This document shows, piece by piece, positions 1 through 64,000 of a stretch of 64,000 bases of DNA. The translations under genes were made by a program, and so were the position numbers. Numbering within the stretch: the first letter of the stretch is position 1; the number at the start of each line of letters is the position of its first letter. The notes beneath the pieces were generated by a model, which saw nothing but the letters and a program-made list of their open reading frames with translations, did not search any database and was not told the origin of the DNA. Location: positions 2,370,290 through 2,434,289 of the forward strand of contig NZ_KZ614144.1 of NCBI RefSeq assembly GCF_002884445.1, written 5' to 3'. This stretch comes from Paenibacillus castaneae. Lineage in GTDB: Bacteria > Bacillota > Bacilli > Paenibacillales > Paenibacillaceae.

Positions 1-696
1 AATTTAGCCAACAATCATACGCTGGATCAAGGCATAGAGGGCTTGCAGGATACGATGAAGTACCTCGATGAAGCAGGAATCTCTCATATGGGCGCAGGAA
101 ATAACGATACGGAAGCGTTCGCGCCGGTTATTAAAGAGGTTCGAGGTATAAAGGTTGCATACATCGGACTTAGTAGAGTTATTCCGACATTAGCGTGGAA
201 AGCGGACAAAAATGTGGCGGGAGTAGCTGAGACTTATGATACTCGCCGTGCGGTCGCTGCAATTGCGAAGGCGAAGGAGCAGGCTGATATAGTCGTCGTA
301 ATGGTGCATTGGGGCAATATGGGAGTCGACCAGCCGCTGCAATACCAGAAGGATTATGGTAAAGAATACATTGATGCTGGCGCAGATCTGGTCATCGGAA
401 GCCACCCGCATGTTCTGCAAGGGTTCGAAACGTACAAAGGAAAGTGGATTGCGTACAGCTTAGGAAACTTTATTTTTAGCGCGTTTCCGAAGGGAACGGC
501 GGGTGATACGGGTGTGCTTGACGCGGTTTGCACGAAGAGCGGCGATTGCGAATTGACGTTTCACCCTATGTTCACGGTCAACGCCCAGCCAACGCCTTTA
601 GAGGCGGAGGAAGCAAAAGCTCTGTTAGACCGCTTGACAGCTATATCGTTTGGCGTGAAGCTAGGGAACGATGGCAAACTTATCCCTGTGAAATGA
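1..696 (+). CDS. CapA-family protein, 5'-truncated
   Basis: The reading frame is open from the first base, so the start lies outside the window; about 231 codons are visible before TGA at 694-696. It belongs to the CapA/PgsA family of metallophosphatase-like proteins linked to poly-gamma-glutamate or capsule production, usually membrane-anchored and facing outside. Visible family motifs are NNHTLD at the left edge, VHWG (about 300-315), GSHPH followed by VLQG (about 397-420) and YSLGNF (about 457-474). The probable signal anchor is not visible. No other capsule gene lies in view, so a role in poly-gamma-glutamate synthesis is not shown. The family call is firm; the substrate is not. Confidence 0.88.
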   Translation, partial: NLANNHTLDQGIEGLQDTMKYLDEAGISHMGAGNNDTEAFAPVIKEVRGIKVAYIGLSRVIPTLAWKADKNVAGVAETYDTRRAVAAIAKAKEQADIVVVMVHWGNMGVDQPLQYQKDYGKEYIDAGADLVIGSHPHVLQGFETYKGKWIAYSLGNFIFSAFPKGTAGDTGVLDAVCTKSGDCELTFHPMFTVNAQPTPLEAEEAKALLDRLTAISFGVKLGNDGKLIPVK

Positions 697-723
697 TAGT
701 CTTCTAGAGAGGATGATAGCAGA

Positions 724-1464
724 ATGTTAAATCCGTGCGTTGCACATAGAGGCTGGTCAAGCCGTGCGCCTGAAAATACGATGGCGGCTATTCGGCTGGC
801 GATTGCTGATCCTGATATAGAGTGGATTGAACTGGATGTTCAGCTGTCGAAGGATCATGTGCCTGTCGTAATACATGACTTTACCCTGCGGAGGACGACC
901 AATGGGAAAGGCGAAGTAAAGGATAAGACAGCAGAAGAGCTGACTTCACTGGATGCGGGAAATTGGTTTTCTCAGAAATATCAGGGAGAAGCTATTCCAA
1001 CGCTTGATCAGGTGCTAAGCGAGGCGGTCGGCCATTGCAAGCTTAATATCGAGCTGAAAAATGACGGCGTTCGTTATCCGATGATTGAGGAAAAGGTGCT
1101 GCAATGCTTGCAAGCACATGATGCAGTTGGGGAGGTAGTAATTACTTCTTTTCATGAGGGCACACTGCATCGCATGCGGAAGCTTTCCAGTGAGATTCGA
1201 ACAGGCCTTATTATCGACAGCTGGAGAAATTCACTGCCGAAGGAGCTTGCTGAGCTTGGCTCGAATTTTCTCTCCATTGGCTATTCTCGCTTGAATAGGG
1301 AACGGATAGCTTTGCTGAAAAACGCGGGCATTCAGGTAATGGCATGGACGATCAATGATACGAAAACCATTCTCAAGGTCGCTGCAATGGACCCTGACAT
1401 ATTGATCTGCACAAACTATCCCGATCGTTGGCATGAAGCGATTCACCAAAGAATGGCACGCTAG
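724..1464 (+). CDS. Glycerophosphodiester phosphodiesterase (GDPD family)
   Basis: A 246-residue protein of the GDPD TIM-barrel family, which hydrolyses glycerophosphodiesters from phospholipid turnover to glycerol-3-phosphate and an alcohol. The N-terminal motif AHRGWSSRAPENT carries the catalytic His-Arg and metal-binding Glu. ELDVQ and VIHD supply the next metal and catalytic residues, NIELK the third, and AWTIND closes the barrel near the C terminus. No signal peptide is visible, so it is probably cytosolic. The start ATG follows a GAGAGGAT ribosome binding site and lies 27 bases after the CapA-type gene, so the two may be cotranscribed. The family is certain; the precise substrate is not. 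Confidence 0.93.
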   Translation: MLNPCVAHRGWSSRAPENTMAAIRLAIADPDIEWIELDVQLSKDHVPVVIHDFTLRRTTNGKGEVKDKTAEELTSLDAGNWFSQKYQGEAIPTLDQVLSEAVGHCKLNIELKNDGVRYPMIEEKVLQCLQAHDAVGEVVITSFHEGTLHRMRKLSSEIRTGLIIDSWRNSLPKELAELGSNFLSIGYSRLNRERIALLKNAGIQVMAWTINDTKTILKVAAMDPDILICTNYPDRWHEAIHQRMAR

Positions 1465-1570
1465 ATAAGCAGGTTATTCGAGCGGATAAGTATAAGGCAT
1501 TATGGAAATAGGTAACATGTAGCATGGAATGAACGTTATATGGTTCATTCGCAGGAGGTTGCCCGTTTGT

Positions 1571-2437
1571 ATGGTAGCAATTTTTGATGAATGGTGGATA
1601 AGGCTGCTTGCCGGGTTATTCGGGAGCGGCCTTATTGCCGCAGCAGCTTTTAAGCTGCGATCCTTATCCGTGTCTGGGGCATGGTCCGCGGTTGTGATGG
1701 GAACAGGTTTTGTTACGCTTGGCGAGCCGGTTTGGTTCGGCTTGCTCATCGCTTTTTTTGTATCATCCAGCTTGCTGTCCAAGTGGAAGCGAAAGCACCG
1801 TGCAAAGGCTGAGGCCGAAGCCAAATATGAGAAGACCGGGCGGCGCGACGCCGGTCAAGTCTGGGCCAATGGGGGCGCAGGCTTGCTGCTGTGCGCCGCC
1901 CATGCTCTGTGGCCCGATGACGTCTGGCTATTCGCGTACATCGGCGTTATGGCATCCGTGAACGCGGATACGTGGGCCACGGAGATCGGGGCTTTGAGCA
2001 GGACCGCGCCGCGATCGGTAACGAGCGGCAAGCGGGTGCCTGCAGGAACGAGCGGCGGTATCACGCCGCTCGGCAGCGCAGCAGCGCTCGCAGGCGCCGT
2101 GTTCATCGGCGCCGTTGCCGCGCTGCTGCTGGCGGCCCCACAGCATGGTGATGCTGCTGCGGGTACGCCTGACGGCGGAGCCGCAGCGGCGGCATACATC
2201 GCCGCCGCGGCCGCCGCCGGCCTGGCCGGTGCCTTCGCCGACTCTTTGCTCGGCGCAACCGGCCAGGCCATGTATCGCTGCCGGGTATGCGGCAGCGAGA
2301 TCGAGCGCGCCACGCATTGCGGCAGCGCAGCGGAGCGAGTGCGCGGCTTCGCGTGGCTGAACAACGACAGGGTGAATCTCCTGTCGTCGCTCTTTGCTGG
2401 CGCGCTCGCCATCGCCATTGGCGCGGCTCTTTATTAG
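1571..2437 (+). CDS. DUF92 family integral membrane protein
   Basis: About 288 residues with several hydrophobic segments, matching the DUF92/TMEM19-like family: early glycine- and alanine-rich helices, then VNADTWATEIG and GTSGGITPLG, and ADSLLGATGQ with a short cysteine pair (YRCRVCG) near the C terminus. Related plant proteins act in phytyl-phosphate metabolism, but the bacterial role is unknown. I chose ATG at 1571 because AGGAGG lies at 1552-1557; the frame could start upstream at 1529 but would then include the ribosome binding site. The second half (about 2020-2420) is much richer in G+C than the neighbours and encodes an alanine-rich stretch. Confidence 0.85.
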   Translation: MVAIFDEWWIRLLAGLFGSGLIAAAAFKLRSLSVSGAWSAVVMGTGFVTLGEPVWFGLLIAFFVSSSLLSKWKRKHRAKAEAEAKYEKTGRRDAGQVWANGGAGLLLCAAHALWPDDVWLFAYIGVMASVNADTWATEIGALSRTAPRSVTSGKRVPAGTSGGITPLGSAAALAGAVFIGAVAALLLAAPQHGDAAAGTPDGGAAAAAYIAAAAAAGLAGAFADSLLGATGQAMYRCRVCGSEIERATHCGSAAERVRGFAWLNNDRVNLLSSLFAGALAIAIGAALY

Positions 2438-2458
2438 TCGCCTAGCTTGGAAAGGGGA

Positions 2459-2790
2459 GAATTAACTGTAAAAGCTCCAGTTAATATGAACGGAATCACC
2501 ATTACGAGATCATCTAGCTGTAAAAACTGCAGTTAAAATAGCCTAAAGTGACTTAATACAGAGGAATCTTCCGAATTAGCTGCAACAAATGCAGCTAAGT
2601 GGGACAAGTCGGAGCAAATAAGCGAATTAGCTGTAGTAAATCCATTTAATGTATCAAGCTTGAGGAATCTGCGAATTAGCTGCAGCAAATCCATTAAATG
2701 TTTCTAGTTTTAGGAATCTACCGAATTAACTGCAGTAAATCCATTTAACGAGTCAGGCTTGAGGGACTGCATTAATTCCAGTTGGATGTC
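2459..2790 (+). repeat. Cluster of ~50-bp-period CTGCAG hairpin repeats
   Basis: The gap between the DUF92 gene and the next gene holds at least six related units, starting near 2459, 2512, 2573, 2624, 2673 and 2723 and fading out near 2790. Each has a core like GAATTAGCTGCAGCAAATCC followed by ATTTAA or similar. The unit at about 2576-2598 forms a perfect hairpin with arms TTAGCTGCA and TGCAGCTAA around a 5-base loop. The unit near 2461 pairs TTAACTG with CAGTTAA. Spacing is 49-61 bases, mostly about 50. No plausible gene lies within. The core resembles that of the 52-bp array at 37.9 kb. Confidence 0.85.
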
Positions 2791-2850
2791 TCGTTATCCA
2801 TTTGTTCTATAACACGCAACTCATCCAGAATTACGAAGGAGAAATTTTTT

Positions 2851-3102
2851 ATGATCGGAAATCAAGCATTACTTGCAGTTGTCGCGGTTACGGGAATTCC
2901 AGAAGCACTGCTGAAGGAAACGGAAGGTGGCGATGACTACAGTGCTTTTGTATCTAACCTAACGGGTAAGACATACTGCGTGGAGTCAGCTTGGTATGTG
3001 AACCGTCTTCCGGAAGAAGAAAAAAAAGATATGCAAATTCTAGGTGAGCATGAGGGGCTTTACGTTTATGAGCAAAAGGCGTGGTGGGACGGTCTTCTTT
3101 AA
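2851..3102 (+). CDS. Small hypothetical protein (83 aa)
   Basis: The ATG at 2851 follows AAGGAG at 2836-2841, and the frame could be read open from 2782 but has no ribosome binding site there. The 83-residue product starts with a short hydrophobic stretch and continues with an acidic, tyrosine- and tryptophan-containing domain that has one cysteine. I do not recognise the family. It stands alone between the 50-bp repeat cluster upstream and a short hairpin downstream that could end transcription from both sides. The clean ribosome binding site and protein-like composition support a real gene; no function can be assigned. Confidence 0.7.
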   Translation: MIGNQALLAVVAVTGIPEALLKETEGGDDYSAFVSNLTGKTYCVESAWYVNRLPEEEKKDMQILGEHEGLYVYEQKAWWDGLL

Positions 3103-3117
3103 TGACACACAGACAAA

Positions 3118-3145
3118 GACCGTCAAGTTTCCTTGACGGCCTAAT
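3118..3145. terminator. Short hairpin between convergent genes
   Basis: CCGTCAAG and CTTGACGG pair perfectly around a 4-base loop at 3120-3139. The T-runs on either side are weak, so termination is plausible for both the 83-residue gene and pepF but not strong. Confidence 0.55.
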
Positions 3146-3175
3146 TTCCTTACGATACCCCGATTAAAAGGTAAA

Positions 3176-4966
3176 TTACTTCGTTAGCTGCTCCATTTGT
3201 CCAATCAGCTCTTCAAACACGCTCATGGCTTGCTCGATCGGCTCAGGCGTGGACATATCAACGCCGGCTTTCTTCAAAATATTAATTGAGAAGTCGCTGC
3301 CGCCGCTCTTCAGGAAGCCAAGATAACGTTCGACTGCAGGCTGGCCCTCCTCCAAAATCTGCTTGGAGAAGCTTGTTGCTGCCGAAAATCCAGTAGCATA
3401 TTTATAGACGTAGAAGCTGTTATAGAAATGGGGGATACGAGCCCATTCCATTTCAATATCTTTGTCAATGACCATGCCCGGTCCGTAGTATTGAACGTTC
3501 AGGTCATAATAAATTTTGCTTAGCTCCTGAGGAGTCAGCGAATCACCTTGCTCAGAGCGCTCATGTACGATTTTCTCGAATTCAGCGAACATCGTCTGAC
3601 GGAACACCGTCGTCCGGAACTGATCGGCGTAGTAAGTTAACAAATACATTTTTTCTTTCGGATCTGTTGTTTTATCTAGCAAATAATCCATCAACAGCGC
3701 CTCATTTAACGTCGAAGCAACCTCAGCAAGGAATATCGTGTACTGCGCGTCGCGATAATTTTGGTTTGTATCTGAATAGTAGGAGTGAAGCGCGTGGCCC
3801 ATCTCATGCGCCAACGTGAACATGCTGTTCAAATTGTCCTTATGGTTAAGCAGGACATAAGGATGCGTGCCGAAAGCTCCCCAGCTGTAAGCTCCGCTGC
3901 GTTTCCCTTCATTCTCGTAAACGTCGATCCAGCCGTTTTCAAACCCTTCATTCAGAACTTTCAAATAATCGTCGCCAAGCGGCTTAAGACTTTCGTTGAT
4001 CGTTTTCTTCGCTTCCTCATAAGTAATGTCCATCTTGAACTCATCGACGAGCGGAGCGAACAGGTCGTACATATGAAGCTCCTCAAGACCAAGCATCTTT
4101 TTGCGCAGCTCCATGTATCTATGCATAAGAGGTAAATATTTGTGGATGGTACCAACGAGGTTTGTATAAACCTCTTTAGGGATGTTATCGCTATATAACG
4201 ACATTTCCAAAGCAGAATCGAATTTGCGGGCTTTTGAATAAAACATATTTTTGGTCACGTTCGCATTGAACGTTGAAGCAAGTGTATTTTTCAGCTTGCC
4301 GTACGTATCGTACATCGCTTGGAACGCTTCGCGGCGCACATCCCGATTTTTGCTCTCTAGAAATTGTATGTAACGGCCATGCGAAAGCTCAACCTCTTCG
4401 CCGTTTTCGTTTTTCACTTTAGGGAATTTAAGATCCGCATTGTTCAGCATATTGAATATTGTACTAGGAGCTGAACTGATATTGCCGACTTGAGCGAGCA
4501 ATGCTTCTTCGTTTTTGGATAAAATATGAGCCTTCTCGCGGCGCATTTCTTCCAGTGTATGGCGGTATTTGGCCAAGGATTCATCAGCGATGATTGCATC
4601 CAGAGCTTCGTCAGTGAGGCTGAGTACTTCTGGTGTAATAAAGGATAATGCTTCACCTGTTTCTACGCTTAGCTTCTTGGATTTATCGGATAGAGCTTGA
4701 AAAGCCGGCTCAGCCGTATCCTCATGATGCTTCATGTTCGCATACACATATAGACGTTCCACATGCAGTGATAGCTCATCCTCCAGCTCGAAGCAAGCCT
4801 TCAGCTGTTTAATATCAGCAAGCTTGCCCTCGTATTCAGCGGCTTTCTTAATTAATGACTTGGCTTCCTTAAATTCCTTGTCCCATGCAGCTTGGCTTTC
4901 AAATAAATCCTCAAGCTTCCAGTGGCTCTCCGGTGCGGATTCTGAACGTTTAGGTACGTGATTCAT
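3176..4966 (-). CDS. pepF: Oligoendopeptidase F (M3 family)
   Basis: A zinc metallopeptidase of the M3B family that degrades short peptides. The HEMGH motif lies near residue 386 of the form given here, and length (596 residues) and the N-terminal SHWKLEDLF signature fit PepF. The start at 4966 has a very strong ribosome binding site, AAGGAGGAATTCG directly before ATG. The same frame continues upstream to another ATG at 5086, also preceded by a good site (GAGGTGATAAACGG). The extra 40 residues look like a signal peptide (hydrophobic core, then GSAAS) plus a linker. PepF enzymes are normally cytosolic, so the short form is taken as the main product; a secreted longer form is possible. Confidence 0.93.
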   Translation of the reverse strand: MNHVPKRSESAPESHWKLEDLFESQAAWDKEFKEAKSLIKKAAEYEGKLADIKQLKACFELEDELSLHVERLYVYANMKHHEDTAEPAFQALSDKSKKLSVETGEALSFITPEVLSLTDEALDAIIADESLAKYRHTLEEMRREKAHILSKNEEALLAQVGNISSAPSTIFNMLNNADLKFPKVKNENGEEVELSHGRYIQFLESKNRDVRREAFQAMYDTYGKLKNTLASTFNANVTKNMFYSKARKFDSALEMSLYSDNIPKEVYTNLVGTIHKYLPLMHRYMELRKKMLGLEELHMYDLFAPLVDEFKMDITYEEAKKTINESLKPLGDDYLKVLNEGFENGWIDVYENEGKRSGAYSWGAFGTHPYVLLNHKDNLNSMFTLAHEMGHALHSYYSDTNQNYRDAQYTIFLAEVASTLNEALLMDYLLDKTTDPKEKMYLLTYYADQFRTTVFRQTMFAEFEKIVHERSEQGDSLTPQELSKIYYDLNVQYYGPGMVIDKDIEMEWARIPHFYNSFYVYKYATGFSAATSFSKQILEEGQPAVERYLGFLKSGGSDFSINILKKAGVDMSTPEPIEQAMSVFEELIGQMEQLTK

Positions 4967-5160
4967 CGAATTCCTCCTTGGTATGGATAAGGTTTGTAAA
5001 GCATGCGGGGCATTATCTGCCGTATCCATGGATGCGGCAGATCCCGGCACCAAGCTAAATACAAGCAGCAAGGCTAGCCATTTCATCCGTTTATCACCTC
5101 AAGACACAGTTTTTGGTTACTATGTCCAGAGGCTCTATTGAATATGCAGCATGTGAAATG

Positions 5161-5343
5161 CTATTCAGCACCCATTGTAAAAAATGCATAAACAATAAGA
5201 AAAAACGAAAACGCAATAAAAGCAATGGCCGATATTGCGAAAAAGCGTCGCAAGCGGGGCGGCATGGTATCCCGTTTCAATATAACGAGCGCTCCCAGCG
5301 CAAAGGCTGCAATAATAAAAATAATAGTTGCTGTAGAATCCAT
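5161..5343 (-). CDS. Small two-helix membrane protein (60 aa)
   Basis: A 60-residue protein with two predicted membrane helices (about residues 5-20 and 34-56) separated by a short basic loop (KRDTMPPRLRR). ATG at 5343 follows AGGAGG about 12 bases upstream. An overlapping frame starting at a TTG only two bases after the same AGGAGG was rejected because of that spacing. It lies upstream of pepF on the same strand with 74 bases between, so cotranscription is possible. I do not recognise the family. Confidence 0.65.
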   Translation of the reverse strand: MDSTATIIFIIAAFALGALVILKRDTMPPRLRRFFAISAIAFIAFSFFLIVYAFFTMGAE

Positions 5344-5421
5344 CTGCGGGCAAAGCCTCCTAAAAATAATGCATAACGATTATGTTCGCTGAACAGGCCG
5401 CATTTTCCTGCTCTATCGCTT

Positions 5422-5655
5422 CTATACTTCCTTTAAAGCGTTCATGATCGCTTCTAGCTCTTCCTCACGGCCAACAAAGTCGGATTCACGGAAACGGTTT
5501 TTCGCCCAATGCATCAACTCTGGACGACTGATGAACGTGTGAGTATCCTCACCCCATTGATCGGTGATCTCTCTAGCGATAAGCGTCTTGCCTTGTACTT
5601 CGACCGTCAGCATATTATATTTGTCGGTTTTGTAAATTTGATGTTTCTTAAACAT
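5422..5655 (-). CDS. Small hypothetical protein (77 aa)
   Basis: A 77-residue, highly charged soluble protein, reading MFKKHQIYKTDKYNMLTV at its N terminus and ending in an acidic helix (REEELEAIMNALKEV). AAAGGTGG lies upstream of the ATG at 5655. It is the first of three genes on the minus strand running toward pepF. No family is recognised. The predicted beta-rich first half followed by a helical tail suggests a small folded domain, but this is only inferred from composition. Confidence 0.6.
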   Translation of the reverse strand: MFKKHQIYKTDKYNMLTVEVQGKTLIAREITDQWGEDTHTFISRPELMHWAKNRFRESDFVGREEELEAIMNALKEV

Positions 5656-5804
5656 AGATTTTTTTCCACCTTTTGCAAGTTAAATTATTATGGTATCTTT
5701 ATTATCATAGCCATTATGGTGGCTGTAATCAATACGATGGCCTAAAAGCAAGACTAGTTGAGTTGAGACGAGTGCAGATGAGCTGAGATGAGGAGAGTGC
5801 AAGG

Positions 5805-6506
5805 ATGAGTAAACAAAGGTATGAACAGATTGGTGTCGCTATGACATGCAGAAGCTACGAGGAATATATCCAGATGTTCGATTTGCAGGAATCGGATCTA
5901 TCACGTGGTATGGTGCTTGACATTGCCGCCGGAGGGTCATCTTTCACAGCAGATGCGATTGGGAGAGGTTACGAGGCAATAGCTGTCGATCCACGGTATG
6001 GATCAGGTATTCAGGCTTGGGTGCAGGAAGCTGCGGAGGAGATTGAGACATCGACTGCCAAGCTTGCGAAGCTGGAGGAACACTTTGACTGGAGCTATTA
6101 CGGCTCACTGGACAATCATCGCAATGGGCGCAGAGCTTCACTTGAACGTTTCTCGGCACATATTAATGAGAGTGTCGGAACAAGCCGCTATGTGGATGGG
6201 CGTTTGCCGGACCTACCATTTCAAGACGATCAGTTTTCACTTGTATTATGCAGTCATTTTATGTTTTTGTACGCTAACCAATTCGGACATGAATTTCATA
6301 TAAATTCCGTATTAGAAATGATGCGGATATGTAGACCAGGCGGCCAGATTCGCATTTATCCGCTTATATCTTTAAGCTGGGAGCCATATTCGGAGCTTGA
6401 GCATCTAATGGAAACGATTACGGCGAATGGGGGAACACCTGAATTGCTCTCATCCAACCTTCCATTTATTCCTGGATCTGAGCAATATTTGAGGATTTTG
6501 CTATAA
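5805..6506 (+). CDS. Class I SAM-dependent methyltransferase
   Basis: A 233-residue protein with the Rossmann-type SAM-binding motif VLDIAAGGSSF (about residues 37-47), an acidic residue at the end of strand 2 (AVDPRYGSG), motif LPDLPFQDDQFSLVLCSH (about 136-153) and a post-motif ICRPGGQIRIYPL. This order is typical of class I methyltransferases. The substrate is unknown. ATG at 5805 follows GAGGAGA by eight bases. It is a single gene ending just before the cold-shock promoter, and its last codons overlap that promoter region. The fold call is strong; nothing in the context reveals what is methylated. Confidence 0.85.
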   Translation: MSKQRYEQIGVAMTCRSYEEYIQMFDLQESDLSRGMVLDIAAGGSSFTADAIGRGYEAIAVDPRYGSGIQAWVQEAAEEIETSTAKLAKLEEHFDWSYYGSLDNHRNGRRASLERFSAHINESVGTSRYVDGRLPDLPFQDDQFSLVLCSHFMFLYANQFGHEFHINSVLEMMRICRPGGQIRIYPLISLSWEPYSELEHLMETITANGGTPELLSSNLPFIPGSEQYLRILL

Positions 6507-6535
6507 TTGCTTTTTTATTTTCGCTTCGCTATAAT
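6507..6535 (+). promoter_or_regulatory. Sigma-A promoter of the cold-shock gene
   Basis: TTGCTT at 6507-6512 and TATAAT at 6530-6535 are separated by 17 bases. The start of transcription would be near 6542, giving a leader of about 44 bases that contains a small CGCCG/CGGCG hairpin. The -35 box begins one base after the preceding methyltransferase stop codon. Confidence 0.7.
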
Positions 6536-6585
6536 AATCCTACTCGCCGTTCAAGAGCGGCGGACATATTTAGGAGGTTGTTCAT

Positions 6586-6783
6586 TTGAAAGGAACAGTT
6601 AAATGGTTTAACGCAGAGAAAGGCTACGGCTTTATCCAAACAGAGGGTGGAGAAGACGTATTTGTTCATTTCTCGGCGATCCAAAGCGAAGGGTTTAAAT
6701 CACTTGATGAAGGGCAAGCGGTCGAATTTGATATTACTGAGGGTAACCGCGGAGCTCAAGCGGCCAACGTCAATAAACTATAG
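6586..6783 (+). CDS. Cold-shock domain protein (CspA/CspB type)
   Basis: A 65-residue single cold-shock domain, the normal length of bacterial Csp proteins. RNP1 (KGYGFI) and RNP2 (VFVHF) are intact, preceded by the typical GTVKWFN. These proteins bind single-stranded RNA and DNA and act as RNA chaperones. The start is TTG at 6586, nine bases after TAGGAGG at 6571-6577. It has its own promoter and terminator, so it is monocistronic. Which paralogue it is cannot be told from the sequence alone. Confidence 0.96.
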
Positions 6784-6811
6784 GACCACGCGCGAATAAC
6801 AAGTAAATCTA

Positions 6812-6845
6812 GAAGATCACCTGGCAGCAGGTGGTCTTCTTTTTG
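6812..6845 (+). terminator. Intrinsic terminator of the cold-shock gene
   Basis: GAAGATCACCTG (6812-6823) pairs with CAGGTGGTCTTC (6828-6839) with one G-T pair, followed directly by TTTTTG. Confidence 0.9.
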
Positions 6846-6983
6846 TTAGGCATGCACAAATGGTTGTAATCCATACAGCATCTAAGAGAGTCCGTACAAG
6901 TTAAATAAGTTTGGTTTTATTGACCGTGACCCGTTTCCGATGATAAACTGTTGCATGGAAACTTTGTTAGGGGAGCGAGCATA

Positions 6984-7703
6984 ATGAAATTTAAATTGTT
7001 CAAAGACCGTAAAGGGAAGGCCGATCAGGCTAAAAATAACAAGTTCGTTAAGCTTGGACGCGAAATTTATGTACAAGCCCGCAGAGGCGGACCTAACCCG
7101 GATGCAAACTTCGGTTTAAAGACTGCAATTGCGAATGCGAGAGCAGAGCAAATGCCGAACGATAATATTGAGCGGGCCATTAAGAAGGCTGCAGGCGCTG
7201 GAGATGGCGTTGAGTACGATGATATTATGTATGAAGGCTATGGCCCGGGCGGCGTTGCCATTATGGTCAAGTGCTTGACTGACAACCGTAACCGTACAGC
7301 TGCTGATGTTCGATCCGCTTTTAACAAACGAGGCGGCAATATGGGCGAGAGCGGATGCGTAAGCTATATGTTTGATCACAAAGGGTTGCTTGTCGTCGAT
7401 CGTGAAGTTCACGAGGCGGATGAGGATACGATGATGATGACTGCTCTGGAGGCTGGTGCAGAGGATGTTGTTGTTAATGATGACAGCTTTGAAATATTGA
7501 CACATCCGCATGAGTTCGAGCAAGTGAAGAACGCGCTGGAGACGGAAGGCTATACCTTCGTTAATGCCGGCGTTCGTTGGCTGCCGCAAACGATTGTCAA
7601 AGTTGATGGTGAAAATGCGGAAAAGCTGCTTAAAATGATGGATGCTTTCGAGGACAATGACGATGTTCAGGACGTATACTCTAACTTTGAAATTAACGAA
7701 TAA
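6984..7703 (+). CDS. YebC/PmpR (TACO1)-family regulator
   Basis: A 239-residue member of the YebC/TACO1 family. Motifs include FGLKTAIANARAEQMP, MYEGYGPGGVAIMV, NRTAADVRSAF and GGNMGESGCVSYMFD. Family members have been described as DNA-binding regulators and, more recently, as factors helping ribosomes through proline stretches. The N terminus (MKFKLFKDRKGK) departs from the usual MAGHSKW start. I chose ATG at 6984, after GGGGAGCGAG, over an upstream in-frame start at 6951. Bacilli often carry two paralogues; this one resembles the YeeI-type rather than the ruvC-linked copy. A bidirectional terminator follows. Confidence 0.9.
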   Translation: MKFKLFKDRKGKADQAKNNKFVKLGREIYVQARRGGPNPDANFGLKTAIANARAEQMPNDNIERAIKKAAGAGDGVEYDDIMYEGYGPGGVAIMVKCLTDNRNRTAADVRSAFNKRGGNMGESGCVSYMFDHKGLLVVDREVHEADEDTMMMTALEAGAEDVVVNDDSFEILTHPHEFEQVKNALETEGYTFVNAGVRWLPQTIVKVDGENAEKLLKMMDAFEDNDDVQDVYSNFEINE

Positions 7704-7721
7704 TATAAATAGACATGATGT

Positions 7722-7780
7722 AAATAGGGCTGTTTCGAGCGTGTATTTGTACCCTACACGTAAACGAAGCGGCCCTATTT
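7722..7780. terminator. Shared bidirectional terminator
   Basis: AAATAGGGC (from 7722) pairs with GCCCTATTT (to 7780), with TTCG/CGAA pairing further in. A-rich and T-rich flanks on both sides suit both the yebC-type gene and the convergent MFS gene. Confidence 0.8.
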
Positions 7781-7790
7781 ATGATCAATA

Positions 7791-8981
7791 TTAGGTTCTG
7801 TCGATGCGGCTAAGCAAATGTCTGGATAGGAAGCCGGCTGCAGCCAGAATAGCAAGCATTGCCCCAAGCTTATAGAAGGTTTCTCTTCCGAAATGCCCGT
7901 AGATGAAGCCGCCGCACAACCCGCTGATGACTCCGGCTAATCCTGTCCAGACGACAGCATAAACCGCCTGACCGGATGCGCGATATTCATCGGGAATGAG
8001 ATGCGACAAGTAACGCAGCGCGGTTGAGAAATATATACCGAATGAAATGCTATGCATCGCCTGTGTCGCAAGGACCCAATACGGATTCTGAATATCACTG
8101 AGCAGCCAAAGTCTGAGAGCGTACATAATTGAAGCGATCATCAGCATCGGCAGTTCTTTGAATTTATGGCCGTATTTCCCAAGGAGGTACAGAATAGGTA
8201 TCTCACTCAAGGCTGAAATAAGCCACGCAAGACCAACAAGCGAGTCACTGGCACCCATATGACGCATCGTAACGGCAAGGAAACCTTCGTACATTCGGTG
8301 CGGGATAGAAATTAATAAAATTATGAAAAAGAATAAAAGCACATCACGCTGGCGAATAAGCTTAAAGAAGCCGGAAAAGTCTATTTTTCTTGCGCTGCCT
8401 TGATAATCTCTAACACGAGTTGCTAAGCATAGAGTGACGGCTATCGTACATAACACTAGTGGAAGAGTCCATTGTGAGCTGAGCTGCTTTAAGAGGAGAC
8501 CGAAGCCATAAGCTGTTACTGCAAAGCCCAGTGATCCAAATATTCGAATGAGTGCATAGGGAGTGCCAGTATATGGCGTAGATAATAAAAACAAGCTGTC
8601 GCTTAAGGGATTGATTGGAGTTTGGAAAAAATAAAAGCCCATCATAACAAGGCAAACAAGAGCGAAATTTTGTGTCGGTATTAATAGAGAAATCATAACA
8701 AGCTGGCCGAATAGCAGCAGCATTAACAATTTTTTGATCGTTCTGAATTTATCGCTGGCCAATCCCAATATGATGTTCGCGAATATAGATATGAATGGGC
8801 CGGTCGAATAAATGATACCGATTTGCTGCTCGGAAAACCCGCGATCCAAAAAATAAAGCGGTATAAAGGAGACGACCATTGCGGCTGTGGAATATGACGA
8901 AAAGCTGTAAATCCGCAGTGACCTCGTCTCTTGTCTTGCCGTCAAGGAACGTTCAATTGTGTTCGTGTCTGATGTATCCAT
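7791..8981 (-). CDS. Major facilitator superfamily transporter
   Basis: A 396-residue polytopic membrane protein with about twelve hydrophobic segments. The loop between helices 2 and 3 carries a variant of the MFS motif (GLASDKFRTIKK). Overall it resembles the MFS_1-like group that includes sugar/nucleoside symporter-type proteins, but no substrate-specific motif is visible. ATG at 8981 is preceded by GGAGTGACC at a rather long distance. The gene is monocistronic, convergent with the YebC-family gene and divergent from the next gene, whose neighbours give no hint of substrate. Confidence 0.85.
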   Translation of the reverse strand: MDTSDTNTIERSLTARQETRSLRIYSFSSYSTAAMVVSFIPLYFLDRGFSEQQIGIIYSTGPFISIFANIILGLASDKFRTIKKLLMLLLFGQLVMISLLIPTQNFALVCLVMMGFYFFQTPINPLSDSLFLLSTPYTGTPYALIRIFGSLGFAVTAYGFGLLLKQLSSQWTLPLVLCTIAVTLCLATRVRDYQGSARKIDFSGFFKLIRQRDVLLFFFIILLISIPHRMYEGFLAVTMRHMGASDSLVGLAWLISALSEIPILYLLGKYGHKFKELPMLMIASIMYALRLWLLSDIQNPYWVLATQAMHSISFGIYFSTALRYLSHLIPDEYRASGQAVYAVVWTGLAGVISGLCGGFIYGHFGRETFYKLGAMLAILAAAGFLSRHLLSRIDRT

Positions 8982-9113
8982 AGTTGAAAGGTCACTCCAT
9001 CTCTGTCAATAAACATATGGTTATCAGTATAGCATGGAACAGATTAGGCTCCAATGAGATTTGAAGCTGGATTATTGCGTTTCGAAATGGTACATTTAAT
9101 GGTGGAGGTTTAT

Positions 9114-9431
9114 ATGAGATTGTATCGTTTTGATTGGAATGAACGGCTTCGGATCCGTATTCCCGTGCTGGAATCGGAATGGGGGCAGTTAGAATCATTC
9201 GAGCAGCTTGCGATCGTAGAGGAATGGGAACTTATACGCGGTACGATACCTGACCGCATCATGGAGTTTGAACAAATCATCAATCGGCTTCAGGCTCAGC
9301 TGTTTGAAGAAGATAACTTTGAGCAATCCTGTATATTAAACTATGATATTGCCGATTATGCCAGCAGGATTAATGATTTGCACATTTGGTATCGCATCGA
9401 TCAGCAATTGGAATTACGCGGACATTCATGA
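9114..9431 (+). CDS. Hypothetical protein upstream of DUF2600 gene (105 aa)
   Basis: A 105-residue acidic, strongly helical protein rich in Glu, Leu and Ile. The ATG at 9114 was preferred over the frame's earlier start at 9054 because GGTGGAGG lies at 9101-9108. It is separated from the DUF2600 gene by only 24 bases, so the two are probably cotranscribed and perhaps work together. I do not recognise a family, and no membrane segment or metal site is visible. Confidence 0.7.
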   Translation: MRLYRFDWNERLRIRIPVLESEWGQLESFEQLAIVEEWELIRGTIPDRIMEFEQIINRLQAQLFEEDNFEQSCILNYDIADYASRINDLHIWYRIDQQLELRGHS

Positions 9432-9455
9432 ACATGATTGGAGGAGGGGCAAGTC

Positions 9456-10538
9456 GTGAAATTAACGACTTTATCAAGCAAGCGAGTACCCCAAGGCCCA
9501 CTAAAGCTCATGCATCGTGTATATAAATATGTTCTACCTGAGGTTGAGCGAGAGCTGAATCAGCTTCGATCCTTAGCTCAGCGGATTCCTGATGCTGAGC
9601 TGCGAACGCAGGCGCTTCACAGTATGGATACCAAAAAATTTCATTGTCAAGGCGGCGCTGTATATGCAACAGCTAATTTGGAACAAAAACATGTACTTAT
9701 TCCGCTTATTGTAGCCCTTCAGACGATTAGTGATTACTTAGACAATTTATGCGATCGCAGCAGCTCGTTAGACCCGGATGATTTTCGATTATTGCATCAA
9801 TCTATGCTCGATGCCGTTAATCCCGAAGCGGAGCTTCAGGATTATTACGCATTGCGCGCAGAGAAGGCCGATGGCGGATACTTGCATCATCTCGTTCGCA
9901 TTTGTCAGCTCCAAATTGTGCAGCTTCCTTCATATAGAAGCGTACAGCCGCATGTGACAGAGCTGGTAGCCCTTTATGGGGATTTACAGGTGTACAAGCA
10001 TATTCACAAAGATTTACGCGAATCTGAGCTTCTGTCTTGGTGGGAAACGCACCGCACTGCTTATCCGAGATTACAATGGAATGAATTTGCTGCAGCTACT
10101 GGCTCTACACTGGGCATGTTTATGCTTTTTCTAGCGGCGAGCGAAGATAATCTTTCGGAACAGGATGCAGCAGAAGTGAAAAATATTTATTTTCCGCATG
10201 TTTGCGGCCTCCATATTTTACTTGATTATTTAATTGACCAAGAAGAGGATCGCGCTGGCGGAGACTTAAATTTCTGCAACTATTATGAGAATGAAAGTCT
10301 GCTTGTTGAACGCCTGGACATGATTGTGAACTGTGCACGGGAGGATGTGAAGCAGTTGCCGGCTTCGCGCTTCCACCGTTTGATCATTGAAGGGCTGCTT
10401 GCTCTCTATTTGTCAGACCCCAAAGTCCGTCACCAGGCGGAGGTAAAAGATGTTTCGAGAAAGCTAATGAAGAACAGTCCGCTTACACGCCTGTTTTTTC
10501 TCCTAAATAGCATCTGGATTCGGAAACAACAAGCTTAA
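9456..10538 (+). CDS. ytpB: DUF2600 / tetraprenyl-beta-curcumene synthase-like protein
   Basis: A 360-residue all-helical protein of the DUF2600 family, to which B. subtilis YtpB belongs; YtpB cyclises tetraprenyl diphosphate to a C35 terpene. The Asp-rich element SDYLDNLCDR (near residue 93) is the likely Mg-diphosphate-binding site, and LDYLIDQEEDR near residue 263 is a second acidic cluster. Class I terpene synthases often lack recognisable primary homology, so assignment rests on the DUF2600 family. GTG at 9456 follows GGAGGAGGGG; the earlier in-frame TTG at 9438 lies inside that site. pfkA follows at 33 bases, an unusual neighbour. Confidence 0.85.
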   Translation: MKLTTLSSKRVPQGPLKLMHRVYKYVLPEVERELNQLRSLAQRIPDAELRTQALHSMDTKKFHCQGGAVYATANLEQKHVLIPLIVALQTISDYLDNLCDRSSSLDPDDFRLLHQSMLDAVNPEAELQDYYALRAEKADGGYLHHLVRICQLQIVQLPSYRSVQPHVTELVALYGDLQVYKHIHKDLRESELLSWWETHRTAYPRLQWNEFAAATGSTLGMFMLFLAASEDNLSEQDAAEVKNIYFPHVCGLHILLDYLIDQEEDRAGGDLNFCNYYENESLLVERLDMIVNCAREDVKQLPASRFHRLIIEGLLALYLSDPKVRHQAEVKDVSRKLMKNSPLTRLFFLLNSIWIRKQQA

Positions 10539-10570
10539 CTATAAAAACAAACAATGTGGAGGAATGGACC

Positions 10571-11539
10571 ATGTCTGCAGTCAAATCAATCGCAGTAATG
10601 ACAAGCGGAGGAGATTCGCAAGGAATGAACGCAGCCGTACGGGCTGTTGTAAGAAGTGCTTTATTTTATGGTTTGGATGTTTATGGCGTACAACGCGGTT
10701 ACCAAGGACTTCTTAATGACGATTTGCGTCAAATGGATTTACGGAGTGTAGGCGATATCATTCAACGCGGCGGTACAATTCTGCAAACTGCAAGATGCAA
10801 GGAGTTTGTTACGGCCGAAGGCCAGCAGCGCGGTGCGGAAGTGCTTCGTGCTAGAGGCATTGACGGTTTAGTCGTTATTGGCGGCGACGGCTCCTATCAT
10901 GGCGCAAACAAGCTTAGCAAGCTGGGTATTAAGACGATGACACTTCCCGGCACGATTGATAATGATATTCCGTTCACGGATATAACAATTGGTTTCGATA
11001 CAGCTGTTAGCATCGTTGTAGATGCTATTAACAAAATTCGCGATACGATGTCATCGCATGAACGTTCATCGATCGTTGAGGTTATGGGACGTCACTGCGG
11101 CGATATTGCGCTGCATGCAGGTCTTGCCAGCGGTGCGGAAACAATTCTCGTTCCTGAGGTTCCTTTCGAACTTAATGAAGTCGCTGAACGTATGAAAACG
11201 AATTTTGCTAAAGGCAAGCGTCATAGTATTATTATTGTGGCAGAAGGAGCTGGCAAAGGCGAAGAGGTTGCCCAGCAAATTACGTCACATTGCGGAATTG
11301 AACCTCGCGTAACTGTACTGGGCCATATTCAGCGGGGCGGAACGCCGACTGCGATAGATCGTATATTAGCAAGCCGTCTTGGCGATTTCGCAGTCCGGAA
11401 GCTGATGGAAGGCGATTCCGGCAAAGCGTGCGGCGTTATTCGCGGCGAGCTTGTTACAACGGATATTGATGTTGTAGTAAACACGAAGAAACCGTTCGAT
11501 ATGAATATGTACGATCTTGCGCTTCGTTTGTCTCAATAG
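10571..11539 (+). CDS. pfkA: ATP-dependent 6-phosphofructokinase
   Basis: A 322-residue phosphofructokinase, which phosphorylates fructose-6-phosphate to fructose-1,6-bisphosphate in glycolysis. The nucleotide motif is TSGGDSQGMNAAVR, close to the usual GGDAPG form. VVIGGDGSYHGA carries a glycine at the position that separates ATP-dependent from PPi-dependent enzymes. PGTIDNDI supplies the catalytic aspartate, and VLGHIQRGG is the family C-terminal motif. ATG at 10571 lies eight bases after TGGAGG; the in-frame GTG at 10556 overlaps that site. Most Bacillota carry pfkA beside pyk, which is absent here. A near-perfect terminator follows. Confidence 0.95.
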   Translation: MSAVKSIAVMTSGGDSQGMNAAVRAVVRSALFYGLDVYGVQRGYQGLLNDDLRQMDLRSVGDIIQRGGTILQTARCKEFVTAEGQQRGAEVLRARGIDGLVVIGGDGSYHGANKLSKLGIKTMTLPGTIDNDIPFTDITIGFDTAVSIVVDAINKIRDTMSSHERSSIVEVMGRHCGDIALHAGLASGAETILVPEVPFELNEVAERMKTNFAKGKRHSIIIVAEGAGKGEEVAQQITSHCGIEPRVTVLGHIQRGGTPTAIDRILASRLGDFAVRKLMEGDSGKACGVIRGELVTTDIDVVVNTKKPFDMNMYDLALRLSQ

Positions 11540-11553
11540 TTTCAATGATAAAG

Positions 11554-11600
11554 CCTTATCCAGAGAGCTGCATTAGCGCAGACCTGGATAAGGTTTTTTT
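11554..11600 (+). terminator. Intrinsic terminator of pfkA
   Basis: CCTTATCCAG (11554-11563) and CTGGATAAGG (11584-11593) pair perfectly, followed by seven T residues. Confidence 0.93.
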
Positions 11601-11640
11601 GTTTACGCATTCCAAAATATGATACCCATACAAGTAAGAA

Positions 11641-11680
11641 AAGAGGCCAACCAACGCGACTGCGTTCGTTGACCTCTTTC
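11641..11680 (-). terminator. Terminator of the putative glycoside hydrolase
   Basis: Read on the minus strand, AAGAGGTCAAC pairs with GTTGGCCTCTT with one G-T pair and is followed by a T-rich tail. Confidence 0.75.
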
Positions 11681-11689
11681 CCGTATCCG

Positions 11690-12886
11690 TTATTTATATG
11701 CCACATCCGGCGTATACTTATTCCCTGCATTCCAGAGCAGGAACTCTTTAATGTTCATTTCTTTTAAAGCTTTAATTTGCGCTTCAACCTCAGCCTTGCC
11801 ATATTTCATATAATGACCTTTGCCCAGCCAGCTTGCGGTGAAATCCTGGATCCATGGACGAATGATCGGCTTTAGTTCGCCAGTCCCATCCAGCTTCTTA
11901 TGAGTATCAATCATTGCGCCTTTAATGGTTTCATAAGGACTTAGATCCGGGTCTTTCTGCTTAAACCAGCCTGTGCTGTAGTGACTCGGATAAACCATTG
12001 GGGATATGACATGCACATCATTTGAAATTTTCACGAAATCCTGGCCAATCCCTTCTGCTGTTGGGACGGATGCTGCATACCCAAATATATCAACAGAAAC
12101 CCTTACACCAAGAGGCTCAAGCTGCTCTCTCGCATATTTGACGAAGCCGCTCACCACATCGACGCGGGCTTGTTCCGTTTTGTTAAAGGTTAAGGATGCG
12201 GCTTTCGTATCGAAGCCTTCAGGGAAGCGGACATAATCAAATTGAATTTCTTTGAACCCGATTTTTGCTGCTTCCTTTGCGACGGCGATGTTGTAATCCC
12301 ATACTTCCTTGCGATAAGGGTTGACGAAGCTTTCACCTCGTCCATTTTTCCATATCGTACCATCTTGATGGAGAAAGGACAGTTCAGGCTGCTTGCGTGC
12401 AAGCACAGTATCCTTGAATACGACTATACGAGCAATGGGATAAATGTTGTGATTTTTGAGAGTAGTCATTAGTGCGCCAATATCGTTAATATATTTCTTA
12501 GAAGCACCTACCTCCAATAGCTCAGGCGTCGTTGTCGGATATGTAATGTACCCATTGTCATCTTTAATATCAATGACCATGCTGTTAAGCTCCGTATCAT
12601 CAAGCAGCTTTAATAAAGATTCCATTCGCGCTCCGCCAGCGCTGTGTGCCGTCACATATATGCCTTTAATTTCAGGAGTGTCTGGCTGAGGATCTTTCTT
12701 AACATCAGAATCGCTATGCTTGCCGGTGTCAATGCCCCCAGCTATAGCGGAATCCGGCTGTATAATGGTTTGGCCTGCTGCGGAATTCACATATGCAGCA
12801 GCGAGCTGCCTGGCGGCTGCACTGTCATCGCCATCTCCAGTAAGCAAGCTGTAAAGCAGCAGTAAGGCTGTAAAAATGATGTCCAT
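11690..12886 (-). CDS. Putative secreted glycoside hydrolase (DUF4015)
   Basis: A 398-residue protein with an N-terminal hydrophobic segment (residues 2-16), then a low-complexity linker, then a TIM-barrel domain of the DUF4015 putative glycoside hydrolase family. Motifs: IKGIYVTAHSAG at the start of the domain, NSMVIDIKDDNGYITYP, EIQFDYVRFPEG with the likely catalytic Asp, VSVDIFGYAAS, and ISPMVYPSHYSTGWF. The hydrophobic N terminus suggests export or membrane tethering. The substrate is unknown; the family is often found near cell-wall genes, but no such gene flanks it. The start has GGGGAGAGAG upstream. It is monocistronic. Confidence 0.88.
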   Translation of the reverse strand: MDIIFTALLLLYSLLTGDGDDSAAARQLAAAYVNSAAGQTIIQPDSAIAGGIDTGKHSDSDVKKDPQPDTPEIKGIYVTAHSAGGARMESLLKLLDDTELNSMVIDIKDDNGYITYPTTTPELLEVGASKKYINDIGALMTTLKNHNIYPIARIVVFKDTVLARKQPELSFLHQDGTIWKNGRGESFVNPYRKEVWDYNIAVAKEAAKIGFKEIQFDYVRFPEGFDTKAASLTFNKTEQARVDVVSGFVKYAREQLEPLGVRVSVDIFGYAASVPTAEGIGQDFVKISNDVHVISPMVYPSHYSTGWFKQKDPDLSPYETIKGAMIDTHKKLDGTGELKPIIRPWIQDFTASWLGKGHYMKYGKAEVEAQIKALKEMNIKEFLLWNAGNKYTPDVAYK

Positions 12887-12965
12887 TATGCTCTCTCCCC
12901 GTTTGCTATGTCTGTTCAGATTATAAAGCAGAAGGAAGTCTAGGTCATCATATTTTTTGCAAATA

Positions 12966-12998
12966 AAACAAAAAACCAGCCGAGTTGTACTCGACTGG
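12966..12998 (-). terminator. Terminator of the 64-residue gene
   Basis: On the minus strand CCAGTCGAGT pairs with ACTCGGCTGG (one G-T pair) around a 3-base loop, followed by TTTTTTG. Confidence 0.88.
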
Positions 12999-13027
12999 CG
13001 TATAAATAATCGATGTGTCCCGCAATG

Positions 13028-13222
13028 TCATTGTAACAAAGCATCTCTCTGCTGATTGCAAATACTGTGCTGCACAATCTCCATTGCGTCGGCGGGCTCC
13101 AGCAAAGCAAGTCCGTCACGCAGCACAATGCTGATATCAAGTTCGCGTTCAGTAAGAAAGGAACTAAGCTCAGGGGCAAGCTTCTCTACAATTCGAGACA
13201 ATTTGACCGTTTCCATATCCAT
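13028..13222 (-). CDS. Small hypothetical protein (64 aa)
   Basis: A 64-residue protein with a mixed helical sequence beginning MDMETVKLSRIVEKLAPEL. AAAGGGTGATG precedes the ATG at 13222, and a strong intrinsic terminator starts about 30 bases beyond its stop. This self-contained unit supports expression. No family is recognised; composition suggests a soluble helical protein. Confidence 0.65.
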   Translation of the reverse strand: MDMETVKLSRIVEKLAPELSSFLTERELDISIVLRDGLALLEPADAMEIVQHSICNQQRDALLQ

Positions 13223-13360
13223 TGAGCATCACCCTTTCATATCTAATGTTCAGGGGAAATCATATGGGAAGAAACCAAAGCTACGGGATACAAATAGTAT
13301 AGCAGGATCAAATTCAAAAACATAGGGATACCGCTTAAAATCCATATATGCGTAGATGAC

Positions 13361-14200
13361 TTACTCTTTAGACTTGTGGAAATCTCCGATTACACCCACC
13401 GTTTCTACGATATTAATGAAAGCATGCGGGTCGATGGAGGTAATGGTTTTGCTTAGCTCCGTTAATTCGTATTTAGTTCTTACAGTCATAAGCATATCGC
13501 GTTCTGCAGAAGAATATGCGCCGCGTGTTTTTATAATTGTAATTCCTCGCGGGTGAGTGAGCAGTTTAGCCAGCAATTCATCCGTTTTAGTTGTTACAAT
13601 GAATGCTGTTAATTTAATATGCTTCACATGAATGAGATCGACTACCTTGCCAGCTGAGAATATGGAAACTAAGGAATATAGAGCTGAATCCCAATTTTTT
13701 GTGAAAATAACTAAAACAGCTATGACGAGGCCATTCAGCATAAAAATAATCATGCCAACCGGCAAATCGTGTTTTCTTGTTACGATGGAGGCGATGATGT
13801 CGAAACCGCCGGATGATCCACCATACCGAAGGGTCAAGCCAGTGCCGAAACCGATAATAATTCCCCCGAAAACAGCACCAAGCATAATATCATCCGCAAT
13901 TTTGACGACTGGGATAAACTCTAAGAAGAGAGTGGAGGCAATTACGACATAAAGGCTCCAGTACACGAAACGATGCCCTAATATAAACCAGCCCCAAATC
14001 AATACAGGCAAATTTAAAATAAAATACAGCCAAGCGATATTGCCCCCAGTAATATATCCAATCATCATCGAAATGCCCGACAAGCCGCCGCTTAACAGCT
14101 GATGGGGGATAAGGAATAAATTGAATCCCAACGCTATGAGAAAGGCGCCTGCGGTCATGATCGGCACCGTGTAAAGGATACGCATCGTGTGAATAATCAA
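13361..14200 (-). CDS. YitT-family (DUF161/DUF2179) membrane protein
   Basis: A 279-residue protein with five to six N-terminal membrane helices (DUF161) and a C-terminal cytosolic DUF2179 domain starting near residue 205 (KLTAFIVTTKTDELLAKLL). The motif GGSSGGFDIIA is characteristic. Bacilli carry several paralogues; their function is not established, although transport or regulation of a small molecule has been proposed. The start is TTG at 14200, eight bases after AAAGGAG, which is better supported than the internal ATG. It is divergent from the helicase gene. No terminator was found downstream. Confidence 0.92.
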   Translation of the reverse strand: MIIHTMRILYTVPIMTAGAFLIALGFNLFLIPHQLLSGGLSGISMMIGYITGGNIAWLYFILNLPVLIWGWFILGHRFVYWSLYVVIASTLFLEFIPVVKIADDIMLGAVFGGIIIGFGTGLTLRYGGSSGGFDIIASIVTRKHDLPVGMIIFMLNGLVIAVLVIFTKNWDSALYSLVSIFSAGKVVDLIHVKHIKLTAFIVTTKTDELLAKLLTHPRGITIIKTRGAYSSAERDMLMTVRTKYELTELSKTITSIDPHAFINIVETVGVIGDFHKSKE

Positions 14201-14355
14201 TGTAGTTGCTCCTTTGCTGACATAGGTAATTTTTGCTGTGATTTCATTGGCTTAGTATGGCTATAATAGCTTTGCTGGTATTCATGAATGAATATGTGCT
14301 ATAATGATTTAGATATTCTTAAGTAGGCTGCAGATAAAAGGAGTTTGAGAAAAGT

Positions 14356-15966
14356 TTGAAAACATTTGCTGAATTTGGCTTAGAACCAAAAGTGTTACAA
14401 GCAATCACTGAACTTGGATTCGAGGAATCAACCCCGATTCAAGACAAAGCAATCCCAATTGCTATGGCAGGCACAGACCTTATTGGCCAAGCACAAACGG
14501 GTACAGGAAAGACAGCGGCATTCGGAATTCCGCTCATTAACAAAATTCCGACAAGCGAGGATCGCATTGTCGCATTAATAATGACGCCAACCCGTGAACT
14601 CGCTATTCAAGTGGCTGACGAGATCGGGAAGTTGACTCGATACAAAGGTCTTCGCTCGCTGCCGATTTACGGTGGACAAGAAATTGGCCGTCAAATCCGT
14701 GCATTGAAGAAGAAGCCGCAAATTATTATCGGTACACCAGGACGTTTGCTGGATCACATTAACCGCAAAACGATCCGTCTTGAAGATGTACAAACTGTTA
14801 TTTTGGATGAAGCAGATGAAATGCTCGACATGGGCTTCATGGAAGACATCCAATCTATTCTGAAGCAGGTACCGGATGAGCGCCACACTATGCTGTTCTC
14901 CGCAACTATGCCGGCAAATATTCAGAAGCTTGCACAACAATTTCTGAAAAATCCTGAGCATGTATCGGTTATCCCGAAACAAATTACAGCTCCTCTAATC
15001 GAGCAATCTTATATTGAAGTGCACGAGCGCCAGAAGTTTGAAGCACTTAGCAGATTGCTGGACATGGAATCACCTGAGCTTGCAATTATTTTCGGTCGTA
15101 CAAAGCGCCGGGTTGACGAGCTTAGCGAAGCGCTTCAGAAGCGTGGCTACACAGCTGATGGTTTGCATGGCGACTTGTCGCAGAACCAGCGGGACAGCGT
15201 TATGCGCAAATTCCGTGACGGCAGCATCGATGTGCTAGTAGCGACTGACGTTGCTGCTCGTGGACTTGACGTTTCCGGAGTAACGCATGTAATCAACTTT
15301 GACCTTCCGCAAGATCCTGAAAGCTATGTACACCGTATTGGTCGTACAGGCCGTGCAGGTAAAGAAGGTACAGCTTGGTCATTCGTAACGCCTCGTGAAA
15401 CAGATCACCTGCACTTCATCGAGAAAATTACGCGCCAGAAGATGAGCCGCAAGCCGCTTCCTAGCATTGCTGAAGCGATCGAAGGCAAACAACGCGTAAC
15501 AGCTGAGCGTTTACTCGAGGTTGTACAAAATGATGAGTTCTCGGAATACAAAGCAATTTCCATTCAATTGCTGGAGCAATACGATTCCGTTCACTTGCTG
15601 GCAGCAGCGATTAAGCTCTTGACAGGCGAGAAGAAAAACGTTGAAATCGAATTGACACCGGAAGATCCGCTTCGCGCTAAGAAACGTAAGCCTGACATTC
15701 GTTCAAGCGGTCGTCCATTCAACCGCAGCGGCGGCTCATCCTCATACGGTGGCAACCGCAGCAGTACAGGCGGAAGCGGCGGCGGAGGTTATCGCGGACG
15801 CGATGACAGACGCAGCAGCGGAAGCAGCTCGAGCAGCAGCTCGCGCGGCGGCTATGAAAGCCGTGGCGGAAGCAGCACTGGTGGTTACGGCGGTAAGAGA
15901 AGCACTGAAGGACGTCCTGAAAACCGTCGTCCAAAGAGCAGCTCTGATGGCTACGTAAATAACTAA
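14356..15966 (+). CDS. cshA: DEAD-box RNA helicase, CshA type
   Basis: A 536-residue ATP-dependent RNA helicase. Motifs in order: Q motif (STPIQ), Walker A AQTGTGKT at 46-53, [16 protein letters not shown] at 151-154, SAT, then in the second RecA domain [18 protein letters not shown] and [10 protein letters not shown]. The last 90 residues form an arginine-, glycine- and serine-rich tail. CshA-type helicases unwind RNA in the degradosome and during ribosome assembly and cold adaptation. The start is TTG at 14356, with AAAGGAG 12 bases upstream; a TATAAT at 14300-14305 fits a promoter. The paralogue choice between CshA and CshB rests on tail length and overall similarity. Confidence 0.93.
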
Positions 15967-15975
15967 TGCACTAAC

Positions 15976-16028
15976 AACCGAGGAAGTCCGTGATGCCTTA
16001 CGGGCATCCGATCTTTCTCGGTTTTTAT
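15976..16028 (+). terminator. Intrinsic terminator of the helicase gene
   Basis: AACCGAGGAAG (from 15976) pairs with CTTTCTCGGTT (to 16023), with an inner GATGCC/GGCATC stem, followed by TTTATTTT. Confidence 0.9.
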
Positions 16029-16174
16029 TTTAATACCGGTTGTATTATAATAAAAAACCTGTATAGTTACATAAACCGTGACTGCATTGCTCATTCAGCA
16101 ATCACTTTATAAACTTCATATGTGGTGAACGTTAGTTTGGTGAGAGTAATCTTACTTTTCTGGAGGCAGATCAG

Positions 16175-16951
16175 ATGGAACCAAGAGGGCTGATGGGTGG
16201 ATTTTACCGAATTTCCGAGTGGATTATGCGGTTATCGGTTATTAATATTTTATGGTTAATCTGTTCAATTCCGTTTCTTTTCTTTGCGTGGGGAATTCTC
16301 ATTTCAACCGATGTTAGTCAAATGTATTCTATGCTGATTGCTATGGCGGTTGTCGCTCCCTTCACGTTCTTTCCTGCTACTGCAGCTATGTTTTCCGTTG
16401 CCCGCAAATGGGTAATGGGAGAAAGCGACGTAGCGCTGTTCAAAACGTTTTTCCGCGGATACAAGGAAAACTATAAACAAAGTATGCTGGGCGGCATCAT
16501 TTATACGCTGCTGTTAGTTATTATGATCGTTGACTTCATCGTATATCGCGAACAAATGAATTTGCTTTCGTACATTTTCATTGCGTTTCTCTTTCTGCTT
16601 GTAGTATCTTTGTTTAATTATTTCTCCATGTTGGTCCATTACCATATGAAAACGTTTCAATTGCTGAAAAACGCTGTGCTTATTACAATCGGCAAACCTT
16701 TTCGGTCATTGTCGACTGCCTTGATGAGTGGGGCTGTTGTTTATTTCAGTACTAAATTCACGTTTCTCATTCCGTTCTTTATGGGCAGTATCATTGCTTA
16801 TCTTTCATTCTGGAACTTTTATCTGATTTATCAGAAGCTCCAGGATCAAGCAGAGAAAGCAAGGCTGGCAGAGGAAGAAGACGCGGAGAAGGCAGCTGAG
16901 CTTGATCGTATTGATTTAGTGAAAGATGATTCGAGCGGAGCCAGCAAATAA
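16175..16951 (+). CDS. DUF624 (YesL-type) membrane protein
   Basis: A 258-residue membrane protein with about six hydrophobic segments, matching DUF624/YesL: the start MEPRGLMGGFYRISEWIMRL, an early INILWLICSIP and FFRGYKENYKQS. The C terminus is charged and Glu/Ala-rich. YesL-type proteins occur near carbohydrate-uptake systems in Bacilli and Paenibacilli, but their function is not defined, and no sugar system lies beside this copy. ATG follows GGAGG by about ten bases. It ends 13 bases before the -35 box of the 6S RNA gene. Confidence 0.88.
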   Translation: MEPRGLMGGFYRISEWIMRLSVINILWLICSIPFLFFAWGILISTDVSQMYSMLIAMAVVAPFTFFPATAAMFSVARKWVMGESDVALFKTFFRGYKENYKQSMLGGIIYTLLLVIMIVDFIVYREQMNLLSYIFIAFLFLLVVSLFNYFSMLVHYHMKTFQLLKNAVLITIGKPFRSLSTALMSGAVVYFSTKFTFLIPFFMGSIIAYLSFWNFYLIYQKLQDQAEKARLAEEEDAEKAAELDRIDLVKDDSSGASK

Positions 16952-16964
16952 CATTTCCTTAACA

Positions 16965-16993
16965 TTTACTTTTTCTTTCGTTAGGTCTATAAT
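16965..16993 (+). promoter_or_regulatory. Promoter of the 6S RNA gene
   Basis: A perfect TATAAT at 16988-16993 lies 17 bases after TTTACT (16965-16970), which matches four of six -35 positions. Transcription would start near 17000, just before the first conserved base of the RNA. Confidence 0.7.
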
Positions 16994-16999
16994 AGCAAT

Positions 17000-17190
17000 A
17001 CCTCCTGCGATGCTCGTTACGGCTTTACGCTGTTTTGAACCAATGGCTGTTTCACGGGAGACCTAAATCGAAGCGTAGCTGACATGCCCCCGAAAGGGGA
17101 TCTCAAAAACGATTCTGCGGTCACCCACCTGCGTAAGCGGGTTCAGAAACATGTGAGTCGGACGGCAATTGCGGGTTCTAATTTCTAAAT
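17000..17190 (+). ncRNA. ssrS: 6S RNA
   Basis: The 340-base gap between protein genes holds a structured RNA matching the 6S pattern. Conserved blocks in order: CCTCCTGCGATGCTCG, then GGCTTTACGC, then TTTTGAACC, then GGGAGACC, then CATGCCCCCGAAAGGGGA, then CAAAAACG, then CCACCTGCGTAAGCGGGTTC, then GACGGCAATTGCGGGTT. The two ends pair: CCTGCGAT opens the closing stem and ATTGCGGG completes it, with some G-U pairs. 6S RNA mimics an open promoter and sequesters RNA polymerase holoenzyme in stationary phase. It has its own promoter and terminator. The boundaries are approximate; the identity was judged by eye. Confidence 0.87.
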
Positions 17191-17191
17191 C

Positions 17192-17230
17192 AAGAGCATT
17201 TACTGGTGAAATCCAGTGATAGCTCTTTTT
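17192..17230 (+). terminator. Terminator of the 6S RNA gene
   Basis: AGAGC plus ACTGG on the left pairs with CCAGT plus GCTCT on the right with a small internal loop, followed by TTTTTTC near 17230. Confidence 0.85.
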
Positions 17231-17291
17231 TCATGGGACAAATCATGGTATCATATAGAGTAATGTACATAGATGCCGGAGGGGGAGATCG

Positions 17292-17681
17292 TTGTTGTTG
17301 AAGCGGACCTTGATCGGGTTGCTGCGCAGTCATGAACAGACTGGAGACAGAGCCAAGGATCCAAAGCTCAAATCTCATTTCTACAAGTTAGCGAAAGATA
17401 AGGCTTGGGACGAAGTGATATCGACTCTGAAGAAGATGCAAGGGTATAAGGTGCTGCATGAGGTGCAATCCGTAGGTGAGATTGTATTGGAGAAGCGCAC
17501 AGCATTAGGGAGGACGATGGACATTACGATTTCCGTCATTGGCGTGAATCCTATGCAATCGGCGGTTGATATTTATTCAGCATCACGCGGCTCGTTGGGT
17601 GACCTTGGTTCTAATTACCGAGTCATTCTGGATTTGTACCGTACACTTGATAAGAAGCTTGCTGCATTCAAAGTTTCATAA
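17292..17681 (+). CDS. Hypothetical protein, possibly DUF1499-like (129 aa)
   Basis: A 129-residue protein with a basic, helical N terminus and a C-terminal segment (VDIYSASRGSLGDLGSN) that resembles the DUF1499 signature. The start lies among three consecutive TTG codons at 17292-17300 after GGAGGGGGAGA at 17277-17287; any of them could serve, and the first is given. No membrane segment or catalytic motif is visible. It is monocistronic, with a long perfect terminator. The family link is tentative. Confidence 0.65.
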   Translation: MLLKRTLIGLLRSHEQTGDRAKDPKLKSHFYKLAKDKAWDEVISTLKKMQGYKVLHEVQSVGEIVLEKRTALGRTMDITISVIGVNPMQSAVDIYSASRGSLGDLGSNYRVILDLYRTLDKKLAAFKVS

Positions 17682-17692
17682 AGAACTCATAG

Positions 17693-17733
17693 ACAAAGCG
17701 AGGAAGGATCGTCCTTCACTCGCTTTGTTTGCA
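17693..17733 (+). terminator. Intrinsic terminator
   Basis: ACAAAGCGAG pairs with CTCGCTTTGT and an inner GAAGGA pairs with TCCTTC, with a short T-rich tail. It lies just before the convergent tpx stop. Confidence 0.85.
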
Positions 17734-17757
17734 GTCTATGATGATTGGGGTTATGAA

Positions 17758-18276
17758 TTATACGAGCGATTGTGCAGCGTTGATTGCTTGCTCGTAGTTC
17801 GGGTGTTCAGTCATTTCTGACAAATATTGTACGTATTGAACGTTGTCGTCAGCATCGATAACAAAGATTGACCGTTGATTTAGGCCAAATTCTTTGATGT
17901 ATACGCCATATGATTCGCCGAAGCTATGTTCTTTATAATCGGATAGCATTACAACTTTATCGATGCCTGCTGCTCCGCACCAACGAGCTTGTGCGAATGG
18001 AAGATCAACACTTACGGTTAGAATAACAACATGGTCACCGAGTGAGCCGGCAGCTTCGTTGAAGCGACGTGTTTGCGCATCGCATACTCCGGTATCGATG
18101 GAAGGCACCACGCTAATTAATTTGATTTTGCCAGCGTAATCCTTAAGGGAAACCGTTTCAACAAGAGATTTGTTCAATGTGAAATCAGGAGCTTTGTCTC
18201 CTACTTTAATTTCAGGTCCAACTAATGTTATCGGGTTGCCTTTGAATGTAGCAGCCCCAGTGCGTTCTTGAGACAT
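17758..18276 (-). CDS. tpx: Thiol peroxidase
   Basis: A 172-residue atypical 2-Cys peroxiredoxin that reduces peroxides using thioredoxin. The peroxidatic Cys65 sits in PSIDTGVCD and the resolving Cys100 in ARWCGA. The N-terminal VGDKAPDFTL is typical. It is cytosolic. The gene is monocistronic and is followed within about 30 bases, on its 3' side, by the convergent terminator. The start has AAGGAGGAAATTAC upstream. Confidence 0.97.
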   Translation of the reverse strand: MSQERTGAATFKGNPITLVGPEIKVGDKAPDFTLNKSLVETVSLKDYAGKIKLISVVPSIDTGVCDAQTRRFNEAAGSLGDHVVILTVSVDLPFAQARWCGAAGIDKVVMLSDYKEHSFGESYGVYIKEFGLNQRSIFVIDADDNVQYVQYLSEMTEHPNYEQAINAAQSLV

Positions 18277-18380
18277 GTGTAATTTCCTCCTTTAAATTGG
18301 ATGTTCAATACCAGCTTTATTATAATCGTAATGAAACGGCCTTGTCCAATTGTTGGAGAGAATAAGGGGATGTTATTTAA

Positions 18381-19028
18381 ATGATCTTCTTGCGATATGA
18401 AAGTTTTCGCTCTTATTTGCGGCTTTACCCTGTTACAGCTTCTTTAATAACTTTGAATATTGTTTATTTTATTATCGTTGCTTTGAGCGGCGATCCCAAT
18501 AATAGCTATCATGCAGTTGATTATGGTGCTTTTGTTACTTACCCGGGAAAGGATCCGTATGGTATGTTGGAGCCATGGCGTTATGTAACGTCCATCTTCA
18601 TGCATTCTGGGCTTGAGCACCTGCTCTTCAATATGTTTGCACTACTCGTATTCGCACCGCCTTTAGAACGGCTTCTAGGCTCTCTACGATATGTGTTTTT
18701 TTATATCGTGTGCGGCATAGCGGGAAATGCAATGAGTGCATTGGCGAATCAAATCACAAATGATCCTTATGCTCATGTCGGAGTAGGAGCTTCTGGAGCG
18801 ATATATGGGATATATGGGGCTTTTCTTTTCATCTCTTTATTCCGCAAATCAATGCTCGATGACAGCTCTCGGAAAACCGTATATACCATTTTGATTTTTG
18901 GAGTTATTTATTCCGTGATTGTGCCGAAAATCGATTTGTGGGCTCATGTAGGAGGAGCACTTGCAGGGTTCCTGCTTTATAAGCTATTTGATCGTGCAAG
19001 CGCATGGAAACACCGACACCAGACCTGA
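18381..19028 (+). CDS. Rhomboid intramembrane serine protease
   Basis: A 215-residue membrane protein with six predicted helices. The catalytic Ser138 lies in GVGASGAIYG and the catalytic His189 in WAHVGGALAG, and the FMHSGLEHLLFNM segment is the family HxxxNM motif. Rhomboid proteases cleave membrane proteins inside the bilayer; the substrate here is unknown. This form is much shorter than the GluP type with TPR repeats. AAGGGGA lies ten bases before ATG. A LysR gene follows at 33 bases and could be cotranscribed, though it may also have its own promoter. Confidence 0.93.
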   Translation: MIFLRYESFRSYLRLYPVTASLITLNIVYFIIVALSGDPNNSYHAVDYGAFVTYPGKDPYGMLEPWRYVTSIFMHSGLEHLLFNMFALLVFAPPLERLLGSLRYVFFYIVCGIAGNAMSALANQITNDPYAHVGVGASGAIYGIYGAFLFISLFRKSMLDDSSRKTVYTILIFGVIYSVIVPKIDLWAHVGGALAGFLLYKLFDRASAWKHRHQT

Positions 19029-19061
19029 AAATATATGTATACAGGAGATCGATAAATCAGT

Positions 19062-19961
19062 ATGGAACTTCGTCAGCTTCATTACTTTGTGAAAGTTGCA
19101 AGAAAAGAGCATGTGACGCAGGCTGCGGAGGAGCTGCATGTTGCTCAATCGGCTGTTAGCCGTCAGATTCACCAGCTGGAAGAAGAGCTTGGAGTGAAAC
19201 TATTCGTTCAGAAGGGCCGGAACTTGCAGTTGACTCCGGTTGGCCAGCTTTTTCTGAAGCGTGCTGAAATCATATTGGCTGATCTGGAGCGAGCGGTTAT
19301 TGAAATACATGAATTTCTAGATCCCGAGAAGGGGGAGATTAGGCTGGGCTTTCCGCATAGCTTGGGAACATCATTGATTCCTCAAGTAGTAGCTGCGTTT
19401 CGAAAGCACCATCCTAATGTCCAATTTAGATTTAAACAGGGGATGTACCCGTCGTTGCTTCGGGATTTGAGCAAAGGTGAAATAGATTTGGCGTTTATTT
19501 CTCCTTTCCCGGATGAGCATGAATTTGTGTGCGGCGAAGTGCTGCTTACCGAAGAGCTGTATGCGATCTTGCCGCCAGGCCATCCATTATCAGATAAGGA
19601 GTCAATCGAGCTTCGAGAGCTGGAGGAAGAGACATTTGTTCTATTCAGTGAAGGCTATTCACTTCGGCCGATCGTATGGGAGGCCTGTCAGGAGGCCGGA
19701 TTTACCCCTAAAATCGGTTTTGAAGGCCAAGAGACAGATACTATCCGCGGCCTAGTTGCAGCGGGTATGGGCGTAAGTCTGCTTCCGGAGATGGCTTTGC
19801 ATTATACTGGGCCTCTGCAGCCTACGAAGATGAGAGTGACGAAGCCCCATGTCACGCGTACAATTGGACTTATTAGACGTTCTAACGAGAAGCTGCCGCT
19901 TGTGGCGAAGGTGTTTCATGGTTTTCTGCTTCGTTATTTCCATGACCGCATACAAAAGTAA
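19062..19961 (+). CDS. LysR-family transcriptional regulator
   Basis: A 299-residue regulator. The N-terminal helix-turn-helix is typical (MELRQLHYFVKVARKEHVTQ, then AQSAVSRQIHQLEEELGVKLF), followed by a periplasmic-binding-like effector domain from about residue 90 (GEIRLGFPHS). Effector and targets cannot be told from sequence. LysR regulators usually control a divergent neighbour, but the gene upstream is a rhomboid on the same strand, so the target is probably elsewhere. A long perfect hairpin ends the unit. Confidence 0.94.
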   Translation: MELRQLHYFVKVARKEHVTQAAEELHVAQSAVSRQIHQLEEELGVKLFVQKGRNLQLTPVGQLFLKRAEIILADLERAVIEIHEFLDPEKGEIRLGFPHSLGTSLIPQVVAAFRKHHPNVQFRFKQGMYPSLLRDLSKGEIDLAFISPFPDEHEFVCGEVLLTEELYAILPPGHPLSDKESIELRELEEETFVLFSEGYSLRPIVWEACQEAGFTPKIGFEGQETDTIRGLVAAGMGVSLLPEMALHYTGPLQPTKMRVTKPHVTRTIGLIRRSNEKLPLVAKVFHGFLLRYFHDRIQK

Positions 19962-19962
19962 A

Positions 19963-20014
19963 GAAAGAGGAGCAGTTCTGTATGGTCTTATGACCATTGG
20001 AACTGCTCCTCTTT
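19963..20014. terminator. Strong terminator between lysR and yugP-type genes
   Basis: GAAAGAGGAGCAGTTC (19963-19978) pairs perfectly with GAACTGCTCCTCTTTC (19999-20014), with an inner ATGGTC/GACCAT stem. The purine-rich and pyrimidine-rich arms can terminate transcription from either side. Confidence 0.88.
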
Positions 20015-20037
20015 CATTATTCAGTTGTTGCTGTTCA

Positions 20038-20715
20038 TTAATCCTGTCTGCTTCCGCCAACAAAGATCATAATGTATCTAACCAGTTCCAGCAAGGAGAG
20101 AAGGGCGGCTGCTACATAAGTTAAAGCTGCGGCATTAAGCACCTTCGCTACACCGCGTTCTTCATTATTTGTGATAAAGCCTTCAGCTACCATAATGTCT
20201 CTTGCTCGGTTGCTGGCGTTAAATTCCACGGGCAGCGTAATAACCTGGAATGCTACGGCAACCGAGAAGAAAATGATTCCAAGTCCGATTAAATTTAAAT
20301 AAGAGAATAAAATACCTGCTATGAATAAGAATGGTGCGACTCCAGAAGCGAAATTTACGACTGGGAAGATGCGATGACGCAGAACAAGCATCGGATAGTG
20401 CTCAGCGTGCTGTATGGCGTGTCCGACCTCGTGACAGGCAACTGAGACTGCGGATATTGTGCTCTCGTAATAAACAGGCTCTGACAAGCGGACAACACGG
20501 TGAATCGGATCGTAATGGTCAGTCAATGCGCCGGGAACAGGTTCTATAGCAATATTATGCAGGCCGTTGGAATCCAGCATGCGGCGAGCGGCCTCGTAAC
20601 CGGTGATGCCGGTGCTCGCTTGTACTTGAGACCATTTCTTGAAGGTGCCTTTCACTCGGAATTGTGCCCAGATGGTTAGAATGAAAGCGAGTATGATTAG
20701 AATGTAAATATACAT
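20038..20715 (-). CDS. yugP: YugP-type membrane zinc metallopeptidase
   Basis: A 225-residue membrane protein with a HEVGHAIQH zinc-binding motif near residues 92-100, an N-terminal anchor (about residues 3-20) and further helices around residues 125-160 and 200-215. The family is DUF2265/neutral zinc metallopeptidase type 2; substrates are unknown. A MerR-family gene lies immediately upstream on the same strand with 38 bases between, which suggests an operon in which the regulator controls protease expression. That regulatory link is inference. Confidence 0.9.
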   Translation of the reverse strand: MYIYILIILAFILTIWAQFRVKGTFKKWSQVQASTGITGYEAARRMLDSNGLHNIAIEPVPGALTDHYDPIHRVVRLSEPVYYESTISAVSVACHEVGHAIQHAEHYPMLVLRHRIFPVVNFASGVAPFLFIAGILFSYLNLIGLGIIFFSVAVAFQVITLPVEFNASNRARDIMVAEGFITNNEERGVAKVLNAAALTYVAAALLSLLELVRYIMIFVGGSRQD

Positions 20716-20753
20716 AATACTTATTCCCCCAATATTATGAAGTGTATTTATAG

Positions 20754-21179
20754 TTACATGAGTGAGCTCTTGTTAATAAGGAGCATAATGGCTTCAATGC
20801 AAGCGGCTGTCTGCGGCATAAGACGCGTGTAAAGGTGATTCGCTTGCCGCGGCTTCAGCTTATTAATTACAGGCTCCAGCTCTTTCACTTCTCGTTCGAG
20901 CTGAGTCAAATGAAGCTGCAAATCATTTAGCTTGCGGGATACCTGCTCCTCTGGAGTAACTTTGCTCCAGCTATTAATCGCGGCCTTGATCTCATCTAAC
21001 GTATATTTATCTTTTTTCATCTCTTCAATACGTTCGAGCCGCTGCAAGGTTTCAGGAGAATAAAGACGGTAATTTTTGGCTGAGCGCTCCGCGGGTTCAA
21101 TTAAACCAATTGAAGTATAGTAATCAATTGTCCGTGCACTGATTTGTGCAAGCTTGGACAGCTCCCCGATTCGGTACAT
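20754..21179 (-). CDS. MerR-family transcriptional regulator
   Basis: A 141-residue MerR-type regulator: the N-terminal winged helix-turn-helix (MYRIGELSKLAQISARTIDY then YYTSIGLIEPAE) and a long coiled-coil (about residues 75-120). The short C terminus has no ligand-binding domain and no cysteines that would suggest metal sensing. It is upstream of and cotranscribed with the YugP-type gene. It is not GlnR or TnrA, which have different N termini. The dyad at 21309-21326 is one possible operator. Confidence 0.92.
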   Translation of the reverse strand: MYRIGELSKLAQISARTIDYYTSIGLIEPAERSAKNYRLYSPETLQRLERIEEMKKDKYTLDEIKAAINSWSKVTPEEQVSRKLNDLQLHLTQLEREVKELEPVINKLKPRQANHLYTRLMPQTAACIEAIMLLINKSSLM

Positions 21180-21308
21180 TTCTAGGACCCTCCATTCTTT
21201 TCGTTTTCATTTTCTTCTATAGAAGGAGAATTTACAAACGTTGTTTTATTATTTCGCTTACTTCTATACCACATATGATAATAGGAAAGTAACCATACAG
21301 TCAAACGT

Positions 21309-21326
21309 GTTACATGACTATGTAAC
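21309..21326. promoter_or_regulatory. Perfect dyad in the merR/amt intergenic region
   Basis: GTTACAT and ATGTAAC flank four bases. A dyad of this size fits an operator of the divergent MerR protein or another regulator; no protein is assigned. Two further dyads lie at 21372-21384 (ACCTT/AAGGT) and 21414-21427 (TAACA/TGTTA). The rest of the 382-base gap from 21180 holds the amt promoter and GlnR-like box, and no gene. Confidence 0.45.
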
Positions 21327-21476
21327 TAGTTCTAGAAATATACCCCATTACTTGAAAATGCGAAAGATCAAACCTTATTAAGGTGAGTTTTTGGTTTGAA
21401 TGACTTAAATCCTTAACATTCGTGTTAGGTTTACTCCCAATCGTTAGATTTTTTTTAAAAAATACACGAAAACTTA

Positions 21477-21505
21477 TTGTCAAAAAGAGTTCATCTGACT
21501 ATAAT
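21477..21505 (+). promoter_or_regulatory. Sigma-A promoter of the ammonium transporter gene
   Basis: TTGTCA at 21477-21482 and TATAAT at 21500-21505 are 17 bases apart, a near-consensus promoter. TATTGTCA (21475-21482) and TGACAATA (21505-21512) also form an inverted repeat flanking the spacer. The start would be about 21513, giving a leader of about 50 bases. Confidence 0.78.
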
Positions 21506-21526
21506 GACAATATGTCTTTCCTTTCA

Positions 21527-21543
21527 TGTAAGTAAACATAACA
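21527..21543 (+). promoter_or_regulatory. GlnR/TnrA-like box below the amt promoter
   Basis: TGTAA-N7-TAACA matches the GlnR/TnrA pattern TGTNA-N7-TNACA. It lies about 15-31 bases downstream of the expected transcription start, a position suited to repression by GlnR when nitrogen is plentiful. The family of sites is known for nitrogen control in Bacilli and Paenibacilli. The A/T-rich centre matches only in part. Confidence 0.65.
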
Positions 21544-21561
21544 CTTAGGGAGTGGTTTGTA

Positions 21562-22926
21562 ATGATTAAGAAAACGATGTTAGCTTTAGGTGTTTTCACC
21601 GTACTTTTTCCGTTGATGGCGTATGCTGAAGATCCATCTACAGCAACGTTAGATATGGGACTAAACTCACTATGGGTTATGCTTGCCTTTATTCTCGTCC
21701 TACTTATGCAAGGCGGTTTTATTCTGCTTGAAGCAGGATCAACTCGTATGAAAAACGCTGGCCACGTAGCTGGAAAAACAATATTCACAACAGGCTTGGC
21801 AGCACTCATATATTGGGCATTCGGATATGGCATGGCGTTTGGCGGCGACAGTTCATTCAATGCCATGTTCGGCTGGGGCGACTTCTTCTTCAATCCCTCC
21901 ATTACAGCAGTTCAAGGCGATAGTTACCCAAGCACGGTATTCTTCTTATTTCAACTAGCTTTTGCTGCTGTATCTCTGTCGATCGCATGGGGCGGATTTG
22001 CAGAAAGAGCTAAGCTCTCCTCTTATATCATTTTTACATTATTTTTTGTAGCTATTATTTACCCCACGGTTGCTCACTGGATTTGGGGCGGCGGCTGGCT
22101 TGCTGAAGATGGAGCGCAAGACTTCGCAGGTTCAACTGTTGTTCATTTAACAGGTGCGCTTGCCGCATTTGCAGCTACTGTATTACTTAAACCACGGATT
22201 GGCAAGTTTAACAAAGACGGCTCTGCGAATGAAATTTTGGGTCATAACCAAGTTTTTACTGCGCTTTCGGTTTTGCTGCTGTGGGTAGGCTGGTTCGGCT
22301 TCAATGCAGGAAGCACGGTAGCGATTGGCGATGGGTTTTTCGGATTTGTAGCTTTTAACACGATGCTTGGAGCAGGTGCGGGCGGTGTAGCAGCGCTTTT
22401 AATTTCTTGGGCAGTTACCGGCAAAGCAGATATAACGGCTATGCTCAACGGTACACTTGCAGGTCTCGTTGCCATAACGGCATCCTGTGCCTTCGTTGAT
22501 CCTTGGGCTGCAGTTGTTATTGGTCTTGCAGCTGGTGTGCTCGTATTCTATAGCGTGAAATTTTTCGAGAAAATAAAGGTTGACGATCCGATTTATGCGC
22601 TGTCGGTTCACGGCGCTGCAGGTGTCTGGGGAACAATTGCTAATGGTATTTTTGCAACGCAGGCTCTAGCTGACAAGGTTGGCGTAGGTACAGGCGGTTT
22701 AATCGATACAGGCAGTTGGAAGCAGCTGTGGGTACAATTTGAATCCGTCTTCGTAGTAGGTGCATTCGTACTAGTCGCATCCTTCCTGGTTCTTGGAGTA
22801 ATGAAAATGATTATGGGCTTCCGCGTAACGGAAGAGCAAGAAATTATCGGACTTGACCTGAGCGAGCACGGCGCTTATGGTTATCCTGAGCACATGAAAA
22901 AAGCAGATTCAAGCATTCAAGGATAA
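21562..22926 (+). CDS. amtB: Ammonium transporter (Amt/MEP/Rh family)
   Basis: A 454-residue ammonium channel. A cleavable-looking signal peptide (MIKKTMLALGVFTVLFPLMA then YAE) precedes about eleven membrane helices. Family motifs are FILLEAGSTRMKN, WGGFAERAKLSSY, WGGGWLAEDGAQDFAGSTVVH and VHGAAGVWGTIANGIFA. It takes up ammonium from the medium. It has a near-consensus promoter and a GlnR-like box. Most Bacilli place a PII gene (glnK/nrgB) next to amt; here a GlnD-like nucleotidyltransferase follows after 43 bases instead, and no PII gene is visible in the window. Confidence 0.96.
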   Translation: MIKKTMLALGVFTVLFPLMAYAEDPSTATLDMGLNSLWVMLAFILVLLMQGGFILLEAGSTRMKNAGHVAGKTIFTTGLAALIYWAFGYGMAFGGDSSFNAMFGWGDFFFNPSITAVQGDSYPSTVFFLFQLAFAAVSLSIAWGGFAERAKLSSYIIFTLFFVAIIYPTVAHWIWGGGWLAEDGAQDFAGSTVVHLTGALAAFAATVLLKPRIGKFNKDGSANEILGHNQVFTALSVLLLWVGWFGFNAGSTVAIGDGFFGFVAFNTMLGAGAGGVAALLISWAVTGKADITAMLNGTLAGLVAITASCAFVDPWAAVVIGLAAGVLVFYSVKFFEKIKVDDPIYALSVHGAAGVWGTIANGIFATQALADKVGVGTGGLIDTGSWKQLWVQFESVFVVGAFVLVASFLVLGVMKMIMGFRVTEEQEIIGLDLSEHGAYGYPEHMKKADSSIQG

Positions 22927-22969
22927 TGATAGCAAGCATGAAGGACTGGCCGAGAGGAGAGGGCGTCGC

Positions 22970-24037
22970 ATGAATGATCCAATGCAGTTGCAACTGCTGA
23001 AGGGCATCGGCTCTGCCGATTGCATGGATGAGCTGCGGAGCTTGCGGGATCAAGTACACGATCAAATGGAGACTCTTCTCTATAAATGTCCGATTGAACC
23101 GTATAATGAGCAATTGAATGAGGTACATGACGCTGTTATTCAGCGTTCCATCATCCTCGCAGAAGCGGAAATGGCACGGGCGGGGAAGGGTTCTCCTCCC
23201 GTGCCTTATGCGTATATATTGTTCGGCAGCGGAGGTCGGAGAGAGCAAACATTGTCTAGCGACCAAGACAGCGGAGTTGTCTACGAGGATCCTGTGTCTG
23301 ATCTAGAGATCATACAGCAATATTTCAAGGAGTTAAGCAACATCATTGTCTGCCATCTTCAAGAGGCAGGTTATCCGCCCTGTGAAGGAAATGTGCTGAG
23401 CAGCAACCCGGAGTGGTGCATGTCACAATCTGCTTGGGCAGCTAAGCTGAATGGGTGGTTTGAAGAGCCGACATGGGAAGCAGTTCGTTACTTGCTCATT
23501 ATGGCGGATTCCCGCTGTGTTTATGGGGAGGCCTGGCTTGTGGATGAGCTAAAGGACTTGTTTTTTATCGATATGCTGAATCATTCCGTTATCGTGAGAA
23601 GAATGCTTGAAAATACGCTGCGGCATAAAGTGCTTATTGGCATTTTTGGACAGCTGTTGAAGGAACCGTATGGTCAGGATGCAGGCAGCTTAGACATCAA
23701 ATATGGTGCTTACATTCCGATGGTTAATTCCATCAGGCTATTGTCCATTCAACATGGAATTCGTGAAACTTCTACATTGGCGAGAATGAAAAGGCTTATG
23801 GAAGCGGGTAAGCTCTCTGAGGTTGATGGGACATTATACGAGGGTGCATTTCGATTATTCGTAAGACTGCGGCTTATGTCGACTGAGATTAGGGTGAATG
23901 GATTATATTCAAGCAGCGGTAAATTGTCCAGCAGCAAATTGACAAAGGAAATTACCGATGAATTGAAGAGCAGTCTGCGTCTAGGCAAGAAGCTGCAGCG
24001 TGCGGTTTTCAAGCAAACAATGGGCAGGCTTACTTAG
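22970..24037 (+). CDS. DUF294 nucleotidyltransferase-domain protein (GlnD-like)
   Basis: A 355-residue protein of the DUF294 family: a helical N terminus, a nucleotidyltransferase fold near residues 75-100 with the signature GSGGRREQTLSSDQDSGVVY, and a C-terminal DUF294_C helical domain. The GS pair and the DQD triad are the nucleotide- and metal-binding residues seen in GlnD. Related proteins usually carry CBS domains; none is seen here. It lies between amt and an exonuclease gene (43- and 14-base gaps), so the three are probably one operon. A role in nucleotidylating a nitrogen regulator is inference. Confidence 0.85.
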   Translation: MNDPMQLQLLKGIGSADCMDELRSLRDQVHDQMETLLYKCPIEPYNEQLNEVHDAVIQRSIILAEAEMARAGKGSPPVPYAYILFGSGGRREQTLSSDQDSGVVYEDPVSDLEIIQQYFKELSNIIVCHLQEAGYPPCEGNVLSSNPEWCMSQSAWAAKLNGWFEEPTWEAVRYLLIMADSRCVYGEAWLVDELKDLFFIDMLNHSVIVRRMLENTLRHKVLIGIFGQLLKEPYGQDAGSLDIKYGAYIPMVNSIRLLSIQHGIRETSTLARMKRLMEAGKLSEVDGTLYEGAFRLFVRLRLMSTEIRVNGLYSSSGKLSSSKLTKEITDELKSSLRLGKKLQRAVFKQTMGRLT

Positions 24038-24051
24038 GCGGTGATATAGAA

Positions 24052-24786
24052 ATGAAGGAGCCAAAAGGCGTTGGCCGCATGTGGAATTTATATAAAATGG
24101 GGGGATTTACGCCTGCCATCGCTTCTATGCTAGGCTCGACAAATGCGCAGCAGATGGCATTTATTCGTAACATTAATAAAGAGCAGCGTAAGCAGTCAAT
24201 GCTGGATATGCCAATAACCGAGCTTGAAATAGTCGTATTTGATCTGGAGACGACAGGCTTCAATCCGATGAACGGTGACGAAATCATTTCATTCGGCGCT
24301 GTATTAATGCGCGGCGGTGAGCTCGAAGAAAGCCAATCCTTTTACAGTCTCGTTAATCCGAAGCGGAAGATTTCACGAGCGATTGTCGAGCTAACGGGCA
24401 TTACGAATGATATGGTGCAGGACGCACCGGAACTGATGCAGGTGCTTCACGATTTTATGGATTTTGTGGGGAGACGCTTGCTTATCGCACATGGAGCTGG
24501 ACATGATAAGCAATTTCTGAATGCTGCTCTTTGGCGAACTTCAAAAATAAATTTGAACCATCGTGTGCTAGACATGATGATGGTCGCCAAATGGCTGGAG
24601 CCTAAGCGCGAGAGCTACAGCCTGGATGATTTGCTGATAAGCTGCGGCATACCCATTAAGGAGCGGCACCATGCTCTGCAGGATTCACTTATGACAGCTA
24701 GGCTGTGGCAAAATTATATGGCGCGCATATTGGAACGGAACATTACAACGCTAGGAGATTTATATGCTTATTTAAGCAAGCACTAG
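24052..24786 (+). CDS. DEDDh 3'-5' exonuclease (DnaQ-like)
   Basis: A 244-residue protein with a DEDDh exonuclease domain from about residue 58: FDLETTGF (motif I), LIAHGAGHDKQFL (motif II) and ERHHALQDS (motif III with His and Asp). Such enzymes trim 3' ends of DNA or RNA; standalone DnaQ-like forms occur beside DUF294 genes in other Bacteria. The first 55 residues form a separate helical segment. The last 15 bases overlap the 3' end of the convergent JAMM gene. Specificity for DNA or RNA cannot be judged. Confidence 0.9.
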   Translation: MKEPKGVGRMWNLYKMGGFTPAIASMLGSTNAQQMAFIRNINKEQRKQSMLDMPITELEIVVFDLETTGFNPMNGDEIISFGAVLMRGGELEESQSFYSLVNPKRKISRAIVELTGITNDMVQDAPELMQVLHDFMDFVGRRLLIAHGAGHDKQFLNAALWRTSKINLNHRVLDMMMVAKWLEPKRESYSLDDLLISCGIPIKERHHALQDSLMTARLWQNYMARILERNITTLGDLYAYLSKH

Positions 24787-25236
24787 CTGCATGGGGACGA
24801 AAGCTCCTTGTACGCGGCGGTAAGGCATAACCTGTGGTGCTTCAGCGTCTTCAAGGGAGACTATCCAATAGGAAAGCTCTGAAGCAGGCAAGAATCCTTC
24901 GGTATCGGAGGAGGATGGAATAGCAGGTGTTGTAGGGTGAGAGTGGAACAAGCCGACAAGCGATTGTCGGTTTTTTTGCATTTCGAAATAAGCCGCAGTC
25001 CATTCGATTGGATCGAAAGAAAAAGCATGGGAAGGATTAATGTGTGTGTTTGTAATCGGAATGATCGTATCAATAATTGGAAAGTGAATAATGCCGTTTG
25101 TTTCTGACTGATCAGGGTATGCGAAGCTGCTGGCTGCAATGCCGCAAGCCTCGCTCGGGGCTGCTTCTCTGCAAATTTGAATAAGCTGATCGTAGACTGC
25201 TTTCGTCATATAACCTTTCGGCTCCTGAGCAAACAT
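24772..25236 (-). CDS. JAMM/MPN-type metalloprotease
   Basis: A 154-residue Mov34/MPN-domain protein. The JAMM residues are complete: Glu29 (EACG), His98 and His100 (HSHP), then Ser108-110 and Asp111 (SSSDTEGF). Bacterial members cleave C-terminal extensions or ubiquitin-like sulfur carriers, as Mec+ does in cysteine synthesis, but no ThiS/MoaD-like partner is visible here. I chose ATG at 25236 because TTG at 25251 lies inside the GGGAGGCG ribosome binding site. It overlaps the convergent exonuclease gene by 15 bases. Confidence 0.88.
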   Translation of the reverse strand: MFAQEPKGYMTKAVYDQLIQICREAAPSEACGIAASSFAYPDQSETNGIIHFPIIDTIIPITNTHINPSHAFSFDPIEWTAAYFEMQKNRQSLVGLFHSHPTTPAIPSSSDTEGFLPASELSYWIVSLEDAEAPQVMPYRRVQGAFVPMQLVLA

Positions 25237-25467
25237 TGAAACGCCTCCCAATAGGATTGATTTATAAAGTCAAGTATAACGGAACGTCGTCACAGGTGCT
25301 AACTCTATATCCGATAATGGGTATGAACGTACCTTTTAAGACCAAGAATACAGTATTAGGTGACGTTTTTATGGCTAAAGTGTCCTGTGTATTGAGCTTG
25401 AATACGGTGCGTGATACCATAAGCTTTAAGACATGAGGGAAATAAAGCATGAGAAGGAAGGAAAGCG

Positions 25468-26007
25468 ATGAAACGGATCATAACACTTTTTATTATTGCT
25501 TTTGTGTTTGCTGGATTGGCTGTGTTTCAATATACAAAAAACACACCTGATGCGTTAAGCATTGCTGCTCCTGCTGCGGATTTTAAGCCTAAAGCCGGCT
25601 TCGAAGCGACGATCTTTAAGCTTCCTGCGCTAAATGAGCAAACCTATCAGATTGGCGGTAAACAGCCTAAGCTTAGCTTTGTTAACTTTTGGGCATCGTG
25701 GTGCGGCCCTTGCGAGCTGGAAGCGCCGGATTTACAGCGTTTGAGCGAACAATATGGGGATAAAATACAGATGTATGGCGTTAATGCGACGAAATATGAC
25801 AAAGAACGCTCTGCACGTGAATTTGTTGATGAGTATGAATTTACATTCCCTATATTGATGGATCGAGTAGGCGATGTTACGAAGCATTATAAAGTTGACA
25901 CCTTTCCAACAACGTTTCTCATTGATAGCGAGGGCGTTATAAGAGAACGGATTAATGGTGTTATACCTTATGAAGAATGGGAACGTTTGCTGAAGAAGTG
26001 GATGTAA
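25468..26007 (+). CDS. TlpA/ResA-like thiol-disulfide oxidoreductase
   Basis: A 179-residue protein: an N-terminal signal anchor (residues 4-20), then a thioredoxin fold with WCGPC (Cys79 and Cys82), FWASWCGPCELEAPDLQRL and the cis-proline loop TFPTT. The active site faces the outside. In the ResA/TlpA group such proteins reduce cytochrome c or other exported proteins. No cytochrome biogenesis gene is adjacent, so the client is unknown. GAAGGAAGGAAAG precedes ATG. A strong shared terminator follows. Confidence 0.93.
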   Translation: MKRIITLFIIAFVFAGLAVFQYTKNTPDALSIAAPAADFKPKAGFEATIFKLPALNEQTYQIGGKQPKLSFVNFWASWCGPCELEAPDLQRLSEQYGDKIQMYGVNATKYDKERSAREFVDEYEFTFPILMDRVGDVTKHYKVDTFPTTFLIDSEGVIRERINGVIPYEEWERLLKKWM

Positions 26008-26012
26008 GAAAG

Positions 26013-26057
26013 AAAGGGCCGCATTCGCGACGAAATATCGCGATGCGGCCCTTCTTT
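26013..26057. terminator. Strong bidirectional terminator
   Basis: AAGGGCCGCATTCGCGA pairs with TCGCGATGCGGCCCTT with one mismatch, with A- and T-rich flanks, so it can end both the thioredoxin gene and cimA. Confidence 0.93.
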
Positions 26058-26060
26058 GGC

Positions 26061-27677
26061 CTATTGATTAATGAGACCGATTCGGTCCAATGGATCTACT
26101 TGGATGCTGTCAACCTTATCCATGCCGAGGAGAGCGTAACGTATGCTGTCTACCAGCGCTTCCCAGCTCGCTTCGATTACATTGCTGGAGACGCCGACCG
26201 TGCTCCATGTATTGTCCAGCCCGGTTGATTCAATAAGAACTCGCACTTTACCTGCTGTAGCATCCTTCTCGTCAATGACACGAACTTTATAATCGGATAG
26301 ATGGATTCGTTCGATGTTGGGATAAAACTGAACGAGAGCTTTGCGCAGCGCGTTATCGAGCGCATTAACCGGTCCGTTGCCTTCGGCGGCGGTGTAAACC
26401 TGCTGTCCGCCTACATTTATTTTTACGATGGCTTCTGAAGCCATATGGCCATTCTTTTTCTCGACATGCATTTTGAAGGATTCAACCTGGAATACTTCCG
26501 TAGTCTCTCCGCCAAATGCCTCTCGCAATAAGAGCTCTAAAGAAGCGTCAGCGCCTTCAAACTGATAACCCTGATGCTCAAGCTCTTTAATCTGATCCAT
26601 GATCAGCTTTGTTTTTTCGTTATTCGCATTAACATCAAGACCAAGCTCTTGAGCTTTGGATATAATATTGCTTTGCCCTGCAAGCTCAGACACAAGAATA
26701 CGCTGCTTATTGCCAACAAGCTCAGGCTGAATATGCTCATAGGTCTTCGAATCCTTCATAATGGCAGATACATGAATCCCGCCCTTATGCGCGAATGCGG
26801 CATTGCCGACAAAGGCTTGACCGACTGGCATATGAACATTGGCGATTTCACTTACGTAACGCGCTGTTCCGGTTAAGGAACGAATCTTTTCTTCCGGAAG
26901 CACGTCATAGTTCATCTTGATCTGAAGGTTCGGGATAATGGAACAAAGATTGGCATTGCCGCAGCGTTCGCCATATCCATTGATCGTTCCCTGCACTTGG
27001 CGAGCGCCCGCACCGACGGCAGCAAGCGCATTGGCTACTGCAAGCTCACAGTCATTATGAGTATGGATTCCGATCGGTGTCGATAATTCCTGTGTCACTC
27101 GCGTTACGATATCGTGAATTTCACCTGGCAGCGTGCCGCCATTCGTATCGCATAGAACGAGCCAATTAGCTCCAGCATCCTGTGCTTTTCTTAAAACGGA
27201 CAATGCGTATTCCGGGTTGTTTTTGTAGCCGTCGAAAAAATGCTCAGCATCAAACAAAGCTTCCATGCCGTTCTGTTTTAAGAATGCAACGGAATCATAA
27301 ATCATGGAAAGATTCTCATCTAAAGTCGTTTGCAGGGCGGTATGTACATGGAAATCCCATGATTTTCCCACAAGTGTCGCGGCAGGAACGCCTGATTCGG
27401 CGATGCGTACGAGGCTTGCATCCTGCTCAGCCAAGCTGTTTTTACGGCGCGTGCTTCCGAATGCGGTTATTTTTGCGTTAAGATTGAATGCTTTAATCCT
27501 TTGGAAAAACTCAATATCCTTACTGTTGCTTCCGGGATTTCCGCCTTCAATATAATGAACGCCCAACGCGTCGAGCTTCTGGGCAATTTTTAATTTATCA
27601 TCCGCCGACAGGCTAATCCCTTCGCCTTGTGTACCGTCACGCAGCGTCGTATCGAAGATCGAAATAATTTTTGTCAT
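26061..27677 (-). CDS. cimA: (R)-citramalate synthase
   Basis: A 538-residue enzyme that joins pyruvate and acetyl-CoA to citramalate, the first step of a threonine-independent isoleucine route. The catalytic domain has FDTTLRDGTQGEGISLS, HTHNDCELAVANALAAV, GTINGYGERCGNANL and HKGGIHVSA; the C-terminal third is the LeuA allosteric domain, which binds the feedback amino acid. The combination fits the CimA subfamily rather than LeuA. ATG at 27677 has GAAGGAGG upstream; the frame extends 10 codons further without a better site. It is far from other branched-chain genes here. Confidence 0.9.
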   Translation of the reverse strand: MTKIISIFDTTLRDGTQGEGISLSADDKLKIAQKLDALGVHYIEGGNPGSNSKDIEFFQRIKAFNLNAKITAFGSTRRKNSLAEQDASLVRIAESGVPAATLVGKSWDFHVHTALQTTLDENLSMIYDSVAFLKQNGMEALFDAEHFFDGYKNNPEYALSVLRKAQDAGANWLVLCDTNGGTLPGEIHDIVTRVTQELSTPIGIHTHNDCELAVANALAAVGAGARQVQGTINGYGERCGNANLCSIIPNLQIKMNYDVLPEEKIRSLTGTARYVSEIANVHMPVGQAFVGNAAFAHKGGIHVSAIMKDSKTYEHIQPELVGNKQRILVSELAGQSNIISKAQELGLDVNANNEKTKLIMDQIKELEHQGYQFEGADASLELLLREAFGGETTEVFQVESFKMHVEKKNGHMASEAIVKINVGGQQVYTAAEGNGPVNALDNALRKALVQFYPNIERIHLSDYKVRVIDEKDATAGKVRVLIESTGLDNTWSTVGVSSNVIEASWEALVDSIRYALLGMDKVDSIQVDPLDRIGLINQ

Positions 27678-27878
27678 AATGGGGACGCCTCCTTCACTCT
27701 TAGCCAATTCAAATCATAATTTAATATTATAACACTTGTTGTTGTGAAAGTAGAGAGGGAGAAACAATTTTTGTCATCCAATTTATCTGTTCGTTGACTT
27801 GCCCTTATTGGAATTGTATGCTGATGGTGATTAATGATAAGAAAGCTTATTGTTCTAGAATAGGCGGTGCAGCATACA

Positions 27879-29168
27879 ATGATGACAAATGTGGATAAGC
27901 ATTATCCGGCGAAGGGCCGAGTTATTATTCATTTAGATATGAATGCCTTCTATTGCTCCGTGCATGAAGCAGAGGAACCTGAGAAATATAAGGGGAGGCC
28001 GACCGCAGTATCGGGCAGCGTGGAACAGCGCAAGGGCATTTTGGTTACATGCTCTTATCCGGCTAGACGCAAAGGAATTAAGACGGGAATGACAGTAAGA
28101 CAAGCGCTTAAGCTCTGTCCCGAGCTCATTTTAATTAAGCCTGATTTTAATTTGTATCGCAAATACTCACATGGATTTATGTCCGTAGCCAGGCAATACA
28201 CTCCGATGGTTGAGGCTGTTTCAATTGATGAGTGCTATATGGATATTACAGGCTCCAAAATGTTCGGTTCACCGCTTGAGATCGCAGCTTCTCTACAAAA
28301 TCGAATTCAAAAGGAATGGTCCTTGCCTTGCTCCATTGGCTTAGCTCCGAACAAACTGCTCGCTAAGATGGCATCCGACATGAAGAAGCCGAACGGTCTC
28401 ACGGTGCTTCGCATTCGGGATGTTAAGCATGTATTATGGGATAAACCTTGCGATACACTGTTTGGCATCGGTAGGAAGACGGCCGAAAAGCTGGAGAAGC
28501 TGAATATACGGACGATCGGACAGCTGGCGGACACTGACGAAATGGTTCTCAATAAGCATTTTGGCGTAATGGGATCATGGATGAAATCTGCTGCTTTCGG
28601 CATTGATCATTCGGAAGTTAATCCAAACCGGGAACGAAATAAGTCCATTGGCCATACGACAACGCTTCCTAATGACATTACAGCTCGCGAGGATGTATTC
28701 CGCGTTCTGCTTAACTTATCCGATCAAACTGGAAGAAGGCTGAGAAGACAGAAGCTGGTTGCGACAACCGTCCAAATAACGATCAGAAAGCCAGATATGA
28801 CGACGATTACCCGTTCGCATACGCTGGATGCGCCAACACAATCAACTGACGATATTTATAGAGAAGCATGTCAGCTTTATGATAAGCATTGGAAGAGCGG
28901 TGGTGGCATTCGATTGCTCGGCGTTACGCTGCAAAATTTATCTCTCTTGGAGGAGTCTGCGCTGCAGCTTGATTTGTTCAACTATGAACAGCAGCCTCGC
29001 AAGGAAGCATTAACGAAAGCGATGGATAAGCTAAGAGATCGTTTTGGCGAGGACGCAGTGTTAACGGCTGGAATGCTTGGCGATGATCCTTCAACCTTAA
29101 TAAGGAATAAACGAATTCGCGGTACATCCTTGCAAAAGGATGATAGTTTGTTATATATTGATGAGTGA
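27879..29168 (+). CDS. dinB: DNA polymerase IV (Y family)
   Basis: A 429-residue translesion polymerase. Palm motifs HLDMNAFYCSV and SIDECYMDITG carry the catalytic acidic residues; FGIGRKTAEKLEKLNIRTIG is the helix-hairpin-helix of the thumb, and the little finger follows. The C terminus ends without an obvious beta-clamp motif, although LQLDLFN (about residue 367) fits a clamp-binding peptide. I chose ATG at 27879; the in-frame GTG at 27867 overlaps AGGCGG. I see no convincing LexA box upstream. The gene stands alone before the ferredoxin gene. Confidence 0.95.
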   Translation: MMTNVDKHYPAKGRVIIHLDMNAFYCSVHEAEEPEKYKGRPTAVSGSVEQRKGILVTCSYPARRKGIKTGMTVRQALKLCPELILIKPDFNLYRKYSHGFMSVARQYTPMVEAVSIDECYMDITGSKMFGSPLEIAASLQNRIQKEWSLPCSIGLAPNKLLAKMASDMKKPNGLTVLRIRDVKHVLWDKPCDTLFGIGRKTAEKLEKLNIRTIGQLADTDEMVLNKHFGVMGSWMKSAAFGIDHSEVNPNRERNKSIGHTTTLPNDITAREDVFRVLLNLSDQTGRRLRRQKLVATTVQITIRKPDMTTITRSHTLDAPTQSTDDIYREACQLYDKHWKSGGGIRLLGVTLQNLSLLEESALQLDLFNYEQQPRKEALTKAMDKLRDRFGEDAVLTAGMLGDDPSTLIRNKRIRGTSLQKDDSLLYIDE

Positions 29169-29212
29169 AGCTTGACTGTATAGAGACGAGATTATTCCGT
29201 ATTTTTATTTAG

Positions 29213-29461
<249 letters not shown>

Positions 29462-29478
29462 TCTTCCATAGCAATCAT

Positions 29479-29523
29479 GAGCTCCTACTCGCAAGTTTCA
29501 GCTGCGAGCAGGAGCTTTTTTCT
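29479..29523 (+). terminator. Intrinsic terminator of the ferredoxin gene
   Basis: GCTCCT-A-CTCGCA pairs with TGCGAG-C-AGGAGC, followed by TTTTTTCTG. Confidence 0.92.
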
Positions 29524-29616
29524 GTTATCAGGGCAGGGAATGATCACAGAATTGCAATGAAAGTCCTTTCCTGCCGATATAGTGACTATACATCATGCAA
29601 GCAGGGAGGATAAGGG

Positions 29617-31023
29617 ATGGACTCTCCAGAGGATATGTTTTATTTGAAGCAATTTGTGAAGAAGCATCCTGATAACCGAATGGGCTGGTATTTGCTCGGC
29701 AAGCAATATATGCTGGCGGGCAAAGAAGGGAAAGCTAATTACTGCTTCATACAGGCGGGTGAGGTATATGATGCATTCGAGCATGAAAGCCATCCGTTAT
29801 CAGAAAATCAGCTACAATTGCTAAAGCAGTGGGAAAAGCAGCAAAACAAGAAGAAGCTTACAAGACGTACGATGTTGTTAGCTGGTTCGCTCTTGCTTCT
29901 TGCCATGCTTATACCCGCTAACGGGACCGTACATAATGAACAAGCGCAGCAACCAATAACGAGCACACAAGCCGATGTACCACAAGTTGGAGTTGTATAC
30001 GTGCCGAAGAAAGAGCTATATCCCATTGGGCATGCCTGGAACAATATGATGTCAGCTGGCACTGAGTTGCCCCTGCTGACAATTGCGGCAAAATTGGAAG
30101 AAGATACAGGCTGGCGGAAATGGACGGGTAAAACGAAGCTTTTGATGAGTGTTGAGAGAGGGATGAATAGAGAAGCGCTGCAGGTAAGCATGCTGGACCG
30201 AGAAACCTGCTCCTGCGAGCCTGCTGATGCCTCCGCCATTGCAGATAAATACAAGCAATGGAGTAAGCAGCAAGAGACGCATTGGACGCTTGCAAGCGCA
30301 ATCTATCACTATGAGCGCAGAAATAAGAAATGGCCTGAGAAGCTGGATGACCTCATTCGACCCTATCCTAATAATGTGTTAGCTGGTGAGCGTGAAGGAA
30401 TGAGAGAGATGTTCGCTGGTGTTGTAAAGAAGCTGAAATATTCGCAGGCGCTTAAGAATGGATTAGCTGACCCTGATGACTTAGAGTCTATGGATCAACA
30501 GCAGAGTGATCGGGATATCCTGAAGACGAAGTCTGCGACATTGATTGTTGGTACGAACGGAATGCTGGATAAACAGTGGAGTCAGCCTCTTGAGATTGTC
30601 GTGGATAAAGCAACCTATAGTCTAGCAGTCGTTCAAGGCAATATTATTGTTCGAAGCTTCAAGGTGGGGCTCGGAGGTGATGAAACACCCGAGGGCAGCT
30701 TCTATATCAGTGAGAAGGTGAAAAATCCGAACGGGCGTGATGACGGCATATTTGGCAGCAGAGGGATGACGCTGTCTAATACACTGTATGCCATTCATGG
30801 AACCGATGATCCCCGCAGTATAGGCAAGGACGAATCGCTTGGCTGCGTTCGCATGAAAAAAGACGATGTGGAAGAGCTGTTTGATATCGTACCGCTAGGA
30901 ACGGTTGTTAAAATAAAAAACGGGACGCTTCCATCCAGCGCGCAGCCTTCAGCCGAAAGATTCAAGCTGGAACCGCGGCAGAACGAAACCAATCCCGTCA
31001 AAACGTATAAATGGCTTTCGTAA
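29617..31023 (+). CDS. L,D-transpeptidase (YkuD domain) with N-terminal TPR-like region
   Basis: A 468-residue membrane-anchored protein. Residues 1-60 form a TPR-like helical segment (WYLLGKQYMLAGKEGKANYC), predicted cytosolic; a membrane helix lies at about 86-101; the extracellular part ends in a YkuD L,D-transpeptidase domain. The catalytic motif is HGTDDP with His394, then SLGCVRM with Cys410. It probably crosslinks peptidoglycan or attaches proteins. The long region between helix and YkuD domain is unassigned. ATG follows GGGAGGATAA. It stands alone, next to a small membrane protein on the other strand. Confidence 0.92.
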   Translation: MDSPEDMFYLKQFVKKHPDNRMGWYLLGKQYMLAGKEGKANYCFIQAGEVYDAFEHESHPLSENQLQLLKQWEKQQNKKKLTRRTMLLAGSLLLLAMLIPANGTVHNEQAQQPITSTQADVPQVGVVYVPKKELYPIGHAWNNMMSAGTELPLLTIAAKLEEDTGWRKWTGKTKLLMSVERGMNREALQVSMLDRETCSCEPADASAIADKYKQWSKQQETHWTLASAIYHYERRNKKWPEKLDDLIRPYPNNVLAGEREGMREMFAGVVKKLKYSQALKNGLADPDDLESMDQQQSDRDILKTKSATLIVGTNGMLDKQWSQPLEIVVDKATYSLAVVQGNIIVRSFKVGLGGDETPEGSFYISEKVKNPNGRDDGIFGSRGMTLSNTLYAIHGTDDPRSIGKDESLGCVRMKKDDVEELFDIVPLGTVVKIKNGTLPSSAQPSAERFKLEPRQNETNPVKTYKWLS

Positions 31024-31028
31024 ATGAA

Positions 31029-31169
31029 TTACGAGGAGACGATCAGAAGCACAGCGACTGCGATAACGACAACGCCAACAATGGCGCCGACCCAGATCAA
31101 CGCTTTCTTGTTTACTTCTTCCTTCGGCTTCACTTTCATCGTTGCCGGTTTTCTTTTTGCTGAACTCAT
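31029..31169 (-). CDS. 46-residue single-pass membrane protein
   Basis: A short frame between the transpeptidase and pyrD encodes 46 residues: a basic N-terminal half (MSSAKRKPATMKVKPKEEV) and one membrane helix near residues 24-44, ending in SS. ATG at 31169 is preceded by AGAGAGG nine bases upstream, and TAA lies at 31029-31031, six bases past the transpeptidase stop on the other strand. Such small tail-anchored or single-pass proteins are common but hard to identify. Function is unknown. The clean ribosome binding site and helix support it. Confidence 0.7.
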   Translation of the reverse strand: MSSAKRKPATMKVKPKEEVNKKALIWVGAIVGVVVIAVAVLLIVSS

Positions 31170-31344
31170 GGACAATCAACCTCTCTATCACATAGTCAAA
31201 TATAGTATGCTCTCATTGTAATCGTTTTCTATAGAAGCCGCAATATAAGGGAGGCTTGTACCTTGGGTGCAAGCTCTTTTCTTTTTGATTCAAAAAAGTT
31301 AAAATGACAGAATAGTACCTACATCCCAGAACGGAGTGAGCAAG

Positions 31345-32442
31345 TTGCTTTATTCTTCAATTTTGAAGCCTATTTTTTTTCGGATGGACCCTGAAAAGGC
31401 GCATCACCTCGTTATAGACGGTCTGGCGGCAGGAGGCAAAGTGCCAGGACTGAATGGTATAATGAATGCAATGTACGGCGTAGCGAAGTCGCCTGAGCTT
31501 GCAACGGAGCTGTTCGGTTTGCACTTTCCTCATCCTGTAGGACTTGCTGCTGGCTTGGACAAAAACGGCAAGGCAGCAGACGGCTTCTCCAGCGTTGGTT
31601 TCGGATTTGCTGAAGTGGGAACCGTAACTCCAAAGGGACAACTAGGCAATGATCAGCCGCGATTATTCCGTCTACCTTCTGATGAAGCGCTAATTAATAG
31701 GATGGGCTTTAATAATGACGGAACGGCGGCTATGGCTAAGCGTCTGGCCCGCCGCAAAATCAGCCGCATTCCTGTCGCTGTAAATATCGGCAAAAACAAA
31801 ACGACGCCTAACGAGCTCGCACATGAGGACTACCAGACTTGTATTAGAGATTTATATGCTTACGGTGATTTTTTTGTAGTCAATATCAGCTCTCCGAACA
31901 CCCCTGATTTACGTGATTTACAGCATGGTGATGAGCTGAGAAGACTGCTAAGCTCCGTTAATCAGGAGATAATTACGCAAGCGTCCAAATCAGGAAAGAA
32001 AGCAAAGCCGGTTCTTGTTAAAATTGCGCCGGATATGACGGATGAGCAGCTAGCGCTTACCGTTGATACGATAATGGAAAGCGGAGTATCAGGAATTATT
32101 GCGACGAATACAACTTTATCGCGAGAAGGACTTGGGCATGCGAATGCAAGAGAAGCAGGAGGTCTTAGTGGCAAGCCGCTGAAAGACCGCTCGACTGAAG
32201 TTATTCGCTCTGTATACCGCCAGACAGGTGGGCAGCTGCCAATAATCGGCTCGGGAGGCATCTTCACGGCACAGGATGCATACGATAAAATCCGCGCTGG
32301 AGCATCATTGGTTGAAATTTATACGGCGCTTATTTACAAAGGGCCCGGGGTGCTTCGTGAGCTGACGAATGGACTAAAGGAATGTTTACATAGGGATGGT
32401 TACCGCAATATTGCAGAAGCAGTAGGGGCAGATCATCGTTAA
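31345..32442 (+). CDS. pyrD: Dihydroorotate dehydrogenase, quinone type (class 2)
   Basis: A 365-residue flavoprotein oxidising dihydroorotate to orotate in pyrimidine synthesis, passing electrons to quinone. The start MLYSSILKPIFFRMDPEKAH is the class-2 membrane-associating helix; HPVGLAAGLDKNGKAADG, VNISSPNTPDLRDLQ (with the catalytic Ser), ATNTTLSREGL and the FMN-binding GSGGIFTAQDA follow. TTG at 31345 has CGGAG eight bases upstream and gives the usual N terminus; GTG at 31336 is an alternative. Bacilli more often carry class 1B with an operon pyr cluster, so this single class-2 gene is notable. A RelQ-type gene follows after 17 bases. Confidence 0.93.
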   Translation: MLYSSILKPIFFRMDPEKAHHLVIDGLAAGGKVPGLNGIMNAMYGVAKSPELATELFGLHFPHPVGLAAGLDKNGKAADGFSSVGFGFAEVGTVTPKGQLGNDQPRLFRLPSDEALINRMGFNNDGTAAMAKRLARRKISRIPVAVNIGKNKTTPNELAHEDYQTCIRDLYAYGDFFVVNISSPNTPDLRDLQHGDELRRLLSSVNQEIITQASKSGKKAKPVLVKIAPDMTDEQLALTVDTIMESGVSGIIATNTTLSREGLGHANAREAGGLSGKPLKDRSTEVIRSVYRQTGGQLPIIGSGGIFTAQDAYDKIRAGASLVEIYTALIYKGPGVLRELTNGLKECLHRDGYRNIAEAVGADHR

Positions 32443-32459
32443 GAACAGGAGGAGGCCGG

Positions 32460-33263
32460 ATGGACGGTAGAGACTGGAATCTATTTTTACAGCCTTATGA
32501 ACAAGCGGTTGAAGAGCTTAAAGTGAAATTTAAGACGATGCGAGTGGAATTGAAGATAAGAGAAGCTTATGCGCCGATTGAATTTGTTACCGGCAGAGTA
32601 AAGCGGATTTCTAGTATATTGGAGAAGGCCAAGCGTCTGAATGTTCCATCGCATCAGTTGGACACCGGTATAGAAGATATTGCGGGCATTCGGATTATGT
32701 GTCAGTTTGTAGATGATATCCACAGGGTAGCAAGCTTGATTCGCAGTCGCAGAGATTTGACGCTCGTATACGAGAAGGATTACATTACACACTTCAAAGA
32801 CAGCGGCTACCGCAGCTATCATATGATTGTGGAATACCCTGTTCAGACGGCTCTCGGGTACAAAATTGTGCTTGCCGAAATACAAATCCGCACATTGGCA
32901 ATGAATTTCTGGGCTACGATTGAGCATTCCTTGAATTATAAATTTAAAGAAAGCCTGCCGGAGGACGTGCGTGAGCGCTTGAAAAAAGCAGCAGAAGCGG
33001 CATCCCAGCTCGATACGGAAATGACCAGCATTAGGCAGGAAATATTGGATGCGCAAACCGAGTTTGAGGAGCAATCCAACGTCGTTTCTAAGGTGCTGAA
33101 GGGCATTCAGGATTTGTATTTCTATCATCGCGTTCGCGAGGCGGCGCAATTTCAAATGAGATTCAACGAGAGGTTCGAGAAAGAGGATTATCATGGGCTG
33201 AATCAATTATCGCTTGATATTCAAACAGCTATCGGCAAAGCCAAAAAAGGCAATCAAAATTAA
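32460..33263 (+). CDS. relQ: Small alarmone synthetase (RelQ/YjbM type)
   Basis: A 267-residue single-domain (p)ppGpp synthetase. Synthetase motifs are YAPIEFVTGRVKRISSIL near residue 37, EDIAGIRIMCQF, HFKDSGYRSYHMIV and LAEIQIRTLAMNFWATIEH. There is no hydrolase domain and no TGS/ACT regulatory region, so it only makes the alarmone. It is longer at the C terminus than B. subtilis YjbM, with an extra helical region (about residues 200-267). ATG lies after AGGAGGAGG. The 17-base gap after pyrD suggests cotranscription, linking alarmone and pyrimidine synthesis only by position. Confidence 0.93.
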   Translation: MDGRDWNLFLQPYEQAVEELKVKFKTMRVELKIREAYAPIEFVTGRVKRISSILEKAKRLNVPSHQLDTGIEDIAGIRIMCQFVDDIHRVASLIRSRRDLTLVYEKDYITHFKDSGYRSYHMIVEYPVQTALGYKIVLAEIQIRTLAMNFWATIEHSLNYKFKESLPEDVRERLKKAAEAASQLDTEMTSIRQEILDAQTEFEEQSNVVSKVLKGIQDLYFYHRVREAAQFQMRFNERFEKEDYHGLNQLSLDIQTAIGKAKKGNQN

Positions 33264-33298
33264 TGAAGGCTCGATAGGAGTCTTAATGCATAATAAAA

Positions 33299-33337
33299 GG
33301 GTATCCCCTTAGTTATAATCGTGGGGATACCCTTTTT
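33299..33337 (+). terminator. Intrinsic terminator of pyrD-relQ
   Basis: GGGTATCCCC (33299-33308) and GGGGATACCC (33323-33332) pair perfectly, followed by TTTTTG. It also lies just downstream of the convergent lipoprotein gene. Confidence 0.92.
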
Positions 33338-33347
33338 GCTGTTGTGA

Positions 33348-33884
33348 CTAGTTTCTGGATTTCTTTGGCTTGTAGGAAGCGTCTATTGCGTCACGAATCT
33401 CATCGGGGGACTTGCCTTGCTTATTTAGCGCAAGGACATCCTCCATCTCTTTTTTGCATATGCCGCAGCTTGTGCTGTGATTTGTCCAGGTTACGCTGCC
33501 ATCATCCGCTGAATGCTCCGCCAAATAGCAGCGAAGGAGTGAGTCATGCGGTGTTTCAACAGCTAATCCGTCCATACAGCCGCAGTAGCAGTTAATGCCG
33601 CTCATTAGATCCATATGATCATGAACCTGCTTGTACAGATCGGATGTATGAGGAGTGTAATCGGAAAGAAAAGTCGGCAGCTTGTCGAAGGAAGCGGTTG
33701 TTTCCCAAGTTTCGGAGCCATGCATATGTTGAGCGCCAGCTTTGTCGTCCTTCGAAAGGCTGCATGCTGTAAGCACGGTAAAGAACGCAAATACGAGCAG
33801 TAATGCATATACAAGGCTCCGAATATGCGAGCCGGATTGCTCTTCACCAGTATGTTCCACCGTTATGCGCTCATCATTTATCAA
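33348..33884 (-). CDS. PCYCGC-motif lipoprotein
   Basis: A 178-residue exported protein. A basic N terminus is followed by a hydrophobic segment (about residues 25-40) and the lipobox LTAC, with Cys41 as the lipidated residue. The family motif is NCYCGC (Cys99, Cys101, Cys103), here GINCYCGCM, and a second CGIC pair lies further on. The PF13798-type family has no known function; the cysteine cluster suggests binding a metal or redox partner. Its ATG overlaps the stop of the upstream thioredoxin gene by four bases (ATGA), so the two are translationally coupled. Confidence 0.88.
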   Translation of the reverse strand: MINDERITVEHTGEEQSGSHIRSLVYALLLVFAFFTVLTACSLSKDDKAGAQHMHGSETWETTASFDKLPTFLSDYTPHTSDLYKQVHDHMDLMSGINCYCGCMDGLAVETPHDSLLRCYLAEHSADDGSVTWTNHSTSCGICKKEMEDVLALNKQGKSPDEIRDAIDASYKPKKSRN

Positions 33885-34399
33885 TTGGCCACAGCTCCTG
33901 AATATTTGTTGAAGAACTCTCTGAAATCATCCAATGAATAGCCTGATCCTGGTGCGCCTTCAGCAAGGCCGCCTTCTAATCGAGCTACTTCTACTCCGTC
34001 TTTGAAATAGGCAAGCGTAGGTGTGTACTCAACGTTGTATTTGTTGAAATAGCTTGGGAACTCCCGTAAATTGAACTGAGGCAGATCAATGCCAAGCTCC
34101 TTAACTAAAGGCATTAATTGCGGCGTCGTATGCATGCAATGGCTGCAATCGGAAGCAAACATATAAACGAAGAAATCTTCCTTGTCAGCAACCTTCTTGT
34201 CCAATTCCGCCGGTAATATGATATTCTGATAATTAGGGTTATCCAGCAGCTTGCGTGTTTCCGGATTTAGTTGGGATACAGGCTTGTCATATAAAGCATT
34301 TACCTTACCGTTGTTATTAATTACAAAAATTGCGCCGAACAGAATAATAATGATACCGATGTACACATAAATCATTTTGATCTTGCTTTTCTTTTTCAT
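33881..34399 (-). CDS. Membrane-anchored thioredoxin-like protein
   Basis: A 172-residue protein with an N-terminal signal anchor (about residues 9-27) and an extracytoplasmic thioredoxin fold: the active site CSHC (Cys85, Cys88) and the cis-proline YTPTLAYF. The CSHC site differs from the CGPC of general thioredoxins. It is coupled with the PCYCGC lipoprotein gene downstream, so it probably maintains or delivers thiols to that protein or its client. ATG at 34399 has CGGAGG upstream; the frame extends to 34441 without a better start. Confidence 0.88.
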   Translation of the reverse strand: MKKKSKIKMIYVYIGIIIILFGAIFVINNNGKVNALYDKPVSQLNPETRKLLDNPNYQNIILPAELDKKVADKEDFFVYMFASDCSHCMHTTPQLMPLVKELGIDLPQFNLREFPSYFNKYNVEYTPTLAYFKDGVEVARLEGGLAEGAPGSGYSLDDFREFFNKYSGAVAN

Positions 34400-34541
34400 T
34401 CGTATGACTACCTCCGAAACGTGTTTTAGGTGGACCTGCAAATACTGAACGGCATGTCCTTACTTTTCTATATTATATAACAAAGCTGAATAAGTATGAA
34501 AGAGCAGCAGAAGCATTAATAATTGGCAGGAGGAAGTCAGC

Positions 34542-36206
34542 ATGAACGGCTATTTGCCACAACATTTCACTGAAAAAATGGAAAAAATTCTTGGTCATGA
34601 ATATGACAATTTCATGTCATCTTATGATGCACCGCGAGTTTATGGGCTAAGAATCAACCGACTTAAATTGGATGTTCAAGCTTGGAAGCAGCTATCTCCG
34701 ATGGGCGGCGATGTTCGTTCCATTCCATGGGCAGAGGATGGGCTTTATTACAAGGAAGGCGAACGGCCAGGCAAGCATCCACATTATCATGCTGGCCTTT
34801 ACTATATACAGGAGCCTAGCGCAATGGCGCCGGTTGAGCTTCTTGACGTACAGCCTGGTCATCGCGTACTCGATTTATGCGCTGCTCCAGGCGGGAAATC
34901 AACACAGATCGCAGGGAAGCTGCAAGGCAAAGGCTTGCTGGTGACGAATGACAACGCAAAAGAGCGCACGAAAGCATTGGCCAAAAATATCGAGCTTGCA
35001 GGTGTTCGAAATGCGGTTGTTCTGAACGAAGAGCCGGCTGCACTGGCTCCTGTATTCAAGGAATATTTTGACCGTATTCTGGTGGATGCGCCTTGCTCTG
35101 GAGAAGGGATGTTTCGCAAAGATGAATCCATGATTGCGGAATGGGAGAAGCATTCCGTTCAGCGCTGTTCCACCATGCAGCGCGATATATTGCGAATTGC
35201 GGGCTCCATGCTGGCGCCAGGCGGCCTTCTAGTCTATTCCACATGTACATTCTCGCCGGAGGAGAATGAGCAGCAGATTGCAACATTTTTGGCAGATAAT
35301 CCGGATTTCCAAGTTCTAAAGGTGCCTAATCGCTTTGGCTGGCAGCCGGGAAGACCGGATTTGGTGCCTGTGACGGTCCAGCTTGAGGCAGATCGTCTGC
35401 AAAGCATTGAAGGAACCGTAAGGCTGTGGCCGCATCATATTGAAGGAGAAGGCCATTATGTTGCCGTGCTGCGACGTGAAGGTGAACGTCCGCCATTTGA
35501 AGCAGCTGCCCATGCGGCATCAGAAAGTTTACAAATGAGCAGCCGTAATGTACCGCTTGGCAAAGCAGTCACTGCCAATGGCGGAAGTCTGAAGCGCGAA
35601 TCGTCGCGAAATGCTGGAAAACAGGGAGATAAGCGGCAGGATCATAGAGAAGAGCGGCGTGAAGCGAAGCGTCAGACCAAAAAAGAATGGCTGAACGCTG
35701 GCGTAGCTAAACCTTTGGCTAAACGAGATGCCATTGAACGTACTCGATCCGAGGAGGAAGCTAACCCGATCGATTTATGGCGTGAGCAGTCGGAGCAATT
35801 TGCTATTAATGCGGCAGCTTGGCCGGGACGAGCTGTTGCTTACGGCTCGCGGATATATATTCAACCGGATGAGCTGCCTTCGCTTGATGGTTTGCGCGTA
35901 GTTCGGGCAGGCTGGTATGTTGGGGAGGCTAAACGGGGCAGAATCGAGCCTTCGCACCCACTGGCTATGGGACTCACGCGCGAGGAGGCCGTTCGTTCGG
36001 TCAATTGGTCCTCTGATGATCCGCAGACGCTCCGTTTCCTTAAAGGGGAGACGGTCTTCGCGTCGGATTCAGACATAACGCTGTGTGAAGGCATGCCTCT
36101 TAAAGGCTATGTACTCGTGTGCGCGGACGGGTTCCCGATAGGATGGGGCAAATATGCTGGAGGCATGATCAAAAATGAGCTGCCGGCAGGATGGAGATGG
36201 ATGTAA
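34542..36206 (+). CDS. NOL1/NOP2/Sun-family rRNA cytosine-C5 methyltransferase (RsmF-like)
   Basis: A 554-residue RNA m5C methyltransferase. The SAM-binding motif is LDLCAAPGGKSTQIA (about residue 107), motif IV is DAPCSGEGMF (Cys about residue 184) and the catalytic Cys lies in VYSTCTFSPEENE. The C-terminal third has a RsmF-type PUA-like domain (from about residue 430). Between them a charged linker (about residues 345-415) is rich in Arg, Lys and Glu. The likely substrate is 16S rRNA. It is followed after one base by a pseudouridine synthase gene, so both are coupled and both modify rRNA. Confidence 0.92.
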   Translation: MNGYLPQHFTEKMEKILGHEYDNFMSSYDAPRVYGLRINRLKLDVQAWKQLSPMGGDVRSIPWAEDGLYYKEGERPGKHPHYHAGLYYIQEPSAMAPVELLDVQPGHRVLDLCAAPGGKSTQIAGKLQGKGLLVTNDNAKERTKALAKNIELAGVRNAVVLNEEPAALAPVFKEYFDRILVDAPCSGEGMFRKDESMIAEWEKHSVQRCSTMQRDILRIAGSMLAPGGLLVYSTCTFSPEENEQQIATFLADNPDFQVLKVPNRFGWQPGRPDLVPVTVQLEADRLQSIEGTVRLWPHHIEGEGHYVAVLRREGERPPFEAAAHAASESLQMSSRNVPLGKAVTANGGSLKRESSRNAGKQGDKRQDHREERREAKRQTKKEWLNAGVAKPLAKRDAIERTRSEEEANPIDLWREQSEQFAINAAAWPGRAVAYGSRIYIQPDELPSLDGLRVVRAGWYVGEAKRGRIEPSHPLAMGLTREEAVRSVNWSSDDPQTLRFLKGETVFASDSDITLCEGMPLKGYVLVCADGFPIGWGKYAGGMIKNELPAGWRWM

Positions 36207-36207
36207 G

Positions 36208-36960
36208 ATGGGCAAACGAATACGAGTAGACAAGCTGCTTGCACATATGGGCTGCGGTACCCGCAGTGAGATTAAGAGAGCGGTTAAGCTTGGAAAAGTG
36301 ACCGTAGAAGGTAAAATAATTAAAGACAGCGGAATCATAGTAGACCCTGATCATGCAATTGTATCTTTTGAGGGAGTGCCCGTTGTTTATCGCGATACCG
36401 TTTATTTCATGCTCAATAAGCCGCAGGGTGTCATCTCTGCGACAGAGGATGGCCGTGAGCGGACCGTTATTGACTTGCTTCATGCGGATGATCGGCTAAG
36501 GGAGCCATTCCCTGTTGGAAGGCTGGATAAAGATACTGTTGGCTTGCTGCTGCTTACGAATGATGGGCAGCTTGCACATGAACTGCTATCACCGCGCAAG
36601 CATGTGGCGAAAACCTATGAGGCAACTGTCCAAGGTAATGTAGGGGAAGAGGACATCGATCAATTCAAGTTAGGTGTCACGCTTGATGATGGGTATGTAA
36701 CGCTGCCAGCCGACCTGCAAATTATCGATCGAGAGCAGCGGGACAATGAAATGTTCTCCTTGATCTCACTTACGATTACAGAAGGCAAGTTTCACCAAGT
36801 GAAAAGAATGTTTGAAGCAGTGGGGAAGAAGGTCGTATACTTGAAAAGAGTGTCGATGGGGCCGCTTAAGCTGGATGAGACATTGCCTGAGGGTTCTTAT
36901 CGTGAGCTGACTGAGGATGAGGTAGAGCAGCTTCGTCTGCACAGACGGGCTGCGGAATAA
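36208..36960 (+). CDS. rsuA: RsuA-family 16S rRNA pseudouridine synthase
   Basis: A 250-residue protein: an N-terminal S4 RNA-binding domain (RIRVDKLLAHMGCGTRSEIK) and the catalytic domain, with GRLDKDTVGLLLLTNDG carrying the active Asp (about residue 107) and LSPRKHVAKTYEA. It converts a 16S rRNA uridine to pseudouridine. ATG at 36208 lies one base after the methyltransferase stop, so translation is probably coupled. The frame extends upstream to 36175, inside the methyltransferase gene, and is rejected because the S4 start fits MGKRIRVDK. Confidence 0.93.
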   Translation: MGKRIRVDKLLAHMGCGTRSEIKRAVKLGKVTVEGKIIKDSGIIVDPDHAIVSFEGVPVVYRDTVYFMLNKPQGVISATEDGRERTVIDLLHADDRLREPFPVGRLDKDTVGLLLLTNDGQLAHELLSPRKHVAKTYEATVQGNVGEEDIDQFKLGVTLDDGYVTLPADLQIIDREQRDNEMFSLISLTITEGKFHQVKRMFEAVGKKVVYLKRVSMGPLKLDETLPEGSYRELTEDEVEQLRLHRRAAE

Positions 36961-37031
36961 GGTTTTTAATAGTAGACTTGCGGAACTAAACAAAAATAGA
37001 GATAAAGGGCAAGGGATAGGAGAGATGTAAC

Positions 37032-37829
37032 ATGAGTCTGAAATATGATCTTATTGCATTAGATGTAGACGGCACCTTATTGACCGATGATCATGTGCTG
37101 ACGAAAGAAATTCGCGATACTGTGCGAGAGGCAGCCGATTACGGCGCACAAATCGTTTTATGTACAGGGAGAGGCCCGTCAGGAGCAATCCCTATTCTAG
37201 AGGAGCTTGGATTAGGCGGTACCGTTATTACACATAACGGAGCGGCTACAATTAATGCGGATAATCGGTCGGTATTACACCAGTTCGATATGATGCCTGA
37301 GCAATTGTTGGCTTTTATCGACTATTGCCGTGAGAAAAGCATTCATTTTGATGTGAATACCGCATTTGAGATGATGGTCGAGAGCATGTCTTCGGAAGCA
37401 GAAGCGATGTATCATCGTTTCCAAGCGAATCCTGCTGTTCAAGACTTTCGCCTCGGCTTGCCTGAGGGCTTAGTCAAATTTACGGTATTTGGGAGCAAAG
37501 AGGAAATGGATTCCGTACAAGCGGAATGGGAAGGCTGGCCGATGACTCTCAAGTCGATTCGCAGCGGTGATTTCTTTATTGATGTTCACCATGCTGAGGC
37601 GAACAAAGGGAAAGCATTGCAGCAGCTGGCGAAAATTCGCGAGATCGACTCCAGCCGAATTCTTGCGATAGGCAATTATTATAATGATGTTACAATGCTG
37701 GAATTTGCCGGTATGGGCATTGCCATGGGCAATTCACCTGACGCGGTCAAGCTGGCGGCTAATGCTGTTGCTCGCTCAAACAGCGAGGATGGCGTAGCTT
37801 ATGCGCTTCGTGAGTATGCATGGGCTTAA
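37032..37829 (+). CDS. HAD-superfamily phosphatase, Cof/YwpJ type
   Basis: A 265-residue HAD hydrolase. Motif I DVDGT carries the nucleophile Asp11 and general acid Asp13; motif II is the CTGRG turn; motif IV is GNYYNDVTML. The last normally reads GDxxND, so its first Asp is Asn here while the second is kept. The central cap (residues 85-190) is the C2B type. Cof-type enzymes dephosphorylate sugar phosphates, flavin or nucleotide substrates; which one is unknown. ATG follows ATAGGAGAG. A terminator follows, then the 52-bp array. Confidence 0.93.
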   Translation: MSLKYDLIALDVDGTLLTDDHVLTKEIRDTVREAADYGAQIVLCTGRGPSGAIPILEELGLGGTVITHNGAATINADNRSVLHQFDMMPEQLLAFIDYCREKSIHFDVNTAFEMMVESMSSEAEAMYHRFQANPAVQDFRLGLPEGLVKFTVFGSKEEMDSVQAEWEGWPMTLKSIRSGDFFIDVHHAEANKGKALQQLAKIREIDSSRILAIGNYYNDVTMLEFAGMGIAMGNSPDAVKLAANAVARSNSEDGVAYALREYAWA

Positions 37830-37834
37830 AAGGA

Positions 37835-37876
37835 AAAACCGTCGGGGCTCGAGTAAAGCTTCGGCGGTTTTCTTGT
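37835..37876 (+). terminator. Intrinsic terminator of the HAD gene
   Basis: AAAACCGTCG pairs with CGGCGGTTTT (37862-37871) with one mismatch, followed by CTTGTTTTA. It ends just before the 52-bp array. Confidence 0.85.
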
Positions 37877-37926
37877 TTTAATTACAGTTGGCGGCGTGCA
37901 GAGGGTGAATCTAACATGCAATAAGC

Positions 37927-38875
37927 TAATGTGCTGCAGAAGTGCAGCAGATGAAGTGCGGAGCGGCATTGGAGAGGTGAATGTGCTGCAGAAGTACATC
38001 ACATGGGGCGCGAAGCTGCGGTTAAGCGTCTAATGTGCTGTAGAAGTGCAGCAGATGGAGTGCGGAGCGGCATTGGTGAGGCTAATGTGCTGCAGAAGTG
38101 CATCACATGGAGCGCGGAGCTGCGGATGAGTAGCTAATGTACTGCGGAAGTGCATTACATGGAGCGTGGAGTGGCAGTTGAGTGGTGAATGTGCTGCAGA
38201 AGTGCATCACATGGAGCAAGGGGCGGCGGTTGAGAGACTAATGTGCTGCAGAAGTGCATTACATTGAGCACGGGGCGGCAGTTGAGTAGCTATTGTGCTG
38301 CAGAAGTGCATTACATGGAGCGCGGAGCTGCGGTTGAGTAGCTAATGTGCTGCAGAAGTGCATCACTTGGAGCTCGTTGCGGCAGTTGAGCGGTGAATGT
38401 GCTGCAGAAATGCATGAAATGGAGCTCGTAGCGGCAGTTGAGTAGCTAATGTACTGCAGAAATGCATCGCATGGGGCGCGAAGCTGTGGTTAAGCGGCTA
38501 ATATGCTGCAGAAGTGCAGTAGATGGAGCTCGTAGCGGCAGTTGAAAGTGAATGTGCTGCAGAAGTACATCACATGGTGCTCGTAGCGGCAGTTGTGTAG
38601 CTAATGTACTGCAGAAATGCATTCACATGGAGCTCGTAGCGGCAGTCGAGCAGTGAATGTGCTGCAGAAGTGCAGTAGATGGAGCGCAGAGTGGCAGTTA
38701 AGTAGCTAATGTACTGCAGAAGTGCATTACATGGAGCACGGAGTGGCAGTTGAAAGGTGAATGTGCTGCAGAAATGCATGACATGGAGCGCGGAGCTGCG
38801 GTTGAGAGGCTAATGTGCTGCAGAAGTGCAGCAGATGGAGTGCGGAGTGGCAGACGAGCCGTAAATGTAATACAG
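37927..38875. repeat. Array of eighteen 52-bp hairpin units
   Basis: Head-to-tail units begin near 37928, 37980, 38032, 38084, 38136, 38188, 38240, 38292, 38344, 38396, 38448, 38500, 38551, 38603, 38656, 38708, 38760 and 38812, with a decayed nineteenth at 38864. Spacing is 52 except 51 and 53 once each. Each unit has AATGTGCTGCAGAAGTGCAT followed by CACATGG, then a GC-rich half (GAGCGCGGAGCTGCGGTTGA or close variants). The first part folds into a hairpin: TGCTGCA/TGCAGCA in units 1 and 18, or ATGTG-TGCA/TGCA-CACAT elsewhere. Variants ATGTAC pair with TTACAT in units 5 and 16, a compensatory change. 52 is not a multiple of three, so it is not coding. It lies between terminators of two convergent genes. 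Confidence 0.96.
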
Positions 38876-38892
38876 AAAGAAACAAGAAAAAA

Positions 38893-38916
38893 GGCATATG
38901 CGCTTGCGCATATGCC
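38893..38916 (-). terminator. Terminator of the second DEAD-box helicase
   Basis: GGCATATGCGC and GCGCATATGCC are perfect complements. Read on the minus strand the hairpin is followed by TTTTTTCTTG. Confidence 0.95.
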
Positions 38917-38929
38917 TTTCATTTGGTTA

Positions 38930-40774
38930 TTAACGGTTGCGTCCTCCGCGTGGCTTGCCTGCTGAGCTGCCGCCGCTTGAGTTTTTGTGTCCGCCAGCTT
39001 GCGAATTACTCCGTCCGCCTGCGGATGAATTACCGCGTTGTCCACCGCGTCCACCAGCTTGGGCATTGCCGCGAACGGCTCCGCGTGACTCAACGCGTCC
39101 AGCAATATTAGCTTTGCCGCGCGCCGCTGTCCAAGGGCTGTCCACAGCATCTGCTCCACGTCCTGCAACGTGCTCATCGCCACGCGGGCTGCCGAAACCA
39201 GCGCGTCCCGTGCTGCGTTCGCCGCCGCGACCAGCGCTGCCACGGTTATCGGTGCGTTCACCACCGCGACCTGAACTGCTGCGGTTATCGGAGCGACCAG
39301 CACCACCGCGATTATTAGTACGTTCACTGCTGCGACCGGAGCTATTGCTGTTTTCAAAGCGTTCGCCGCGACGTGCGTTCCAGCCTGCACTTTCGCCACT
39401 ATTTTCGGATGCTTGTGCAATCGACTCTGTATTTCTTTCGTTCCGTCTTCCAGAAGAAGCAGGACGTACAGTCTCGCGTTGGCCTCTGCGGCCACCCGGC
39501 TTGGCAAACCGATCCTGCGTACCGGATTGGTCGCGACCGCCGCGGCGTCCGCCGGATTGTGGTTTCCCATTGCCGCTGCGAGTGCTGTTTTTGCCGGAAG
39601 CGCTGCGGCCTCTCTCAGCACGTTCACCTGACTGTGAACGGACGGATGTTTCAACGCCTTCACTGTCGATCGAACGGCGTGTGAGCTTAGCGTTAATGCT
39701 TTGCTCAATCAGAATTAGATGATTCTTATCATAAGGAGTAGCAAGCGTGATTGCTGCGCCTTCTTGTCCAGCGCGGCCCGTTCTTCCGATACGGTGGATA
39801 TAAAGCTCGCCATCCTGCGGCACATCGTAGTTGTAAACATGTGTTACACCTTCGACATCAAGACCGCGTGCGGCTACATCGGTTGCGACAAGTACTTGCA
39901 ATCGCGCATCTCTAAACCGCTTCATAACCTGTTCCCGCTTCGCTTGTGTCAAATCACCATGCAGCTCATCGGATTCAATGCCAAGCTCCTGCAGCTCTTT
40001 GTTCAACTTCTTCGCACGCACCTTCGTGCGGCAAAAAATAACAGCCAGATAAGGTTGGTGGCGCTGAAGCAATTGTACAAGCGTTTGCTGCTTGCTTCTA
40101 TCTGTTGTCTCATAAACGATTTGCGTGATGCTGTCGAGCGTTACGTTCGTGCTGCGTACACGAATATCGGCAGGTGTTTTCATATATTCTGCTGCTAATT
40201 TACGGATTGCATCCGGCATAGTAGCAGAGAAAAGCATCGTTTGACGCGCTTTAGGCGTTTGCGTGATAATACTTTCAACATCAGGCAAGAAGCCCATGTG
40301 AAGCATTTGGTCGGCCTCATCGAGAACAAGCATTTGCAGCTTGCCAAGGTTAACGGTTTCACGTTTCATATGATCGATAAGTCGCCCTGGTGTAGCTACG
40401 ACAATATGAGGCGCGCGCTGCAGCTTGCGAATTTGCGCATCTACGTCTTGGCCGCCGTATGCTGCCAGAACAGTAGCGCCTACACCAGACACCAGCTTCT
40501 TAAGTTCACTCGTTATTTGAATGGCTAGCTCCCTTGTCGGTGTTAAGATGAGAGCTTGCACCTGCTCTTTTTCAACATTAATTCTTTGCAAAATAGGCAG
40601 CGCAAACGCAATCGTTTTGCCTGTACCTGTTTGTGCTTGAGCAATGACATCCTGCCCATTAAGAAGCAGCGGAATGGCTTGCTTTTGAACCGGAGTCGGC
40701 TCTGTAATTCCATCTTGTTGAAGCAATTCGCTTAACTTGGGCGATATCCCCAGAGCGTTAAATGCGTTAGACAT
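38930..40774 (-). CDS. DEAD-box RNA helicase with long RGG-type tail
   Basis: A 614-residue helicase. Motifs: Walker A AQTGTGKT (47-54), [43 protein letters not shown] and [10 protein letters not shown]. From about residue 375 a tail of some 240 residues is made of Gly, Arg, Ser and Asn repeats, much longer than in typical CshB (about 60-90). Such RGG tails bind RNA without sequence preference and may promote phase separation. GAGGAAATATATTA precedes ATG at 40774. It is monocistronic. It is a paralogue of the helicase at 14.4 kb; the two share domains but not tails. Confidence 0.93.
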   Translation of the reverse strand: MSNAFNALGISPKLSELLQQDGITEPTPVQKQAIPLLLNGQDVIAQAQTGTGKTIAFALPILQRINVEKEQVQALILTPTRELAIQITSELKKLVSGVGATVLAAYGGQDVDAQIRKLQRAPHIVVATPGRLIDHMKRETVNLGKLQMLVLDEADQMLHMGFLPDVESIITQTPKARQTMLFSATMPDAIRKLAAEYMKTPADIRVRSTNVTLDSITQIVYETTDRSKQQTLVQLLQRHQPYLAVIFCRTKVRAKKLNKELQELGIESDELHGDLTQAKREQVMKRFRDARLQVLVATDVAARGLDVEGVTHVYNYDVPQDGELYIHRIGRTGRAGQEGAAITLATPYDKNHLILIEQSINAKLTRRSIDSEGVETSVRSQSGERAERGRSASGKNSTRSGNGKPQSGGRRGGRDQSGTQDRFAKPGGRRGQRETVRPASSGRRNERNTESIAQASENSGESAGWNARRGERFENSNSSGRSSERTNNRGGAGRSDNRSSSGRGGERTDNRGSAGRGGERSTGRAGFGSPRGDEHVAGRGADAVDSPWTAARGKANIAGRVESRGAVRGNAQAGGRGGQRGNSSAGGRSNSQAGGHKNSSGGSSAGKPRGGRNR

Positions 40775-40903
40775 TAATATATTTCCTCATTTCGTTTACA
40801 TCGTTTGATGTTAAGTATAACAGGTTGTCCTTATAATGTGCATCTTTACTTTACATATGCTATGCTAAAAAACAACATTAGAGCAGCAGAGGAATGATAA
40901 ATA

Positions 40904-41098
40904 ATGAATGGTACAGAGCGCTCAGCGATTAAATCAGGGCTAGAGGTAGATATTGTATTAAAGCAAGATCAACGTACAGGCAAGCTGACACGTGGTGTCG
41001 TGAAAGATATTTTGACCAATTCCCCGAAGCATCCGCATGGCATAAAAGTTAGGTTGGCCGATGGGCAGGTAGGACGCGTTAAAAACATCATTGGTTAA
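40904..41098 (+). CDS. ywbE: YwbE-family protein (DUF2196)
   Basis: A 64-residue protein that matches YwbE almost throughout (LEVDIVLKQDQRTGKLTRG, then VRLADGQVGRVK). It is small, basic and likely a single beta-barrel-like domain that could bind nucleic acid; its function is not established. AGAGGAATGATAAATA precedes ATG. It stands alone, divergent from the helicase gene, with which it shares a 130-base intergenic region. Confidence 0.93.
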   Translation: MNGTERSAIKSGLEVDIVLKQDQRTGKLTRGVVKDILTNSPKHPHGIKVRLADGQVGRVKNIIG

Positions 41099-41150
41099 GG
41101 AAATGCTTACGAAGCTAGTTTTGTTACACAAAACTTGAAGGAGCGTTGTT

Positions 41151-41453
41151 ATGGCTTTCGGTATCAAGAGGGAAGAGATGGAGAGGTGGAAGGAAGCGGT
41201 CGCGCGAGGAGAGATCGCCTTCTTAACTCATTATTGGCTTGACTCGCGATTTCCGGATATGAGGACGGTGACAAAGGTTGGATGTGCCGACATGGAGAAG
41301 CTGTCCCATTGGTGCCGTGAGAATGGTCTCAATCCTCGTTATATCCATGCTCGATCAGAGTATCCGCACTTTGATCTGCTTGGTCCTATGCAGCGAAAGG
41401 TGCTTCTGCAAGCGAAACAACTGGAACAGCTTGAGCGGTTTGGGCTTCTGTAA
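41151..41453 (+). CDS. Conserved hypothetical protein (YneQ-like, 100 aa)
   Basis: A 100-residue protein rich in aromatic residues and charged pairs, starting MAFGIKREEMERWKEAVARG and continuing HYWLDSRFPDMRTVTKVGC and YPHFDLLGPMQ. It recalls the short YneQ-like proteins of Bacilli; the name is tentative. There are conserved-looking histidine and cysteine positions but no known fold. GAAGGAGCG precedes ATG at 41151. It lies 52 bases downstream of ywbE on the same strand, so cotranscription is possible. Confidence 0.75.
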   Translation: MAFGIKREEMERWKEAVARGEIAFLTHYWLDSRFPDMRTVTKVGCADMEKLSHWCRENGLNPRYIHARSEYPHFDLLGPMQRKVLLQAKQLEQLERFGLL

Positions 41454-41592
41454 TCATATATGTATTGAAAGGCTGCTCATTGAGCGGCTTTTTTTGTTTG
41501 CATTCAAAGTGATCTCGATAATAAATAGCAAATCCTATATGATAGAAATAATTTCAAATTCAATCAAACAAAACAGGGGAGGGGTACTAGCT

Positions 41593-42813
41593 ATGAGTGC
41601 AGAAAAAGAGCAGCTTCTGCGGGAATTTGGCATATGGATATCATTTGTTACGGATTTAGGGAAATACGACGAGACGATATGGGATCAGCATGTTGATGTA
41701 GGGAAATGGACCCTTCGCGAGATTACGGCTCATATTTTGCGCTGGGATGATTATTTCTTTGAAGCAGCCATTGCAAAAATAGAAGCGGGCTTGCCTCTTA
41801 CTCTTAAGCTCTTGAATTTTGATGAATTTAATGAAGAGGCAAAAAAATATGCGAAAACAATAGATCTTAAAGAACTGAGTAGGCAAGCTGTACGCAGCAG
41901 GAAGCGGATAATAGATACGATAGCTAGTCTGCAAGAGGAGCAGTATAAAGCAGCTTATCAGGATGCGGACGGTCTTCCTTTTATAATCGACAAATATTTG
42001 AAGGATTTTTTTTGGCATGATCAGCATCATATTGAGCAGATGAAGCATCGCATTCATTTTCGGATTGAGGAAATGAGCTTTAATGGCTGGCCGGCGTTGC
42101 AGACGGTCTTGTATGATGGCTGGCTGCTCCGCTTTGCTGAGGGCTATACGAAGCGTTCCAATTCCATTCAAGCTATATACGGAAACACGTTAGAGCTTGA
42201 GCATAAGATAAGATCGTGTGAGCGGCTTTATCAGCGGGAGGGAACTCGAACTGTTTTTAAAATGACACCATTCATTCAGCCCGCCTCTCTGGACGAGGAG
42301 CTGGCTTTGCGCGGCTATGAGCTGCTTGATCCTACACTTGTCAAAACGCTGCATCTTGACCATGTCAAGTTACCTAATCAAGCTGATATTTGGATGGACA
42401 ACGAAATCTCTGAGGCATGGCTGGATACTAATAGGGTATTCAATAGACTAACGGAGGAGCAAAGTCTGGTAACTCAAAAAATGCTGGAGTATTCGCCTTT
42501 AGAGAAATGCTTTGCTATATTGCATGATAACGGTATACCTGTTGCTAGTGGACTTGCTGTAATCGAGGATGGATGGATTGGACTTTATGACATTGTTACT
42601 GACTCCGAGAAGCGGAATCGCGGCTACGGTGAACAGCTTATTTTGCATATTTTGCAATGGGGTAAAAGCAGGGGAGCGAAGTATGGCTATTTACAGGTTG
42701 TAAAAAATAATGCCCCCGCCAATCGGCTCTACGAAAAAATAGGCTACGAACTGCAGTACGAATATTGGTATAGAGCCCAGCAACCCAACCATATTCCGAA
42801 TCATTTAGTCTAA
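41593..42813 (+). CDS. DinB-GNAT fusion protein
   Basis: A 406-residue two-part protein. Residues 1-155 form a DinB/DfrA-like four-helix bundle (DEFNEEAKKYAKT, HDQHHIEQMKHR with the His-rich metal site). Residues 160-406 form a GNAT N-acetyltransferase, with an N-terminal half (NGWPALQTVLYDGWLLRFAE, GYTKRSNS) and the CoA-binding motif EKRNRGYGEQLILHILQWG. ATG at 41593 follows GGGGAGGGG; the frame is open further upstream to 41278 without a site. Standalone DinB and standalone GNAT genes are common; a fusion suggests a DinB-bound thiol or cofactor supplied to an acetyl transfer, which is inference. Confidence 0.88.
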   Translation: MSAEKEQLLREFGIWISFVTDLGKYDETIWDQHVDVGKWTLREITAHILRWDDYFFEAAIAKIEAGLPLTLKLLNFDEFNEEAKKYAKTIDLKELSRQAVRSRKRIIDTIASLQEEQYKAAYQDADGLPFIIDKYLKDFFWHDQHHIEQMKHRIHFRIEEMSFNGWPALQTVLYDGWLLRFAEGYTKRSNSIQAIYGNTLELEHKIRSCERLYQREGTRTVFKMTPFIQPASLDEELALRGYELLDPTLVKTLHLDHVKLPNQADIWMDNEISEAWLDTNRVFNRLTEEQSLVTQKMLEYSPLEKCFAILHDNGIPVASGLAVIEDGWIGLYDIVTDSEKRNRGYGEQLILHILQWGKSRGAKYGYLQVVKNNAPANRLYEKIGYELQYEYWYRAQQPNHIPNHLV

Positions 42814-42948
42814 ACCTAAAGTGACTAGTTTCACTATTTGTTACTAGCGCGAATGTATTTCTGATTATGGTCGCAAATTCACAGTCAGAATAGACTTTTA
42901 AGCGCGTAGTGGAAAGGCTTTGTGCTTGTATCAATAATAATGGTTTAC

Positions 42949-42977
42949 TTGACACTGGACCGTGCGGTCTTTATAAT
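42949..42977 (+). promoter_or_regulatory. Consensus sigma-A promoter of leuS
   Basis: TTGACA at 42949-42954 and TATAAT at 42972-42977 are exactly 17 bases apart, a full consensus match. The start is expected near 42984, before the T-box leader. The 135 bases between the preceding stop and this promoter hold no gene. Confidence 0.88.
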
Positions 42978-42983
42978 CGAAGT

Positions 42984-43280
42984 AATGATTTTTTACATAT
43001 GAAGCGTAGAAGAGGAACAGTAATTTCGTGTGTGAGGCCTAGAGAGCCGGCGATTAATGGTGCAAGCCGGACCTGCAGCGGAATGAAGCTCGCCTTGGAG
43101 CTGTGCGACAATGTATCGATGCTGGACATTGGTACGAAAACGCACCGTTTGGCCTGCGATAATGGCGACAAGTGAGTGATGGGCAAAGCATGCCTGCCGC
43201 TAACTAGGGTGGTACCACGGGAGAACAACCTCTCGTCCCTAGCGATAACCGCTAGGGACGAGAGGTTTTATGTTTTTTTA
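42984..43280 (+). promoter_or_regulatory. T-box leader of leuS
   Basis: The leader has the T-box sequence AGGGTGGTACCACGG at 43206-43220, which base-pairs with the uncharged tRNA acceptor end. A terminator follows (CCTCTCGTCCCTAGCG with CGCTAGGGACGAGAGG at 43229-43265, then TTTTATGTTTTTTT). Stem I holds an AGAGAGCCGG hairpin region near 43040-43070. The likely specifier codon is CTC (Leu) at 43089-43091, in GAATGAAGCTCGCC. Uncharged leucyl-tRNA would favour antitermination and leuS transcription; charged tRNA would stop it. The specifier call is by eye. Confidence 0.9.
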
Positions 43281-43309
43281 GGGAAGAATTATGAGGAGGA
43301 CATTCACAG

Positions 43310-45748
43310 ATGAGTCAAGAACAGCAATTTCATGGCTATAATCCGCTTGTTGTCGAGCCGAAGTGGCAGCAATATTGGGATAAGAACAAAACGTTTCAAA
43401 CAACAGAGGACGCGGATAAACCTAAATTTTATGCGTTAGATATGTTTCCATATCCTTCGGGAGCGGGTCTGCACGTAGGACATCCAGAAGGCTATACGGC
43501 TACGGATATTGTTTCTCGTTACAAACGCATGAAGGGCTATAATGTGCTTCATCCAATGGGCTGGGATGCTTTCGGCTTGCCGGCGGAGCAGCACGCGCTT
43601 GATACGGGACAGCATCCGCGTGATATTACGTTTAAAAACATCGATAATTTCCGCAGACAAATTAAATCGCTGGGCTTCTCGTATGACTGGGATCGTGAAA
43701 TAAGTACGACAGATCCGGAATACTACAAATGGACGCAATGGATTTTTATCCAATTGTATAATAGAGGACTTGCATACGTAGCTGAAGTGTCTGTGAACTG
43801 GTGCCCAGCGCTTGGAACGGTGCTTGCCAATGAAGAAGTTATTAATGGTCTAAGCGAGCGCGGGAACCACCCTGTTGTCCGCAAGCCAATGCGCCAATGG
43901 ATACTAAGAATTACTGAGTATGCGGAGCGCTTGCTGGAAGATTTAGAAGAGCTGGACTGGTCGGAGAGTATCAAGGATATGCAGCGCAACTGGATCGGAA
44001 AATCGAAGGGTGCTGAAGTAACTTTCGAGATTGATGGTCATGATGCAGCGCTTGTCGTTTTTACAACTCGCCCTGATACTCTGTTTGGTGCGACATACTG
44101 TGTATTGGCGCCTGAGCATGAGCTTGTTGCGAAAATTGTAACAGCGGAGCAAAAATCGGCTGTCGAGGCATATCAAGAAGCAGCGGCCCGCAAGAGCGAC
44201 CTGGAACGTACAGACTTGGCTAAAGATAAATCCGGCGTATTTACAGGTGCTTATGCGATTAATCCTGTAAACGGTGAGAAAACACCGATTTGGATTGCTG
44301 ATTATGTATTAGCCGGTTATGGAACTGGAGCAATCATGGCTGTACCAGGCCACGACGCGCGTGACTGGGAATTTGCTAAACAATTCGACCTTCCTATTGT
44401 GGAGGTTGTGCAAGGCGGAGATATTTCGAAAGAAGCTTATGCAGGCGATGGACCGCATGTAAACTCTGATTTCTTGAATGGATTGAACAATGAGGATGCA
44501 ATTGCGAAGATGATCGAGCATCTGGACGCTTCGGGCAAAGGCAAAGGGAAGATCACTTACCGCCTGCGCGATTGGCTGTTCAGCCGTCAACGCTATTGGG
44601 GAGAGCCGATTCCTATTCTTCACTTGGAGGACGGCACAATGAAGACGGTGCCTGAGGATCAGCTTCCATTACTGCTGCCGGATGTCGATGCCATTACGCC
44701 ATCAGGAACAGGCGAATCTCCGCTTGCTAATGTGACCGAATGGGTCAATACAATCGATCCGGAAACCGGCATGAAAGCGCGCCGTGAAACGAATACGATG
44801 CCGCAATGGGCAGGAAGCTGCTGGTACTACTTGCGTTTCATCGATCCGAAAAATGATAAACAATTATGCTCGCCAGAGAAACAAAAGCAATGGCTTCCTG
44901 TTGACTTATATATCGGCGGCGCCGAGCATGCCGTGCTTCATTTGCTGTATGCCCGCTTCTGGCATAAGGTGCTTTATGATATCGGTGTAGTAGATACAAA
45001 AGAACCGTTCTATAAGCTCGTCAACCAAGGCATGATTCTTGGCAATAACAACGAGAAGATGTCGAAGTCACGCGGCAACGTCATTAACCCGGATGATATC
45101 GTTAATGAATTCGGTGCTGATACTCTTCGGATGTATGAAATGTTTATGGGTCCGCTTGAAGCTACGAAGCCTTGGAACACGAACGGCGTAGAAGGAACGT
45201 ACCGCTTCCTGAACCGTGTATGGCGTTTGTTCGTCAATGAAGACGGCAGCATGAACGCTAAAATCGGAGCAGGCGATACGAGTGATGCATTCAAGCGCAC
45301 ATGGCACCGTTCGATCAAGAAGGTTACGGAGGACTATGAAGGATTGCGCTTCAACACCGTAATCAGCCAGCTTATGATTTTCGTAAATGAGGCTTACAAA
45401 ACGGATGTATTGCCGCAAGCGGCGATGGAGCAATTTGTACAATTATTGTCTCCGATTGCACCGCATATCGCCGAAGAGCTTTGGGAAAGATTAGGCCGCA
45501 GCGATTCACTAACGTATTCTGCATTCCCTTCGTATGATGAAGCTTGGACAGTCGATCAGGAAGTCGAGATCGTTGTGCAGGTTAATGGTAAAATCGCAGA
45601 TCGCGTATCCATCGCAGCCGGCATGGATGCAGCTGAAATGGAAAGCCTTGCGAAAGAGCTGGAGAAAGTGCAAGAGTTGATCGCAGGTAAAACAATTCGT
45701 AAAGTAATTGCCATCCCAGGCAAGCTTGTCAATATAGTAGCCAATTAG
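43310..45748 (+). CDS. leuS: Leucyl-tRNA synthetase
   Basis: An 812-residue class I synthetase. The HIGH-equivalent signature is HVGHPEG (about residue 50) within [23 protein letters not shown] occurs as KMSKSRGNV (about residue 583). A connective editing domain lies between, with [12 protein letters not shown] marking the proofreading pocket and the C-terminal anticodon-binding region beginning near residue 650. It charges tRNA-Leu in the cytosol. The gene has a consensus promoter and a T-box, so its level follows leucyl-tRNA charging. GAGGAGGAC precedes ATG at 43310. Confidence 0.98.
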
Positions 45749-45756
45749 TGCAAATT

Positions 45757-45810
45757 GAAGAGGTGAGCGGGCATTAGCTGAAGAACAGCTATTGTCCGTT
45801 CACCTCTTCG
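45757..45810. terminator. Bidirectional terminator overlapping comER's 3' end
   Basis: GAAGAGGTGAGCGGGCATTA, then a stem to TTAGCTG, pairs with CAGCTA and GTCCGTTCACCTCTTC to 45809. Both flanks can terminate leuS and comER. The last codons of comER lie within the right arm. Confidence 0.88.
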
Positions 45811-46628
45811 CCTGTAAATGCGATGGAAACCTTTGCTAAGTCTTCATTGAATTTGGCATGGGTTGTGCGAATCAGCTCAGCAAACACTCCCTCTGTTTCA
45901 CTGCGGAGAAGATTTAATGCTTTCGCGGTTATACCGCCAGGGACAGCAACACGCTCCTGTATTTGTGCTGGTGTTAGCCCGCCTTCGGTAAGCAGCATGC
46001 CTGTTCCGAGCAGCATGGCACTTGCAACGCGCAGCGCTTCATCTCGTCCAATGCCTGTTTCCTCAACCGCAGCATCAACAAATTGCTCCAGCAAAAAAGA
46101 AATAAAGGCAGGACCGCAGCTCGATAGATCAGATACGATGCGCGTGTAGCTCTCATCGATTCTGAGGGGCTCGCTTATATGGGACAGCAATGCTTCCAGC
46201 TGTTCTTTATCTTCCTCCTGAATGGACTGGCCGTATATGCAAAGTGAAGCTCCGCTCCATACATAGTTCGTAATACTAGGAATAACCTTCGCAACCTTGC
46301 AATTTAACTCGCCCTCTAAATGGGAGATAAGTACCGGGCTTGTAATTGAAACGACAATTTGCTGCGGCTTAATTACCGATTTTATATCATCAACGGCGCT
46401 TTTGAATTCCAATGGTTTTACGCATAGAAAGATGATATCACAGCCAGCAGCGGCTCCAGCATTCGTGAATTCTGCTCTCATGCCGGAATAGCGGTTGGCT
46501 AGAGCTTGCGCTTTGGCAAAAGTTCGGTTGCTGATGGCAACTTCTGTTGGTGAAAGTGCGCCTGACGCAATAAAAGCTTCAATGAGCAGGCTTCCCATTG
46601 TGCCCGTCCCGATAAATCCGACATTCAT
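45789..46628 (-). CDS. comER: ComER / pyrroline-5-carboxylate reductase-family protein
   Basis: A 279-residue member of the ProC family. Its NAD(P)-binding motif is GFIGTGTMGSLL, and the proline-specific C-terminal region DLSSCGPAFISFLLEQFVDAA is present. ProC reduces pyrroline-5-carboxylate to proline; in Bacilli the paralogue ComER lies divergent from comEA and is thought to have a regulatory role in competence or spore formation. The position here, divergent from comEA, points to ComER. ATG at 46628 has TAGGAGGG upstream; the frame extends to 46691. The last codons overlap the terminator at 45757-45810. Confidence 0.9.
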   Translation of the reverse strand: MNVGFIGTGTMGSLLIEAFIASGALSPTEVAISNRTFAKAQALANRYSGMRAEFTNAGAAAGCDIIFLCVKPLEFKSAVDDIKSVIKPQQIVVSITSPVLISHLEGELNCKVAKVIPSITNYVWSGASLCIYGQSIQEEDKEQLEALLSHISEPLRIDESYTRIVSDLSSCGPAFISFLLEQFVDAAVEETGIGRDEALRVASAMLLGTGMLLTEGGLTPAQIQERVAVPGGITAKALNLLRSETEGVFAELIRTTHAKFNEDLAKVSIAFTGEEVNGQ

Positions 46629-46820
46629 GCTGAACCCTCCTATAGGTTTCGCTGATGCAAAACCATTTTCAACGCCATATCCTTCTAGCAAGCGCCTTTA
46701 AATAGCATGGCAAAGGATCAGTGCGCAATTCGTGTGCTCTCTTACCTTATTCAGCAAGGGATGTTCTATATGCCACTCATTACCAATTAAATTGTTAGAT
46801 GAATAGGAGTTGGTTATGCC

Positions 46821-47378
46821 ATGAGGAAGTCATTTGGATTGTCTAATAAACAATTAGGACTCGCTTTGATCTGTATAATAGGAGCAGTTATCCTGCTGAC
46901 AGCAGCACTTTTCGAGCCGAAGCGGGCAACAGCGGAGGAGTGGATTCCGTTGAATGAGGCGGTAGAAGAGGCATTGATAAAGTTGGATAAACAAAATGAG
47001 AACATATTTTTGAATGAAAAGCCTAATCAGAATAGCACTAATACCTCATCAGCGGCTTCTGAATTAATGGATGCGGAGCCGCATCAGCCTACCGAGGCCA
47101 GTGAATCTGTTATTGTACCTGATCAAATAGTAGAAACTGCTCCGCTTGCTGAAGTGCCAGCTGCTATACCGCAGGATGATGGCAGGATCGATGTTAACCG
47201 CGCTTCGGCTGCGGAGCTTGTTACACTGAAAGGGATTGGTCCGGCTAAGGCGCAAGCTATCATTAAGGAACGAGAGGATAATGGCAAGTTTAAATCAATA
47301 GATGATTTGCTAAGAGTCAAGGGGATTGGCAAAAAAACATTGTCTAGTATTAAAGATAGCATTGTCGCAAGACCATAA
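46821..47378 (+). CDS. comEA: Competence protein ComEA (DNA-binding)
   Basis: A 185-residue membrane-anchored DNA receptor for transformation. A membrane helix (about residues 12-30) is followed by a low-complexity acidic region, then a C-terminal helix-hairpin-helix domain (IDVNRASAAELVTLKGIGPA and FKSIDDLLRVKGIGKKTL). The SLBB oligomerisation domain usual in Bacilli, with a VxVxGAVxxPGV signature before the HhH, is not visible. TAGGAGT precedes ATG. It starts the comE cluster, divergent from comER, and is followed by metY rather than comEB. Confidence 0.93.
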   Translation: MRKSFGLSNKQLGLALICIIGAVILLTAALFEPKRATAEEWIPLNEAVEEALIKLDKQNENIFLNEKPNQNSTNTSSAASELMDAEPHQPTEASESVIVPDQIVETAPLAEVPAAIPQDDGRIDVNRASAAELVTLKGIGPAKAQAIIKEREDNGKFKSIDDLLRVKGIGKKTLSSIKDSIVARP

Positions 47379-47384
47379 TTGTGA

Positions 47385-48764
<1,380 letters not shown>

Positions 48765-48824
48765 TTTATTTCTCACAAACACAACTAGAACAACAGATGC
48801 AGCATGAGAGAGGAAGTTGAATAG

Positions 48825-49355
48825 ATGAACATCGAAACGATAGATGCCGTTCGCAAAGACTGGGATACGTATTTCATGGATATCGCTTATATGGTTTCAA
48901 CGCGCTCGCGTTGCCCCCGCAGACATGTGGGTGCTGTTCTTGTCCAAGGCAAGAAGCTGCTCGGAACAGCCTATAACGGAGCGCCGACAGGCGTTCAGGA
49001 CTGTCTGGAAGCAGGCTGTATGATTGCTGAGGAAATTGAGATGAAACTGATCGACGGGAAGGAGCAGCCTATAAAGAAGCAGCGCTGTATTCGAACGATA
49101 CATGCCGAGCAAAATTTATTGCTGTTCACCGACCGGACCGATCGCGAGGGATCTACCGTATATGTAACTGATCAACCTTGCTGGACGTGTGCCAATATGC
49201 TGGCAAACAGCGGTGTTATCGAAATCGTATACCATCGCAGTTATCCGAAGGACAGCGATAAGGTCGTAAATCTGATGGTACAGAAGGGCATTATTTTTCG
49301 CTGTTTGAATCATTTCGAACCACCCGCTCAAGCACATATGGTTGTGACTTCATAA
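48825..49355 (+). CDS. comEB: ComEB (dCMP deaminase-family protein)
   Basis: A 176-residue cytidine/deoxycytidylate deaminase. Zinc-binding motifs are complete: TIHAEQN (His and catalytic Glu) and QPCWTCANML (Cys pair). dCMP deaminase supplies dUMP for dTTP synthesis. In Bacilli it lies in the comE operon, although its need for transformation is unclear. GAGAGAGGAAGTTGAATAG precedes ATG. It is 60 bases after metY and is followed by a strong terminator, which separates it from comEC. Confidence 0.94.
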   Translation: MNIETIDAVRKDWDTYFMDIAYMVSTRSRCPRRHVGAVLVQGKKLLGTAYNGAPTGVQDCLEAGCMIAEEIEMKLIDGKEQPIKKQRCIRTIHAEQNLLLFTDRTDREGSTVYVTDQPCWTCANMLANSGVIEIVYHRSYPKDSDKVVNLMVQKGIIFRCLNHFEPPAQAHMVVTS

Positions 49356-49398
49356 TGGAAGATCGTTTATGGAATAATAGGAAATACAAGTAGAGGAG

Positions 49399-49445
49399 GA
49401 ACCTCTGACTGCATCGCTTGATGCTGCTCAGAGGTTCTTTTTTGT
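49399..49445 (+). terminator. Terminator between comEB and comEC
   Basis: GAACCTCTGA (49399-49408) and TCAGAGGTTC (49428-49437) pair perfectly, with a TGCATC/GATGC inner stem and a run of six to seven T. Confidence 0.9.
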
Positions 49446-49491
49446 GTTCGGATAGCAGAAAAGTGCAGCGTATGCTTGGGAGGGATGGATA

Positions 49492-52095
49492 ATGAACAGG
49501 CGGCCCTTGATTTGGTTTGCTGTTTGCTGGGTTTTTGGAAGCGCTGCGGCAGCTGGTCTGAGCAGCCGCGGCGCGATGCTTGCTGCTGGCGGAGCTATGC
49601 TGCTGGCTCTGGCCGCCGTGCTGTGCAGGCGGACTTCTTGGCAGCTGGCGGCAGCCTGTGTGCTGGCGGTAGGTCTTGCCGCTGGGGAACGGATGTGGGC
49701 GGATGCCCGCAACGTAACCGAGCTGCCGGCTCTGCTCGCCGCCGCTGAGGCGGATGGACCGCGGGCGGCGTATGCAGCAGAGGCGGTCGGCACGATTGTG
49801 TCGCCGGTCAAAGTGGACGGCGACCGCGCTATTTTTCGCGTAGCGGCGAGCAGCGTTCGAGTGGAAGCAGATGGCGCGATGCGGGAGGTGCGCGAGCGCT
49901 TTATTGTGCATGTCCGGCTAGTGGAGCAGCCGGAGCAGGCTATCGCCGCAGCGTGGCAGCGCGGCGACCAAGTGCGCTTGACCGGCGAGCTGACGCGGCC
50001 GACCAGCGCATCCAATAGCGGTGGCTTCGATTACCGCCGCTATCTCAGCAGCCAGAGAATCCACTGGCTGCTCAAAGTGAAGGGCACCGCCGCCGTGTTC
50101 CAGGCGCCGGGCCCGCAATGGACCGCGGCCGCTTTGCTCGGCCGTGTGGACCAGACGCGCGGGTGGCTTGGCGCGCGTCTGGATCAACTGTACCCGTCCG
50201 AACAGTCCGGGTACATGAAAGGTCTTATCCTCGGCATGAGCGAGGATCTCCAACCCGAACAGTTCCAGCAATTTTCGCGGCTTGGCTTAACGCATATATT
50301 GGCTATTTCGGGCTTGCATGTCGCCGTATTCATGTACGTGCTTAGCGGCCTGCTGCGATTCGTACGCATGACCCGCGAACGAATACTGCTGACCCTGATG
50401 CTGGCCGTTCCTATGTACGTCCTGCTGTCCGGCGCTTCGCCTTCTGTTATTCGCGCTGGACTTATGGCTGTACTTGGGCTGCTGGCTGCTCGCATGGGCA
50501 AGTTGAAGGACGGGCTGCATCTGCTGGCTGCCGCTGCTGTGCTGATGCTGATGGTCGATCCTTTCTATTTGGAGAATGTAAGCTTTCAATTGTCATTCAT
50601 CGTCACAATCGGGTTGATCGTAGGCGTATCGCCCGTTCGCAAAGCTATGCCGCGGTGGCGCAGAGGCAAGGCGCTGCTTGATTTGGCTGCCGTAACCATC
50701 GTCGCGCAGGCAGTATCTTTTCCATTAACGATTTATTATTTTAATCAATTTCATGCTTTATCGTTGATCGCTAATTTTGTGCTCGTTCCATTTATCAGCT
50801 TTTTAGTGCTTCCTATAGGTGCCGCTGCGTTAGTTATTGCGATTCCATGGGAGCAAGGAGGCATGCTTCTTGCCATTGTCTCGCATTATGCGAATGATTG
50901 GACATTTGCTTGCGTGGAATGGCTTGCTCAAGCGGATGCGCTTCGAACGATCTGGGCAACCCCGCCGCTATGGTGGGTAGCGGCTTGGCTAGCGCTGCTT
51001 GGTGCTATATTTCACGCCCTGCGTTCTTGGTCAGAGCAAAAGAGCGCGCTGCGGGCAGAAGCGGATGCCATCTCAGAGGAAACCGTACCTTTACGTGTTG
51101 AATCAGAACTTCAAACGGAACTGATGTCTTTCAGCAGTAACAGTAAGAAGCAGGGCTATCGTTTTTTCGCCCTAATTTCATTAGGTGTGTTTATGTTGTG
51201 TTATGCATATCAGCCTGATCTACTTGATAGAACAGCAAGCGTCAGCTTCATTGATGTAGGCCAAGGAGATTCTATTTATATAAGAACGCCCGGCGGGAAG
51301 CATATTTTAATAGACGGCGGCGGCACGCTCACTTATCGTAAACCGGGCGAGGAGTGGAAGGAGCGCAGTGATCCTTTTGAAGTGGGGAAAAAAGTGCTGG
51401 TCCCTTTACTTATGAAGAGAGGCGTGCGAGAAATTGATCTGCTTGTGATCTCGCATTTGGATAGTGATCATATTCGTGGGCTGCAAGCTGTTGTCGAGAC
51501 GATCCCGATTCGCAGCATATGGTGGAATGGCACGGTCAAGGAGGCTAAGGATGCACAAAAGCTGTTGGCAGAGGCGGTTAAGCTTAAAATTCCTTTATAT
51601 GCGGTAAGCGAAGGTATGGAGAATCGGCTCGATGGGAGGACGGAGCTTAAGGTGCTTTGGCCTTTGCCTCAGACTGCATCTGCCAATGGAGTCAGCTTAC
51701 TGGAGGACCAGAATGAAAGCAGCGTAGTCATGAACATTCGAATGTATGAATCGACCTTTCTTTTCTCGGGTGATATTAATTCCACAACGGAAAGCTCTAT
51801 CATTCGAAATATAAGAGGTGCTGAAGACAGTTCCGTACCTGCTGATGCCATTGCTGTTATGAAAGTTGCGCATCATGGCAGCAGATTCTCAAGCGGCGAA
51901 GAGTGGTTGGAATATTGGAATCCACAAAACGCGGTAGCATCCGTTGGAGCAAGCAACAGCTACGGGCATCCTCATCCGGATGTGCTGGCGCGACTAATGA
52001 AAGTGAAAACAAAGCTTTGGCGGACAGACCAAGACGGAGAGGTTCGTTTCAAAGTGACGGAGCAAGGAATGTTTCTTTCGAAGAGAAGAGCATGA
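49492..52095 (+). CDS. comEC: ComEC/Rec2 DNA-uptake channel protein
   Basis: An 867-residue polytopic membrane protein forming the channel for single-stranded DNA. An N-terminal DUF4131 region (residues 20-200) precedes the Competence domain, with LTHILAISGLHVAVFMYVL (about residue 265) and further helices. The C-terminal metallo-beta-lactamase domain carries DVGQGDSIYIRTPGGKH and SHLDSDHIRGL (metal site) and VAHHGSRFSSG. It is expected to degrade one strand during uptake. The first 750 bases are much richer in G+C than the rest. A terminator separates it from comEB, so it must have its own promoter. Confidence 0.96.
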   Translation: MNRRPLIWFAVCWVFGSAAAAGLSSRGAMLAAGGAMLLALAAVLCRRTSWQLAAACVLAVGLAAGERMWADARNVTELPALLAAAEADGPRAAYAAEAVGTIVSPVKVDGDRAIFRVAASSVRVEADGAMREVRERFIVHVRLVEQPEQAIAAAWQRGDQVRLTGELTRPTSASNSGGFDYRRYLSSQRIHWLLKVKGTAAVFQAPGPQWTAAALLGRVDQTRGWLGARLDQLYPSEQSGYMKGLILGMSEDLQPEQFQQFSRLGLTHILAISGLHVAVFMYVLSGLLRFVRMTRERILLTLMLAVPMYVLLSGASPSVIRAGLMAVLGLLAARMGKLKDGLHLLAAAAVLMLMVDPFYLENVSFQLSFIVTIGLIVGVSPVRKAMPRWRRGKALLDLAAVTIVAQAVSFPLTIYYFNQFHALSLIANFVLVPFISFLVLPIGAAALVIAIPWEQGGMLLAIVSHYANDWTFACVEWLAQADALRTIWATPPLWWVAAWLALLGAIFHALRSWSEQKSALRAEADAISEETVPLRVESELQTELMSFSSNSKKQGYRFFALISLGVFMLCYAYQPDLLDRTASVSFIDVGQGDSIYIRTPGGKHILIDGGGTLTYRKPGEEWKERSDPFEVGKKVLVPLLMKRGVREIDLLVISHLDSDHIRGLQAVVETIPIRSIWWNGTVKEAKDAQKLLAEAVKLKIPLYAVSEGMENRLDGRTELKVLWPLPQTASANGVSLLEDQNESSVVMNIRMYESTFLFSGDINSTTESSIIRNIRGAEDSSVPADAIAVMKVAHHGSRFSSGEEWLEYWNPQNAVASVGASNSYGHPHPDVLARLMKVKTKLWRTDQDGEVRFKVTEQGMFLSKRRA

Positions 52096-52115
52096 ATTTA
52101 TTACATGGGCAAACG

Positions 52116-52160
52116 AAAAGACAGTCTACAACGATGGAAGAGAATGTAGATGTCTTTTTT
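52116..52160 (+). terminator. Intrinsic terminator of comEC
   Basis: AAAAGACA-G-TCTACA pairs with TGTAGA-T-GTCTTTTTT around the intervening bases, 20 bases past the comEC stop. Confidence 0.85.
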
Positions 52161-52567
52161 GCTATACAAATAAGTATATGTCCAAGAAACGGATGCAATT
52201 GCCGTAGCTGCCGGAGAAAGCTGTTTAATCCTTTATGCTGCAAGTTGTTTTAAAGAGGCGTTTAACTGCTATTCACGTCGATTCCATTCCATCTTCGATA
52301 TGGGAATGATCTCTATATACGAGGTGCAATAAATTTGGTATTCTTTAATGTGGAGCGTATCCCGCTGTTTTTGGATGAACGGTTTTATGTGGCGGATACA
52401 AATAATTACCGGCTTTTCCATACAAATAAATGTTATTTCTCTCACTGATATAAACTTTTAATCTCTTATATAGTATAAAGATTCTCTTTGTGCATGCCTC
52501 ATGTGTGAGGCTAAGAAGTTGAATTTATTTTTTCCAAAAAATATTAAAGCTGTTTTTAACATTTATC
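52161..52567. other. Intergenic stretch after comEC with no clear gene
   Basis: These 407 bases hold no gene with a start and ribosome binding site. A frame open at 52266-52448 (61 codons ending in TGA) has protein-like content but no start codon; an overlapping frame upstream (about 52170-52325) is similar. A small hairpin, GCCTCA/TGAGGC with a 4-base loop, lies at 52496-52511. This may be a decayed gene or merely chance. Confidence 0.35.
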
Positions 52568-52594
52568 TGCAACATTTATCGTAACCAGTTCGTC
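52568..52594 (+). promoter_or_regulatory. Possible ECF-type promoter of the sigma gene
   Basis: TGCAAC at 52568-52573 and CGTC at 52591-52594 are 17 bases apart, resembling SigW-type promoters (TGAAAC-N16-CGTA). It would let the sigma factor act on its own gene. The -10 match is partial, so this is a candidate only. Confidence 0.4.
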
Positions 52595-52623
52595 AGAATG
52601 GTTGCAAGAGAGGGGGATCCTTC

Positions 52624-53172
52624 GTGGTGGAGCCGGGCCTTATTAGACTCGCCCAATCGGGAGATCGCGATGCTTTAATCACTCTATTGCGAGAGATTGA
52701 AACGCATGTTTATCGGACAGCCTACTATATATTAAATAATGAACAAGATGCACTTGATGCCGCTCAGGAAGCGCTCATCCGCATCTATACCAAAATAGGC
52801 TCGTACGAGGAAAAAGCACAATTTAAGACATGGATTCAACGGATTGTAACTAATATTTGCATTGACAAATTTCGGAGAAATAAACCGACTGTCTCGATAG
52901 ATGAGCACGACATGGTTTTCCATGAGAAACAAAACGTGGAGGACGAAGTGATGTCAGCTTATGCTGTTCAAGATATTCGTTCCGCGATCGACAAGCTTCC
53001 GGAGCATCATCGCGCAGTAGTCGTCCTTCGGTACTTACAAGATTTCTCGTACAACGAAATTGCTGATTCGCTTGATTTACCGCTTAACACCGTGAAATCT
53101 TATTTATTCAGAGCTAGGCAACAGCTGCAAACGTTACTCCATGATTATCAGAAAGGTGGTGTCCGGGGATGA
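52624..53172 (+). CDS. ECF-family RNA polymerase sigma factor (SigW-like)
   Basis: A 182-residue ECF sigma factor. Region 2 is seen as DALDAAQEALIRIYTKIGSY and FKTWIQRIVTNICIDKFRR; region 4 as LPEHHRAVVVLRYLQDFSYN followed by EIADSLDLPLNTVKSYLFRARQQL. Such factors direct envelope-stress genes. The start is one of two GTG codons (52624 or 52627) after AGAGAGGGGGA. The next gene, an anti-sigma factor, overlaps by four bases. It is placed between comEC and holA, where B. subtilis has no such pair. Confidence 0.95.
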   Translation: MVEPGLIRLAQSGDRDALITLLREIETHVYRTAYYILNNEQDALDAAQEALIRIYTKIGSYEEKAQFKTWIQRIVTNICIDKFRRNKPTVSIDEHDMVFHEKQNVEDEVMSAYAVQDIRSAIDKLPEHHRAVVVLRYLQDFSYNEIADSLDLPLNTVKSYLFRARQQLQTLLHDYQKGGVRG

Positions 53173-54194
53173 ATTGTCAAGAGGTGATGGAATTAATGCA
53201 AAGACAGCTAGACAACGATCTCGATGAAAACGAGAGAGAAGTCTTGATGAGCCATACGAGACAGTGTCCGGACTGTGCAGCTATGTTCGAGCGGTTAAAG
53301 CTGTTATCCGCCGAGCTTACCAGTTTGCCGAAAGTAATGCCGAGCTACAGTTTAGTAGATGCAATTATGCCGCAGCTGGAGCGAATCGAACTGCATGGAC
53401 AGTATGAGGCGGCTGCGGAACCGGACTCTAGCGCGAAAGAGGATGCGCCTGAGATTCTGTCACGCCGCACGAAGCGCAGCCGTCGTTTTCCTTCTATGCG
53501 AATAATGGGCGGAGTCATTGCAGCTGGAATTGTCGCAGGACTGTTCCTCGTAACGTATCCGCCAAGTTCATCTCCTGATCTCGGTGGTTTGAAATTGTTC
53601 TCAAGCAGTGAATCCGATGCAAAGGCAGATAAAATAGCGAGCACAAGTGCACAAGATACCTATAGTTCCGCGTCGACCTCGGAAGTAAGGACGGAATCAA
53701 TGATGAGAAATAATAATGATTCCAAGGCTGATGCGATGAATGACTTGGATGAATATTCATCCAAACTGGGAATGGACTCTTCTGCCCCTGGAAATCCGAA
53801 CAAAGGATTGCCAGCAACCAAACCGATTGACAAAGCTTCTTCAGACAACAGCTCAAATGCGTCTGAGGGCTCGGGAAAACAAGGCTTAGTTGAGGATCCA
53901 GCTGCTGAGCTCAATCAATCGGTTTCTGGAAAAGGTTTAGCTGCATCTGATTCTTCGGTTTATTCGCTCAACGGCCAATACTATGCGCGAGCGGAAGGCT
54001 ATACCATTAAAATTTACGCTGCAGCGGATCAATCTTTAAAATTCGAAACGACACGTAAAAATGGCAAACCGGCTAATCTAAGCTGGTCGGAGGATAGTGA
54101 GCAGCTCACTTATGAGGTTCAGGTCGAAAAAGGTGCCATTGAAAAATATGTTTTCGACGTATTGAGCGGCGAAGATACAAAGGCTGCCTATTAA
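53169..54194 (+). CDS. Anti-sigma factor with zinc finger (zf-HC2) and membrane anchor
   Basis: A 341-residue protein. Its N-terminal zinc-binding anti-sigma domain has Cys3 plus HTRQCPDC (about residues 29-36), the HxxxCxxC pattern of RsiW-like factors. A membrane helix lies near residues 112-130, and the extracellular part is Ser/Asp/Lys-rich and probably flexible, ending in a small folded region (about residues 265-340). It holds the ECF sigma inactive until envelope stress triggers proteolysis. The start overlaps the sigma stop by four bases, GATGA-type coupling. The extracytoplasmic domain is longer than in RsiW. Confidence 0.9.
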   Translation: MNCQEVMELMQRQLDNDLDENEREVLMSHTRQCPDCAAMFERLKLLSAELTSLPKVMPSYSLVDAIMPQLERIELHGQYEAAAEPDSSAKEDAPEILSRRTKRSRRFPSMRIMGGVIAAGIVAGLFLVTYPPSSSPDLGGLKLFSSSESDAKADKIASTSAQDTYSSASTSEVRTESMMRNNNDSKADAMNDLDEYSSKLGMDSSAPGNPNKGLPATKPIDKASSDNSSNASEGSGKQGLVEDPAAELNQSVSGKGLAASDSSVYSLNGQYYARAEGYTIKIYAAADQSLKFETTRKNGKPANLSWSEDSEQLTYEVQVEKGAIEKYVFDVLSGEDTKAAY

Positions 54195-54338
54195 TTTCAA
54201 AGGATCTGCACACATTCATCCGCAATTGCGTATTGTATTAGCAATTAAGAATGTCTGCGATAAGCTTTAACGTCGTATGACCATTCACAGTGTGGTACCA
54301 TGGACCTGCTTGTGAATGTTTATATAGATGTTCGGCAG

Positions 54339-54372
54339 AGGGATGAACCTATACGGCTCATCCCTTTGTTGC
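54339..54372 (+). terminator. Weak terminator after the anti-sigma gene
   Basis: AGGGATGA (54339-54346) and TCATCCCT (54358-54365) pair, followed by TTGTTG. A second inverted repeat, CATTCACA/TGTGAATG, lies at 54282-54318. The 213-base gap holds no gene. Confidence 0.5.
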
Positions 54373-54407
54373 CGTACACTAGTATGTTGAAGAAATGAGG
54401 TGAAGAA

Positions 54408-55442
54408 ATGGATGCTAAGGAAGCCTTAAAGGAAATTAAAGGCGGCAGATATCGTTCAATATATGTACTTTATGGAAAAGACCGTTACCGTGTGCAGCAT
54501 TTCATTCAATCACTGAGTGATGCTTTATTTACGGCTGATGAACGTGAGCTTGGCATTGTGAAATTCGATACAGCCGAGACATCCATAGATGAAGCTGTGC
54601 TGGAAGCAGAGACTTTGCCATTCTTCGGTGAGCGCAAGCTTATTTTAGTTAGAGATGCGACCGTATTTGCTGCAGGCGGCAAAGAGGGCGGGAAGATTGA
54701 GCATCGCCCAGATAAGCTGCTGCAATACATGGAGAATCCATCGGAAACCTCAATCATTGTGTTTGCAGTCCATGCTGAGAAGCTGGATGAACGCAGAAAG
54801 CTGGTTAAAGCGCTGAAGGAGCGCCATTCATTAGTAGCTTTCCCTGAGCTTGACGCAGCGCAGCTGAAGCACTGGATCATCAAGCGGGCTGCCGAGCAAA
54901 GCCGCGCATTGACAGGAGAGGCTGCTGAACTGCTGCTTACGCGGACAGGAGCCAATATGCAGCAGCTGGCTCAAGAGGTGGACAAGCTTTGTCTTCATGC
55001 AGGAGCAGGCGGCACGATTGATGTGGAGACTACGGCTATGCTTACCTCGGCAACGGTTGAAGAGGATGTGTTTGCTCTGGTAGATGCTATTGCTGAGCTG
55101 CAAATAGATCGGGCTATTCGGTTGTATAGAGAACTGCTTATAAGGCGAGAGGAGCCGATTAAGATAGCGGCGCTAATTGCAAGGCAGCTTCGGATTATGC
55201 TTCAAATTAAAGAGCTGGAGCAGCATCGGTATTCTCCACAGCAAATGGCGGGACAGCTAGGGCTTCATCCTTATGCGGTCAAGCTGGCAGCAGAGAAGAG
55301 CAGGAAGTTTCAGGTTGCAAGGCTTGGCAAGCTATTAGCATCGCTTGCTGATCTTGATTACCAAATGAAAACAGGGGCGATTGAGAAATCACTTGGCCTT
55401 GAGTTGTATTTGCTTTCCCTTGGCATGGATAAGGGAGCTTAA
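54408..55442 (+). CDS. holA: DNA polymerase III delta subunit
   Basis: A 344-residue clamp-loader subunit. The N-terminal region resembles the AAA+-like delta fold (IYVLYGKDRYRVQHFIQSL, then LPFFGERKLILVRD) and the C-terminal collar domain starts near residue 210 (VEEDVFALVDAIAELQIDRA). Delta opens the beta clamp for loading. It lies between comEC and rpsT as in other Bacillota. GAGGTGAAGAA precedes ATG. The bidirectional terminator at 55475-55516 follows. Confidence 0.95.
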   Translation: MDAKEALKEIKGGRYRSIYVLYGKDRYRVQHFIQSLSDALFTADERELGIVKFDTAETSIDEAVLEAETLPFFGERKLILVRDATVFAAGGKEGGKIEHRPDKLLQYMENPSETSIIVFAVHAEKLDERRKLVKALKERHSLVAFPELDAAQLKHWIIKRAAEQSRALTGEAAELLLTRTGANMQQLAQEVDKLCLHAGAGGTIDVETTAMLTSATVEEDVFALVDAIAELQIDRAIRLYRELLIRREEPIKIAALIARQLRIMLQIKELEQHRYSPQQMAGQLGLHPYAVKLAAEKSRKFQVARLGKLLASLADLDYQMKTGAIEKSLGLELYLLSLGMDKGA

Positions 55443-55474
55443 CCTGCTCCTTAGTTTGTTGTATATGTGAAATA

Positions 55475-55516
55475 AAAAAAGCTTCACTGCCCCGTTAGGG
55501 GAAGTGAAGCTTTTTT
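55475..55516. terminator. Bidirectional terminator between holA and rpsT
   Basis: AAAAAAGCTTCACT pairs with AGTGAAGCTTTTTT, with an inner CCCC/GGGG stem. Runs of A and T on both sides fit both genes. Confidence 0.95.
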
Positions 55517-55522
55517 GTAGGC

Positions 55523-55795
55523 TTAAGCCTGTGCCGAAAGGGCATTTAGCTTTTTAGCAAGACGTGATTTTTTGCGGGAAGCCGCATTTTTATGAATCAG
55601 GCCTTTAGTTACTGCTTTGTCCAAAGATTTTGTTGCAGCGATTAGAGATGCTTTAGCAGCATCTACATCAGTGCCAGCAATAGCTTGGTCAGCAGATTTA
55701 ACGGCCGAACGAAGTGCGGATTTTTGTGATGCATTCAAAGCACGACGCTTTTCATTTGTTTTAACGCGTTTAATCGCGGATTTAATGTTTGGCAT
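55523..55795 (-). CDS. rpsT: 30S ribosomal protein S20
   Basis: A 90-residue basic helical protein: [20 protein letters not shown], an alanine-rich middle and [15 protein letters not shown] at the C terminus. It binds 16S rRNA early in 30S assembly. ATG at 55795 follows AGGAGGTGAATTCC; the in-frame GTG at 55804 lies inside the site. It is on the minus strand and divergent from gpr, as in Bacilli. Confidence 0.98.
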
Positions 55796-56009
55796 GGAAT
55801 TCACCTCCTAAACTGTTACAACGGTACACATACGTAATATATCTAGATAACACAACTTAAAATATATTATCATGCCCCTGCCCAAAAAGCAATAGCGCCT
55901 TACGCTAGAATCCGATAGCATACCTTCGGTTATGACGAACATTTGTGAGTATGAAATTGATATGTATGCAAACAATAACTTCAGAACAATTGTGAAGGGA
56001 GAATGACCA

Positions 56010-57017
56010 GTGCAGGAAGAGCTCGATTTACAGCAATACAATGTGAGAACGGACTTGGCCCTAGAAGCGAAGGAATTGGCTGAAGCCCCTAGAGGCGGCC
56101 CGATTCCCGGCATACAATCCGAAACGACTGAAGATAATGGTATCACGATAACTCAGCTTCATGTTCAGAATGAGCAAGGCTCGCAAGCGATAGGCAAAAT
56201 GCAGGGACACTACGTTACGATCGAGGTGCCTGGCTTGCGCAATGGAGATACAGGGCTTCAGGATCGAGTAGCCACTCAGTTTGCAAAACATTTCGAAGCT
56301 TTCCTTGAGCGATTATCTATTAATAAAACGGCACGTGTATTAATCGTAGGGTTAGGAAATTGGAATGTGACACCTGACGCGCTTGGTCCTCTCGTTGTGG
56401 AGAATGTAATGGTCACACGTCATTATTTCGAACTAATGCCTGATCAGGTGGCGCCAGGCTATCGTCCGGTCAGTGCAGTTGCGCCGGGAGTACTTGGCAT
56501 AACAGGGATTGAATCAAGTGAAATTGTGCACGGAATCGTTGATAAGACGAAACCAGATGTGATCATCGCGATTGATGCTCTCGCCTCGAAAGCTTTGGAG
56601 CGAGTCAACACAACCATACAAATTGCGGATACCGGCATCCATCCTGGATCGGGGATAGGCAACAAGCGCAAAGGTCTGACGAAAGAGATTCTAGGTATTC
56701 CTGTAATCGCAATAGGCGTGCCAACGGTAGTGTATGCCTCAACAATTGTTAATAACACGTTTGAAATGATGAGTAACCATTTCAATAAACAAACAGGAAA
56801 CACGAATGGAATACTCGGTTTAATGAATCAGATGGAGGAAAACGAACGTCTTCAGCTTGTTAAGGAGGTTCTTAGTCCGCTCGGTCATGATTTGCTTGTT
56901 ACTCCTAAGGAAATTGATGAATTTATTGAAGATATTGCTAACATTATCGCCAGCGGACTAAACGCTTCGCTGCATGATGCTGTAGACTCCAGCAATGTGG
57001 CTGCTTATACCCATTAA
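56010..57017 (+). CDS. gpr: Germination protease GPR
   Basis: A 335-residue spore protease that degrades small acid-soluble proteins during germination. It is made as a zymogen and cleaved near the N terminus; the N-terminal YNVRTDLALEAKE contains the region that is processed in Bacilli. Motifs LIVGLGNWNVTPDALGP, GITGIESSEIV and PGSGIGNKRKGL are typical of the aspartic-like GPR family. The start is GTG at 56010 after AGGGAGA. No unmistakable sigma-G promoter was seen by eye. It begins a series gpr, spoIIP, yqxA-like, lepA. It is firm evidence for an endospore former. Confidence 0.97.
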   Translation: MQEELDLQQYNVRTDLALEAKELAEAPRGGPIPGIQSETTEDNGITITQLHVQNEQGSQAIGKMQGHYVTIEVPGLRNGDTGLQDRVATQFAKHFEAFLERLSINKTARVLIVGLGNWNVTPDALGPLVVENVMVTRHYFELMPDQVAPGYRPVSAVAPGVLGITGIESSEIVHGIVDKTKPDVIIAIDALASKALERVNTTIQIADTGIHPGSGIGNKRKGLTKEILGIPVIAIGVPTVVYASTIVNNTFEMMSNHFNKQTGNTNGILGLMNQMEENERLQLVKEVLSPLGHDLLVTPKEIDEFIEDIANIIASGLNASLHDAVDSSNVAAYTH

Positions 57018-57028
57018 CCATTCATGAA

Positions 57029-57066
57029 CAACCGTCTCTTGTTTTAAATAGAGACGGTTGTATTTG
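57029..57066 (+). terminator. Intrinsic terminator of gpr
   Basis: CAACCGTCTC (57029-57038) and GAGACGGTTG (57051-57060) pair perfectly, followed by TATTTG. It separates gpr from spoIIP. Confidence 0.88.
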
Positions 57067-57206
57067 ATTGCGGCGAAATCTGCGTCCAATTGAAATCTAT
57101 TAAAAAAACAAATCTTTCACGTTCATTCGGTTCTATGAACTCTCTTACTCTCATATTTTAATAGTAACTCAGCCAAAGGCACACAAGAAGCGGAGGTACT
57201 AAAGGG

Positions 57207-58439
57207 ATGAAAAGAAGAATCATGCTGCTGGATGTTGGAAGAGAAAGCAAACGTCTGAGGCAGTTGTTGGTCACTGGCAGGACGTTCGCTTTGCTCTCTT
57301 TTTGTTCTATGGTTTTTTTTGTTCTGCTAGGAATAGCAGGAATGGCACATCAGCAATCAGCGTCTTCGCCAGTCAATTCCATGAAAGGTTTCGCTGCTGC
57401 TGTATCCAGCGGGTTTTTTGGGGATATGCTAGAGATGGAGATGCCTTCGTTTCAGAGCAGCATAGAAACCGATTCTTTCAATACCAAGCAAATAAGTGCG
57501 TTGCTTATAAGAGCGCTGACGGATATTAATCCGCATGATCCGAAGAGTTTGTTGGCGGGTGAATTGCCGGGTATGAGACTGAATGATGCGTTCCTCATAC
57601 GCGAGGGAATAGGGACCGATACGGCAGTTGGTCCGGAGGATAATGCGCCTATCCCCTATGATCCGCTCGAAGGACTGCATACGGATATAGGAACGGATTT
57701 GTCGCCTGCGGAAACGCCAGACCATTCCGTGCAGACCGGCAAGGATGATAATAACGCTGGAACCGATAAGCCTACCACGAACGGAATGAAGGTTGCCTTC
57801 ATCTATCATTCTCACAATCGGGAATCCTGGTATCCTGAGCTGACGGATCAGTCAAAGGATCCGAATTCCAGCAAAAAAAATATTACGCTTGTAGGGAAGC
57901 GGTTAGCCCAAAAACTTGAAGAGAACGGAATTGGCACTCAGCACTCTAATACGGATTATCCAACGGCAATCAAGGATTACCGCTGGGAGCTGTCTTATAA
58001 ATATTCGATGAAAACCGTTAAGGAAGCCATTGCGAGCAGCAAGGATTTGAAGTTTTTCTTCGATATTCATCGCGACTCGCAGAAACGAAAATATACAACT
58101 GTTGATATTAATGGTAAAAGCTACGCGCAGGTTTATTTCATAATCGGCCATAAAAATCCGCACTGGGAAGAGAATGAGGCATTTGCTACTAAGATTCACA
58201 ACGCCCTAGAGAAAAAATATCCAGGTCTTTCGCGCGGCATTTGGGGCAAGACAGCTGCATCTGGAAATGCGGAATATAACCAGTCGCTTGCAGCCGATAG
58301 TGTGCTTATCGAGGTAGGCGGCGTTGACAATACGCTGGAGGAATCATATCGAACGGCCGATGTGCTTGCAGGGGTCATATCGGATATTTATTGGGCGGAT
58401 GAGAAGGTGTCGGCAACGGAAAGTAAGACCGCTAAATAA
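57207..58439 (+). CDS. spoIIP: Stage II sporulation protein P
   Basis: A 410-residue membrane-anchored amidase and endopeptidase needed for engulfment, acting with SpoIID and SpoIIM. A membrane helix lies at about residues 28-48. The SpoIIP domain begins near 195 with VAFIYHSHNRESWYPEL, carries FFFDIHRDSQ with catalytic-type His and Asp, and ends with VLIEVGGVDNTLEESYRTAD. GGAGGTACTAAAGGG precedes ATG. A sigma-E promoter was not identified with confidence. Confidence 0.97.
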   Translation: MKRRIMLLDVGRESKRLRQLLVTGRTFALLSFCSMVFFVLLGIAGMAHQQSASSPVNSMKGFAAAVSSGFFGDMLEMEMPSFQSSIETDSFNTKQISALLIRALTDINPHDPKSLLAGELPGMRLNDAFLIREGIGTDTAVGPEDNAPIPYDPLEGLHTDIGTDLSPAETPDHSVQTGKDDNNAGTDKPTTNGMKVAFIYHSHNRESWYPELTDQSKDPNSSKKNITLVGKRLAQKLEENGIGTQHSNTDYPTAIKDYRWELSYKYSMKTVKEAIASSKDLKFFFDIHRDSQKRKYTTVDINGKSYAQVYFIIGHKNPHWEENEAFATKIHNALEKKYPGLSRGIWGKTAASGNAEYNQSLAADSVLIEVGGVDNTLEESYRTADVLAGVISDIYWADEKVSATESKTAK

Positions 58440-58470
58440 CGATATTATTGATGAGAGGAAGGATACGGGT

Positions 58471-58890
58471 ATGAGAAGGAATTCGCTCAAATGGACAGTA
58501 GTTGGAGGAGCACTCGCTATTATTATCATGTACGGTATTGAAATGTCTTCATCGGGCATTGAGCGTGTGTATGGGCCGCTAGATAGTGAGCCTTATACAG
58601 ACACGGTGACACTTGAACCATCTGTCAAGGTGAATGAGCATCTTCTTGCACAGCAGAAAAAGATTGCCCAGCTGGAACGGGAGCTTGCCGAATTAAAACG
58701 CCAGTCGATACTCGCAGCTTCATCCTACGGGAATCTAACCGATGTGAACGAACGATTGCCCGGCATCCCAGTCCAAGCTGAACAGACGACTGTAAATCGA
58801 ATCGCCGACTCCACATCGGGATTGCTGCAGAATATGTCAAGCGAAGGCATTAAGATGGTTGTGTCCATATTCGATGGATTGACCAAGTGA
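58471..58890 (+). CDS. YqxA-like membrane protein (DUF3679 type)
   Basis: A 139-residue protein: a short N-terminal membrane helix (about residues 8-25), then a coiled-coil region (about 56-80, QKKIAQLERELAELKRQS) and an amphipathic C terminus. Its place between spoIIP and lepA is that of yqxA in B. subtilis, so it is called YqxA-like from position; sequence similarity is not strong. It may support sporulation or membrane remodelling. GAGAGGAAGGA lies before ATG at 58471. The frame extends upstream into spoIIP without a site. Confidence 0.75.
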   Translation: MRRNSLKWTVVGGALAIIIMYGIEMSSSGIERVYGPLDSEPYTDTVTLEPSVKVNEHLLAQQKKIAQLERELAELKRQSILAASSYGNLTDVNERLPGIPVQAEQTTVNRIADSTSGLLQNMSSEGIKMVVSIFDGLTK

Positions 58891-58899
58891 TAATGAACA

Positions 58900-58928
58900 T
58901 TGCTGGGCAACCCCTAAACTGATATAAT
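58900..58928 (+). promoter_or_regulatory. Promoter of lepA
   Basis: TTGCTG at 58900-58905 and TATAAT at 58923-58928 are 17 bases apart. The start is near 58935, giving a 36-base leader. It lies just after the YqxA-like stop. Confidence 0.7.
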
Positions 58929-58970
58929 AGGAAGAATGATTAGCATTATTGGAAATTGTGGGGGTTAGGC

Positions 58971-60788
58971 ATGACTGACGTACGTGACCGACAAAAGAGA
59001 ATTAGGAATTTTTCCATTATCGCACATATTGACCACGGAAAATCAACACTTGCCGACCGGATCTTAGAATATACGGGCGCTTTGACATCTCGTGAGATGC
59101 AGGAGCAGGTTCTTGACAAAATGGATTTGGAGCGGGAACGCGGCATTACCATTAAGCTGCAGGCGGTTCGATTAGCCTACCAGGCAGATGATGGCGTCGA
59201 GTATATACTCAATCTTATCGATACACCGGGACACGTCGATTTTACATACGAGGTTTCGCGCAGCTTGGCCGCTTGTGAAGGCGCCTTGCTCGTAGTGGAT
59301 GCCGCGCAAGGAATCGAAGCACAGACGCTCGCTAACGTGTACTTGGCACTGGACAACAATCTTGAAATCGTACCTGTCATTAACAAAATTGATTTGCCGA
59401 GTGCGGAGCCTGAACGCGTGAAGCAGGAGATCGAAGATGTTATCGGACTTGATGCGAGTGATGCTGTGCTAGCCTCGGCTAAAGCAGGCATTGGCATAAA
59501 GGAAATATTGGAGCAGGTCGTCTCTAAGATGCCGGCACCGACAGGCGATCCTGATCAACCGCTAAAAGCGCTTATTTTCGATTCCCATTATGATCCGTAC
59601 AAAGGCGTTATCGTTTATGTTCGTGTTATGGATGGAAGCATTAAGGCAGGCAAGAAAATTCGCTTTATGGCAACGGGAGCAGAATTCGAAGTTATAGAAG
59701 TCGGTGCTTTCATGCCGCGCATGTCCATTGTTAAAGAGCTGGCCGTTGGTGATGTAGGCTTTATCGTAGCTGGTATTAAGAACGTGAAGGATACGCGTGT
59801 CGGTGATACGGTTACGGAAGCGAAGAGACCGGCTCCAGAGCGTCTGCCTGGCTACCGTCAGATTAATCCGATGGTGTTCTGCGGACTTTATCCTATCGAG
59901 ACTCAAGATTATAACGATTTGCGTGAAGCGCTTGAGAAGCTGGAGCTTAATGATGCATCGCTTCGTTACGAGCCGGAATCATCAACTGCACTGGGCTTCG
60001 GTTTCCGCTGCGGCTTCCTAGGACTGCTGCATATGGAAATTATTCAAGAGCGCATTGAGCGTGAATTTAATATTCCGCTAATTACGACTGCACCGAGTGT
60101 AATTTATAAAGTTACATTAACGAATGGCGAAACGATGGAAATCGACAACCCGTCGAATTATCCGGAAGCGAGCAAGCTTGATTATGTTGAGGAACCGTTT
60201 GTTAAAGCAGCTATTATTGTTCCAAATGATTATGTGGGAGCGATTATGGAGCTATGCCAGAACAAACGCGGTGAATTTGTTAATATGGAATATCTGGACA
60301 CGAATCGTGTTACGATTACGTATCAGGTGCCGCTTTCCGAGATCGTCTATGACTTCTTTGACCAGCTGAAATCGAGCACGAAGGGCTATGCTTCCTTCGA
60401 TTATGAGATTTCCGGCTATCGCAAGTCCAATTTGGTCAAGATGGATATTATGTTGAACAATGAACAAGTGGATGCCCTATCGGTTATTGTTCACCGTGAC
60501 CGCGCATATCAGCGCGGTAAAGTGATTTGTGAGAAGCTGAAGGAGCTTATTCCGCGCCAAATGTTCGAGGTGCCAATTCAGGCCTCCATTGGCAACAAGA
60601 TCATCTCACGTGAAACGGTTAAAGCAATGCGCAAAAACGTTCTTGCCAAATGCTACGGCGGCGATATTAGCCGGAAGCGCAAGCTGCTTGAGAAGCAGAA
60701 AGAAGGCAAGAAACGGATGAAGCAGGTAGGTAGTGTAGAAGTGCCGCAGGAAGCGTTCATGGCGGTGCTCAAAATCGGCGAGGATTAA
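58971..60788 (+). CDS. lepA: Elongation factor 4
   Basis: A 605-residue ribosome-associated GTPase. G1 is [10 protein letters not shown]2 RGITIKLQ, G3 DTPGHVDF and G4 NKIDLP. The C-terminal domain specific to LepA (from about residue 490) includes [12 protein letters not shown] and [20 protein letters not shown]. It back-translocates or helps stalled ribosomes. ATG at 58971 follows GGGGGTTAGGC; the in-frame start at 58956 is unlikely. It precedes hemW as in other Bacilli. Confidence 0.98.
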
Positions 60789-60848
60789 AACGTACGAGGA
60801 TGAGGGAGGGCGCAGCTCTCCCTTTTTTCTATTTAAGGAGGAACTAAG

Positions 60849-62018
60849 ATGAGCGTTTCGCAATCACCGCGCGCTTTATATATACACATACCGTTCTGCA
60901 CAAACAAGTGCCATTATTGCGATTTCACCTCCTATGTACTCAAGGGGCAGCCAGTCGATCAATATTTGGATGCTCTTGAAATGGAGATGCAGCGGACGGT
61001 TCAGGAGTGGCCGCCTGTGCAAATCGACACGGTATTTGTTGGCGGAGGTACGCCAACCGTACTGACACCTCCGCAAATGGAGCGGTTTCTAAATTCGGTT
61101 CAAAAGTATTTTCCGCTTGCGCCTCATGTTGAATTTACGATGGAAGCAAATCCGGGCACAACGGATATAGATAAGCTGGCTGCAATGAAGGCTGGCGGTG
61201 TGAATCGAATTAGCTTCGGCGTGCAATCGTTCGATAATGGCTTGCTTGAACGGATTGGACGCATTCATAATGTAGATGATGTGTACCGAAGCATAGAAAA
61301 TGCAAGAGCAGTTGGCTTTACGAATCTTTCAATTGATTTGATGTTTGGTTTGCCGGGCCAAACCGTTGAGCTTCTGGCTGACAGCGTTAATCGAGCGATG
61401 GAGCTGGGGCTGCCTCATTATTCGATATATAGTTTGAAGGTTGAAGAAAATACTCTTTTCCATAAGCTTTACGAACGCAACGAGCTGCCTCTGCCTCCTG
61501 AGGAAGAGGAATTCAATATGTTCATTCTGCTAATGGATATGTTGAAAAATAATGGCTATGCGCACTATGAAATTAGTAATTTCGCGAAGCCTGGTTATGA
61601 GAGCCGACACAATTCAACGTACTGGCGCAATGAACCTTATTATGGTTTGGGGGCAGGCGCACATGGTTATGTCAATCGCCAGCGTCATGTCAATTTAAAG
61701 GGAATTACGCCCTATATTGATGCAGCTTCTCAAGAACTGCCTCGCTTAGAGATGTTTGAGGTGTCCAAGGATGAAGCGATGGAGGATTTGATGATGGTCG
61801 GTCTTCGCCTGCTTGAAGGTGTTCCAGCCTCGCGTTTCTCTGATCAATTCGAAGGTGCTAAGCTAGAGGATAAATTTGGTGATGTGATTGCCAAATTACT
61901 GAAGGATGGCCTGCTGGAATCTCGTAAAACGGATCAGGATACAATCTATCGTCTAACCGATAAAGGCGTCCTGCTGGGCAATGAGGTATTCGGATCGTTT
62001 ATCGGATATAACGGCTAA
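60849..62018 (+). CDS. hemW: HemW, heme chaperone/radical SAM protein
   Basis: A 389-residue radical SAM protein. The [4Fe-4S] motif is CTNKCHYCDF (Cys17, Cys21, Cys24), followed by FVGGGTPTVL, FTMEANPGT and INRISFGVQS-like segments. HemW inserts heme into respiratory proteins; it resembles, but is not, the coproporphyrinogen oxidase HemN, which needs a fourth-position cysteine spacing not seen here. TAAGGAGGAAC precedes ATG. The 60-base gap after lepA suggests one operon. Confidence 0.95.
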   Translation: MSVSQSPRALYIHIPFCTNKCHYCDFTSYVLKGQPVDQYLDALEMEMQRTVQEWPPVQIDTVFVGGGTPTVLTPPQMERFLNSVQKYFPLAPHVEFTMEANPGTTDIDKLAAMKAGGVNRISFGVQSFDNGLLERIGRIHNVDDVYRSIENARAVGFTNLSIDLMFGLPGQTVELLADSVNRAMELGLPHYSIYSLKVEENTLFHKLYERNELPLPPEEEEFNMFILLMDMLKNNGYAHYEISNFAKPGYESRHNSTYWRNEPYYGLGAGAHGYVNRQRHVNLKGITPYIDAASQELPRLEMFEVSKDEAMEDLMMVGLRLLEGVPASRFSDQFEGAKLEDKFGDVIAKLLKDGLLESRKTDQDTIYRLTDKGVLLGNEVFGSFIGYNG

Positions 62019-62102
62019 AATACTATTGAGATAAAATCCGTTTTGTTGTATATTTATTCATATTGATTGAATAAATTGCACCGAGTGGAGGCGAAAACGC
62101 AT

Positions 62103-62573
62103 ATGCAGGCCGTAGAAGTAAAGTGTAGGAAGGCAACAGCCGATGATGCTGAGATGTTGTACCAGCTAATCAAAGGATATGCCGAGAAGGGTGTCATGCT
62201 GCCTCGCACTCGGGAAGCGCTCGTATATATGATAGATTCTTTTATCGTTGCCGAGATTGGAGAAGAGGTTGTCGGCTGCGGGTCTCTTACCATACTGGGC
62301 AAGGAATTAGTTGAAATTAGATCACTCGGTATGTCTGAAGGCTATAAAGGGCTTGGGATTGGAAGCAAGCTGGTTGATGCGCTGATCGAACAGGCGCGGC
62401 AGCTGAAGATTCCCAAAATTATGGCGTTGACGTATGCCGTATCCTTCTTCGAGAAAAATGGCTTCAAGGTTGTAGACAAAGAGATTTTTCCGGAAAAGGT
62501 TTGGAAGGATTGTGTTAATTGTCCGAAGCAGCTTGCTTGCGATGAAATAGCCGTACTGAAAATGCTCGACTAA
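62103..62573 (+). CDS. GNAT N-acetyltransferase (ArgA-like)
   Basis: A 156-residue acetyltransferase. Motif A is EGYKGLGIGSKLVDALIEQA, and the C terminus carries CVNCPKQLACDE, a cysteine cluster seen in short N-acetylglutamate synthase-like enzymes. The substrate may therefore be glutamate, but other small acceptors are possible. GTGGAGGCG lies before ATG at 62103. The frame opens at 62067. It lies between hemW and hrcA, where Bacilli usually have no gene of this type. Confidence 0.88.
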   Translation: MQAVEVKCRKATADDAEMLYQLIKGYAEKGVMLPRTREALVYMIDSFIVAEIGEEVVGCGSLTILGKELVEIRSLGMSEGYKGLGIGSKLVDALIEQARQLKIPKIMALTYAVSFFEKNGFKVVDKEIFPEKVWKDCVNCPKQLACDEIAVLKMLD

Positions 62574-62709
62574 ACAATAGGCTTCTAGGCTTCTAGGCTG
62601 TGAACTTTGCAGCAGGAGCCTTTATTTATTTGCCTGGAATACAATTTAAAATATGAAAAAAATGTGGCAACTGTCAAAAACCAAGCGAATGTAATGAAAT
62701 AGGTGAGTT

Positions 62710-62757
62710 AAAAATGCCAAACCGACTTGACAATCAACAAGCTGGTTTGGTATTTTT
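62710..62757. terminator. Hairpin between GNAT gene and hrcA
   Basis: AAAAATGCCAAACC (62710-62723) pairs with GGTTTGGTATTTTT (62744-62757) with one G-T pair, plus CTTG/CAAG further in. It would serve as a terminator of the GNAT gene, though its arms also hold the hrcA promoter elements. Confidence 0.65.
62727..62756 (+). promoter_or_regulatory. Promoter of hrcA
   Basis: TTGACA at 62727-62732 and TATTTT at 62751-62756 are 18 bases apart, with the start expected near 62764, at the edge of the CIRCE element. The elements lie inside the hairpin at 62710-62757. Confidence 0.65.
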
Positions 62758-62767
62758 GTATTAATGA

Positions 62768-62794
62768 TTAGCACTCGATTGTGTTGAGTGCTAA
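62768..62794 (+). promoter_or_regulatory. CIRCE operator
   Basis: TTAGCACTC-N9-GAGTGCTAA is a perfect match to the HrcA-binding CIRCE element, directly over the expected transcription start. HrcA represses here until heat stress occupies GroEL. Confidence 0.97.
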
Positions 62795-62845
62795 CGATGG
62801 TCAAACGAGATAACGGGATTTCAAAAAATAGTAGGAGGAATTCGA

Positions 62846-63871
62846 ATGCTTACGGAACGACAACGGATGATATTGCACGCAATAGTGGATGATTATATTC
62901 GCTCGGCTGAACCAGTCGGTTCACGAAGTATTTCGAAGCGCGGCGATGTGGGCTTCAGCCCGGCTACCATTCGTAACGAAATGGCAGATCTAGAGGAGCT
63001 AGGCTTTCTAGAACAACCGCACACGTCGGCAGGACGTGTACCTTCGACTAAAGGGTACCGTTATTATGTGGACCATTTAGTAAAGCTAAGTGAAGTGGAC
63101 AAGAACGACATTGACACTGTTCGCTCGTTCGTAACGGACAAGATGAACCATATGGAGCAAGTTATTCAGCAAACGGCCATGATTCTTTCCAACTTGACGA
63201 ATTATACGTCGATTCTGCTTGGACCGGAAATGTTCAGCACATCGCTTAAGCATTTTGGCCTTGTGCCGCTCGACCAAACCTCGGCTGTAGCCATTATTGT
63301 GACGAATACCGGACATGTTGAGAATCGTACAATCTCGATTCCAGCCGGCGTCCAAATGGATGATATGGAGAAGGTCGTTAATATTCTGAATACGAAGCTT
63401 GTCGGTGTTCCGTTAGTTCGCCTGCGCTCGAAGCTTTACGCTGAAGTTGGGCAAGAGCTTGAAAGGCATGTTGATCATTATGAACAGCTGCTTCAGGTGC
63501 TTGATCACGCACTGCAAAACGAAGATGAGCATCGGATCTTCCTTGGCGGTACGACAAACATGTTGACACAGCCTGAGTTCAAGGATGTTGACAAAGTAAA
63601 AACGATTTTGGATTTGCTTGACGAGACGCCAGAAATAATGAAAATGTTTACCGGTCTGCCTTCGGGTATACAAGTACGTATCGGAACAGAAAATAACAAT
63701 AAAGCAATAAGTGATTGCAGTCTTATAACAGCAACCTATGCAATTGATGGACGATCACTTGGGACAATTGGTATTTTAGGTCCGACGAGGATGGAATACG
63801 GAAAAGTTATCAGTCTATTGGATCTCATGTCCAAGGATATGGCAGTCCTGCTGGGACGCTGGTATAAATAG
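62846..63871 (+). CDS. hrcA: Heat-inducible transcription repressor HrcA
   Basis: A 341-residue repressor of class I heat-shock genes. The N-terminal winged helix is typical (MLTERQRMILHAIVDDYI, SPATIRNEMADLEELGFLEQ), followed by the GAF-like domain and the C-terminal GLPSGIQVRIGTENN segment that is conserved in the family. AGGAGG precedes ATG at 62846. The gene heads the dnaK operon, with grpE after 20 bases, and its own CIRCE shows autoregulation. Confidence 0.98.
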   Translation: MLTERQRMILHAIVDDYIRSAEPVGSRSISKRGDVGFSPATIRNEMADLEELGFLEQPHTSAGRVPSTKGYRYYVDHLVKLSEVDKNDIDTVRSFVTDKMNHMEQVIQQTAMILSNLTNYTSILLGPEMFSTSLKHFGLVPLDQTSAVAIIVTNTGHVENRTISIPAGVQMDDMEKVVNILNTKLVGVPLVRLRSKLYAEVGQELERHVDHYEQLLQVLDHALQNEDEHRIFLGGTTNMLTQPEFKDVDKVKTILDLLDETPEIMKMFTGLPSGIQVRIGTENNNKAISDCSLITATYAIDGRSLGTIGILGPTRMEYGKVISLLDLMSKDMAVLLGRWYK

Positions 63872-63891
63872 CAAGCTGAGGAGGTGAGTGC

Positions 63892-64000
63892 ATGAGTACG
63901 AAGGGGCATCATAATGAAGCAGCGGAAGCTGTGGAAGAAGTGGTTGCTGCTGAACAAGCAGAGCAGGCTACAGAAGAAACGACAGACGAAGTAATAGAAG
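63892..64000 (+). CDS. grpE: GrpE nucleotide exchange factor, 3'-truncated
   Basis: The first 36 codons are visible and run off the window. The acidic N terminus (AEAVEEVVAAEQAEQ) and the place directly after hrcA match GrpE, the exchange factor for DnaK. GAGGAGGTGAGTGC precedes ATG at 63892. The conserved domain lies outside the window, so the call rests on position and composition. Confidence 0.85.
   Translation, partial: MSTKGHHNEAAEAVEEVVAAEQAEQATEETTDEVIE

Follow-up and report, generated by a model that had tools for sequence, protein, structure and literature searches.

The locus and its palindromic array

In the 64,000-nucleotide stretch of Paenibacillus castaneae DNA analysed here (the window), convergent genes for a HAD hydrolase and, on the minus strand, a DEAD-box helicase enclose an array of 18 head-to-tail units, with a terminator-like hairpin ahead of the array on each side (Table 1). 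This arrangement had been described in a first-pass annotation of the stretch and was confirmed, as were the unit spacings, which are 52 bp bar one of 51 and one of 53 bp; Tandem Repeats Finder returned a period of 52, 17.9 copies and a score of 987. The downstream border given in that annotation, 38875, falls inside a degenerate half box that follows unit 18 and so includes a portion of it. A duplicated dimer, claimed for units 1–2 and 3–4, is plausible for these four units, since units 1 and 3 and units 2 and 4 (Table 1) are more alike than units 1 and 2 (72% identity), but no dimer periodicity runs through the array as a whole (mean identity 0.750 at lag 1, 0.778 at lag 2 and 0.777 at lag 3). 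The pentamer AGCGG, which we take to be the Chi sequence of B. subtilis, has eight occurrences in the array, all of them on the box strand. The window also holds a 39-bp repeat (2.1 copies, 39214–39295) within the helicase coding sequence, close to the Gly/Arg-rich end, and a 49-bp repeat (2.9 copies, 2621–2764).

Table 1. Coordinates of the window array and its neighbours, the host arrays by gene context, and the IS3-type copies (window positions unless a locus is named)
Feature	Position or locus	Strand	Remark
HAD hydrolase gene, flank	37032..37829	+	Pfam support
Terminator-like hairpin of HAD gene, ahead of array	37836..37870	+	
Whole array, 18 palindromic units	37924..38854	+	+ is the strand with loop GAAR, the leading strand
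Unit 1	37924..37975	+	3' arm TGCAGCAGAT
Unit 2	37976..38027	+	
Unit 3	38028..38079	+	91% identical to unit 1
Unit 4	38080..38131	+	87% identical to unit 2
Unit 5	38132..38183	+	ATGTAC paired with TTACAT
Units 6–11	38184..38495	+	6 x 52 bp
Unit 12	38496..38546	+	51 bp
Unit 13	38547..38598	+	
Unit 14	38599..38651	+	53 bp, 3' arm with one additional T
Units 15–17	38652..38807	+	Unit 16 (38704–38755), ATGTAC with TTACAT
Unit 18, final	38808..38854	+	Spacer end missing
Degenerate half box beyond unit 18	38864..38879	+	Sequence inspection
Terminator-like hairpin between array and helicase gene	38889..38920	.	Seen on both strands
DEAD-box helicase gene, flank	38930..40774	-	Pfam support
Host arrays between convergent genes	Window, L011, L018		Script-called genes, Pfam matches for most flanking proteins
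Host arrays between tandem genes	L010, L012, L013, L014, L017, L079		Script-called genes, Pfam matches for most flanking proteins
Host arrays between divergent genes	L009, L015, L016, L019		Script-called genes, Pfam matches for most flanking proteins
IS3-type copy	L010 5090-6515		In array box loop
IS3-type copy, ~200 bp missing internally	L015 4370-5580		In array box loop
IS3-type copy	L079 4010-5430		In array box loop

Each unit is built around a palindrome, here called the box, which mostly reads TGCA-NAAR-TGCA and has a four-base loop at its centre. The window hairpin reads ATGTGCTGCA-GAAG-TGCATCACAT (10-4-10); its centre is the loop GAAG and not CTGCAG, as previously described, which comprises arm and first loop base. 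Paired changes had likewise been noted. The combination ATGTAC/TTACAT is present in units 5 and 16, but the claim that TCACAT stands elsewhere was oversimplified (CAGAT, TTACAT, GTAGAT and others occur), and in the window array alone the two changes are not significantly associated (cell counts 3, 1, 4, 10; Fisher P = 0.25).

The covariance check envisaged for all copies was run on 108 units of the host genome (alignment A1, 500 shuffles). Stem cells were paired in 89.8% of cases, against 86.7% after shuffling, and 38 cells were changed on both sides, against 20.5; no shuffle reached either value. In contrast, neither pairs nor pair types were more numerous than in the shuffles (218/500 and 178/500), and sliding the partner by two columns likewise gave 38 doubly changed cells. 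The changes include T-A to A-T at columns 9/27 (16 units) and 7/29 (7 units) and A-T against C-G at columns 11/25 (13 units), where 59 of the 108 units are unpaired. Stem compensation across the 108 units is suggestive, and the paired changes are accounted for equally well by a palindrome in duplex DNA that a dimer recognises. Moreover, G.T-type and A.C-type mismatches number 23 and 8 in distinct host hairpins, and 83 and 124 in the four-box elements described below, so that there is no consistent preference that would indicate an RNA strand.

Arrays across the host genome

The host genome (G000, 6.30 Mb) contains 13 arrays with about 130 units, each array having 2 to 22 full units. A DNA search gave 17 matches that make up 12 arrays, from which 131 units were extracted; the 13th, diverged array came from weak matches to a covariance model. 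Units are more similar within arrays (identity 0.845) than between them (0.745), indicating that arrays expand locally. Around host arrays and around box clusters of relatives, genes were called by a simple script; the flanking genes of the host arrays are convergent in 3 cases, tandem in 6 and divergent in 4, and these arrays are not confined to gene ends.

Script-called ORFs overlap 7 of the 13 host arrays. Six of them were compared with Pfam, none giving a match; we take the overlapping ORFs as spurious and do not favour a coding role. As the 52-bp step shifts the frame at each unit, ORFs over arrays are considered effects of composition. Two ORFs over arrays of relatives were also compared with Pfam, one having a weak best match of 15 residues only. 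In the L009 array (4214–5404), all three minus-strand frames are free of stops over 364–397 codons, and the script-called ORF there is without a Pfam match. Close to another host array, a c-di-AMP riboswitch (Rfam; L012 3795–3946) lies ahead of an NlpC/P60 gene.

GC skew places the host origin near 0 and the terminus within 2.99–3.30 Mb. On this basis, all but one of the 13 arrays have GAAR on the leading strand (12 arrays; P = 0.003 against 0.5). The bias can be put down to the overall orientation of genes, as 83% of coding length is co-oriented in 20 sampled stretches (P = 0.32 against that rate), and we therefore claim no function for it.

Diverged relatives in the order

A covariance model (R1) was built from 108 of the 131 host units, last units, broken units and some duplicates being omitted. 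While its search of 50 congeners gave nothing at E <= 1e-4, weak matches led to diverged 51-bp arrays with different letters and the same design, and the idea of a species-specific repeat was rejected on these grounds. The earlier reasoning that an absence of similar units from relatives would point to a neutral local expansion thus meets the opposite finding: strong matches are lacking in the 50 congeners, but diverged arrays are widespread.

Tandem box pairs (two boxes with a free gap of 35–48 bp) occur in 16 of 51 genus genomes, where the reversed pattern gave 5 matches. In a sample of 392 genomes from the order, 100 have such pairs, up to 249 per genome, and 292 have no strict pair; the reversed pattern gave 12 matches in all, at most two per genome. 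A scan of named genomes, a set that overlaps the order sample, allowed box distances of 45–58 bp and yielded at least 111 stretches. The 80 loci listed comprise 62 with Paenibacillaceae titles (Bacillus sp. SD088 counted in) and 18 others. Among these listed matches, 77 of 85 box pairs in the 62 Paenibacillaceae loci are spaced by 50–52 bp (51 bp, 58 pairs; 50 bp, 10; 52 bp, 9; other distances, 8), and 6 of 64 in the 18 non-Paenibacillaceae loci. Letter identity of the spacers (L127–L237 without L149, L208, L217 and L220) is 0.295 in the non-redundant set and 0.322 over all 32, against 0.251 after shuffling, and the spacers of copies in one genome are frequently very different.

An exact 23-base pattern had no match in the genome-contig and viral-contig collections, nor did a plasmid search give one. 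The two-box pattern occurs in 15 viral stretches, at 51–52 bp in three (L240 3263–3326, L241 7451–7513 and L252 3818–3880). In P. psychroresistens, a 16-box array (L203 3915–4693) has two adjacent boxes inverted with the 51-bp step preserved, and a 51-bp array at L220 (6277–6820), with the palindrome GGTGCATTTTTGCACC, has the same design in other letters. A 51-bp tandem repeat of very different sequence (L090 5753–6057, G049) is perhaps a further branch or unrelated.

The window array very probably belongs to this family of box elements, which apparently has so far gone undescribed in Paenibacillus and relatives. Rfam gave two chance-level matches in the window and five matches over 10 loci, none of them at boxes, and the titles and abstract beginnings of the literature searched, which covered few subscription papers and included PMC12393610, contain no account of box elements. 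Within Rfam and these parts of the literature, the annotators' remark that no named family fits holds good.

Geometry, phasing and predicted curvature of a four-box element

In many relatives, the boxes form a four-box element in the order forward-forward-reverse-reverse, at distances of 51-62-51 bp, corresponding to 5, 6 and 5 helical turns at 10.25 bp per turn. Spacings of 51-62-51 or 51-61-51 bp were seen in 28 of 70 raw matches, the remainder lying within 1–3 bp. We took a census of distances over 92 loci, namely the named Paenibacillaceae loci without L149 (an 8-bp repeat) plus L207–L237 (31 loci with titles unlisted); the 18 loci with non-Paenibacillaceae titles were omitted. Forward-to-reverse distances peak at 62 bp (32 pairs) and 61 bp (12; 44 at 61–62 bp), at 113 bp (42), 112 bp (26) and 114 bp (19; 99 at 111–114 bp), and also at 163–165 bp, over a background of 0.10 pairs per distance, and reverse-then-forward pairs are nearly absent. 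The scan for distances of 45–58 bp had not selected these forward-to-reverse distances. A strict forward-reverse pair is found in 3 of 51 genus genomes and, with the strict pattern, nowhere in the host genome; the link between the host arrays and the four-box elements therefore rests on the box, the spacing and a shared insertion sequence (IS; see below).

The spacers alternate between AT-rich and GC-rich about every 10 bp over about 180 bp, in phase with the boxes. For phasing and curvature we used all four-box loci without L103, L149, L208, L217 and L220 (arrays or poor boxes, by eye), made non-redundant at 55% spacer identity (22/40 positions in the curvature set), although several loci may share one genome. 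The one-turn AT component exceeded that of all 1000 permutations (55/112 forward-forward and 37/56 forward-reverse spacers, non-redundant sets). The frequency peak of the oscillation is broad, and the best-fit periods within spacers, 9.6 and 9.8 bp, are shorter than that of B-DNA. In 62-bp spacers, AT content reaches 0.9–1.0 near positions 17, 27, 36, 45 and 56 and is mostly 0.1–0.2 between them; counted from the dyad (18 elements), GC minima lie near 0, 9, 19, 31, 42, 51, 61, 70, 82 and 90. The periodicity ends at the outer boxes, the flanks being flat (position sd 0.069, binomial 0.064).

Agreement in AT/GC class exceeds expectation in 62-bp (0.611 vs 0.501) and 61-bp spacers (0.590 vs 0.505), more weakly so in 51-bp spacers (0.532 vs 0.500), whereas inside a class the agreement of letters is 0.516 (62-bp), 0.539 (61-bp) and 0.517 (51-bp), compared to 0.50. 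Class agreement is thus kept with letters near random, which suggests that DNA mechanics are conserved more than sequence. A wedge model with assumed parameters predicts an end-to-end to contour ratio of 0.739 for 33 four-box elements, compared to 0.935 for shuffled sequences and 0.933 for 128 neighbouring stretches; the four-box spacers are therefore predicted to be strongly curved and the neighbouring DNA is not.

The AT phase recurs in 12 non-redundant arrays from other genomes, with none of 3000 permutations as strong; 13 host array parts, treated as one family, also have this phase, not significantly (P = 0.19). Only 3.3% of 150 column-permuted arrays match or exceed the predicted curvature of the window array. 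This fraction averages 0.177 for 10 host array parts and 0.172 for 14 array stretches elsewhere, with 0.5 expected; according to the model, host arrays exceed permuted ones in curvature by a moderate margin only. The five-turn phasing proposed at the outset is thus supported mainly in relatives, by the 50–52 and 61–62 bp spacings, the approximately 10-bp AT/GC alternation and the predicted curvature, but not by a significant AT phase in the host.

An IS3-type element inserts in box loops

The host carries a 1.43-kb IS3-type element with an rve integrase core and HTH_Tnp_1. All three near-identical copies lie inside arrays (Table 1), inserted in the four-base loop of a box, which is duplicated (GAAG, GAAG and AAAG); four further, more distant transposase matches are present in the genome. 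Among 295 family genomes, 63 have relatives of the element, host included. Thirty loci were analysed, one from the host, and ends with a 4-bp duplication were resolved in 17 of the 29 others; ends were set by end similarity, and ties were broken in favour of the more palindromic choice, a procedure slightly biased towards boxes. After joining the flanks and allowing at most two mismatches in eight positions, 12 of the 17 resolved copies have a partner box 50–52 bp away, and 11 have a partner at 61–63 bp. One of the remaining copies lies in a box-like palindrome without partners and four lie outside boxes. Where there is a box set, the IS nearly always occupies an inner box (11 of 12; P = 0.006). 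As boxes played no part in the choice of these loci, they argue independently for box sets being real units, and the shared target ties the host arrays to the four-box elements elsewhere. The IS3-type element is a natural probe for box elements.

IS1397 inserts in the loop of a palindrome. The present element resembles such REP-targeting insertion sequences in belonging to the IS3 family and inserting in extragenic palindromes, the 4-bp duplication being here the loop; it differs in that its target is the TGCA-N4-TGCA box of Paenibacillaceae, mostly the inner one.

Gene context and terminators

Among 82 box clusters of relatives, 37 lie between convergent, 29 between tandem and 4 between divergent genes, 4 fall on script-called ORFs and 8 are undecided. 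With each gap counted once, 35 convergent gaps stand against 4 divergent ones (P = 3e-7 against equality); we used this ratio because element length biases a background restricted to gaps >= 180 bp. Terminator-like hairpins are as frequent ahead of elements (29/88) as behind genes at large (83/250), and the units of the window array have no T run. The elements do not, then, replace terminators, and we rejected that role for them, together with the identification of the units as intrinsic terminators (hairpin plus T run), relatives being mixed in this respect.

In 29 relatives examined at the helicase locus, neither a strict box nor a tandem repeat was seen in the gap downstream of the gene, which is incomplete in six cases (L285, L292, L295, L300, L302 and L309); nine gaps measure 251 to 626 bp. 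In this post-helicase gap, where the host has its array, an ORF of 29–30 residues starting MSGVHGG is found in L284, L288, L289, L290 and L293 and, broken, in L282; presumably it resembles a YjcZ/SscA-type peptide.

Comparison with known repeat systems

The closest kind of element is REP/BIME (PU) of Enterobacteria and Pseudomonas. Shared features are repeated intergenic palindromes that are lineage-specific, form composite sets and reach many copies per genome; box elements, too, are intergenic and multicopy, script-called ORFs without Pfam support overlapping some arrays. Both mostly lie at gene ends, box elements doing so in relatives, and both are targeted by specific insertion sequences, for REPs including the IS3-family IS1397 and ISKpn1 (PMC1525189, in part). 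According to the parts of PMC2817692 available, a conserved GT(A/G)G head adjoins the REP palindrome and REP/BIME palindromes alternate in orientation. In contrast, alignment A1 of 108 host units shows no conserved GT(A/G)G head, and boxes run head-to-tail in arrays or forward-forward-reverse-reverse. Box elements also differ in their fixed 5-6-5-turn geometry, their AT/GC phasing and their occurrence in Paenibacillaceae and relatives. Moreover, Y1_Tnp is missing from the host genome, and among the genomes tested 7 of 18 with boxes lack it while 9 of 16 lacking strict pairs have it; boxes are thus not tied to the Y1 transposase, and a RAYT-driven REP was rejected. A CRISPR array was also rejected, as the whole 52-bp unit is repeated and variable throughout, unlike near-identical repeats with unique spacers. 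In nucleosome-positioning DNA, AT and GC steps alternate about every 10 bp. Box elements share this alternation over many turns but are bacterial, comprise four palindromic boxes and imply no histone. The nucleosome comparison has been drawn for the gyrase motif in the accessible part of PMC6379681.

Weighing the explanations

The observations to be accommodated are the boxes, their spacing, the phasing in relatives, the predicted curvature, the targeting by the IS3-type element and the mostly intergenic location. A helically phased, curved duplex-DNA nucleoprotein scaffold probably accounts for them best. Whole-turn spacing, in-phase bending and dyad symmetry together point to duplex DNA wound on protein. 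DNA gyrase is one candidate for this protein, a special case of the scaffold whose probability is contained in that of the scaffold and which we consider rather doubtful: as proposed for E. coli BIME-2, the elements would be strong gyrase sites, their phased, bendable DNA wrapping on gyrase, which clears positive supercoils between genes. In favour of gyrase, the box elements of relatives occupy 35 distinct convergent gaps and 4 divergent ones. Against it, gyrase is general to bacteria, while strict boxes occur in 100 of 392 genomes, and the host arrays are not confined to convergent ends. The E. coli gyrase motif, as far as covered by the part of PMC6379681 consulted, is symmetric, spans 130 bp with a 10.75-bp GC periodicity on both sides of an aperiodic 36-bp centre containing the cleavage site, and BIME-2 palindromes are preferred gyrase sites with loops favoured. 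Strong gyrase sites (Mu SGS, BIME-2) thus share with box elements length, symmetry and a GC period of about one turn, but box periodicity continues through the dyad over about 180 bp, with four defined palindromes. The best-fit period inside the box spacers is 9.6–9.8 bp. It is unlikely that the elements are selfish or neutral repeats, spread by recombination, replication slippage or a mobile agent, with spacing inherited and unselected. Local growth of arrays, as judged from unit identities, and the box-free helicase-locus gaps of relatives agree with such spread, as do five of six fetched copies in genome G270, which share a longer, nearly identical unit and so suggest recent spread. However, spacing is constant to about 1 bp and AT/GC phasing persists with letters near random, which neutral decay would not achieve, and the Y1 transposase proposed as REP mover is absent from the host and other box-bearing genomes. 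In G270, the loci concerned (L322, L324–L327) have the four-box element within a longer, nearly identical dispersed repeat; the sixth copy did not match the exact search string.

A non-autonomous, MITE-like transposon with boxes as transposase binding sites would fit the dispersal of four-box elements, their inverted ends and the recent copies in G270, but is improbable given that neither target duplication nor a sharp common border was seen by eye in G270, that the IS inserted in boxes treats them as a target while its own ends differ from them, and that spacers of same-genome copies often differ strongly. Least probable is a structured RNA or bidirectional terminator acting in transcripts that read into the array, a possibility raised in the first-pass annotation and left unsupported by the inconsistent strand preference of mismatches, with G.T exceeding A.C in host hairpins but A.C exceeding G.T in four-box elements. 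Part of the array folds well (277 nt, z = -3.06, 1/200 shuffles as good), a terminator-like hairpin with T run is present on at least one strand in 32 of 70 element clusters, and the window array alone among host arrays is preceded by a terminator-like hairpin on both sides. On the other hand, these hairpins come first on either side of the window array, precede elements no more often than expected from other genes, and are not matched by T runs in the window units; no Rfam match fell on an element in the window or the 10 loci searched, and a periodicity in duplex turns is unexpected for RNA.

A probable curved nucleoprotein scaffold

Under the scaffold reading, the window array would be a tandemly expanded member of order-wide box elements that work as duplex DNA. 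The box palindrome, with its core TGCA-N4-TGCA and usually A-rich centre, would be readable by a dimeric DNA-binding protein. Boxes 5 turns (51–52 bp) apart, and 6 turns (61–62 bp) apart across the four-box dyad, are separated by whole turns and so would face one side of the helix, with AT-rich steps about every 10 bp bending the DNA in one direction. Boxes and curved DNA may thereby be wound into one nucleoprotein particle in the cell, of about 18 turns for a four-box element, and long arrays such as that in the window may form a long nucleoprotein superhelix. Its purpose could be chromosome organisation or the handling of supercoils between transcription units. Neither the weaker stem statistics nor the shorter best-fit period changed our judgement, which was never based on stems. 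As a more specific and tentative proposal, for which we see a real if minor chance, a dedicated Paenibacillales protein would form an 18-turn, dyad-symmetric DNA-wrapping particle, with superhelices on the arrays of this host and the IS recognising bent inner boxes.

If the scaffold reading is right, box elements would be a Gram-positive counterpart of BIMEs whose mechanism can be read from the geometry, the boxes sharing one face of the helix and the bends keeping step with them. Natural variants would retain spacing and phase while their sequence changes, and the family would open direct tests of the intergenic placement of wrapped or topologically active nucleoprotein complexes.
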